Source: a virus. From it: a stretch of DNA of 38,336 nt. Of the stretch, positions 1-38,336 are shown one piece after another. Numbering within the stretch: the first letter of the stretch is position 1; every line of letters begins with the position of its first letter. A program made the position numbers and the translations under genes. The stretch is from positions 1 through 38,336 of IMG/VR virus record IMGVR_UViG_3300035184_000116; one strand, 5' to 3'. Below the pieces are notes generated by a model, which was not told where the DNA came from, searched no databases, and saw only the letters and a program-made list of their open reading frames with translations.

Positions 1-243
1 AAGTTAGATCAAAAAATATATAAAAATGAATTATATTTAGAATTCATTCAAGACAATCCAGACTATGCTCCAAAAGCTAAAATGACAATCTCAAGAACTG
101 CATTTTACAAATGGCTAAGATCTTTTGCTTTATATAAAACAGGTATTACACCAACAGAAGATAGGGATATGAACGGTAAATGGATGATTATTAATACAGA
201 CAAAAATAACATCGTAAAACCTAAAAATGAATTTGAATTCTGA
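1..243 (+). CDS. C-terminal end of a probable phage primase-helicase (5' partial)
   Basis: The frame is open from the first base and ends in TGA at 241-243, giving the last 80 residues of a protein that begins outside the window. The segment TISRTAFYKWLRSFALY followed by GKWMII resembles the small winged-helix tail found after the ATPase domain of D5/P4-type phage primase-helicases. There, a Phe/Tyr-rich helix is followed by a basic strand and a Gly-Lys-Trp turn. No catalytic motif lies inside the window, so the product is inferred from this tail and from the SNF2 helicase, VRR-NUC and DnaA-like neighbours downstream. The coding status is firm; the function is tentative. It overlaps the next gene by 17 bases, which suggests translational coupling. 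Confidence 0.5.
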   Translation, partial: KLDQKIYKNELYLEFIQDNPDYAPKAKMTISRTAFYKWLRSFALYKTGITPTEDRDMNGKWMIINTDKNNIVKPKNEFEF

Positions 244-490
244 TTTCAAATGGTGTATAGAAAATGATTGGCAAGTTTATATAAAAATAATAAACACACT
301 GCACTGCAAAATAGCAATCAGAAAAGGAGGAATATCAACCAATGGTCGTGATCATTGGTATGATAAAGAAAAAGGGTTAACTCTTTACAGTAAAGAGCAT
401 TTAGGGAAAGAGGTTTATAGATGTCAAAAAAAAGCAATGAGTAAATTGCCTGAAGTTTATAAATACCTTAGAGATAACTATGAAAGATAG
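227..490 (+). CDS. small hypothetical protein, 87 aa
   Basis: I do not recognise this protein. It is basic in its second half (KKAMSKLPEVYKYLRDNYER) and has a central GGISTNGRDHWYDKEKG segment rich in Gly and charged residues. It has no signal peptide or membrane segment. The ATG overlaps the end of the upstream probable primase-helicase by 17 bases, and its end overlaps the next start (ATG at 480) by 11 bases. It therefore sits inside a translationally coupled early operon. Such small basic proteins in replication clusters often bind DNA or act on host functions, but nothing in the sequence proves either. Confidence 0.7.
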   Translation: MNLNSDFKWCIENDWQVYIKIINTLHCKIAIRKGGISTNGRDHWYDKEKGLTLYSKEHLGKEVYRCQKKAMSKLPEVYKYLRDNYER

Positions 491-743
491 AGATAGAATT
501 AAACAATTATTGGACTATTATGATGATGAAGAATTACACTGGGCAATGTATAACTCCTATGATATGATAATAAACAACGTTGATATTAGAGATGTAATGG
601 TAACTGATGTTGAGTATTTTATTCACGATATAACTGATGTTGTAACTGTAAATGTTATAGACACATTGATTGTTTATTTTGAAGATCTAGAGGAATACGA
701 GAAGTGTGCTAAATTAATGGAGGTAAGGAAGAATCACGAATGA
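480..743 (+). CDS. small acidic hypothetical protein, 87 aa
   Basis: Unrecognised. The protein is strongly acidic, with clusters such as DYYDDEELHW near the N-terminus and YFEDLEEYEKCAKLMEVR near the C-terminus, and it looks mostly helical. No cysteine pairs, membrane segment or catalytic motif is visible. It overlaps the upstream gene by 11 bases and the next one by the four bases ATGA (740-743), both typical of an operon read by re-initiating ribosomes. The acidic charge would fit a DNA-mimic or protein-binding role, but that is only a possibility. Confidence 0.7.
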   Translation: MKDRDRIKQLLDYYDDEELHWAMYNSYDMIINNVDIRDVMVTDVEYFIHDITDVVTVNVIDTLIVYFEDLEEYEKCAKLMEVRKNHE

Positions 744-1162
744 TAGACCAGATAAAAAACAAGGAGAATGTAATGATCCTATTCCTTAATACATTTTATG
801 GATGGGATCTTACACCTTCGGAATATGAGTTTGAGCATTATGATGCTTATGGGTTGTCTCCTAAAAAAACAAACTCTGTAATGGAGATGAAGTTTAGAGA
901 CACACATTACAGTACTATGATGTTAGAAAAGATGAAATACGATCATCTTATGAGTTTGCCTGAAGATATATTAAAATTTTACTTGGTCCAGGATCCAACG
1001 GGAATATATATATTTTGGTTACAAAGTATAGATAAAAGTTCGTTAAAGGTAAATAAAATACCTTGTCCTGGAACAACGTTTTGGGGAGGCGAAAAAGTAA
1101 AAAAAGAAGTATATCTACTACCTAAACACTATGCCTCAATATTAATTTTAAATCAAAAATAA
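740..1162 (+). CDS. candidate PD-(D/E)XK-fold nuclease, 140 aa
   Basis: The protein shows the spacing of a small PD-(D/E)XK nuclease: an acidic strand with Asp35 in FEHYDAYG, then Glu49-Met-Lys51 (the ExK pair) followed by Arg53. After these comes a helix with Tyr57, Lys64 and Lys66 (MMLEKMKYDHL), a layout I know from phage nucleases and Holliday-junction-resolvase-like proteins. A later strand, GIYIFWLQSI, fits the core sheet. The C-terminal part has a Cys-Pro-Gly-Thr turn and basic residues. It lies directly before the SNF2 helicase with a TAATG overlap (stop and start share one A). The coding call is firm. The nuclease assignment is inference from motif order only; it could be a non-catalytic relative of the fold. 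Confidence 0.6.
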   Translation: MIDQIKNKENVMILFLNTFYGWDLTPSEYEFEHYDAYGLSPKKTNSVMEMKFRDTHYSTMMLEKMKYDHLMSLPEDILKFYLVQDPTGIYIFWLQSIDKSSLKVNKIPCPGTTFWGGEKVKKEVYLLPKHYASILILNQK

Positions 1163-2394
1163 TGGAATTTAGAGAATACCAGGCGGAGATAATTAGGAAA
1201 GGAATTAAGGTTATAAAAGAAAAAAAGTTTGTGTACTTATCTATGGAGGTAAGAACTGGTAAGACACTAACATCTTTAGGAATATTGGATAATATAGAAG
1301 TAAAGTCTGTTTTGTTTATCACTAAGAAAAAAGCAATTGATAGTATATACAATGATTTTAAGTTGCTTGACCCTGGATTTTCGTTGTTGGTCGTTAACTA
1401 CGAGTCGTTACACAAGGTTGATCAAAAAGGATGGGATGCTATTGTTTGCGATGAGTCTCACAGTATGGGTGCGTTTCCTAAACCAAGTAAAAGAGCTAAG
1501 CAAGTAAAGGAGCTTATCATAAAAAACAATCCGTTTGTAATATTTTTATCTGGAACACCTACACCAGAATCATTTAGTCAAATGTATCACCAGGTATATG
1601 GATTAATACAAAGTCCATTTAGTAAGTACACTAATTTCTATAAGTTCGCTAAAGACTATGTAGTTCCAAAAACAAGACGTATTGGAGGTTTTATGGTTAA
1701 TGACTATTCTACGGGAAAACAATCAATCCTGGACGAAATGAAACCATACAGTATTTCCTACACCCAAAAAGAAGCGGGGTTTAAATCAACAATAAATGAA
1801 GAAGTTCTATATGTAAATCCACCAACAATGATTACAGACCTCTGCAACAAGTTAAAAAAAGATTTGGTAGTAGAGGGTAAAGAGAATGTAATATTAGCAG
1901 ATACTGGTGTCAAATTAATGCAGAAACTACATCAGATGTATAGCGGAACTGTTAAGTTTGAAAGTGGTAAGTCAATGGTGTTAGATACGTTTAAGGCTCA
2001 GTATATATACGATAACTTTTGTACTCAGAAAATAGGAATATTCTATAAATTCAAAGAGGAGCTGAATGCTTTGAAGGAGGTTTATGGAGATGAGATCTGT
2101 ACTGATTTAAGTACGTTTGAAAGTACAAATAAATCAATAGCCTTGCAGATAGTTTCTGGAAGAGAGGGTATAAGTTTACGAAAAGCTGACATACTTCTTT
2201 ATTACAACATAGACTTTAGTGCTACAAGTTATTGGCAGTCAAGAGATAGAATGACAACCAAGGATAGACCTGAAAACAAAGTAATCTGGATCTTTACAAA
2301 AGGAGGAATCGAACCAGATATTTATAAAGCAGTCAGTAAAAAGAAAGACTACACATTAAGACATTTTAAAAGAGATTTATTAACTTTAAATTAA
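1162..2394 (+). CDS. SNF2-type superfamily 2 helicase / translocase
   Basis: This is an ATP-dependent DNA translocase or helicase of the SNF2/SF2 type, expected to work with the phage replication or recombination proteins on DNA in the cytoplasm. Motifs in order: the adenine-binding REYQ near residues 4-7; Walker A variant VRTGKT at 30-35; Walker B DESH at 97-100 (DEAH variant); motif III SGTPTP at about 130-135; motif V GREGISL at about 333-339; and motif VI QSRDRM at about 358-364 with the arginine finger. At 410 residues it is a minimal two-RecA-domain enzyme without accessory domains, like those of many phages. It starts at an ATG sharing one base with the upstream stop. Its last codons lie in a 19-base repeat that recurs 191 bases downstream. 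Confidence 0.88.
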   Translation: MEFREYQAEIIRKGIKVIKEKKFVYLSMEVRTGKTLTSLGILDNIEVKSVLFITKKKAIDSIYNDFKLLDPGFSLLVVNYESLHKVDQKGWDAIVCDESHSMGAFPKPSKRAKQVKELIIKNNPFVIFLSGTPTPESFSQMYHQVYGLIQSPFSKYTNFYKFAKDYVVPKTRRIGGFMVNDYSTGKQSILDEMKPYSISYTQKEAGFKSTINEEVLYVNPPTMITDLCNKLKKDLVVEGKENVILADTGVKLMQKLHQMYSGTVKFESGKSMVLDTFKAQYIYDNFCTQKIGIFYKFKEELNALKEVYGDEICTDLSTFESTNKSIALQIVSGREGISLRKADILLYYNIDFSATSYWQSRDRMTTKDRPENKVIWIFTKGGIEPDIYKAVSKKKDYTLRHFKRDLLTLN

Positions 2395-2402
2395 ATACAA
2401 TG
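2384..2402 (+). repeat. 19-base repeat spanning a stop/start junction, copy 1
   Basis: CTTTAAATTAAATACAATG occurs here and again at 2575-2593 without mismatch. In both copies the repeat covers the Leu-Asn-stop end of one gene and runs through the ATG of the next. It thus flanks the 61-residue gene between them. It may be a duplicated gene-junction or translation-initiation cassette. Confidence 0.85.
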
Positions 2403-2585
2403 CAAAAAATAGGAAGCCTAGAAGTCGTAAAGTACCAGTATGAACTAATAGATGGTGATCCAAAAATAGTTATATCAATGATTAAGTTATTAGATACAGA
2501 GGGAAAGTATATTAAGTTTTGCAAACTTAAAGATGTTGAACCATTCTTATCTAAATTTCCAGTAAATTTTAAACCTTTAAATTAA
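2400..2585 (+). CDS. small hypothetical protein, 61 aa
   Basis: Unrecognised short protein with alternating hydrophobic strands (VVKYQYELI, KIVISMIKLL, KYIKFCKL), so probably a small beta-rich fold. It has one cysteine and no membrane segment. It is bracketed exactly by two copies of a 19-base repeat, each providing the stop of the preceding gene and the start of the following one. This could mean the gene was inserted or lost as a unit at this position. The start at 2400 is the only in-frame ATG near the repeat and has the A-rich leader typical of the cluster. Confidence 0.65.
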   Translation: MQKIGSLEVVKYQYELIDGDPKIVISMIKLLDTEGKYIKFCKLKDVEPFLSKFPVNFKPLN

Positions 2586-2593
2586 ATACAATG
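2575..2593 (+). repeat. 19-base repeat spanning a stop/start junction, copy 2
   Basis: Identical to 2384-2402. It includes the stop of the 61-residue gene (TAA at 2583-2585) and the ATG of the 35-residue membrane protein at 2591. The shared core AAATTAAATACAATG closely resembles AAATTAAATCAAATG, found before two late genes on the other strand. Confidence 0.85.
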
Positions 2594-2698
2594 ATAGAAG
2601 CAATCGGTTGGCTAGCAATAGCTGTAGCAGTAATAGTGGTAAGTAAAGCAGTAGCTAAGAAGCTATTTCCTGAGGACTGGAATAATGACCCATTTTAA
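2591..2698 (+). CDS. single-pass membrane mini-protein, 35 aa
   Basis: This short frame begins with the ATG at 2591 and stops with TAA at 2696-2698. The product starts MIEAIGWLAIAVAVIVVSK, a continuous hydrophobic helix from about residue 5 to 17. A basic stretch (AKKL) and a short acidic/aromatic tail (FPEDWNNDPF) follow. That layout fits an inner-membrane single-pass peptide with its N-terminus outside. It shares the repeated leader with its neighbour and ends four bases before the VRR-NUC gene, so it lies cleanly in the operon. Its function is unknown. A holin-like or superinfection-related role is conceivable but unsupported, and its place among replication genes argues against a holin. 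Confidence 0.55.
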   Translation: MIEAIGWLAIAVAVIVVSKAVAKKLFPEDWNNDPF

Positions 2699-2701
2699 TA
2701 A

Positions 2702-2941
2702 ATGACAGAGCAACAGATACAGGCGAAAAGAATCAAACAATTAGAGGCTGATGGTTACTACGTGATTAAGTTAATTAAAACTAACAAAAACGGAATTCCA
2801 GATCTTGTAGCTATACCACCTAATTGCGGTGTAATATTTTCTGAGATTAAAAAACCAAAGGGAGTAGTTTCTGCAATACAAAAGTATAGAATAAAAGAAT
2901 TAGATAACCACGGCGTAATAACTGAAATATATAGAGGATAA
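2702..2941 (+). CDS. VRR-NUC domain nuclease, 79 aa
   Basis: A stand-alone VRR-NUC (PD-(D/E)XK superfamily) nuclease, expected to cut branched DNA such as replication or recombination intermediates. Seen in the sequence: an N-terminal helix with Glu3-Gln4 (EQQIQAKRIKQLE); the strand GIPDLVAI with Asp34; the strand VIFSEIKKP with catalytic Glu48 and Lys50; then SAIQKYRIKEL with Gln60. This is the usual order and spacing of the family. Its 79 residues are typical of the minimal phage form. The gene begins four bases after the membrane mini-protein and abuts the DnaA-like gene, whose ATG follows its TAA directly. Association with the SNF2 helicase gene is common in phages. Confidence 0.9.
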   Translation: MTEQQIQAKRIKQLEADGYYVIKLIKTNKNGIPDLVAIPPNCGVIFSEIKKPKGVVSAIQKYRIKELDNHGVITEIYRG

Positions 2942-3394
2942 ATGAAATACAATGAAATAGATTATAATGTATTATTAGGGCATTATGTTATTCCTAAACC
3001 TCAAAAAGAAAAAATAAAAACATCTATAGAGGGGATCATAAATATTATCCAGGAAGAAAGTGATTTAGGCAATATATTTAAAAAAAGCAGAAAACGAAGT
3101 TATGTTGATGCTAGAAGAATATTCTATCACATATTAAGAAATTACCATTTCCTAAGTTTAGAGAGAATAGGTGTCTTGTCTGGAAATAGAGGACACGCTA
3201 CTGTGCTTCACGGCTTAAAAGATTTTGATTTTTTAATCAACTCAAATTCAGATATTTCAGAATTATATAATAGGGTAAGTAATAGGGTTTTAGATTTTAA
3301 GTCAGAAAAACAGTTATTATTAGATAAAATTAATAGATTAGAAAAAGAGTTATTAACATTCAAAAAACAAAAAAATGGAATACAAATTTACTGA
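2942..3394 (+). CDS. DnaA domain IV-like DNA-binding protein, 150 aa
   Basis: Residues about 49-100 match the DNA-binding domain of DnaA: VDARRIFYHILRNYHFLSL, then ERIGVLSGNRGHATVLHGLK, parallel to the DnaA signature with the Arg-(Asp/Gly)-His-(Thr/Ala)-Thr-Val core. There is no AAA+ ATPase domain, so the protein cannot be an initiator in the DnaA sense. It may bind DnaA-box-like sites, repress host initiation or guide the phage helicase. Residues about 115-145 form a likely coiled coil (KQLLLDKINRLEKELL) that could give dimers. The gene follows VRR-NUC with no gap and overlaps the next gene by 20 bases. Family assignment is by motif recognition; the role is inference. Confidence 0.75.
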   Translation: MKYNEIDYNVLLGHYVIPKPQKEKIKTSIEGIINIIQEESDLGNIFKKSRKRSYVDARRIFYHILRNYHFLSLERIGVLSGNRGHATVLHGLKDFDFLINSNSDISELYNRVSNRVLDFKSEKQLLLDKINRLEKELLTFKKQKNGIQIY

Positions 3395-3605
3395 CGTAGA
3401 AAAAATAATAGAATTTAAATCCTGGAGTAACTACAAAAAAATTGATGAGCTTTTTAGAATCGATTGTTATATGTATACTAATTTAGGTAGTGATTCCACA
3501 AAAAAAGAAGTAGAAGAAACAAAAAGAAAATCAAAAGTTATTTATAGGGCTATTTCAAAAATAGATTCAAAAATGGGAAAAGGTTTAATTTTAACAATGG
3601 ATTAG
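3375..3605 (+). CDS. conserved phage protein of unknown function, 76 aa
   Basis: A small charged protein whose middle, IDCYMYTNLGSDSTKKE followed by KRKSKVIYRAI, looks like a recurring small protein of Bacteroidota phages. I cannot assign a function. It contains no catalytic triad or membrane segment and only one cysteine. Its ATG lies inside the end of the DnaA-like gene, with a 20-base overlap in another frame, so the two are probably made together. It is the last gene before a 58-base gap and may close the first early transcript. Confidence 0.7.
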   Translation: MEYKFTDVEKIIEFKSWSNYKKIDELFRIDCYMYTNLGSDSTKKEVEETKRKSKVIYRAISKIDSKMGKGLILTMD

Positions 3606-3617
3606 TTAATAAGTTTT

Positions 3618-3625
3618 TATCTTTA
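3618..3625 (+). promoter_or_regulatory. weak candidate -7 promoter box (TATCTTTA)
   Basis: In the 58-base gap before the 62-residue gene, TATCTTTA differs by one base from the Bacteroidota -7 box TAnnTTTG and would start a transcript about 35 bases before the ATG. No TTG lies at the expected distance upstream. A T-run follows at 3631-3640. The element is weak and could be chance in AT-rich DNA. Confidence 0.25.
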
Positions 3626-3663
3626 AATTTATTTTTTTTTGTAGATTATAGGAACCTAAAAAA

Positions 3664-3852
3664 ATGTCAGTAAAAAAGAACAGTCAAAACACTATCAATT
3701 ACATTAATATGCTAATGGCTAATATTAATGTATTAACTGACGGCATTTACGAATCATTAATGGATGAAGATTCCAAGTCTTTAAACTCTAATATAAAAGA
3801 GTTGATGATTATTTTAAGGGATACTCAAAAATTAACAGAGGATGAGTTCTGA
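3664..3852 (+). CDS. small hypothetical protein, 62 aa
   Basis: Unrecognised, probably all-helical: two amphipathic helices (INYINMLMANINVLTDGIYESLM and the second half up to MIILRDTQKL) joined by an acidic DEDSK turn. No cysteines, membrane segment or known motif. It follows the only real gap in the early cluster and so may be first in a short second transcript with the HNH gene, which it overlaps by 11 bases. An A-rich leader (CCTAAAAAAATG) precedes the start. Confidence 0.6.
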   Translation: MSVKKNSQNTINYINMLMANINVLTDGIYESLMDEDSKSLNSNIKELMIILRDTQKLTEDEF

Positions 3853-4225
3853 TGAACAAATTAGAATATGTAAAAAATGTAACGTACCTAAACTTTTAAC
3901 TGAATTTCATAAAGACGGTAAATACGTTAGATATGATTGTAAAAAATGCAGCCTTGCAGTCAAAAAGGATAGAAGGAAAAAAAACAGAACTTGGTTAAAA
4001 GAATACAAAGAAACACTTTCGTGTACTGTATGTGGATATTCTAAAAAAACCAATGAATCATTTTCTAGCAGAGCATTAGAATTTCATCACCAAACAAATA
4101 ACAAAAGTTTTTCAGTTAGTGATGGTATCGCTCAAGGCAATTCAATAGACACTATTAAAAAAGAAATAGATAAATGTATCGTGGTTTGTGCCAGGTGTCA
4201 CGCTGAGATTCATTCTTTAAAATAA
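3842..4225 (+). CDS. zinc-finger HNH endonuclease, 127 aa
   Basis: A DNA endonuclease of the HNH family, either free-standing (homing-like) or a packaging/replication helper. Seen: an N-terminal zinc ribbon with Cys10-x2-Cys13 and Cys33-x2-Cys36; a basic linker (KKDRRKKNRTW) likely to bind DNA; and the structural zinc pairs Cys61-x2-Cys64 and Cys116-x2-Cys119. The active-site LEFHH has His82-His83 on the first strand, and His120/His124 lie at the end of the beta-beta-alpha finger. The fold is complete. Its 3' end overlaps the converging 2571-residue gene by 9 bases. Being at the edge of the early cluster, away from the terminase, it fits a mobile or accessory nuclease better than a TerL partner. 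Confidence 0.82.
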   Translation: MSSDEQIRICKKCNVPKLLTEFHKDGKYVRYDCKKCSLAVKKDRRKKNRTWLKEYKETLSCTVCGYSKKTNESFSSRALEFHHQTNNKSFSVSDGIAQGNSIDTIKKEIDKCIVVCARCHAEIHSLK

Positions 4226-7200
4226 TCCCCCTCCTGATTTTTTCTTACCACCTAATAATGGTCCACCACTATTTGTTTTTCTTTTTCTATTAGTTTTTGT
4301 TTTCGTTTTTGTCTTTCTTTTTATAGGAATACCTGAATCACCTTTTTTCTTTTTATTCCCACTCTTTTTGTATGATTTTACATTATACTTAATAATAGAT
4401 CCTGCTTCAGAAGGTAAACCTCCTAGTCCATATAAAAAATATAAAAACGCGTTTGCACCAACATCACCTTTTACAGAGGGGTCTACTTCCCTGGTCTTAC
4501 CATATTTATCTTTATACGATCCAGTTGTACTAATTCTAACCATCTCAATTAAATCTGCAGCATTTTGTCCTTGTATACCTAAAACACCTAATTGTTGTAA
4601 AAATGTTTTCTCATCATTAGCGAAAAACTGAAAAGGATCTTCGTCATTACTAACCGCTTCTATCATTTTATTAACACCATACATAATTTGATCATCTATA
4701 ACAGGAATAGGAGATAAAATATCTGTAACAACATTACCAGCCCTACCTTTAACTCTGTTTTCAAGTGATTTTTGCTGAGCTTCTTCATCATCATCTCCAG
4801 TGAGTCCTTGAGATATAGCAGCCAATCCTTGAGTTACAGCTAATCCGAGTAAATTAAACATAGCTGTTTCTACACCAAGACCAGCTAAAGAGCGATATGC
4901 ACTTCTTTTATCTTCTTTTGTAGCTGTTTTACTTGCTGCTATATTTATATCTGTATACATTCTTGTTTTTTGATTTGTCAAGAAGTTAGCAAATGGAAAT
5001 AATGTTTTACGAGCAAACTGCGCACCAAAACTTTTTCCTTTAAATAAATCACCTTGTAAGTCTACATCCGAAACATTCTGTTGTCTTCCTACTTGTTGTT
5101 CAGCAAAAGCACCTGCTTTTTTATTTACCTTATGATTTGACCAATCAATGTTAGAAGGATCTATACCTTGTTTTTTTAAGTCATTCATATAGTAAGCCAT
5201 CCAAGAGGCTTGAGCCGCAAACTTATCTGGAGCAACTAAGAACCTTTGTAAATATTCTTTTTGAACTTCTAACAAAACATTACCAGCCTGCTCTAATTTA
5301 CCTTCAGCAGCCCTATCCATTTTTGTGTTAGTCCCTTCTAAATTTGTTACAGACTGTATACCACGATTTGCAATTTCATAACCAGAATTACTCAACCACT
5401 CTCTCGCTTCAGGACTTGATGTCATTAAAGAAATACCTTTACCAACAGAACCAAGGTCAAACATTAAATTTGTAGCTGTATTAAATAACGGAACTAATTG
5501 TTTAGGTATTTGTGTTGGTCCACCTAAAACCCTAGAGACTCCGATACCCGCTAATTTATTCATTATTTTAATAGATTCTTTTTCTGTAGCCTTTTCACTT
5601 GCTCCTCTTTTGGCATTTACGTAATTCTGAAACTTGCTAAAAAGAAGATTTCTGTTATCTACATCAGGAACTAAGTTTTTAAAGGCGGGGTTCATTTTAT
5701 TTTTAGTACCCATAAATCCTTTCATTATCTGTATACTCTCTGCTGTTTCAAGATCCGTTAAAGCATCTTTTAAATTACTAATATTTGAAGAATCAAACCC
5801 AAGGTTTACTACTCTTCCAGTTGGTAAAGCTTTAGGTCTAGTAACATCCATTAAAACCCCTGTTTTTTTATCATAAAACTTTTGAGAAGCTCCTTGGAAC
5901 TGAGGCGTTCCAATCTCTTGATCAACACTACTGTCTTGATTTTTCAATAAACTAAATGAGTCTGGAGTATAGTTTATATCCTTACCTAAAACCTTGTTAT
6001 ATACGTTTAAAGATACATTTTCTAATTCAGGTCTAATTTGTGACCACTCAGCAGACATCCACTCAACAGCTTCTCTGTTTATTGGATCAACCTTATTTTC
6101 AATATCCTGTACGCTATTAGATCCCGAAAGTATTTTATCAGCAGCATCCTTAATAAGTTGAGATTTTTTTGTTTCCCCTGAGTCATTTAAGGTTGCAATG
6201 GTTTCTTCAATTAAACCCTTACGTCTTTCAAATTCATTTTGTTGCTCCTCCTTAGTTCCATCTACTGTTCTTCTCATAAAAGCAAACAAACCTCTTTCTG
6301 TATCATTAGCCGCCGTGTTAAAATCTGTACCGTTGGGCTGTGTTTTTGTAGTGCCTTTTATCGCATTCTTTCTACTCGTTGGTTTTATAAACTTATCTAC
6401 ATAAGATTGAGCAATTTTATTTGTAATTGTTTCAGCTTTTGCCACTCCGTTCCTAAATCCGTCAAAACCAGATAACTTATTGAAGACCCTAGCTGTAGAT
6501 GTCCCTTTAAACATATTCTCCATTATTCTAGGAGTATTGCCTAAATATCTAAACCAAGTATTAGCAAATGCTTTAGATCCAAAGTATTTTAAAGTTTTTG
6601 CTGGCTTTAATAACTTATTTGCTTTGATAACATTCTTCATTCCTTCATTACGCTTGGTTGTGGCAACCATACCACCAGAACCTTGATTAACAATAAAATT
6701 AACCATAGCATCTAAAGCTTCTAGCTTTTCTTTAGCGGTAGTCATTAAGTCAATATCAACTTCCATAAAGTCTTTTATAACTTTCTGATCAGCCTTACTT
6801 ATAACTAAAGGCTCGCCACTAATAGGATCAATGCTGTTTTTTATAATATCATTAATAGATTTTTTATAAAAGGCAAAAGCCTTCTTAACAGCTTTAGTTA
6901 TTTTATCGTCTTTTTCATTGGCTTTTTGTTCATTAGTTTGGTCTAACTCCTTAGAGCCTGTTTCCTCTAAAATAGAACGCATTTCCGCAATACTAAATTC
7001 ACTAGGATCTAGCCCTGTTAAATCACTAAAAGCTTTAGCCTCAGCATCACTAATTGTTTTTGCCTCTTGAATAATTGTTTCGCTGGTATATTTGTCTATT
7101 GCTTTTATGTCTACTGTACCCGCAAAAATAAGATTACCTTCTTTATCTGTTTTGGTTTTAGTTAAACCATTTACAATTCGCTGAGCATTGTCTAGGTATA

Positions 7201-10200
7201 AATCTAAATCACTAACTAAGTTAGGATCAATCTTATTAAACTGCTTTGCTGCGATGGAAACCTCTGCATCTAAGCTTTCGCTTTTTAAAAGTTTTTTTAT
7301 TTTATTAGACAAATTCTTAGCATCATCAAACTTCTTTGCGTTAGCAGCATCCATACTAACCTTTGTAACATACTCCAATACCTGGCTTACCAAACGAGGA
7401 TTATTAAGGTTTACACCAGAGATCTTTTTAATTAAAGCTTTCGCTTTTTTTGTTGTTATAGTTTTCGATGTCAGTAAGTCCTGGATAGCATCTGAAAGTT
7501 GTTTTCTTCTAGTGGTCTGATCTTTTTTAGATTCCCTGTAAGACTTGTTCCAGCTTTTCCAGAACTTTTTTCTATTTACATTTTCACCCTCTTCTTTTGT
7601 TTTGTCAGATGATGTTTTCTTTTTTCCTAAAATTTTATCTGGAGAAGGACCTTTCTTTTTTCCAAACACACCAGGCTCAGAAGCTTCCTTCTGTGATATA
7701 TCTTTACCTTTTTTCTTAGTTACACTAATAGGTTCTCTATTAGGATCAATATTGTTTACAGTCTCTATGTTTGTTGGCGTAGCCTTTAACCCCGTTAACT
7801 GTTCAAATTTATTTTCTAAACTTGTTTCAACATTTGATATACCTGATTCAATATTTAGTTTCCCAGTAGGATTTGCTGTTATAAAATCAATAACATCTTG
7901 AATATATTGGCTTTCGTTTTCAGTAGTATAACCCTGAAGACCAGAAACACTGGTATCAAGATCTGACTTTGGATTTTGACCGAATTTGTTTTTTTTCTTA
8001 AACCAGAAACGACGCATTTGAGGAGTAATGTTATTAGGGTCTCCATACTTGGCGTAATCTGCTTCAGTAATTTTCCCTATTTTACCTTTAATATCTAAAG
8101 GATCAGCTCGCTGTTCTTTTTCAGCCTTAGTTAAATTTTTTCTATTTTTTCTTTCTACAGCAAGAGTCTCTGCAATTTCTTTTATGTTGTTTGACTTATC
8201 AGCTACCTCCTGAGAATATTCTGTTTCCGTTAAATTAGTTGACGCGTCCAGGTCTAGTCGAGTACCTTCATTAACATCAATGACATCTTCCAATATCATC
8301 TTGTTGGCTTTTAATTGTCTACCTCTACTAACGGGTTTATCAGTGTTTTCTTTTACAGCAACAGGATTAGCCGTGCCATCAGCATTCATTTGAACCTGAG
8401 TTTTAGTTCCAGGAACCACAAACCTACGAGACTCTTCTTCTATTTTTTGGTCTCTATTCTCGTTTAACTGATCAGACTTTACTTGTTGTTCTGGAGTTAG
8501 CGTCTTCTCATCAGCGACGGTAGTTTTACGTGCGTCTCCTTTTCCCATTCCTTGCAGTTCCACGTTATCGGCTTCCCTTGTTTCTTTGCTTCCGCCATCA
8601 TCTGATAGCACTTGCTCCTCTGTTTCTGACTTTTGAACGGCATCTTTATTTGTTTTAAATTTGTTAGGATTTTGTTTTATCATCTTCCCATCTACCACTT
8701 TGTATATATCATAGTTGGAAATATCTCTTGCTGGGGTGTTAGGTTTTGGTAAAAGAACACCTCTACTGTCTTTACTAGACTCTTTATTTACAAAGCTTAA
8801 ATTAGGTTGAAAGTTTTTTACGTCTACTGTCCCAGGTTTTGACACAATTACATATCCACCTTCATTTTTTTTAACCGTATTACCATAAATACCTCCTTGT
8901 TGAAAATTAGGGGTTTGTCTATTATCTCTATTAACTTGAAACTTAGTTTTGTTACTAGAAGTGCCTTCTACAAAATCATCTAAGTTCTCCACCCGACCAA
9001 CAATTTGACCTCCATTTACCCAATTTTCTATAGCCGCTCTACTCCTTGTTTTATGAGTTACAACTTCGGGACCATAAATAGTTGGAACTTCATCTACAGT
9101 TATTGTTTGTTCTACAAAAACATCAGTTTCAGTATCTGATTTAGATTGAATGGCATCGGTTTTTTCTTTTATAAGGTTGTCTTGTTCTTTTAAAATATTC
9201 TCTTCAGACTCTAAAACAACAGGTAATCCAGCTTTTTCTCTAACCTCGTTCTCAGCCTTTAAAGAAGCTAAAGCTTCCTCTTTGGTAACAGTAGTAGTCA
9301 CAGTCCCTTCTTTCTGTTGATTCATTATGGCTTTAGCCTCTGCTGTATCTTTCTTTTTTAAAGCATCAATTTGAGAATCAACTCCCTCAATCTTTTTGTC
9401 TATCTCTAGTTTTAATGGTCCTTCTAATTCTGCTCTCTTAGCCATTAACTTTTGTCTTTGGCTTAGTAAGGCGGCAGCTGGCTCTATATTGGAGCTAACC
9501 AACATAGTACCTTGTGTTTGGTTTATACCAGTTTGCATATTGTAAACCTCTGTGTAAACAGATTTACCCTCTGCTTCAGTAATAGTACCGTTATTTACAG
9601 CGTCAGAAATATCTTTTTCTATGTTAGAACTTTCAGTAGCAGCTTTTAATAAGTCTTTCCTTCCGTTGTTCGTTAACAATGTTCTTGCTCCTAGTCCAGA
9701 TGTAGCCCCTAATGTAAGAACCACAGTTTCTATAACAGAAGCTTTAGATACTTCTTGATCTAAAATTTCTTTACCAATAGACTCATTAGCTAATCTATTT
9801 AAAAAAGCACCACTATACAACACAGGAAGCTCTTCAATAACAACTTCCTTAAAGTTTTCTTTGGCTAAGTCTTTTACTTTTTGTTTAAATGCCTCGCTCT
9901 TAAATACAGTTTTTGGTTTTAAAACAAGATCTCTTAATGTAGCAGCAGCATTTTTATTAGCAGTTAATAGTTTTGTATTTGCTCCAGCCAAACCTGAAAA
10001 TAACCCATCTAAACTTGCGCGTCCATTTCCATATAATATAGCTCTATCCATCGCTTCGTCTTCAGAAAGACCAGCTTGCATCAATTGACTCTTTATACTA
10101 TTTACCTCTGTAGCTACAGAGCTTCCGTAAGAAACCGCAGCCATACCAACACCACCTTTTACTTTTCTTCCAGTAGACTTTAACGCTTTGTTTATTGATT

Positions 10201-11932
10201 TAGTAGCCCACTGACCACCTTTAATTAATCCAATCAAATTAACAATCATTCCTGTACCTCCTTGAACAACAGAACCTCCTGTTGCTGTTATTTCAAACTC
10301 TGGTATATTTTTAGCAGAATCATTAACTTCTTTTACCTGCTCGTTTGTTAACAAGCCACCCATTGACACCATTGTATTCATATCAACAATATCTCCCTGT
10401 GGAGTTAATCCTACTTGCATTGGTTTTCCTTGCCAATTTATAGTCACCTCTTTTACTTCATTAAATGCAGCTCTTTCTACTGGAGATGTATCTATAGCGC
10501 CATCAAAGGTTCCAATCTCGTTGTTAACCATAGCGTCCAAACTTTCATTTAAACCCCTAGCACCACTCATATCTAAACCTGCTAAATTACCACCTTGTTC
10601 TATCCAAGAAGGTATTGCAGTAAGTAACCCTCCAGCAAATTTTAATCCAGAGTCAACTGCCGTTAAGACCATATTAGAAGTAGCTCCAGAAAAATCTCCA
10701 GATCTTTGATTCATAATATACTCTTTCCTACGAAGTTTTTTTACATCGTCTTGTTTTTGTAGAGCAGGAAATAAAGACAGGAAGTTATACTGTCTACCAA
10801 TGTTTTTAACTTGAGCCTGTTTAAGTGCTTTTTGTTTTGCTAATAAAATAGCTCTAGATTCTGGGTTAGATTCAAATTTCAATCTATCACCTATAAGATC
10901 TATGTCATTTTGTATATCATCTCCTAGTGAATTTGTATAGGCTGATAATTTTTGAAAGTTTCGCTTGTCTATTAAAAGCTGTTCATCTTCATCGCTATTT
11001 ATTAAGTCTCTAATCTCTGAGTAAACAAAGTCATCTTCCTTTGTGTTTTCTCTCTCCCAGGCTTGATAGTCTGAAAGATCCACATCAACCTTATCTAAAA
11101 GATCTTTAGATATAGTCCCTTTTGCATCAATCTCATCAAGATCTTCCTCAGAATAAAATAATTTATTTAATAAGTTTCTTTCTCTTGGAGCCTCAGTGGC
11201 TATCATTCCCGCTGGAGTCGCTCTATCACCTAAAACTTTACCGTCTTGCGTGATAGTTGTCTTTAAGAAGTCTTTTTGTCCAGGTAGTTGTTTTTTACTA
11301 TTAAAGTTTACATAACTCTGTAGTACATCTCCATCATTAAAGTCGTATGAAGACATTGTTTTAAAATCAGAAGAGCCTTCAGCGTTCATTGGCTGACCAA
11401 ACATATCGTTTTGTCCGCTTAAACGAGGTTCGTCCTCATCATTTTGTTTTAAACTATCAATATAGTTCTGTTGCTCCTCAGTTGGTAATTCAACAAAAGG
11501 AACACCATCAACGACAACGTTATTTACTTTTTGAAAATTTTCAGTAGGATCTCCAGAATCCGATAAGATACCTTCTGTTTCTAGAATTGGTGTAATGCCA
11601 CCCGTATTTTCCGTCTCCCCAGTGGAATCGACAGACGCATCTTTTTTTTTTAATGTACCTCCGTCAACTAAGGATTGTGAGCGCTCTCCATATTTCTTAA
11701 CAACATCTTGACCGCTTATTTCGCTACCATTAGGGCTAATATAAAACGCCTCAACATCAAAAGTAACCTCAACTTCTTTTTTAGTTTCTTCTTTCTTGTC
11801 AGCGGGTTTGTCTGTTTGCTTAAAAGTTCCGCTATCTAACAATCCTTGAAGTCTATTTCCGTATTTAGATTTAGCTTCACTCTCCGTAATTACAGACCCA
11901 TTAGGGGTTTCAAATAATAATTCGTCTTCCAT
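4217..11932 (-). CDS. giant internal virion / polyvalent-type protein, 2571 aa
   Basis: Last gene of the virion cassette; probably a capsid-internal protein ejected with the DNA, as T7 gp16 is, by position and size. It begins with two copies of a ~35-residue repeat (residues ~7-41 and ~63-98; core F-x(2-3)-PNGS-x-I ... KYG-x-R ... LVD-x-GT-x-K). Hydrophobic, possibly membrane-active helices lie at ~417-450, ~552-572, ~695-751 and ~2345-2375. A coiled coil is at ~820-870 and low-complexity Lys/Ser/Thr linkers at ~1408-1455. A conserved-looking segment at ~2208-2325 (DKFAAQASWMAYYMNDL, FPFANFLTNQKTRMY) resembles the C-terminal domains of large polyvalent phage proteins. The end is a basic KTKTKTKTNRKRK tail. 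I see no RNA polymerase DxDxD centre, lysozyme or transglycosylase motif. The frame is uninterrupted over 7.7 kb, so it is certainly coding; the role is inferred. Confidence 0.75.
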   Translation of the reverse strand: MEDELLFETPNGSVITESEAKSKYGNRLQGLLDSGTFKQTDKPADKKEETKKEVEVTFDVEAFYISPNGSEISGQDVVKKYGERSQSLVDGGTLKKKDASVDSTGETENTGGITPILETEGILSDSGDPTENFQKVNNVVVDGVPFVELPTEEQQNYIDSLKQNDEDEPRLSGQNDMFGQPMNAEGSSDFKTMSSYDFNDGDVLQSYVNFNSKKQLPGQKDFLKTTITQDGKVLGDRATPAGMIATEAPRERNLLNKLFYSEEDLDEIDAKGTISKDLLDKVDVDLSDYQAWERENTKEDDFVYSEIRDLINSDEDEQLLIDKRNFQKLSAYTNSLGDDIQNDIDLIGDRLKFESNPESRAILLAKQKALKQAQVKNIGRQYNFLSLFPALQKQDDVKKLRRKEYIMNQRSGDFSGATSNMVLTAVDSGLKFAGGLLTAIPSWIEQGGNLAGLDMSGARGLNESLDAMVNNEIGTFDGAIDTSPVERAAFNEVKEVTINWQGKPMQVGLTPQGDIVDMNTMVSMGGLLTNEQVKEVNDSAKNIPEFEITATGGSVVQGGTGMIVNLIGLIKGGQWATKSINKALKSTGRKVKGGVGMAAVSYGSSVATEVNSIKSQLMQAGLSEDEAMDRAILYGNGRASLDGLFSGLAGANTKLLTANKNAAATLRDLVLKPKTVFKSEAFKQKVKDLAKENFKEVVIEELPVLYSGAFLNRLANESIGKEILDQEVSKASVIETVVLTLGATSGLGARTLLTNNGRKDLLKAATESSNIEKDISDAVNNGTITEAEGKSVYTEVYNMQTGINQTQGTMLVSSNIEPAAALLSQRQKLMAKRAELEGPLKLEIDKKIEGVDSQIDALKKKDTAEAKAIMNQQKEGTVTTTVTKEEALASLKAENEVREKAGLPVVLESEENILKEQDNLIKEKTDAIQSKSDTETDVFVEQTITVDEVPTIYGPEVVTHKTRSRAAIENWVNGGQIVGRVENLDDFVEGTSSNKTKFQVNRDNRQTPNFQQGGIYGNTVKKNEGGYVIVSKPGTVDVKNFQPNLSFVNKESSKDSRGVLLPKPNTPARDISNYDIYKVVDGKMIKQNPNKFKTNKDAVQKSETEEQVLSDDGGSKETREADNVELQGMGKGDARKTTVADEKTLTPEQQVKSDQLNENRDQKIEEESRRFVVPGTKTQVQMNADGTANPVAVKENTDKPVSRGRQLKANKMILEDVIDVNEGTRLDLDASTNLTETEYSQEVADKSNNIKEIAETLAVERKNRKNLTKAEKEQRADPLDIKGKIGKITEADYAKYGDPNNITPQMRRFWFKKKNKFGQNPKSDLDTSVSGLQGYTTENESQYIQDVIDFITANPTGKLNIESGISNVETSLENKFEQLTGLKATPTNIETVNNIDPNREPISVTKKKGKDISQKEASEPGVFGKKKGPSPDKILGKKKTSSDKTKEEGENVNRKKFWKSWNKSYRESKKDQTTRRKQLSDAIQDLLTSKTITTKKAKALIKKISGVNLNNPRLVSQVLEYVTKVSMDAANAKKFDDAKNLSNKIKKLLKSESLDAEVSIAAKQFNKIDPNLVSDLDLYLDNAQRIVNGLTKTKTDKEGNLIFAGTVDIKAIDKYTSETIIQEAKTISDAEAKAFSDLTGLDPSEFSIAEMRSILEETGSKELDQTNEQKANEKDDKITKAVKKAFAFYKKSINDIIKNSIDPISGEPLVISKADQKVIKDFMEVDIDLMTTAKEKLEALDAMVNFIVNQGSGGMVATTKRNEGMKNVIKANKLLKPAKTLKYFGSKAFANTWFRYLGNTPRIMENMFKGTSTARVFNKLSGFDGFRNGVAKAETITNKIAQSYVDKFIKPTSRKNAIKGTTKTQPNGTDFNTAANDTERGLFAFMRRTVDGTKEEQQNEFERRKGLIEETIATLNDSGETKKSQLIKDAADKILSGSNSVQDIENKVDPINREAVEWMSAEWSQIRPELENVSLNVYNKVLGKDINYTPDSFSLLKNQDSSVDQEIGTPQFQGASQKFYDKKTGVLMDVTRPKALPTGRVVNLGFDSSNISNLKDALTDLETAESIQIMKGFMGTKNKMNPAFKNLVPDVDNRNLLFSKFQNYVNAKRGASEKATEKESIKIMNKLAGIGVSRVLGGPTQIPKQLVPLFNTATNLMFDLGSVGKGISLMTSSPEAREWLSNSGYEIANRGIQSVTNLEGTNTKMDRAAEGKLEQAGNVLLEVQKEYLQRFLVAPDKFAAQASWMAYYMNDLKKQGIDPSNIDWSNHKVNKKAGAFAEQQVGRQQNVSDVDLQGDLFKGKSFGAQFARKTLFPFANFLTNQKTRMYTDINIAASKTATKEDKRSAYRSLAGLGVETAMFNLLGLAVTQGLAAISQGLTGDDDEEAQQKSLENRVKGRAGNVVTDILSPIPVIDDQIMYGVNKMIEAVSNDEDPFQFFANDEKTFLQQLGVLGIQGQNAADLIEMVRISTTGSYKDKYGKTREVDPSVKGDVGANAFLYFLYGLGGLPSEAGSIIKYNVKSYKKSGNKKKKGDSGIPIKRKTKTKTKTNRKRKTNSGGPLLGGKKKSGGGLF

Positions 11933-11944
11933 TATTGTATGTTG

Positions 11945-14230
11945 TTATTCTATTGGCACTCCAAATTCATCTACTTCTACCCCACCTTTAGTAGTTTTTT
12001 TTCTAGTTCCTGCTTCTTTTCCAGGTAGACTTTTTAAAGCTGCATTCATCACTGCTTCAACCAACCCTTCATTACCTAAATCATCATTGCCTTCACTAAG
12101 AATCTCAACTCCACCTTTTTTAACAATAATATTTTCACCACTAGAAGTGATTTCAATATCACCTCCTTGATTAGCTCCTTGTAATGCAGACATACTATTA
12201 AATTTGCTTTGTAAAGTTGCGGCTAATGCCTTAAACTCTGCCTTCGTGTCATTAGTATAATTATCAGCTAAGTCTTTAAATGAGGCGCTACTCTTTATAT
12301 CATCTAATAATGTTGGACCACCCTTAGATACAGCGCTTGATAAAGTAATTACAGGAATCTCTGCAACATCAACATCCTCCGTGCTTGTAACAGACATACT
12401 TCTATCTGCATCTTTATTTAACTTACCTGTTGGACTGTAGTTTTTATTTTTACCTGCAAATGCATTTCTTGATTTTGAAACAGAAGGTTGGTCTCCTTTA
12501 CCTTTAAATAATTCATAATACTTATCTTCAAACTCTTGTTTTGAAACAGGAATAAATTGAGGCTCATAGCCTTTATCTCCTTTTTTCAATTTTGCTTGTT
12601 TGTCTTTGTCATATTTAGGATTATCAGTCATCAAACTTAACTCAAACGACTTAAATACTCCATCACCTTTATCTACCTGATAAGTTTGACTCATTATAAC
12701 TCCTTTTTCATCTGCTCGATCACCATCTTTTTTACCTACAGTTGTATCGCTGAATTTAAACCCACTTTTAACCATTAAAGTCTCAGTAGCCGCCTTAACC
12801 TCTGCATCTGTTCCTCCGTGAAGTAATTGCACTTGTTTAAACAAATCAACTCCAGAATCTAATTTATCATTCTTATCTGTTACTGATTTTCTATAAGGAT
12901 CAAACTGAGCTACAGCTACACCAGATTTAATTCCTTTTCCTATTTTACCATCAACAGCTCCTCTTACAATACCCGATGCTGCTGCTTTATGTTCGTCTGT
13001 AGTTTGAACAACAATACCATCTCCTTCTATTTTTGAACCTATATATTTAGGGGCGCTTTTATCTTCATATATTGGTTTTCCATTACTATCATATCCTGTA
13101 AGAACTTGAACAGTAACGGTTTCATCTAAATTTTCTAAATATTTACCGTCAATTATATAACCTGTTTTTTCTTTTCCATCCTTTGGATCTATAACTTTTC
13201 CTTTAATTGATTGATTAGGGTCTAATTGATAAAATTCTGAACTATAATTGTCAGTCAAAGTGCTAGAAACAGCTCTATTATTAGGTAATGTTTTTTCAAT
13301 AAAAGTGTCTTGATACCTAGTAAAACTTGGATTACGTCTAATATTGTCTTCTCTACTACTACCCTTTATATAACCTGGATGGTTTACAGAAACATCATAA
13401 GCGGCAATAACGTCTTTACCAAAAGCTTTGTCAACAGCACCAATAACGTCTGTTCTTTGCCATCTTGAATTTTCTCCATTCATTAAAGACATTACACTTG
13501 TTCCACTAATATTTTTATTTATAATTGGATTATCATCTTTATCTAATACTCTTTTTTGAACACCTGTAGCTGGGTCGTACACTGTTTCATAAACCTCAAC
13601 AACACCCATACCATCTTCACCAGATATTATTCTAGTATTATTTAAGTCACTTATAACGCTTTGGTATCGTTGAAAAGCTGCTTCTCCTGCTCCTGCTACT
13701 GGAGGAACAAAAACACCCTCATCGTTAGTATAGCCTTGCGCTCTTTTCTTAGTTTCTTCTAGTTCTTTTCCAGCTGAATCAGCTCTTCCTTTTACGGCTT
13801 GCCACGTTTGTTTTTGATTGTTTTTAAAAATACCATAATCTCTTACAGCAAATGACCCTCCTAAACCTGAAGTAACAACCTCTTGTTGATTGTAAGAATC
13901 TTGTATAAATCCATCTAATTGTGTAAGTGTCCAGTTAGCTAATGTAGTGCTAGTTGGTATATCACCTAACTTAATGCCTTGTCCTGAAGAACTTTTGTCA
14001 TCTGTTGCTCCAGCTGCTTGCGCCTCTGCTCTTAAAGATCTAAGATCTCTTATATCGGATGCACTCTCCTCTTTAAACGCTTGACGAGTTTCTCTTTTGG
14101 CTTGAACATCTGCATCAATACCACTAAATAATCCTTGTAAGCCATCTGCTACTGCTGTACTTGGTGCGCCTTTACCGCTTAATAAACCTTTCTCTAGTTT
14201 TAATTTCGCAATATCTAATCTATCCGCCAT
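11945..14230 (-). CDS. probable internal virion / ejection protein, 761 aa
   Basis: Not recognised by sequence. It sits between a small Ala-rich helical protein and the giant protein, the same order as T7 genes 14-15-16, so an internal-core or ejection role is likely. Residues ~1-100 are helical and charged (DIAKLKLEKGLL, RDLRSLRAEAQAAGA), the middle is strand-rich with many Gly/Asp turns, and the C-terminus is a charged tail with KKTTKGGVEVDEFGVPIE. No cysteine or long membrane segment is apparent. It ends 12 bases before the start of the giant gene and begins two bases after the stop of the preceding gene, so these are one transcript. Confidence 0.65.
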   Translation of the reverse strand: MADRLDIAKLKLEKGLLSGKGAPSTAVADGLQGLFSGIDADVQAKRETRQAFKEESASDIRDLRSLRAEAQAAGATDDKSSSGQGIKLGDIPTSTTLANWTLTQLDGFIQDSYNQQEVVTSGLGGSFAVRDYGIFKNNQKQTWQAVKGRADSAGKELEETKKRAQGYTNDEGVFVPPVAGAGEAAFQRYQSVISDLNNTRIISGEDGMGVVEVYETVYDPATGVQKRVLDKDDNPIINKNISGTSVMSLMNGENSRWQRTDVIGAVDKAFGKDVIAAYDVSVNHPGYIKGSSREDNIRRNPSFTRYQDTFIEKTLPNNRAVSSTLTDNYSSEFYQLDPNQSIKGKVIDPKDGKEKTGYIIDGKYLENLDETVTVQVLTGYDSNGKPIYEDKSAPKYIGSKIEGDGIVVQTTDEHKAAASGIVRGAVDGKIGKGIKSGVAVAQFDPYRKSVTDKNDKLDSGVDLFKQVQLLHGGTDAEVKAATETLMVKSGFKFSDTTVGKKDGDRADEKGVIMSQTYQVDKGDGVFKSFELSLMTDNPKYDKDKQAKLKKGDKGYEPQFIPVSKQEFEDKYYELFKGKGDQPSVSKSRNAFAGKNKNYSPTGKLNKDADRSMSVTSTEDVDVAEIPVITLSSAVSKGGPTLLDDIKSSASFKDLADNYTNDTKAEFKALAATLQSKFNSMSALQGANQGGDIEITSSGENIIVKKGGVEILSEGNDDLGNEGLVEAVMNAALKSLPGKEAGTRKKTTKGGVEVDEFGVPIE

Positions 14231-14231
14231 A

Positions 14232-15125
14232 TTACTTATTTTTTTTAGCGCCTAATATAAAATCTTTTATATCCATACCAGCTGCTTCAGCTTTTTTTAA
14301 TAATTCGTCGTATGGAAGACCTTTTATATCTTCCCAAGCCTCACTAATTCCAGATTTACTAAAATCTTTGCCATCGCCAATACCAGTAAAATTAGATAAA
14401 GCCCCAGCAGCAACCCCAGCAAATTTTGAAATACCCTGCCCTGCTTTAGCCAATAATTTACCTACACCTGTTTTGCCTTCTAACCCCTGTTCGTTTGCCA
14501 TTTTCAAAGCATCTGTTTTAGAAAGACTAGGGTCTGCATCCATAAGTCCTTTAGCGGCTTTCCCAGCTTTACTTCCAAAAGCTGTATTTACTGCGCTAAA
14601 AGCTCCAACACCCGCATCTACTAAATTAGATACACCCGCAGCCTCTAAGCTATCTGCATTTTTTTGCATAGCATCAGCCTCTAAAGACATCTCAATTGCT
14701 TGATCTGTTTTGTACTCAGACGCTAACTCACCCTTTCTATTTCCTTCTTTAGCTGCATTAGTCTCCAACTCTAATTGGACTTTAGCAATAGTATCTCTAG
14801 CTTCAGTTCTAGCTGCATCTTGAGTTCCTTTTATTTTACCAGCAGTAGCTTGAACACCTCTTTGATCTCCCTCAGCTGCCGTTTCTAAAATAGTAGAACC
14901 ATCTAACGTTTGTAGTTCATTAGTGGTATCAAATATCTGCATAGGAGCTTGTACCGCCTCTAAACGATTTTGTTCTATATCCGCTAAAGCATTTCTCTCT
15001 AATTCATCTGCTTGCTCAGTAAGACGACCAGCTTCTCTAGATTGTGATTTTGCTGCATCTATAGCAGAAAAACCTTTGTAAGCCATTGAACCTAAAGATA
15101 AAACCGCTGATGTTATCATTGCCAT
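14232..15125 (-). CDS. small Ala-rich internal virion protein (T7 gp14-like by layout), 297 aa
   Basis: The first 20 residues are hydrophobic (MITSAVLSLGSMAYKGFSA), followed by a long Ala/Glu/Gln-rich helical region to about residue 150 (SREAGRLTEQADELERNAL). Gly/Ala-rich weakly hydrophobic helices follow (VDAGVGAFSAVNTAFG, FAGVAAGALSNFTGIG), then a charged end with KKNK. This architecture and the gene order match the small ejection protein of T7-like phages, which enters the outer membrane and begins the ejection channel. The match is to the layout, not to sequence. It abuts its neighbours by one base on each side. Confidence 0.6.
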   Translation of the reverse strand: MAMITSAVLSLGSMAYKGFSAIDAAKSQSREAGRLTEQADELERNALADIEQNRLEAVQAPMQIFDTTNELQTLDGSTILETAAEGDQRGVQATAGKIKGTQDAARTEARDTIAKVQLELETNAAKEGNRKGELASEYKTDQAIEMSLEADAMQKNADSLEAAGVSNLVDAGVGAFSAVNTAFGSKAGKAAKGLMDADPSLSKTDALKMANEQGLEGKTGVGKLLAKAGQGISKFAGVAAGALSNFTGIGDGKDFSKSGISEAWEDIKGLPYDELLKKAEAAGMDIKDFILGAKKNK

Positions 15126-15126
15126 A

Positions 15127-15537
15127 TTATAATTTTTTTATCATTTCTTTATTGTATTGACCAGCTTCTAAGTAACCCTCTTCCTTATAAATATTTATTA
15201 AAGAATCAGATTTAATTAAAGCATAAGCATACTTGCATTTACTTATTTTTAAGGTTTCAGTTAAAGTTAATATAAGCTTTTTTAAAGCCTCTTTTCTTTT
15301 TAACTTGTCCTTGTAATTAAAATTAGAGATAATCCAATCACACCAACCTACTTTGGAATTAGTCACATAAATAAAGCCTGCACAAACAGGAATATCTTCA
15401 TCGTAAATAATATATCCACCTTTACCATCTTCAGGTAAAAAGTCTTTAGGAGGAGCTTGCCATCTCCAATCATTCCACCAATTTACTAAAATTTCATCGT
15501 AATCGGTAGGGCTTAATTTTTTTATCGTAAATCCCAT
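15127..15537 (-). CDS. GNAT-like acetyltransferase-fold protein, 136 aa
   Basis: The fold order fits a GNAT protein: an N-terminal strand and helix (FTIKKLSPTDYDEIL), Trp-rich segment (NWWNDWRWQAPP), strands GGYIIYDEDIPVCAGFIYVTN and KVGWCDWIISN, a central helix EALKKLILTLTETL, strand KYAYALI, and the final helix plus GYLEAG. The usual acetyl-CoA loop (Q/R-x-x-G-x-G/A) is replaced by a Lys-rich KDKLKRKEALKK without glycine, so activity is uncertain. GNAT-like genes recur next to the internal virion proteins of several podovirus groups, and this one lies in that position. It may modify host or virion proteins, or be structural. Confidence 0.7.
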   Translation of the reverse strand: MGFTIKKLSPTDYDEILVNWWNDWRWQAPPKDFLPEDGKGGYIIYDEDIPVCAGFIYVTNSKVGWCDWIISNFNYKDKLKRKEALKKLILTLTETLKISKCKYAYALIKSDSLINIYKEEGYLEAGQYNKEMIKKL

Positions 15538-15542
15538 TAAAG

Positions 15543-15550
15543 CAAAGATA
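15543..15550 (-). promoter_or_regulatory. possible -7 promoter box (TATCTTTG), poorly placed
   Basis: An exact TAnnTTTG match on the - strand lies in the 20-base gap before the GNAT-like gene. Only five bases separate it from the ATG, so a transcript would be leaderless, and no TTG stands 19 bases upstream. Possibly chance. Confidence 0.3.
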
Positions 15551-15557
15551 CAAAAAT

Positions 15558-16307
15558 CTATGGATAACTTTTGAAGACTTGACTATTTACAGCAAACAAC
15601 TCAGTTGCTACAGTGCTAGTGTTTGTTAAAGTAAACTCTAAATAGTAACCTAACATACCATAAGACTCGGCTACTGGGTCTTTTAAGTACACTATACTAT
15701 CTCCACCAACTGCATCAGCAATAGGATTTAGTACCGTAACAATTCGTCTATCTTCAGATATTGCCGTAACAGGACCTAACTCAACTAAAGCTCCAGCATT
15801 AATTTTATATGCGGTTGCACCTATATTAAGTATAGAGTCAACTGAGAAATTAAACTCAATAGCCAAAGGAGGTGCGGCAACACTTCCAGTTACATTAGCA
15901 CACGTTCCTATACCTTGCGTAGATCTTAAATTTAAATTTTCTTGATTTTGATTATACCTAATAAAACTAAAATAAGAACCTTCTTTTAAAGAAAAGTAAT
16001 CCGCATTAATACTACCTGCTTGTAAATCAGTTAAAAAAGTTGCACCCCAACTAGAATCAGATTCTAGTTCTATGGTTTTAAAAACCTTATTCTGTAATGG
16101 CTGGTCATTTAATACGCTTGTAATTGTAGAGTTATATTGATTCCCGTAATAATTATTCCTAACAGGGTTTGTGTTGTGTCGATATAAATCTCCATTTTTA
16201 AAAGTATACAAGTATTGATTCATACCCATAATGTATTCAGGAAAGTAGCTGTAAAACGAAGCCCATCCCTGAACGTCTTGACTATGTGTTAGTGTATAAT
16301 TTGGCAT
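15558..16307 (-). CDS. tail-associated structural protein, 249 aa
   Basis: I recognise the type but not an exact function. The protein begins with an aromatic region (WASFYSYFPEYIMGMNQYLY), continues with KNGDLYRHN and FKTIELESDSSWGATF, and then GSYFSFIRY. This looks like a small beta-rich protein encoded next to the large P22-gp10-like tail protein in Bacteroidota phages, where related sequences form parts of that protein or stand alone. A beta-sandwich tail accessory role is likely. Directly upstream is the Cys-rich repeat adhesin. The leader before the ATG is purely A/T (AAAAATAAAATAAAAATATG). Confidence 0.65.
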   Translation of the reverse strand: MPNYTLTHSQDVQGWASFYSYFPEYIMGMNQYLYTFKNGDLYRHNTNPVRNNYYGNQYNSTITSVLNDQPLQNKVFKTIELESDSSWGATFLTDLQAGSINADYFSLKEGSYFSFIRYNQNQENLNLRSTQGIGTCANVTGSVAAPPLAIEFNFSVDSILNIGATAYKINAGALVELGPVTAISEDRRIVTVLNPIADAVGGDSIVYLKDPVAESYGMLGYYLEFTLTNTSTVATELFAVNSQVFKSYP

Positions 16308-16330
16308 ATATTTTTATTTTATTTTTATTT

Positions 16331-17770
16331 TTATAAGCATTGCCAGGTGCTTTGGATAACCCCTGATGCATTCACTACTCCTGTTGAAGATGCGCTATCA
16401 CCATCAAAATCTCCAAAACCTCTATGGTCACTCCACGTAACCGTTGATGATCCAGTAGTTGATCCTGAATAAATTATATCACCAACTTGAGGTAAAGTTC
16501 CAGTTCCGTTATGGTATAAAAGCGTATCACACAGAGAGCCACACTTACCATCATACAGAGAAGAGGTTCCTGCTGTAGCAAAAAACGAAGTGTTAGCACT
16601 TGCGCTAGTACAAGTACCAGATGAAACAACAACTCCATTTAAAACACTAAAAGCAATAGTTCCTGTTATATAATATTGTACAGTACTTGTATTATTTAAA
16701 GGAGTAGCTCCGTTTTCGTCTGTAAAAACAAAGTTTCCAACAATAGGCGCCGTGTTTGTGTCATTATAATTTTTTGCAAAATATACAGATGTATTTTGAG
16801 TAGATTGACAAGCGTCCGTTGATTGCGCTGTTGAAGCTAAAACACTCGGTAGAGTTGCTGGACAAGATACCTGAACATTCCAAGCAGTACTTGAGCAAGG
16901 TCCCAATACCTGTATACTAACAATATTAGGTGTTGCCGTAGTTTTAGGTATAACTAAAGTACTATATTGACTAACACCACCACCAACAAAATCGCCAGTA
17001 TTTATTGTTATACTTTGTGTTGTGCCTGTGTTATTCCAAGCCCCGCCAACAATACCGTCAAAGAAAGTATAAGAGCTAGTGTTTGGAGCAGAAGGAACAC
17101 ACGTATTTGATGCGTTTCCTACTATAGTGAAAGCACCTGTGACTCCACTTGTTGTCTGTATTCTTCCATCGGTATTATTTGTTAATGTGTTGTAAAAAAC
17201 GTTATCATATAAAACCCTAATTCCGTCAGGAATACTAGCTGGATTAAAATATACAACTATTGCTCCTACGTCAGAAGCAGTGCCTCCAGCGTCAAAATCT
17301 AAATTATAGTAGCCTTGAGCGCCTGAAGGGATTGTAATTGAGGTGCCACAAGGTTCTGCGCAAGAAGGACAAGCTGTTACCGTGCCTAAAACACTTCCTG
17401 TTATTTGTCTGTATTGGCTTGCGGCAGGCTCTCGATAAAAACCATCAGCTGCAATATTACTTAAATTTACATCAGTGTATATATTTGTTGTAGTTAGAAA
17501 AGTTGACCCAGCAGGATAATAGTACTGAACAGATGTTTGTGTCTCACAGCACAAGTCACTAGCCGATGTTGAAACATAATCTAAAGAATCAAAAGCAAAG
17601 CAATCAGCACATACTGTAGCTGTTAATAATGCTCCTGAAACCTGTCTTCTGTATTGACCACCAAACTGATAATAACCATCTGTTGCTTTTGTCGTTAAAT
17701 TAATATCGTCATAAACCGCAGTTGCAGTTAAAAAATTTCCAGAATCAATATACTTATTTACTAAACTCAT
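16331..17770 (-). CDS. cysteine-rich repeat tail adhesin, 479 aa
   Basis: A modular surface protein, probably part of the tail or its fibres. Two copies of a 45-residue unit lie at residues 13-57 and 91-137; both have FLT-x-T-x-x-Y-x-D-x-NL ... DG(Y/F)Y ... QYR ... G and end in C-x2-C. Between them lies a Tyr/Cys segment with LCCET. Further on are two related modules that begin with VG(N/D)-x-(V/I)-(F/Y) and end in Cys (about 340-385 and 430-479). No signal peptide is present, as expected for a virion protein. I know such modules from Bacteroidota phage adhesins and host surface proteins. It follows the 1606-residue tail protein by 12 bases, which supports assembly on that protein. Receptor binding is inference. 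Confidence 0.65.
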   Translation of the reverse strand: MSLVNKYIDSGNFLTATAVYDDINLTTKATDGYYQFGGQYRRQVSGALLTATVCADCFAFDSLDYVSTSASDLCCETQTSVQYYYPAGSTFLTTTNIYTDVNLSNIAADGFYREPAASQYRQITGSVLGTVTACPSCAEPCGTSITIPSGAQGYYNLDFDAGGTASDVGAIVVYFNPASIPDGIRVLYDNVFYNTLTNNTDGRIQTTSGVTGAFTIVGNASNTCVPSAPNTSSYTFFDGIVGGAWNNTGTTQSITINTGDFVGGGVSQYSTLVIPKTTATPNIVSIQVLGPCSSTAWNVQVSCPATLPSVLASTAQSTDACQSTQNTSVYFAKNYNDTNTAPIVGNFVFTDENGATPLNNTSTVQYYITGTIAFSVLNGVVVSSGTCTSASANTSFFATAGTSSLYDGKCGSLCDTLLYHNGTGTLPQVGDIIYSGSTTGSSTVTWSDHRGFGDFDGDSASSTGVVNASGVIQSTWQCL

Positions 17771-17782
17771 ATTATTTTTTAT

Positions 17783-20700
17783 TTATGGACAACACTCAGT
17801 GTAATTAAATGTTAATGTAAAACTAGATCCTGTTCCTCCAGAGTACACCAAGTTATCTACAACGCAAGGGCTGTTTAAAACATTTCCTGTTGTTAAATAA
17901 TTTCTTAAACCTATTGACCCGTAATTACCATTATTGTTAGACTGTGTATTTCTAAGCTCTAAAGTATTTACTCCTCCTACTACAAAGTTAGGATCGAAAT
18001 GATATGTAACCATAAGATTTAAAGGACAAACAAAGTCACTACTTGTTACCGCAGCACTCGTATTAGAAGAAGCTATAAATACAGATCCTACTTGTGTGTT
18101 TGAGTTTAAGTCTAAAGCACCTATATAATTGTTATTTAAATATACATCAAAGTTATCATCTTTAGCAGCATTACTATTACATACCTGAAAAACTAAAGTT
18201 CTATCTGGACAAACTGGAGCGTCTGTTCCACAACTACAACAAGATTCAGAGGCGCTAGTAGCATCATAACATAGTTCTATTGGAGTTGCAACTCTATAGT
18301 CCCAAACCAAATACAAGTAATCATCATTCGCTGCGTTAGTATAAGTAAAGCTTGATTGATAGGTGTTACCGCCAACGCTTACAATAGGTGTGGAAGTACT
18401 TAATAGTGGTATTAATGTACTTATATCAGCCTCATTATAATTGGTATTAGAAACCAAATACTTTAGTTTATCGGCTAAAGGATCAAAAGCAAAAGTCTCT
18501 CCAACAGATTGTAGGTTTTGCATCGTTACAGTTGCACCACTCACTGGTATTGTTCCAAAAGAAGCAGGACCTGTTTGTGAAGCAAATAACGAAACCCCAT
18601 CCTCTTCTAAAATTATGTTGTCACTTTGATAAGGACTTATAGTTGTTCCATCAGCCCATCTATATCTAATACTAGACGTTAGGCTAGCGTCTCCAGAAGC
18701 ATTTATAACAATACGTTTTACCGTTAAATTTTCTGTTTGAGGACAACCTAATGATAATGAATATGTTGCGGCTGTAGGGGTAATAGTTACCTGAGCAGTT
18801 GTTGGAAAGGATTGTCCTTTATTCCAAGTTACAGTTCCTGTTCCATTTATTGTTTGATTAATAACATCAACGCCATTATAGTTAACCACCAAAACAGCAG
18901 AGCCTGAATCAAAATTATATACACAAGCTACATCACCTATAAGAGATGTGCAATCTATATTAAAAGATGAAGCCTCACTAGAATTTGATTGCCTAACCTC
19001 ATACCCACAATCTCTATTTGTTGGAGGTACTGGCACTAATTCTGTGTTGCTACTTAAAACAAACTCATTCATATAAGGATCATATCCTCCTAATTTCTGA
19101 GTATCAAATCCAGTGGTGAATAAATCTCTAAACCAACTACGCATACCTAATGAAGATATAACTTGTAGTTTGTCTGACTTTGCACTAATACCACCTCTAA
19201 TATTTATAACCGAACTTCTTTTAGCGTCAGTAAAATATACATCATAACCATAAGAAGCAAAACTTTCAGGATTATTACTTATACCAAACTCTTCGATTCT
19301 AGCTAACTGAGTACCTAATACTTCTGGTATTGAGGCTATAGCCCCTCCAGCAGACGCATCAGAAAGTAAATTCTTTTCTACTAATACATAAGATATTTTG
19401 TCTTCCTGTAAAGTAAGTATGTCTGTCTGTCTTGCGTGTAATTTTCTAATTGGACCATAAGAACTTTCTAAAGACTTGTAGTTACCAAGAGCTAAATTAA
19501 ACTCATTTAACTTATTTATATTAGACTCTTTATTAAAATTACCACTGTATGTTATATCGCTAAAACGATGAGCTTCTTTGTATTCTTCTTGAGAAACCGC
19601 AGTTACTTTTTCGCCTATAGTAAAACTAGGAGTAGTTAAAGCATCTAAAACTCTATTGGATTCTACTCCATTTCCAAAAGTAAAACAATTAGAGAAAGTT
19701 AAATTAATCACAGCAGGCAAACTTACTGTCTGATTTTGATCAGTAACATCTGCTCCTGATTGATGATACCCTCCAGTAATATCGAAAACTTGCTCATTCT
19801 CAAAATACATCTCTGTATTAGCATCTTTTGCTTCAGTTTCAAAAACCATTAATGTAGTTGCTCTTTGAGCTATAACCTCTACATTACCATAAGAATTTCT
19901 CTTGTTTGGTGATCCACAATTAGGAGTTCCATTTTGAAAAACAAGATACATTTTTCCGTTTGAAGCATCTGTTTGAAAAGTAACATAAGACTGCCCTCCA
20001 CTAGCTAAAGATGTATAATAAGGATACAATGTACTAGGTTGATTTACTGTGTTTATAGTGTCGTCACTACCTGCACTAGCACCAGCTGTTAAATCTATAT
20101 TATCCCCTTCAACAAAAGCATACATACTATCGTAATCTTGACTAGCTGTAAAAGTTTTGTCAAAAAGATATTGTCTACTTCCACATTTGGACCCTCTTTT
20201 ATATCGTTGCGCTCTAAGTTTTATTGTAACAATACTTCCCGCTGGTATAGTATATGGTATAAATTCAGTTGCACCAGAACCACCAGGATTAGGAATTGAA
20301 ACATCATATTTTACAGCACAATAAGACCCTTTGCATCCATCTTCACCAGTGTTTATTAGCGCGTCTTCTGCTACACCTGCTGAAAAATTACTCGGTCTAA
20401 GCTGCATATAAACTCCTGTTGGCTGAAAACAAGTATCATCTATTAGAGTACCATCGCCAGCTCTTTGACAAAGCCAATTTTCTACCTGACTACCATAATC
20501 TAAAACTTTTGTTTCAACACATCTTAATACTGGTCCGTTTGTATCAGACTTAACTTTTAAGTTTTCGTCTATAACGACTTTAGATTTATTATCTCCCTCT
20601 AATTTAAACCACACATTACCATTTTCTTCTTCTTGAAAAAATATGTTTGAATAAACTGTCCTATATTCATCTTTAGATGGTTTTAAAACAAATTTATACT

Positions 20701-22603
20701 TAGTAGCCCAGTAAGGAGGGTAGCTATTTAGTGTAACTTTTATTGTATTTTTTGTAATTGAATTCTCACAAGGAACGTAAACCGTATTGTTTGTATCTAC
20801 TAAAGCAGTACTTGCTCTACCATAATCATCCTCATAAACAATACCAACCTCATAATCCCTGTCACTATGTAAACTACTTTTTGATGAATCTAAGCTATAA
20901 AGAATCTCTGATTGTACCACTGTAAAATATTCATAAGCAAATATACCCAACCCAAGGTTAGGAGTTACAGTCGTATCATACTTCTCGTATTTTATTGCTG
21001 GAACAGTTAAAGAAAAACTATTACTACCAGGTGTAGATCCAATAACTATACCTTGATTTGTTCCTGACAATCCAAAACCTACCTTATACCAACTTGATTT
21101 AGCAACAACGCCACAGTTAATTAAATCTGTAACTGACGTACCGTTAACACATCCAGTAGAACATAGTTGAGAAAAACACGTAGAATTAGAAGGCGCAACA
21201 AACTCAGAAATTGCAGCTATAAATGACGGAGAGTTAACTAAGTCATAAGCATTAGAAAAATCTTCTTGAATATTAAATAAAAATGTAGATTCATATTCAT
21301 TTAAAGGCTCCGTTCCGTCTACATATTCAGCAGCTCCAGAAAATTGAGAGTGACCTAAGTTAAAAGAAATACCTATCTGAGAACCAGTTTTTAAATCAAA
21401 TCCAGTTGTATCATAAGTAGCGGTCCCGTTAATAACTGAAACCGAACCATTTATGGTGTAATTAAAAGAAGTGTTTATCGAAGGTGCTTCCCCAGCATCT
21501 AAGTCTTCAGTTATTAAATCTAAAGTATAATCTAAATAAACATCTTGACCGTCTTCATTTGTAATATTATATCCATCAATGTAATTACCATACATAAGCC
21601 TATTGCCCATAAGCGTTTGCGATTGTGCAATTCTAGGCACATTATCAAAAAGTCTTAAAAGCTGAGCTTCTGGTAAAACAGTATATATTTTTTGATTTGT
21701 AAATTGAAATGTTTGTTCAATATTATCTAACCAACCTTGATCTAATTTATTAAATCTTTCAATAACATTTATTGCCGCAAAATTTGTTGACTTAAATAAT
21801 AAATCCACTCCCTTTACGTTTCTTCCCCCTGTATTAAATTTTACAATAACACTATTATATACATTTTCCATACCTATGTTATCATAAGTAGAAAAGTCTA
21901 ATTGAAATGGTCCTGGTGAAAAAGATATTGGCGAAAAAGGAGAAATAGCAGAATACTCATTATCCTCATACTTATATCTGTAAGCAAAAGAAATCATTAT
22001 ATCTGTCATATAATTTTCTCCACCACCTTGTTGTACTGGTGTAAGTGTAGGCGCAAATAAAGGCGGAGCCATAATAACACCTATGTCTTGTTCAGTTACC
22101 TGATCAACATCACTTATTGGGTACTGATAAGTTCTGTTTATATTTATTTTTCTAGGAGGGTTTAGATTGTCTGTAAAGAACAATAATCCATCTATAAGAT
22201 TAACTCCTGTAACTAAATAGGTATCATCAAAATTTAAAACACTAGTAGATATAACGTGATAAAATATTAAATCCAACTTAGTATTGTATGATACTATCAT
22301 ATCAACCTTACCTGTGCTTGAGTTAGTGTTTGCTGGATCATTTATAAACCAGTACATAGTTTCTTCTCCACCATCTTCGTAAGCTCCAATACACTTTGCC
22401 TGAGAACTTAAAGGCTGACTTTCGTAAGTTAAGGTTGTTAACCTAGTATTACCTAAAGAGTTTTCTACAGCACCTATTTCAGTATTTTCTGTAGATCCAA
22501 GTCTACAGTTTAAAGCATCAATATATTCACCTTGAGGAACTAATCGTTCATCAACGCTTTTATTCATCCTTCCTTTTATAAAATTTCTTGTAAACTGTGG
22601 CAT
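17783..22603 (-). CDS. tail stabilisation / muzzle-type protein (P22 gp10-like N-terminus), 1606 aa
   Basis: The N-terminal segment RNFIKGRMNKSVDERLVPQG and GEYIDALNCRLG ... IGAVENSLGNTRL is the characteristic start of the large stabilisation proteins of crAss-like phages, related to P22 gp10 at the tip of the short tail. It should close the tail hub and carry fibres. The first ~700 residues form the beta-propeller-like repeat body (YRYKYEDNEYSAIS, YEDDYGRASTALV). The later part is a chain of beta modules with Cys pairs, including DDYLYLVWDYR ... ELCYDATSASESCCSCG near residue ~1440, and a closing FNYTECCP. It is more than three times longer than P22 gp10, so most of its length is added adhesin-like modules. 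Gap to neighbours is 1-12 bases. Confidence 0.82.
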   Translation of the reverse strand: MPQFTRNFIKGRMNKSVDERLVPQGEYIDALNCRLGSTENTEIGAVENSLGNTRLTTLTYESQPLSSQAKCIGAYEDGGEETMYWFINDPANTNSSTGKVDMIVSYNTKLDLIFYHVISTSVLNFDDTYLVTGVNLIDGLLFFTDNLNPPRKININRTYQYPISDVDQVTEQDIGVIMAPPLFAPTLTPVQQGGGENYMTDIMISFAYRYKYEDNEYSAISPFSPISFSPGPFQLDFSTYDNIGMENVYNSVIVKFNTGGRNVKGVDLLFKSTNFAAINVIERFNKLDQGWLDNIEQTFQFTNQKIYTVLPEAQLLRLFDNVPRIAQSQTLMGNRLMYGNYIDGYNITNEDGQDVYLDYTLDLITEDLDAGEAPSINTSFNYTINGSVSVINGTATYDTTGFDLKTGSQIGISFNLGHSQFSGAAEYVDGTEPLNEYESTFLFNIQEDFSNAYDLVNSPSFIAAISEFVAPSNSTCFSQLCSTGCVNGTSVTDLINCGVVAKSSWYKVGFGLSGTNQGIVIGSTPGSNSFSLTVPAIKYEKYDTTVTPNLGLGIFAYEYFTVVQSEILYSLDSSKSSLHSDRDYEVGIVYEDDYGRASTALVDTNNTVYVPCENSITKNTIKVTLNSYPPYWATKYKFVLKPSKDEYRTVYSNIFFQEEENGNVWFKLEGDNKSKVVIDENLKVKSDTNGPVLRCVETKVLDYGSQVENWLCQRAGDGTLIDDTCFQPTGVYMQLRPSNFSAGVAEDALINTGEDGCKGSYCAVKYDVSIPNPGGSGATEFIPYTIPAGSIVTIKLRAQRYKRGSKCGSRQYLFDKTFTASQDYDSMYAFVEGDNIDLTAGASAGSDDTINTVNQPSTLYPYYTSLASGGQSYVTFQTDASNGKMYLVFQNGTPNCGSPNKRNSYGNVEVIAQRATTLMVFETEAKDANTEMYFENEQVFDITGGYHQSGADVTDQNQTVSLPAVINLTFSNCFTFGNGVESNRVLDALTTPSFTIGEKVTAVSQEEYKEAHRFSDITYSGNFNKESNINKLNEFNLALGNYKSLESSYGPIRKLHARQTDILTLQEDKISYVLVEKNLLSDASAGGAIASIPEVLGTQLARIEEFGISNNPESFASYGYDVYFTDAKRSSVINIRGGISAKSDKLQVISSLGMRSWFRDLFTTGFDTQKLGGYDPYMNEFVLSSNTELVPVPPTNRDCGYEVRQSNSSEASSFNIDCTSLIGDVACVYNFDSGSAVLVVNYNGVDVINQTINGTGTVTWNKGQSFPTTAQVTITPTAATYSLSLGCPQTENLTVKRIVINASGDASLTSSIRYRWADGTTISPYQSDNIILEEDGVSLFASQTGPASFGTIPVSGATVTMQNLQSVGETFAFDPLADKLKYLVSNTNYNEADISTLIPLLSTSTPIVSVGGNTYQSSFTYTNAANDDYLYLVWDYRVATPIELCYDATSASESCCSCGTDAPVCPDRTLVFQVCNSNAAKDDNFDVYLNNNYIGALDLNSNTQVGSVFIASSNTSAAVTSSDFVCPLNLMVTYHFDPNFVVGGVNTLELRNTQSNNNGNYGSIGLRNYLTTGNVLNSPCVVDNLVYSGGTGSSFTLTFNYTECCP

Positions 22604-22604
22604 A

Positions 22605-23528
22605 TTATTTTAACCATTTATCTTGACCCCTAAGATTCATTAACAATCTTCCTGGATGTATGTTACTTAATCTTATTTTTGCGTTTCTCAATAAAGCTGT
22701 TTTCTCTTTTTTAGCTCTATTAATTATGTATTCTTGAACGCCGTATTTACTGGTTAATATAGCATATTTAATATAGGCGTAGATAAAATCTTCAAACAAT
22801 TTATTTAAATTAATCTCTGAGTCTACACCATTTTCCATACCATCTGAAACATACTCTAAAATAACTAATTTATCTGAAGCTCCAGAACTAAAGTTAATTA
22901 CTCCAGAAGCTTTGTTTATTTTAAAAGTAGGATTAGAATTTGCAGTCTCTGTATTAAGACCATAACGTTGACCAACGCTATAATCAAAAAACCAAGCCCC
23001 ATCTACATTGTAACCCATATTACCATCCTGACTGCTATTTGAGTTTAAGTAAAGACTTTTTTTACTTCCAGAAATTCTATCCATATCTATAGTAGAGTTT
23101 TCTGGTTTTAATATGTTTCCAAACTCATCGAATAATATTTTACAATCATTATCTTGTAAATAAGAACTACTCCAATTTGTTTGTATGTTTTCAGTCAATG
23201 GCATTAATACACCATTCTGATATATAGAAACCCTTACCCAGTTAACGTAATCAGGAGGCAATACATACCTTAGCTGATCACAAACACTAAGTTCTAATAT
23301 CTTAATCTCTTTCATTGCATCGTAATTCAATTCTTGAATACCTCGTTTTGCGTGAAATAAAATATTATATTTTTCTACGTTATTAATTAGCTTATCATTG
23401 CCAACATACATTAACATAAAGTTAGTTACTATATCGTCTAGCGATACAAATTGATAAGAACCCCAGTTTGAATTCGTAGGGTTTGTACCCTCGTTTTCAT
23501 AATATTGATAATCTGTTATATATGACAT
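22605..23528 (-). CDS. head-tail connector / ring protein, 307 aa
   Basis: Probably a ring or adaptor protein between the portal and the tail hub. The helical N-terminus (SLDDIVTNFMLMYVGNDKLI, then FHAKRGIQELNYDAMKEIKILEL) and the LPPDYVNWVRVSIYQNGVLMPL strand pair are of a kind found in short-tailed phage tail-tubular A / gp4-like adaptors. In those, a helical bundle carries a beta barrel. A late helix region (FEDFIYAYIKYAILTSKYGV) and a basic C-terminus complete the bundle. Gene position, directly after another connector-like gene and before the gp10-like protein, agrees. Its exact ring is not determinable here. Confidence 0.7.
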   Translation of the reverse strand: MSYITDYQYYENEGTNPTNSNWGSYQFVSLDDIVTNFMLMYVGNDKLINNVEKYNILFHAKRGIQELNYDAMKEIKILELSVCDQLRYVLPPDYVNWVRVSIYQNGVLMPLTENIQTNWSSSYLQDNDCKILFDEFGNILKPENSTIDMDRISGSKKSLYLNSNSSQDGNMGYNVDGAWFFDYSVGQRYGLNTETANSNPTFKINKASGVINFSSGASDKLVILEYVSDGMENGVDSEINLNKLFEDFIYAYIKYAILTSKYGVQEYIINRAKKEKTALLRNAKIRLSNIHPGRLLMNLRGQDKWLK

Positions 23529-23531
23529 AGC

Positions 23532-24506
23532 TTATGATTGTTGTTGGTTATCTTCCTGTTCTTGCATATTACCAAAAACAGCAATATCATTCTCTCTAAT
23601 AGATACACCAGCATATTGTAATATCTTATTTACTAAGTTAGGCTCATCAGAATCAGGTAATTCAAAATCCTGATAATCTGCCGCTCCCTCATCAAATACT
23701 GGCTCTCCGCCCGCTAAAGAACTATAAGTCCAATTAGGATCCAAAGGATACCTTATGTATTGTGACAAAACTTTTCCTGATCCAATTATTGTGTCTGGAT
23801 ATACTGTAATGGTATTACCAGTTGATACGCTATTACCCCCACCTAAAACATAGGCTGGATAAGTTATGTTTGGAGATGTTAAAGGAGATGAATTTAAATA
23901 GAATATTTTATTTTGAGAAACTCTTTCGATTTCTTTAATACCAGTTGTACTTACAATTGTGTAAGAATTACCAACAGTAGCAGCGCTACCAAATGGATTA
24001 TTAGACAACGTTAATTGAGTCTCTGAATCTACACTAACTACATAAGCTCCAAATCCAGAAGATACGCTAGTTAAAGTAGTATTAGTTACAAACTGTCCTG
24101 GCAATACAGTGCCAGTTGCTATGAATGTTGCATTAGCATCTGTTAATGTGCTTACTCCAGCTGCCGTAGTAGTTGAAGAAAATATTGCGTTAGGATAGTA
24201 ATTTATTTTATTAATTAAATAGTAGTTTTCTGGTAAATTATATAAATTAATACCAGGTGTAGTTAGTCCTCTTGTTTCAGAGAAGCTGTCAATTACCTCT
24301 ACCAAGCCTTTTAGAATATCTGCATATTCACTACCAGATACACGAGCATTTTGCTTTATGATCCAGCTGTTATATTGATAAAAATAATCTTCAAATATGT
24401 CTAGTTGAGCTTGTTTTGCATATAAGTTAAAATCACTAGGAGTTATATATCCGTAATTGTTTTTATTTGCAATTGACAAGACCGTTGCTCTTACCGTGTT
24501 AATCAT
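23532..24506 (-). CDS. head-tail connector / ring protein with beta insert, 324 aa
   Basis: Helical N-terminus (INTVRATVLSIANKNNYGYI, DFNLYAKQAQLDIFEDYF) typical of portal-adaptor proteins. A Ser/Thr/Gly-rich insert at about residues 110-185 (GQFVTNTTLTSVSS ... YVVSVDSETQLTLSNNPFG) looks like a small beta-sandwich added to the core. The core resumes with KEIERVSQNKIFYLN and ends in a Gln-rich tail (EQEDNQQQ). It is the first gene after a strong terminator and an exact -7 promoter box, so it may begin a separate tail transcript. Function inferred from position and architecture. Confidence 0.65.
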   Translation of the reverse strand: MINTVRATVLSIANKNNYGYITPSDFNLYAKQAQLDIFEDYFYQYNSWIIKQNARVSGSEYADILKGLVEVIDSFSETRGLTTPGINLYNLPENYYLINKINYYPNAIFSSTTTAAGVSTLTDANATFIATGTVLPGQFVTNTTLTSVSSGFGAYVVSVDSETQLTLSNNPFGSAATVGNSYTIVSTTGIKEIERVSQNKIFYLNSSPLTSPNITYPAYVLGGGNSVSTGNTITVYPDTIIGSGKVLSQYIRYPLDPNWTYSSLAGGEPVFDEGAADYQDFELPDSDEPNLVNKILQYAGVSIRENDIAVFGNMQEQEDNQQQS

Positions 24507-24524
24507 TTCAAATTGTTATTTAAA

Positions 24525-24532
24525 CAAAGATA
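24525..24532 (-). promoter_or_regulatory. Bacteroidota -7 promoter box (TATCTTTG)
   Basis: Exact TAnnTTTG on the - strand, 18 bases before the ATG at 24506, and directly downstream of the intrinsic terminator. No clear TTG lies 19 bases upstream because that place is taken by the hairpin. It would restart transcription for the connector and tail genes. Confidence 0.6.
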
Positions 24533-24534
24533 CG

Positions 24535-24568
24535 AAAAAAAAAAGAGGCTTCATTTTATTGAAGCCTC
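24535..24568 (-). terminator. rho-independent terminator
   Basis: On the - strand GAGGCTTCA, loop ATAAAA, TGAAGCCTC form a perfect 9-bp stem (24545-24568), followed at once by ten T (24535-24544). It lies 20 bases after the stop of the 253-residue gene. This is a textbook intrinsic terminator. Confidence 0.92.
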
Positions 24569-24588
24569 CCTATAATTTAGTTAGTTTA

Positions 24589-25350
24589 CTATTCGTCTAC
24601 CTTCTTTAATCTATTGGTTAACAAGGTGAAAACTTGATGACCTTCATCACTTTGGAAGAATGATGCCAATATAAATAATGGGTCTTCTCCATAAGGAACG
24701 GTTAGTAATTTCTTTTTATTTTGTTTTAAATTATAATAAACGTCTTTTTCGTTTTTCATTATAATTAAATTGTTAGACAAAAATTGAGAACACTTGTTTT
24801 GCATAATCAATAATGGATCATTAAGAGACTCCAAGAAATCTTGAGGATATCTTTTTGCAAATAACCTAATATCTCTTTTAAGCTCTGAAGAACTTAATTT
24901 GTCTACATTTAAACCTATAACCACTCTACCTATTGTTTCCATTAATTCAAGACTTAAATCTTTTGCAGAAACCTGAGCTTCTAATTCATAGTCTAAATAC
25001 TCAACATCAACATTAGCATCTACCTCTTTATCAACCTCAATAAATAAATGTTTATTAGAAGGATGTAATGATAGAAACTCTTGTAATACAGGATTTGTTT
25101 TTGGTACAAAAAGAAAACCATCTTCAAACACAATTGGTTCTAGAATAGCATTTCCATCTTGCTCATCCTCAAAAGGACTTTTTTGGTTTCTTGCATAGCG
25201 CAAGGGTCTATTGATACCTTGTTCTTCGTCAAAATACATTAACGGTGATCTTCTGCTATTTCTAGCTGGAATCATAAGGCTTAAAGGAGCAATATCTCCT
25301 GTTAGTTTGTATGTTTTGTCTTTTAAGACAGTCTTTTTTAATTTGTTCAT
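24589..25350 (-). CDS. conserved virion-cassette protein of unknown function, 253 aa
   Basis: I do not recognise a fold. The N-terminal third is strand- and Pro-rich (LTGDIAPLSLMIPARNSRRS, MYFDEEQG); then come EPIVFEDGFLFVPKTNPVLQEFLSLHPSNK and a helical C-terminal half (SLELMETIGRVVIGL, ELKRDIRLFAKRYP, DPLFILASFFQ). It has a single cysteine. It stands alone between the capsid terminator and its own terminator, downstream of the major capsid gene. This place is often held by a head auxiliary or head-completion protein. Its leader AAATTAAATCAAATG is identical to that of the scaffold gene, so they may be translated in a similar way. Confidence 0.7.
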   Translation of the reverse strand: MNKLKKTVLKDKTYKLTGDIAPLSLMIPARNSRRSPLMYFDEEQGINRPLRYARNQKSPFEDEQDGNAILEPIVFEDGFLFVPKTNPVLQEFLSLHPSNKHLFIEVDKEVDANVDVEYLDYELEAQVSAKDLSLELMETIGRVVIGLNVDKLSSSELKRDIRLFAKRYPQDFLESLNDPLLIMQNKCSQFLSNNLIIMKNEKDVYYNLKQNKKKLLTVPYGEDPLFILASFFQSDEGHQVFTLLTNRLKKVDE

Positions 25351-25362
25351 TTGATTTAATTT
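25348..25362 (-). promoter_or_regulatory. recurrent A/T leader with start codon (AAATTAAATCAAATG)
   Basis: This 15-base leader plus ATG is identical to the one before the scaffold gene (28010-28024) and differs by a two-base swap from AAATTAAATACAATG before two early genes. No Shine-Dalgarno site is present. It probably acts as an unstructured A-rich initiation region, as is usual in Bacteroidota. Confidence 0.5.
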
Positions 25363-25381
25363 AAAGTTTATAAAGTAATAA

Positions 25382-25407
25382 TTACCCCCGTGATAAAACG
25401 AGGGTAA
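25382..25407 (-). terminator. terminator or 3' stabilising hairpin after the capsid gene
   Basis: In the RNA of the - strand, UUACCCUCG, loop UUUUAUCA and CGGGGGUAA form a 9-bp stem with one G-U pair, followed by U-rich AUUAUUACUUUAUA. It lies 20 bases after the capsid stop. The tail is less regular than a perfect T-run, so some read-through into the next gene is likely. Confidence 0.75.
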
Positions 25408-25426
25408 AAATTACAAATTGTTACTC

Positions 25427-26854
25427 TTATTGTTTGAATAAGAAAAAGTTATTAGCACCTAAAGTACATAAAGCTCTTTCTGATAAGAAGTTTACTTCCA
25501 TTGCATCTAAGCTAGAAGTAGCTGCTCCACCTGCAGAACCTGTAATCCAAGTTTTATAACGTCTGTCTTCAGTTTCTGAAGCTCTGTATCTTACGTGTAA
25601 GAATGGTCTCTTAGCGTTTTTACCAAGTACTTGGTCATAAACTGTAGTTGAACCAGCTGGTACTAAAATACCGTTGATTTTTCCACCTTCTAATCCACCT
25701 CTCATTGTAGGATCGTTTAAGTATTTCCAGTCAGACTTGTAAAAGTCATATCCTCTACGGAATCCTGTAAATCCTAAGTTCAATGCCATATCCTTATCAT
25801 TGTCAAAAAGACCATAAGAAGTACCATTTGCACCATAAGAATTTTGAGAAGCTAACATATCGTCAATATCAAAACCGAATTCTCTGTTTAAGAAAATAAC
25901 ATTTTCTTCAATAGATCCTTGCTTATCCAATCTCTGGATGATAGAATCAAATTCAGCTAAAGTACTTGGGTTTCCACCTGACCATACATTACCTCTGTTG
26001 TTTACTACATAGAATAAACCTTCAGATCCTTTGTTACCTACTCCTGAAGCTACACCTGCTGCAATTGCTGCAACACCACCTCCTGCTGCTGCTGGAACTG
26101 CTTCCACCATAGCTGTTTCTAAGTAATCTTCAAAACGTAATCTTGTTTCGTGTTCAGACTTTAAGTACCATAAGTATCCATTTGCTCCGTTTTCTGTAGT
26201 TACTTCAATCCATCCAATTTGAGCCATATCAGAACCAGATACTGCGTAACGGTCTTTAATGATAATTGGTGAGTTACTAAAGATAACATCATCAGCTTCT
26301 AATTGACCTTGCATACCGTTTGAACCTTTTTGGAATTCAGAACCATATACAAATAAAGAAGTAACAACTGCTGCCGCTACTGCTTGTCCACCTGCTTCAT
26401 AATAAGCTACGGTAACAGCTGCGTTAGCTGTATCTACTGCTGTAATTAAAGCTTTGTTAGTTAAAACTGAAGCTCCTGTATTGTCAGAAATCATAATTGT
26501 CTGACCTACTCTTAATGCAATTGTACCTCCACCTGGAACTAGTGTGTCATTAATAGTTAATACCGCTGTATTCGCTGCTGCTGCTGCTGCAGAAGTTACG
26601 TTAGTATACTTAGTGTGTAATCTTCCTTGTTCTGCCCATTTGATAAGGTCAGAGTTAGAAGGCATTTCAGCACCTACCATTCTCAAGAATGATGCTACTG
26701 ATCTGTTTCCATATCTTTCAAATTCTTTCTCGTAAGTATCTGGTAAATACTGATTTAAGAAATCAAAATTTGTGATATAATTTGTTTGTAATACTACCTG
26801 CTCTGCACTAGGTTGTAGTGCGAACGTAGGATTTGCTGCTACTTGTCCTGCCAT
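25427..26854 (-). CDS. major capsid protein, 475 aa
   Basis: The HK97-type shell protein, by position after scaffold and portal and by sequence. Its N-terminal region (NFDFLNQYLPDTYEKEFERY, SVASFLRMVGAEMPSNSDLI) and the C-terminal DRRYKTW, MEVNFLSERALCTLGANNFF resemble capsid proteins of crAss-like Bacteroidota phages. Residues ~85-165 are an Ala/Gly/Thr-rich strand region (TAVLTINDTLVPGGGTIALR) that is probably an inserted surface domain. No N-terminal protease delta-domain or protease gene is present. It is preceded by the scaffold gene and followed by a strong hairpin, typical for the most abundant protein. GCT-rich Ala codons (a six-Ala run) differ from surrounding genes and suggest selection for high expression. 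Confidence 0.88.
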   Translation of the reverse strand: MAGQVAANPTFALQPSAEQVVLQTNYITNFDFLNQYLPDTYEKEFERYGNRSVASFLRMVGAEMPSNSDLIKWAEQGRLHTKYTNVTSAAAAAANTAVLTINDTLVPGGGTIALRVGQTIMISDNTGASVLTNKALITAVDTANAAVTVAYYEAGGQAVAAAVVTSLFVYGSEFQKGSNGMQGQLEADDVIFSNSPIIIKDRYAVSGSDMAQIGWIEVTTENGANGYLWYLKSEHETRLRFEDYLETAMVEAVPAAAGGGVAAIAAGVASGVGNKGSEGLFYVVNNRGNVWSGGNPSTLAEFDSIIQRLDKQGSIEENVIFLNREFGFDIDDMLASQNSYGANGTSYGLFDNDKDMALNLGFTGFRRGYDFYKSDWKYLNDPTMRGGLEGGKINGILVPAGSTTVYDQVLGKNAKRPFLHVRYRASETEDRRYKTWITGSAGGAATSSLDAMEVNFLSERALCTLGANNFFLFKQ

Positions 26855-26872
26855 TTTTTAAATTTTTAATTG

Positions 26873-28012
26873 TTAATTATTTTTATTTCTACTTCTTATT
26901 CTTAAACCTCTACCTGAGTCTTCACTAACTGCTCGCGCTTGAAATCCCTTTTGTGGAGCTGATTGAGGTGTTTGCCTCAAATTCATATTGATGTTTTTAC
27001 TTTTCTTAGAAACATCTCCTATGGCATCAGCCTTTCCTTGCTCATAAAAATACTGAGCTAGTTTATCTGGGTTCATTGCTGCATTTAATGCTTTGTGCCA
27101 ACCTTTTGCGTCATTAACTAAACCATCTTCACCTAAGTACTGATCTATAAAGCTCTGTACATTTAGTTGTTTTGACTTAATCTCATTTGCATCTCCAGAA
27201 GAATAAATTACATTTTTATCTCCTACTGTGAACTCAAAACCTTTGAACTCAGAGTTAAAAACATCTTCTGTTTTTTTCTGAAAATATTCAGACTTTCTTT
27301 TGTTGGCATCTACTTCAGTTCGAGCCTCTTGAACGTAATCCTTGTAAGCGTTAAACTCTTTAAGTTGATCTTCCGAAAACGAACCCCCGCTTGACTCAAG
27401 AGGAGTTTTATATGTATCCGATAGCTTACTTAAATATTTTTTAGCTATTGCAAGTTCTCTTTTTTTAGAGATATTTTTTTTCTTAATATCTCTCTCTTCA
27501 TCTACATCTTCATCGTAACCAAATTTATCTTCCATTAGATATTCAATATCTTCGGAATCTAAATCAGATTCAGTTAAAGAATAATATTCCGCTAGTACTT
27601 CATCGTCTTTTAAATTATCATAGCTTTTATTTGCTTTAATAAAATCTTCAAACCCTCTACCAGTTTCTTTTTTAAACTCTAAATATTTTGACACCTCATC
27701 AGGCAATGCTTCATTTTCTTTTTTTTCTGAAAATAATTCATCTACTGAAGAAATATCTTTATTATATCTTTTCTTAATATAAGAAAGAACGTCTTCGTCT
27801 TTTAACTCAGGTAATGAAACATCTTCATCTACCTCTTGAGTTCTATTAACAACATTAGTTTCTGGAACCTCAATTACTGGTGTTTCAGATTTTGTTTCGT
27901 TAAAGTCAGAAACTTTTAAACTCTCTTCGTGCTTATCTAAAAGATCTTGTTCAACTTCTTGTGTAGATTTTGCCTCTAACGGCGTAACCTCTTTTACTTT
28001 TGTGAATTCCAT
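26873..28012 (-). CDS. probable scaffolding protein, 379 aa
   Basis: It lies between portal and capsid genes, the normal place for a scaffold. The first half is highly acidic and Lys/Glu-rich (ETPVIEVPETNVVNRTQEVDEDVS, KRYNKDISSVDELF), predicted helical and flexible. The middle carries charged helices (YLSKLSDTYKTPLE, LKEFNAYKDYVQEARTEV). The C-terminus is basic and Arg-rich (ARAVSEDSGRGLRIRSRNKN), as in scaffolds whose C-terminal basic helix binds the capsid protein. It has no cysteines. An exact -7 box (28028-28035) lies just upstream, which suits the need for extra scaffold and capsid transcripts. Confidence 0.72.
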   Translation of the reverse strand: MEFTKVKEVTPLEAKSTQEVEQDLLDKHEESLKVSDFNETKSETPVIEVPETNVVNRTQEVDEDVSLPELKDEDVLSYIKKRYNKDISSVDELFSEKKENEALPDEVSKYLEFKKETGRGFEDFIKANKSYDNLKDDEVLAEYYSLTESDLDSEDIEYLMEDKFGYDEDVDEERDIKKKNISKKRELAIAKKYLSKLSDTYKTPLESSGGSFSEDQLKEFNAYKDYVQEARTEVDANKRKSEYFQKKTEDVFNSEFKGFEFTVGDKNVIYSSGDANEIKSKQLNVQSFIDQYLGEDGLVNDAKGWHKALNAAMNPDKLAQYFYEQGKADAIGDVSKKSKNINMNLRQTPQSAPQKGFQARAVSEDSGRGLRIRSRNKNN

Positions 28013-28024
28013 TTGATTTAATTT
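28010..28024 (-). promoter_or_regulatory. recurrent A/T leader with start codon (AAATTAAATCAAATG)
   Basis: Second copy of the 15-base leader also found before the 253-residue gene. Here it lies immediately downstream of a -7 promoter box, so the transcript would begin within or just before it. Confidence 0.5.
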
Positions 28025-28027
28025 TTA

Positions 28028-28035
28028 CAAAGTTA
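28028..28035 (-). promoter_or_regulatory. Bacteroidota -7 promoter box (TAACTTTG)
   Basis: Exact TAnnTTTG on the - strand in the 53-base gap between portal and scaffold genes, 15 bases before the ATG. Upstream there is only a T-rich TTTAAA about 22 bases away instead of TTG. Placement before scaffold and capsid supports function. Confidence 0.6.
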
Positions 28036-28065
28036 GTATTAATTTAATTACATTTTTAAAGCATA

Positions 28066-30501
28066 TCATCTTGGCTCAAACTCCGCTAAATCAAAACCAT
28101 CTAAACTATCTTCTTTTGATTCAAAAGTTACTGGAGCTAAATTATTTTTACGTTGTTGAATTAATTTTGACTGCTCTGTGTTTGCTTGACTTATTCTATC
28201 TGCCTTAGCAGTTTCTCTCTGACCCTCTCTTTGAGACATAGCATCCATCTCAACACCTTTTAATTTCATTTGAAGATCAAATTCTAATTTCATAAGCTCA
28301 GCCTTTATAGAAGCTTCACCCTGCATTTTTTGAACCTGGAACTCCATATCACTTTGTTGCAATTGTACTTGAGCTTGTGTTTCAGCTTGTAATTTTTGCA
28401 TTGCAGCCTGTGCAGCCATCTGTTGAGATTGCTGATTAATCTGCGCTTGTTGCTGTGCCGCAGCAGCTTTTGATTTCTCTTCAGCCTCCTGCTTTCTTTT
28501 TCTTTTAAGTTTAAGAACTTGATTGGCAACCTTTAAGTTTTTAATTTCCCTAATATCAATTGCATCCTCTAAGTTAATAGAATCCCTTTGCAAAGCCATC
28601 TGGATGTTTTTCTCTAGCATAGCTCTTTCCTCTTCATCAGGAGTTACTTCTATAAAAATACCAAAATCACTTAAATATAAATTCTTAATTTCATTTAAAA
28701 CTGAAACATTATATTTTCCAATTTGGTTTATAAATTCATCTCTAAAATCTGCATACTCTAAAACATCTGCAATTCTTGAAGATAATGCAGTTGCTAAATT
28801 CTGAGTAATACTTAAACCAGCTTGTAATATATGTCTTGTAGCTGTATTGCTATTTAAAGCAGCCATTTTCTGTAAACCTACTAATGAGTTTTCATCTGGC
28901 ATTGATCCATCTCTAGCTTCATTTAATCCAGTTACATCTCTAATCATATTTAAATAATGATTATAAGTACCAATTAAACTTTGAATTTTTGATTGACCAG
29001 AACTAGCAGTTAATTGTTGAATAGGAACTTTGGCTTGATTGTAATCTCCATCTTGAGTATAACTTCTACCAATAACACTACCTGTTTGAAAATACATTCT
29101 TAATGCATCTTCAGGATTATAGGCAGCACCATTTCCCAAGTCTACTTCGTTTAATCCATCGGCATCTATAAACACACCGTCTGGGACCACCTTAGAAAGA
29201 ACTTGCTGTAGCTTTAAATGAGTTATCTGAATTAAATCAGCAAAGGTTATCATACGCCTAACTAAAGACTCTAAAACACCTTTATACATCCTTGGCGCAC
29301 ACGCTATAAATTCAGGGTATACATTTTGACTTGCTGATTGTGGTCTAGCCATATTCTCAGCCATTTCCCATTTAAGCAAAATACTGGTCCCCATAACCAT
29401 TACACCTTCATACCAAACATCAATAGTTTTTGAAACTTTTTTAAAATTGCCTTCTTCCATCATTTCAGCAGAAGGATCAAATTCATCATTTTTTTCAATA
29501 ACTTTTTCAGCACCTACATTATTAATTTTTTTCTTATACGTAAAGGTGTTTGTCGTTTTGTAATTAAAAAACAAAACAGTAGCACTGTCTTTACTGAATA
29601 AACTATTATTATAAAACTGAGATGTATTATGGTAATCATACCAGCTCTGACTATATTTAGAAATCTCATCCATATCTTCATTTGTCAAAGTAGGATCTAT
29701 TTTCTTTAATTCAATAATAGGTAGAGTTTTAATTTCACCCCAATAAAAACAATCTTTAAAATGCGGATCTTCTGTGTAACTATAAACCAAGTTAGCTGGA
29801 TCTACATAGTCAATTTTAATTCCATCACCTGGTAAAAAAGAATGTCTAGCCACAGAGATACCTAAAACTGTTTGATCGTAATCTAAACGTCTTTTAGTTT
29901 CTAAATATTTATTTTCTTCAAATACAGTATTAATAGCCTCTTCTTCTGCTATCTCTATTGATGGCTTGTATTTCATTTGCATATGCAAAGCAAGCTCCTC
30001 ACTATCGTTAGGTAACTCATCTACATTACTAGAGAACGCATCTACATCAAAATCTTTGTTAACCTGAGTAATTAATTCTTTAGAAGCCATATCAGCAGCA
30101 ATCATACGCTGATATTCATTCCTTCTATCCATTGACATAGCATCTTGTGCATAGGCATTTACCTGAAAAATTCTATCAGACATACCATTAACAACAATAT
30201 CTACAAACTTAGGTATAATAGGAACAGGTGTCCAATCTAAGTTAAGATAACTTAAATCACCATCAACCGCTAATTCATTTTTATACTTAGAAACAGATTG
30301 CTCTCCTCTAGCATAAAGCCTTAATCTATGAAAGTCACCCCATTGATTATAAAATCTATTTGTATTTCCGTCTTTCCTAAACCATTCGTATTGAATAGCC
30401 TGTCCTATCTGTAATCCAAATTCTAATGATTTCTTTACAGAATCAGAAACAAACTGACTTGGAAATCCTGTAGGATTAATGTCTATTTTTACATCTTGCA
30501 T
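28066..30501 (-). CDS. portal protein, 811 aa
   Basis: The dodecameric channel at the packaging vertex. The N-terminal part (LRLYARGEQSVSKYKNEL, then VPIIPKFVDIVVNGMSDRIF) matches portal proteins of crAss-like phages. The middle has the wing and stem region (KGVLESLVRRMITFADLIQI; RDVTGLNEARDGSMPDENS). The last ~120 residues (about 655-775) form a long Gln/Ala-rich coiled coil (KRKRKQEAEEKSKAAAAQQQ onward), likely the barrel helix inside the head. At 811 residues it is longer than T7 gp8 but normal for this group. Its ATG follows the TerL stop without a gap (TAAATG), which shows coupling. Confidence 0.88.
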   Translation of the reverse strand: MQDVKIDINPTGFPSQFVSDSVKKSLEFGLQIGQAIQYEWFRKDGNTNRFYNQWGDFHRLRLYARGEQSVSKYKNELAVDGDLSYLNLDWTPVPIIPKFVDIVVNGMSDRIFQVNAYAQDAMSMDRRNEYQRMIAADMASKELITQVNKDFDVDAFSSNVDELPNDSEELALHMQMKYKPSIEIAEEEAINTVFEENKYLETKRRLDYDQTVLGISVARHSFLPGDGIKIDYVDPANLVYSYTEDPHFKDCFYWGEIKTLPIIELKKIDPTLTNEDMDEISKYSQSWYDYHNTSQFYNNSLFSKDSATVLFFNYKTTNTFTYKKKINNVGAEKVIEKNDEFDPSAEMMEEGNFKKVSKTIDVWYEGVMVMGTSILLKWEMAENMARPQSASQNVYPEFIACAPRMYKGVLESLVRRMITFADLIQITHLKLQQVLSKVVPDGVFIDADGLNEVDLGNGAAYNPEDALRMYFQTGSVIGRSYTQDGDYNQAKVPIQQLTASSGQSKIQSLIGTYNHYLNMIRDVTGLNEARDGSMPDENSLVGLQKMAALNSNTATRHILQAGLSITQNLATALSSRIADVLEYADFRDEFINQIGKYNVSVLNEIKNLYLSDFGIFIEVTPDEEERAMLEKNIQMALQRDSINLEDAIDIREIKNLKVANQVLKLKRKRKQEAEEKSKAAAAQQQAQINQQSQQMAAQAAMQKLQAETQAQVQLQQSDMEFQVQKMQGEASIKAELMKLEFDLQMKLKGVEMDAMSQREGQRETAKADRISQANTEQSKLIQQRKNNLAPVTFESKEDSLDGFDLAEFEPR

Positions 30502-32748
30502 TTACCTTATAATTTTGCTGTAACTTCCCTTATTGTCATATCTTGCAAAGTTAAACTTTATTTTTGATTCTTTTTTAACCGCCTGATATAAGTGTTTCTG
30601 AATAGCCATTAAAGCCAGCCCAGAACTGATAGTAGCATCAAACTTAGTTCTATTGTTAATATCAAAACGCGCCCAATCCTCTAAAGTACGACTAAAATAC
30701 ATATTTCCTATTAAATCAGGGTCTCTATAATCTCCACTAAAATCTAATCCTACGTGTTTTTCTATGTAAGATTCAATAGAAGATGCGTGCGATTGCTTTA
30801 CATCTTCACTTGAGTTTGGTATACCACCCAATTCTTTTTCAGTTTTAGATAGTTTATTATAAGTTTTATCTGGTCTATTTATACTATACCCTCTATAGCC
30901 TCTGTTTTTAAAATGATACAATAATCTAGGTTTATTATTCTCTACCAATATTGGCATTCCATAAAAAACACAAGCCATTAATACTTCTTCAAAAAAGATC
31001 TCAGCTGTTTGTGGTCTAGCAACATACTCTAAAAAAAACTCATTACTTGGAGCGTCATCCATATTAAATCGAGTTACTCCGTGCAATGCACCATTAGATC
31101 CACCTCCACCTACTGTACCAGATATATCATAACTGTCACAACCAAAAGCACCAATATGATCATTACCTGGCTTTTTACTTCCGTTCTTAATATAGCTCTT
31201 ATTTTGCAATTCTTTTTTAGGTGTCCAGGAAATTAAAAACCTACCACGAGTATCTGGACTCCATAGAACTTCTCCGTCTTTTACTCCATTCTTCCAATTA
31301 AAATTACCACGAGTTAAAAACCTATCTTTTATTAAAGAATCGTTGTAATCTATTTGTTGGTATATTTTAGTTAAGTTAAATAATGATTGCTTACTCTCAT
31401 CTCTAAATGCGTGAGACTCAGTTCTAGGAAATTGTCTGTAAAATTCATTTAAAGCATCTGCATCATTTTTTAAAGAATCTACTTCATTCTGCCAATACTG
31501 TACAGCAGATATTTTTATTAACTCTCCATCAATACCAAGTATCTCTTTAGAAACATCATTAATAACAGGCATACCATAAACATCTATAAACCCCTCCATA
31601 TTATATTCCATAGGGATGAAAAGTGAATATAACCCGCTTTTAGTTTGACCATTTGAATTACGTGATACCGTATTAGAATCGTTATATAATTTTTTAAAGT
31701 TTTCACCACCTTTGTCAAGTGCGTTTGATGTTGATCCCATCATACATTTTCCAATAACTTTACTCCCTAATCGTAAACAAGTTTTTGTTACCCTCCAGTT
31801 GTTTAAAATATTACTAGGTCTTTCCCACTTTCCACTTTCATCGTGTACTAGTAACTTTAACTTCTCACCATCATAAGAGTTGTCTCCTGTGTTCTTCCAG
31901 TCAATTGTAGTGTCTAGACCCTCTACCTGTAAGTCATCTTCTTCATACATATTTCTTTTTGTAATCTTAGAAGCTGGTACCCTGTAGGCTAGTTCTGTTT
32001 TTGGTTTATCCATACCATCTTGTACTGGCTTAAAAAAGAAAGGATAATTATTTGATATAGGAACTACTTTATCAGTAAACATTTTTTTAGCATCTGCCCC
32101 TGTTTTAGACAAAATACCTATTCTAGAATCTTTAGATATAGTTGCAATATTAGCACACTCTTCACTTCCCATATAAGAAAATCCAGAACGTCTAATTTTT
32201 AAGTAACATATTCCAAAACTTCTTTTGTCTGCCTTACAGGCTTCCCAGTAAATATAAAAAATTCTATTAGCCTCCCTAAAATCAGGTAGCCCAATATCTA
32301 TTTTAGTCCACTGTAAGTACATATAATGAGACCCAGTAACATAAGTAGAAAGACCATTATTCATAAACCAAAACCCCTCGTCTCTTTTGTCAAACTCTTG
32401 CTCAATGTATTCTACCCATTGATCTTTAAAGTTTGCAGAGGTTTGATGCCACTGAAAAATAGTTGGTATTTTTTTTAATAACTTAGGAACCTCAAATGAT
32501 TCCCAGTATTGATCTGCTTTTGTTTCAGACCTTCTGTATATTTTTTTTGGCTGTTCAGGTAAAGCGATTGCTAAACCATTTATAGAAATAACATCTCCTA
32601 TTTTTCCAGACTTAGAGATTACAATAACATTGTATTTTTCATCAAATCCATAGCTCCAATTTTTAGCCTTGTTCTTATTAGTAACAATGCTTTTAGGAAT
32701 GTAATTTGGTAATTTTACATATAAGTTATTTTGATCTTCTTTCTGCAA
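30502..32748 (-). CDS. terminase large subunit, 748 aa
   Basis: The packaging motor ATPase and nuclease. Residues ~183-195 hold the Walker A-like loop RRSGFSYMGSEE, which lacks the usual GK(S/T); this deviation is known among large terminases. Walker B with the catalytic acid is LLVHDES at ~298-304. Nuclease-domain acid residues are in GAFGCDSYDISG near ~531-543 and a later Asp in SGDYRDPDLIG. A C-terminal basic segment ends the protein. The adapted first ~110 residues include YRRSETKADQYWESFEVPKL, a lead-in seen in this group. The start overlaps the end of the small upstream gene by 23 bases, and the portal gene follows directly. Confidence 0.9.
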   Translation of the reverse strand: MQKEDQNNLYVKLPNYIPKSIVTNKNKAKNWSYGFDEKYNVIVISKSGKIGDVISINGLAIALPEQPKKIYRRSETKADQYWESFEVPKLLKKIPTIFQWHQTSANFKDQWVEYIEQEFDKRDEGFWFMNNGLSTYVTGSHYMYLQWTKIDIGLPDFREANRIFYIYWEACKADKRSFGICYLKIRRSGFSYMGSEECANIATISKDSRIGILSKTGADAKKMFTDKVVPISNNYPFFFKPVQDGMDKPKTELAYRVPASKITKRNMYEEDDLQVEGLDTTIDWKNTGDNSYDGEKLKLLVHDESGKWERPSNILNNWRVTKTCLRLGSKVIGKCMMGSTSNALDKGGENFKKLYNDSNTVSRNSNGQTKSGLYSLFIPMEYNMEGFIDVYGMPVINDVSKEILGIDGELIKISAVQYWQNEVDSLKNDADALNEFYRQFPRTESHAFRDESKQSLFNLTKIYQQIDYNDSLIKDRFLTRGNFNWKNGVKDGEVLWSPDTRGRFLISWTPKKELQNKSYIKNGSKKPGNDHIGAFGCDSYDISGTVGGGGSNGALHGVTRFNMDDAPSNEFFLEYVARPQTAEIFFEEVLMACVFYGMPILVENNKPRLLYHFKNRGYRGYSINRPDKTYNKLSKTEKELGGIPNSSEDVKQSHASSIESYIEKHVGLDFSGDYRDPDLIGNMYFSRTLEDWARFDINNRTKFDATISSGLALMAIQKHLYQAVKKESKIKFNFARYDNKGSYSKIIR

Positions 32749-33004
32749 ATCCTTGAGAGTTATTAGTATTCTTTTTTACATCAATACCTTCTATTAAATT
32801 TTTTTCAGCTTCAATCCTAGTTAATATTTCAAAAGCATCAAATATAGCTAACTTCTTAGTAGCTGCTGCATTTTTTAATTTGTCAGCCGCTAACTCATCG
32901 TCTTCCCCATATTTAATTATTTGTTCTTCAGCAACTTTTATAAGCTGCATAACAGCTTTTTCACCTGCTTTTATTATTTGTAATTTTATTTGCTTTACAT
33001 CCAT
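32726..33004 (-). CDS. candidate small terminase subunit, 92 aa
   Basis: A helical charged protein (QIKLQIIKAGEKAVMQLIKV, EEQIIKYGEDDELAADKLKN, TKKLAIFDAFEILTRIEAEK) directly before TerL and overlapping it by 23 bases. Small terminases are usually helical oligomers encoded in this position. No clear helix-turn-helix is visible, and at 92 residues it is shorter than most TerS proteins, so the call rests on context. It could instead be an unrelated small helical protein. The start uses ATG one base after the stop of the GroES-like gene. Confidence 0.45.
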   Translation of the reverse strand: MDVKQIKLQIIKAGEKAVMQLIKVAEEQIIKYGEDDELAADKLKNAAATKKLAIFDAFEILTRIEAEKNLIEGIDVKKNTNNSQGFAERRSK

Positions 33005-33005
33005 A

Positions 33006-33569
33006 TTACAATACCATTGTTATATTACTAGTAAACATTCTATATAGCTTTTCGCCATCAACCATAAAAAGATATTCGCTTGAAGGCTCGTAACAAATAG
33101 TGTCTCCTTCGTTTAATCCTTTAGCTAACAACTCAGCATTTATGTATTTTATAACTCCAGTTAAAGGTTCTTCAATGTTTGCAGCTTTAATATATGAATC
33201 TTTTTTTAATAAAGGCTTAACCATTACATATTTAGAATGACATTTCCATTCGTCTTTATGCTTGTACATAAAAAACTGATCCATATCTATAAAGAATAAA
33301 TTGTCTTTAAAAAAGCTTTTACCGCTTCTTTCTTGACCTTTCATATCATTATAAAACTTAAATACGTTGTGATGAACTAAGAGAATATCTCCTGGAATTA
33401 TTTCTCCAGTATATCCTAGAGGGGTACTAATAACTTTTGCAAACCTATTGGAAACGGTATGATCTTCTTTAGATGAACTCATAATTAAGTTAACATCTCC
33501 TATCTTTTTAATATTATCATACCTTCTTCCATTGTCTGGTTCTACAATGAAATAAAAAGGTGACTTCAT
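33006..33569 (-). CDS. tandem GroES-like (Cpn10-fold) protein, 187 aa
   Basis: Both halves read like a chaperonin-10 barrel. First half (about 4-105): FYFIVEP, then FAKVISTPLGYTGEIIPGD, ILLVHHNVF and NLFFIDMDQFFMYK. Second half (about 112-187): KYVMVKPLL, PLTGVIKYINAELLAKGLNE, GDTICYEP and VDGEKLYRMFTSNITMVL. In each the order is V-x-x-P, a G-x-V/I strand, (I/L)-x-x-GD, and a final strand ending in a hydrophobic-aspartate/serine-(I/F) motif, as in GroES. A mobile loop of ~15-20 residues between the first and second strands is present in both. It may act as a phage co-chaperonin for host GroEL in capsid folding, like T4 gp31, or be a virion protein that reuses the fold. Its place beside the terminase supports a morphogenesis role. 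Confidence 0.6.
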   Translation of the reverse strand: MKSPFYFIVEPDNGRRYDNIKKIGDVNLIMSSSKEDHTVSNRFAKVISTPLGYTGEIIPGDILLVHHNVFKFYNDMKGQERSGKSFFKDNLFFIDMDQFFMYKHKDEWKCHSKYVMVKPLLKKDSYIKAANIEEPLTGVIKYINAELLAKGLNEGDTICYEPSSEYLFMVDGEKLYRMFTSNITMVL

Positions 33570-33793
33570 TAGAAATTTATATTATATTCGATTGAAATTG
33601 GAATATTAGAATTAAACTCTTTCCACAATAAAATCTCATTAGATTTTTCAATCCATATTTTATAAGAATCTAAGTTAACATCTTTTTGTATTAAATGGAT
33701 TTTATAATTCCCCCCAAGGACTTCCTGCCCAGCTATGTAATGCATAGCACTAGACTTATAGTCTGCCCCTATAGAAATTTTCCTTATGTCCAT
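33569..33793 (-). CDS. small conserved hypothetical protein, 74 aa
   Basis: Short beta-rich protein beginning MDIRKISIGADYKSSAMHYI, with a GNYKIHLIQKD strand and an ending SIEYNINF. I recognise it as the sort of small protein that recurs in marine Bacteroidota phages between tail and terminase genes, but I know no function. It overlaps the GroES-like gene by one base (TAATG). No membrane segment or cysteine is present. Confidence 0.6.
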   Translation of the reverse strand: MDIRKISIGADYKSSAMHYIAGQEVLGGNYKIHLIQKDVNLDSYKIWIEKSNEILLWKEFNSNIPISIEYNINF

Positions 33794-33797
33794 TCAA

Positions 33798-34310
33798 TTA
33801 AAAAGTAGAGTCTAATTTTAGTTTTCTGTAAGTAATATTTACGTAAAGAGTTCCATCTCCAACCGTAGCGTTTCCACCTGATAAGGTTATAGCCGTGTCA
33901 GCAGGTAAAGTACCACTAACTGGTTGTATTTTATATACAGTGTCAGTTGCTGAATTTAAACTAGCTACAGGCATTGTGCCAGCAACATAAGTTCCTATTT
34001 TTAGACTAGCGACAGTAGCAAAATCAAATGCTGTTGTGTTAAAATCCATAAATATAGAAACGTTAGTTATATCATAAGCATATCCCGCACCAGGTGTTGC
34101 TAAAATTGTGTATGGAGTCGATAGAACTTGCAAGTTAGCCGACGAAATAGCAACAGTTAATTTTACCGTATCTACACCTAAGTAAGCTTGTAAGTTACTT
34201 ATAGAACAGTTTTTTGTTGCGTTGTCGTTTTCAGCATCAGTTAATATAAAATAATCAGCTCCTTCTGGGGCAATTATTGGATATGATGATGTATTACTAA
34301 TTCTTGCCAT
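33798..34310 (-). CDS. virion-associated beta-rich protein, 170 aa
   Basis: The N-terminus (MARISNTSSYPIIAPEGADY, then LTDAENDNATKNCSISNLQAYLG) resembles a short module found at the start of many phage tail-fibre and appendage proteins, with the Thr-Lys-Asn-(Cys/Phe)-(Ser/Thr) turn. After it comes a beta-sandwich-like body (VKLTVAISSANLQVLSTPYT, YAYDITNVSIFMDF). It is therefore a probable fibre base, decoration or appendage protein. It is preceded by a coiled-coil gene and followed by the 74-residue gene within a few bases. Confidence 0.6.
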   Translation of the reverse strand: MARISNTSSYPIIAPEGADYFILTDAENDNATKNCSISNLQAYLGVDTVKLTVAISSANLQVLSTPYTILATPGAGYAYDITNVSIFMDFNTTAFDFATVASLKIGTYVAGTMPVASLNSATDTVYKIQPVSGTLPADTAITLSGGNATVGDGTLYVNITYRKLKLDSTF

Positions 34311-34318
34311 AAATGTTA

Positions 34319-34573
34319 TTATTTACTTTGTTCTTCTTTTGCTTCTTCAGCATCTTTAACTTCTCCAGTAGCTAAATCAATAACAGAATTTAATCCGTAT
34401 TTTTCTCCTAATTCTTTTTCAACTACTAAAAATTTATCTTTAATAACATCTAAATCTTTAGTAAATAAAACCTGTTGATAAACTGAATCAGCTAGTTTTA
34501 ATTTTACTTGAGTAAATTCTTGATTTAAAGCTTGTAAATTTTGTAGTTCTTCTGGTGTTAATTTTTGTGACAT
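34319..34573 (-). CDS. small coiled-coil protein, 84 aa
   Basis: Helical and charged: LTPEELQNLQALNQEFTQVK, then a second helix KDLDVIKDKFLVVEKELGEK and an acidic tail (EVKDAEEAKEEQSK). It looks like a two-helix coiled coil of the prefoldin-like kind seen among small phage virion or assembly proteins. Its function is unknown. It is the first gene after the best promoter of the window (TTG-N19-TATATTTG), and so would be the first gene of the transcript running into the terminase and portal genes. Confidence 0.65.
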   Translation of the reverse strand: MSQKLTPEELQNLQALNQEFTQVKLKLADSVYQQVLFTKDLDVIKDKFLVVEKELGEKYGLNSVIDLATGEVKDAEEAKEEQSK

Positions 34574-34602
34574 TTTAGATTTTTTTAAATTAGATTTATT
34601 TA

Positions 34603-34632
34603 CAAATATACAAATTATTATTTAGTCTTCAA
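34603..34632 (-). promoter_or_regulatory. Bacteroidota promoter, TTG-N19-TATATTTG
   Basis: On the - strand TTG (34630-34632), 19 bases, then TATATTTG (34603-34610) match the Bacteroidota sigma consensus exactly. The start codon lies 29 bases beyond the box. The 5' part of the element lies inside the last codons of the preceding gene. Best promoter candidate in the window. Confidence 0.72.
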
Positions 34633-35014
34633 TAACATCTTCCTGTACTTCTTCTTCAACTGGCGGAACAGGTGGCACTGGATTTTGCCAAGTGAAATAT
34701 AAGTCCTCGTTTACTGGTACAATCTGAGATTCTATACTCGCTGCAATAGACGCTTGCATTGCTGGTACATCTAAAGATCCTTCTAACCATCCAATAACCA
34801 CGTTCTCAAAAGCTTCTGTATCTTCGTAAGGCGTAAAAGGCTTTCCTGCTACATACGTGTAGCTTTGTATCCCAATACTGTTTGCCGAATAAGTAATACC
34901 CCCAGATTCTTCTGAACCTGTATAATCATAATGTACTGTGTATATTACGTTATCTTCACCTTCACTTTGAATGTGAGCATTCATTTGATTTATTGTCCAA
35001 TTGTAAGTAATCAT
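34622..35014 (-). CDS. small conserved phage protein, 130 aa
   Basis: Begins with ITYNWTINQMNAHIQSEGED, then NVIYTVHYDYTGSEE, the start of a small family common in marine phages (tail-side genes; function unknown). Later VVIGWLEG and AMQASIAASIESQI form helices, and the end is a Pro/Glu-rich tail (NPVPPVPPVEEEVQEDV) that is probably disordered. It has no cysteine. It follows the appendage gene by 26 bases and precedes the promoter. A tail-appendage or fibre-assembly role is likely only by context. Confidence 0.65.
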   Translation of the reverse strand: MITYNWTINQMNAHIQSEGEDNVIYTVHYDYTGSEESGGITYSANSIGIQSYTYVAGKPFTPYEDTEAFENVVIGWLEGSLDVPAMQASIAASIESQIVPVNEDLYFTWQNPVPPVPPVEEEVQEDVIED

Positions 35015-35040
35015 AATTTATTTATTTATAGGTTATTAAT

Positions 35041-36231
35041 TTAAAAATTAGTGTCATATTTTACTAGAAAAAATGAGTACGTATAAAAACCAACGTATGC
35101 GTTATATTCTGATCTGTCGTGAATAAAAAACATTTCGTCTTCTTTAGACGCCTGAGCTATATCTCTTAAGTCAATTGTAACGGTTCCATTTAAAGCTGAA
35201 TATGTAATTTGTAGTCTTCGGTTAGAAACATACGTGAGAGCATTATTTGTTTTTTTATACTGGTAAAAAGGCACATTACCACCAGTAATACTTGCACTAA
35301 GTAAAAATTCATCATTACTACCTAAAGTGCCTTTTAAAACAAAACCAGAAGGTTCGCCTGTTAAACTAGAATAACCTGTTTGACTAGGTATGTAACTAAA
35401 TAAGGAGTTGGTGTCTGAGAGTTGATAACTATTAACTCCAGATAGTTTACTACCTACGTAATTATAGTTTGAAAATTTACTAGTATATAAATAAGTAGCT
35501 TTCCAGTCAGTAGTGCCCCTCACGTATATTAAATCTGTTGATTGGTCAGTGCTTGTTACAGGTAAAGAACATTCGTTTGTAAGCTCGTATTCCATAATCC
35601 TAGTTTTCACGGTTCCCGATTGGTAAGGAACTCCTGCTTCTACACTCACTGTTAAATAAATCTTTGTATTATCTGTAGATATAGCAGATGTAAGTTCTAG
35701 GTAATTACTAGATTGACTTGTCGTTGGTAGCGGTACTGAAATTGACTCTACATCAACAAATGTAGGAGAGCTTATATTATATGCAGCAGAAAGATTGTAT
35801 TCTATAAAAGTTACAACATTACTAATAGAAGTACTCCCGTCTGTATAATTAAAACGAGTCATAACAACAATAAATTTAGTTCCCGTTGAATTAAAAAAAC
35901 AACCATTAGCAGATCCTAACAAATAGTTAGTACCGTAACGTGTATAATTATAAGCGCTTCCACTACCAGTTCCATAAACAGGAATTTGAGTTTTTGTTTG
36001 ATTATCTAAATCAGCTAAAGTCCAGTTAGGGTTTAAAGTCCAAGGATTATTACCATAGTTTCTAAAATTTAATAAACTGTTTTTAGAGCCGCTAAAAGTA
36101 GAATCCCACTGAGAAGGGGTAGTAGCATTAGCGTCCCCAATAAGCTGGGAAAGTGTAGGGGTTGAAGTTGGTGGATCAATAAAATCCGCAACATCTTGCA
36201 TACTGAAAGTTGTGGTATTTGGTACACCCAT
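35041..36231 (-). CDS. tail appendage protein with conserved N-terminal module, 396 aa
   Basis: The N-terminal ~60 residues (GVPNTTTFSMQDVADFIDPP, TLSQLIGDANATTPSQWDS, GSKNSLLNFRNYG) form a module that recurs at the start of different Bacteroidota phage appendage proteins; I infer that it anchors the protein to the virion. The rest (WTLNPNWTLADLDNQTKTQI onward) is beta-strand-rich with repeated Tyr/Ser/Thr, perhaps a propeller or receptor-binding domain. No signal peptide and only two cysteines. It shares one base with the fibre gene upstream (TAATG). Receptor recognition is likely but not shown. Confidence 0.65.
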   Translation of the reverse strand: MGVPNTTTFSMQDVADFIDPPTSTPTLSQLIGDANATTPSQWDSTFSGSKNSLLNFRNYGNNPWTLNPNWTLADLDNQTKTQIPVYGTGSGSAYNYTRYGTNYLLGSANGCFFNSTGTKFIVVMTRFNYTDGSTSISNVVTFIEYNLSAAYNISSPTFVDVESISVPLPTTSQSSNYLELTSAISTDNTKIYLTVSVEAGVPYQSGTVKTRIMEYELTNECSLPVTSTDQSTDLIYVRGTTDWKATYLYTSKFSNYNYVGSKLSGVNSYQLSDTNSLFSYIPSQTGYSSLTGEPSGFVLKGTLGSNDEFLLSASITGGNVPFYQYKKTNNALTYVSNRRLQITYSALNGTVTIDLRDIAQASKEDEMFFIHDRSEYNAYVGFYTYSFFLVKYDTNF

Positions 36232-38336
36232 TATATTCCTGCTTTTTCCAACCTTGCCTCTAACTCAGCAATTTTAGCTATTAATAAATCTATATACTTT
36301 ACTGACTTATACCCCCTGTCGTCAGTATCAACAAATTCAGGGTGTGTTTCCTCAAGCTCTTGAGCTATAACACCTGTTCTATAATCGCCCTCATTACCTT
36401 TCATTTCAAAAGACTTCCAAGATATATCTATATTATCACCTGTTAAATCCTCAATTTTAGTTTTATGTCTTATATCAGAATTTAATTGAAAGTTATTAGT
36501 TTTACAAACACCTGCAGTTGAAAACGAAACCTGATTACTCCAGTCCCACGTTTCTCCACCATCTGCAGTAGAAGGAGCCATTACGTATGTATCGTCAGAA
36601 GCTATATGGTGAACCCAAGATTTATAAGTCGAATTTACTTTTATATAAAAAGGCGTTGTGCTATTTTGAATTAATGCTCGTCCGTCAACAGTTAGTTTTT
36701 GACCTGGTGCAGTAGTTCCAACACCTACATTACCCCCATAAGGATTTATAGCTATATCTCTTCCAGTGGTTGCAGCATTGTTCGTAGCTTGAATGTATTG
36801 TCTACTTCCAGCTCCTGAACTAAAGGTTATTTTACTATCAAAAGTTCCTGAAGATTTTACTACAAGTCCAGCCCTATTTAAAGTATCAGATAGATTTACC
36901 GCATAATTTGTGTCTGTCCTAAATACATCTAATTTACCATCAGGATTATTATTTCCAATACCTACGTCCCCACTGCTATTAATTAACATCCTAATATTAG
37001 TACTACCTGTAATACTACCGTTATTTGTCTTAAAGACTAAGTCCCCTTGTGAAGCAAGTGTTAGTATATTACCTTCTAAAGTACCTATTGCGTTTACTTG
37101 ACCTCCATCATCATCAGTAAACCGTATTATAGAATTTTTATCAACCCCCCCTGAAGAAATTATAAGCTGAGCTGTATTATCACTTGTATCATTACCCTCT
37201 ATTTCCAACTTAGCACCAGGATCAGCCGTACCGATCCCAACGTTGCCTGAATTATTATTAGATATATTAGTACCATTAGAACTCCAATGAGTTCCACTAC
37301 CTCCACCGCTACTAGCGTTTGGTAGTTTTATTAAAACCCACGCAGCAGAACTAAAATCAAGTCCGCCTTGCATATTATTTGTTTCACTAGGGTACTCATC
37401 AAAGAATCCTTGAATATTATCATCATTACCAAATCCAGCTGTTACAAAAGTATCTTGTCCACTAAAAACTCGTGTAGCAGATACAGTAATCTTAGCATCT
37501 GCAGCGCCTTCCCAATTGAAAGCATTTGCAGTTGCTGTCGTATACGCGGCTGATGGATTTGTAACATTGCCATCAGACATTCTTACAAAATTTTGAGCTG
37601 GATTCACCCATCTACCAAAACCATCATAAGCACCATTTATACCCCATCCATACTTAGTGCTTAAAGCCATTCCATTATCCGTACCTCCACTAAAGAAATA
37701 CTTCCAAGGTCTACCTTCAGGAACACCATAAATAAAATCAACAGTTCTAGTGTCTCTCCATTTTGTAAAATCTGTAGCGCCCATTATCCTAACCTCTGTA
37801 GGATAACTGTCGCCAAAGTCAGCGGAGAATTCAGTTGTTTCGTTTTGAGTATCACCTGTTGACAACCCACTTACGGATGACCAAGTGCTTTGAATAGCTG
37901 TCATTGCGCTAGCAGCATATCTACCTACTAAAATCCATTCTCCATAATTATCTGTAATTACTCTACATTGTTTTAATCCTCCATTAGGCGTTTGTATTAA
38001 TCTTATTTCTGATGTATATACCCCAAAGTTTGTTGGAGTTGCCGTAGTACTTAAATCTTGAGTAGGTGTTGTTATATTTCCAACAACATCCAACTTAGCC
38101 CCAGGACTAGTCGTCCCGATACCTACGTTGCCGCTACCCTCCAGGGTCATAATAGTAGGTGCTTCGGTGGAACCTGTCCAATCATAGCCACTTGCTGTTT
38201 CTCCTCTTATTTTGAATTTTATCTTAGTTTCAAACGTTGTATTAGGAGTTCCTTCTGCTCCAATCCAAGCGTGTCTTCCGTGACCTGATGCATTAGCTTT
38301 ACCTACTAACTCCAAAGCAGCCGCTGCTGTAATTAC
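36231..38336 (-). CDS. tail fibre with C-terminal peptidase S74 chaperone domain (5' partial)
   Basis: The frame stays open to the window edge (upstream residues VITAAAALELVGK), so the start is outside and the first in-frame TTG is not a start. The visible 701 residues hold four copies of the fibre motif G(N/D)VGIG-x-x-x-P-x-x-KL at about 70-84, 364-380, 455-471 and 535-550 (the last as GVG), between beta-rich segments. Residues ~615-701 are an S74 intramolecular chaperone: NSDIRHKTKI carries the Ser and Lys of the self-cleavage dyad, then GVIAQELEETHPEFV and a final coiled coil LIAKIAELEARLEKAG. The chaperone trimerises the fibre and is cut off after folding. Receptor-binding role is standard for such fibres. 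Confidence 0.88.
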   Translation of the reverse strand, partial: VITAAAALELVGKANASGHGRHAWIGAEGTPNTTFETKIKFKIRGETASGYDWTGSTEAPTIMTLEGSGNVGIGTTSPGAKLDVVGNITTPTQDLSTTATPTNFGVYTSEIRLIQTPNGGLKQCRVITDNYGEWILVGRYAASAMTAIQSTWSSVSGLSTGDTQNETTEFSADFGDSYPTEVRIMGATDFTKWRDTRTVDFIYGVPEGRPWKYFFSGGTDNGMALSTKYGWGINGAYDGFGRWVNPAQNFVRMSDGNVTNPSAAYTTATANAFNWEGAADAKITVSATRVFSGQDTFVTAGFGNDDNIQGFFDEYPSETNNMQGGLDFSSAAWVLIKLPNASSGGGSGTHWSSNGTNISNNNSGNVGIGTADPGAKLEIEGNDTSDNTAQLIISSGGVDKNSIIRFTDDDGGQVNAIGTLEGNILTLASQGDLVFKTNNGSITGSTNIRMLINSSGDVGIGNNNPDGKLDVFRTDTNYAVNLSDTLNRAGLVVKSSGTFDSKITFSSGAGSRQYIQATNNAATTGRDIAINPYGGNVGVGTTAPGQKLTVDGRALIQNSTTPFYIKVNSTYKSWVHHIASDDTYVMAPSTADGGETWDWSNQVSFSTAGVCKTNNFQLNSDIRHKTKIEDLTGDNIDISWKSFEMKGNEGDYRTGVIAQELEETHPEFVDTDDRGYKSVKYIDLLIAKIAELEARLEKAGI

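Follow-up and report, generated by a model that had tools for sequence, protein, structure and literature searches.

A tandem GroES-like protein encoded near the terminase and portal genes of Bacteroidetes phages is a candidate double co-chaperonin

Introduction

How an even number of domains caps the seven-fold GroEL is a long-argued question for the double co-chaperonins of plastids. A mobile loop, about 20 residues long, mediates the binding of GroES to GroEL (PMC4242682). The plastid double Cpn10, known as Cpn20, can work with GroEL, either as tetramers in which one domain is not used or together with Cpn10 in mixed rings (PMC3542282, PMC4242682). In Chlamydomonas, the ClpP complex carries CPN11, CPN20 and CPN23 (PMC8889267). 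T4 gp31 is a phage-encoded protein of the GroES fold with a role in morphogenesis; it has a single domain and uses the host GroEL.

Chaperonin genes are also known from the phages closest to the virus described here. GroEL was reported earlier in their phage group (PMC5332604), GroEL and GroES in Panino (PMC11590407) and a methylated GroEL protein in phi38:1 (PMC13288928). Bartlau et al. listed 'chaperonin cpn10' among the three strictest Pervagoviridae core proteins (PMC8776804). The phage Calle carries a separate single-domain GroES in addition to a gene of the tandem family analysed below that is named 'chaperonin Cpn10', so the 'cpn10' of the core list could mean either. The family has already been catalogued under GroES-type names, as phrog_13932 and in the Calle annotation. 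In the open-access journal literature searched, neither its two-domain architecture nor its co-occurrence with a single GroES was found to be described.

The analysed stretch, referred to as the window, is the 38,336-nucleotide IMG/VR record IMGVR_UViG_3300035184_000116, taken at its full length.

Results

The tandem gene and its family

The gene of the tandem GroES-like protein lies on the minus strand at 33006..33569 (stop codon included), starts with an ATG at 33569 and encodes a product of 187 aa. Its 5' end overlaps the stop codon of a 74-aa upstream ORF (33569..33793, minus strand) in the sequence TAATG, and 1 nt separates its end from the next ORF. The upstream ORF had no match in PHROG, and an ORF of similar size occupies the same place in relatives. 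A dN/dS of 0.11-0.15 against relatives, together with at least 595 confirmed relatives in IMG/VR, indicates that the tandem ORF is a real gene under purifying selection. Further relatives were present in 77 phage records and in 15 contigs of genome bins, and the source virus is a virus of Bacteroidetes bacteria. A peptide-pattern search with the Panino query returned no relatives in the set of viral contigs. One relative (L162, CP070801.1) came from a metagenome bin assigned to Candidatus Aenigmatarchaeota, on a 'chromosome' of 1.05 Mb; an archaeal gene is the less likely explanation, and phage DNA that the assembly placed in this bin the more likely one.

Over its whole length, the protein aligned to the profile of the family phrog_13932 (named 'co-chaperonin GroES'; E 4.2e-23; residues 1-183 against profile positions 1-195 of 200), and it had no match among the Pfam models, Cpn10 included. 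Matches to YabJ and beta-2-microglobulin, obtained with phmmer from the single sequence against the PDB, were regarded as chance and dropped. Members of phrog_13932 in the Pervagoviridae and Pachyviridae, namely phi38:1 gp089, Calle, phi18:3 gp096, elemo gp30 and Panino CDS0088, share with the window protein the family, a similar length and the position ahead of the terL and portal genes. At the sequence level, the window protein shares about 30-37% identity with the proteins of phi38:1, Calle, elemo and Panino, and 59% with that of the Manatee Spring phage.

Two GroES folds in one chain

The initial annotation, made from the sequence alone, had proposed a duplicated Cpn10 fold at 33006-33569 with motifs in the GroES order in both halves. 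The motifs were found at the expected strand positions, and the duplicated fold was borne out by profiles of the two halves, by model matches in relatives and by AlphaFold2 models of the whole protein and of its N-terminal half.

The half-profiles were built from 50 sequences and compared with a target profile of ten phage single-domain GroES and one sequence that we take to be E. coli GroES. The N-terminal domain (residues 1-105; 33255..33569, minus strand) matched the GroES profile with p 6.6e-5 and the C-terminal domain (residues 106-187; 33009..33254, minus strand) with p 9.2e-6, and the real score was reached by none of the column-shuffled half-profiles (0/200 for each half). The direct comparison of the N-half profile with the C-half profile was not significant. 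As the halves do not match each other, their common ancestry rests on each of them matching GroES. In relatives, the C-half matched the Pfam model PF00166 (Cpn10) over the cut-off in phi18:3 (8.5e-8), phi38:1 (2e-6) and the contig L088 (3.7e-5). Matches of the N-half to a single-domain model were confined to elemo, where residues 14-64 matched the single-domain GroES family phrog_3188 (E 3e-4).

The AlphaFold2 model of the whole protein (alignment A2) had a pLDDT of 82.2 and a pTM of 0.76. Its top full-length match in the PDB was chain R of 7ekq (194 residues, Foldseek E 1.5e-5), which aligned with a VIA Z of 10.6 over 160 residues and spanned residues 1-187, i.e., both halves. The entry is titled only 'CrClpP-S2c'; the length of the chain and the composition of the Chlamydomonas complex (PMC8889267) point to chain R being a Cpn20-type double subunit of this algal ClpP/co-chaperonin complex. 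The next matches were GroES chains aligned to the C-half with Z about 8-10 (about 10 over 79 aa), and T4 gp31 had a Z of 7.6. The N-half modelled alone (residues 1-106, pLDDT 83.2) also matched GroES/Cpn10 best: 1wnr (Z 8.1 over 73 aa), 3nx6 (8.0) and 1g31 (7.0). Because its Foldseek matches were weaker (best E 0.027), the N-half appears to be the more divergent of the two domains. Alcohol-dehydrogenase-type GroES-like domains reached a Z of 5.5 or less and ranked under Cpn10 in the structural lists, and neither the whole protein nor the N-half gave a better match to an unrelated family. The models thus place a GroES beta-barrel of the Cpn10 fold superfamily in each half, and the protein has two Cpn10 domains in one chain.

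Such a fused form had been expected to be unusual among co-chaperonins; it is not unprecedented, as the plastid and apicoplast Cpn20 show (PMC4242682, PMC3542282). With P. falciparum cpn20, complementation of a conditional groES E. coli strain has been carried out (PMC3542282). Like these proteins, the phage protein has two Cpn10 folds per chain and, in its complete relatives, a single-domain Cpn10 alongside, and its top full-length structural match is a double-size chain, probably of the Cpn20 type. It differs in belonging to a phage rather than a plastid, and the structural alignment shows an identity of no more than about 14%. With T4 gp31 it shares the phage-encoded GroES fold, both halves matching 1g31, although gp31 is single, whereas the tandem family is double and its members have a single GroES besides and, in most cases, a GroEL of the phage. 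With canonical GroES/Cpn10, to which the single GroES of these phages belongs, it shares the fold, the strand order and the profile matches to both halves; the tandem protein differs as a fused pair with atypical loops and an invariant HHN.

Mobile loops and invariant residues

The loop of the N-domain in the mobile-loop position, placed by profile alignment, comprises residues 12-41 with G-D-V-N-L-I (33447..33536, minus strand). Its sequence, YDNIKKIGDVNLIMSSSKED, is a loose match to the GroES mobile loop (GDVNLI), and its residues 21-40 had the lowest pLDDT of the tandem model, about 55-63. The loop of the C-domain (residues 121-137; 33159..33209, minus strand; alignment A1 and loop comparison), LKKDSYIKAANIEEPLT, is short (about 17 residues) and has no G-G-hydrophobic motif. 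In phi18:3, both loops are GroES-like: the N-domain has KTESGLELHADRR, with KTESGLEL, and the C-domain, whose loop is longer than that of the window protein, has PSLIYIPEDNKEKTIEGK (mobile-loop segment SLIYIPEDNKEK). The N-domain loop of elemo retains NGLILN. A loop that resembles a mobile loop, with glycine and hydrophobic residues, is found in both domains of phi18:3 and in the N-domain of elemo, while in the window protein the match is loose in the N-domain and missing in the C-domain. In the window's lineage, the short C-domain loop and the loose N-domain match could mean that GroEL is bound weakly or no longer at all.

The residues invariant in 50 sequences are, among others, Y17, E35, R42, P50, D61, H66-H67-N68, G78, Y142, N144, E165, Y176 and I183. 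The H66-H67-N68 triplet follows the N-domain G-D and is encoded at 33366..33374 on the minus strand; we know of no co-chaperonin motif to which HHN corresponds.

Single-domain GroES and GroEL in the same phages

A separate single-domain GroES is encoded by all six complete named phages examined (6/6), and GroEL by five of them; the complete phage without GroEL is phi18:3. Of the 13 IMG/VR contigs that extend 13.7 kb or more beyond the tandem gene on its upstream side, all carried a single GroES (13/13) and 12 a GroEL (12/13). The 72.8 kb contig L088 (G045) carries the tandem protein and a single GroES, and GroEL was not detectable in it. As no GroEL of their own was detected, L088 and phi18:3 would use that of the host. 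The initial annotation had suggested that the phage protein could adapt host GroEL, which is too narrow a description for the complete relatives, most of which bring their own GroEL and all of which a separate single GroES.

In relatives, the usual distance from the tandem gene to the GroEL region upstream of it is about 9-16 kb. A GroEL search of the window record returned no match, which carries no weight because the record includes only 4.8 kb on this side and the equivalent region falls outside it; the window's phage probably encodes GroEL and GroES as well. Two contigs with 13.1-13.6 kb upstream (L036 and L009) were without GroEL, and in L009 the space is taken by long tail-type genes. 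The co-occurrence of the tandem gene with GroES and GroEL is partly a matter of shared ancestry.

The terminase-portal neighbourhood

The terminase large subunit (30502..32748, minus strand; phrog_6681, E 6.4e-175) and the portal protein (28066..30501, minus strand; phrog_6547, E 9.6e-140) follow the tandem gene. The gene had been described as standing beside the terminase; it is near it and in the same cluster, but a 92-aa ORF (32726..33004, minus strand) lies between the two. This ORF is weakly similar to residues 72-149 of the phi38:1 TerL, in its N-terminal extension (blastp E 0.003), and on this weak match to a TerL extension it is not claimed to be a small terminase subunit. An ORF of 92-94 aa accompanies a TerL of ~748 aa in the window and in the Manatee Spring phage; elemo, phi38:1 and Panino have a single TerL of ~876-879 aa with an N-terminal extension of ~130-150 residues.

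In the named phages, the tandem gene precedes terL and portal either directly or with one small ORF between. This arrangement was observed in Elemovirus, Callevirus, Maribacter phage Panino, the Manatee Spring phage and phi18:3, the last of which belongs to another family, the Pachyviridae.

Discussion

The best reading of the tandem protein is the phage co-chaperonin that had been suggested at the outset. By analogy with plastid Cpn20, in which two GroES folds are likewise joined head to tail in one chain, we lean towards a protein that caps a GroEL-type chaperonin during the folding of head or packaging proteins. The tandem gene would probably be translated together with the terminase and portal genes. 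Its product would most likely help to cap a GroEL-type chaperonin, phage-encoded in most relatives and otherwise that of the host, and the clients during capping would be head or packaging proteins. A seven-fold GroEL ring needs seven domains, and doubles alone would give an even number. As a single-domain GroES accompanies the tandem protein in every complete relative checked, a mixed ring, e.g., three doubles and one single GroES, would be the most economical arrangement; a ring of this kind has been proposed for Cpn10 and Cpn20 of plastids. Here we infer the binding to GroEL, the ring, its mixed stoichiometry and the clients alike. The tandem protein is not classed as a Cpn20, only as one that would work like it, because its C-domain mobile loop is short and without the motif, while Cpn20 is reported with mobile and roof loops in both domains; the phi18:3 relative retains both mobile loops.

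What speaks against a co-chaperonin is that phages already encoding GroES need another role for the tandem protein. The synteny with terL could indicate that this role is specific to packaging. The main rival, possible although on the doubtful side, is an exapted GroES-like ring independent of GroEL, i.e., a non-virion assembly factor that would act directly on the terminase or the portal while the single GroES serves the phage GroEL. It would account for a tandem gene that always stands just ahead of the terL module when GroEL and GroES are located elsewhere. The strictly conserved Y17, E35, R42 and H66-H67-N68 are in line with it, and complexes of plastid Cpn20 serve as caps for ClpP as well, a ring other than GroEL (PMC8889267). 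Moreover, the GroEL-binding loop of the C-domain looks reduced in the window's lineage, which makes a repurposed assembly factor possible there. However, phi18:3 retains GroES-like mobile loops in both domains, and the tandem protein is constantly accompanied by GroES and usually by GroEL.

A more specific form of the co-chaperonin reading is put forward as speculation, and we hold it to be rather improbable: the phages of Bacteroidetes would have evolved a two-component lid independently of plastids, in which a packaging-linked double and a single GroES form a mixed seven-domain ring on the phage GroEL, dedicated to the folding of virion or packaging proteins.

The location of the gene within the structural cluster would also suit a virion component derived from the GroES fold, such as a neck, portal or head-decoration ring, and a virion part had indeed been proposed initially. 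The virion annotations of two relatives make this unlikely. In the part of the phi40:1 record that was covered, the annotations assign an MS/MS detection to 14 proteins, mostly in explicit terms and for two of them through cut-off notes; neither gp089, of the tandem family, nor gp090, the TerL, bears a virion mark. The same holds for gp096 of phi18:3, of the tandem family, in a record that flags the portal along with many structural proteins. These annotations argue for a non-virion morphogenesis factor, but weakly, since a protein without a mark may still be present. An anti-host factor, acting as a decoy lid to capture or block the GroEL or ClpP of the infected host, is very improbable: double co-chaperonins may bind ClpP (PMC8889267) and a reduced loop in one domain could give a poor lid, but the gene lies in the morphogenesis cluster, not among replication or early-type genes, and is kept with the terL module in two phage families.

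The tandem family is widespread among phages, shares the architecture of the plastid double co-chaperonins and has members in culturable phages (phi38:1, elemo and Panino), so that the idea of a mixed lid becomes directly testable in bacteria. The same applies to the reason for which a phage would need a second kind of lid, with the gene of one of the two placed beside the terminase.

Three other genes of the window were characterised by eye. A tail-fibre-like protein is encoded at 36231-38336, and its end resembles an intramolecular chaperone of the S74/endosialidase type. The largest gene (4217-11932) is a single ORF of 2571 aa that has charged stretches and may code for a virion protein that is ejected. 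A 136 aa ORF at 15127-15537, among virion genes, resembles a GNAT acetyltransferase.
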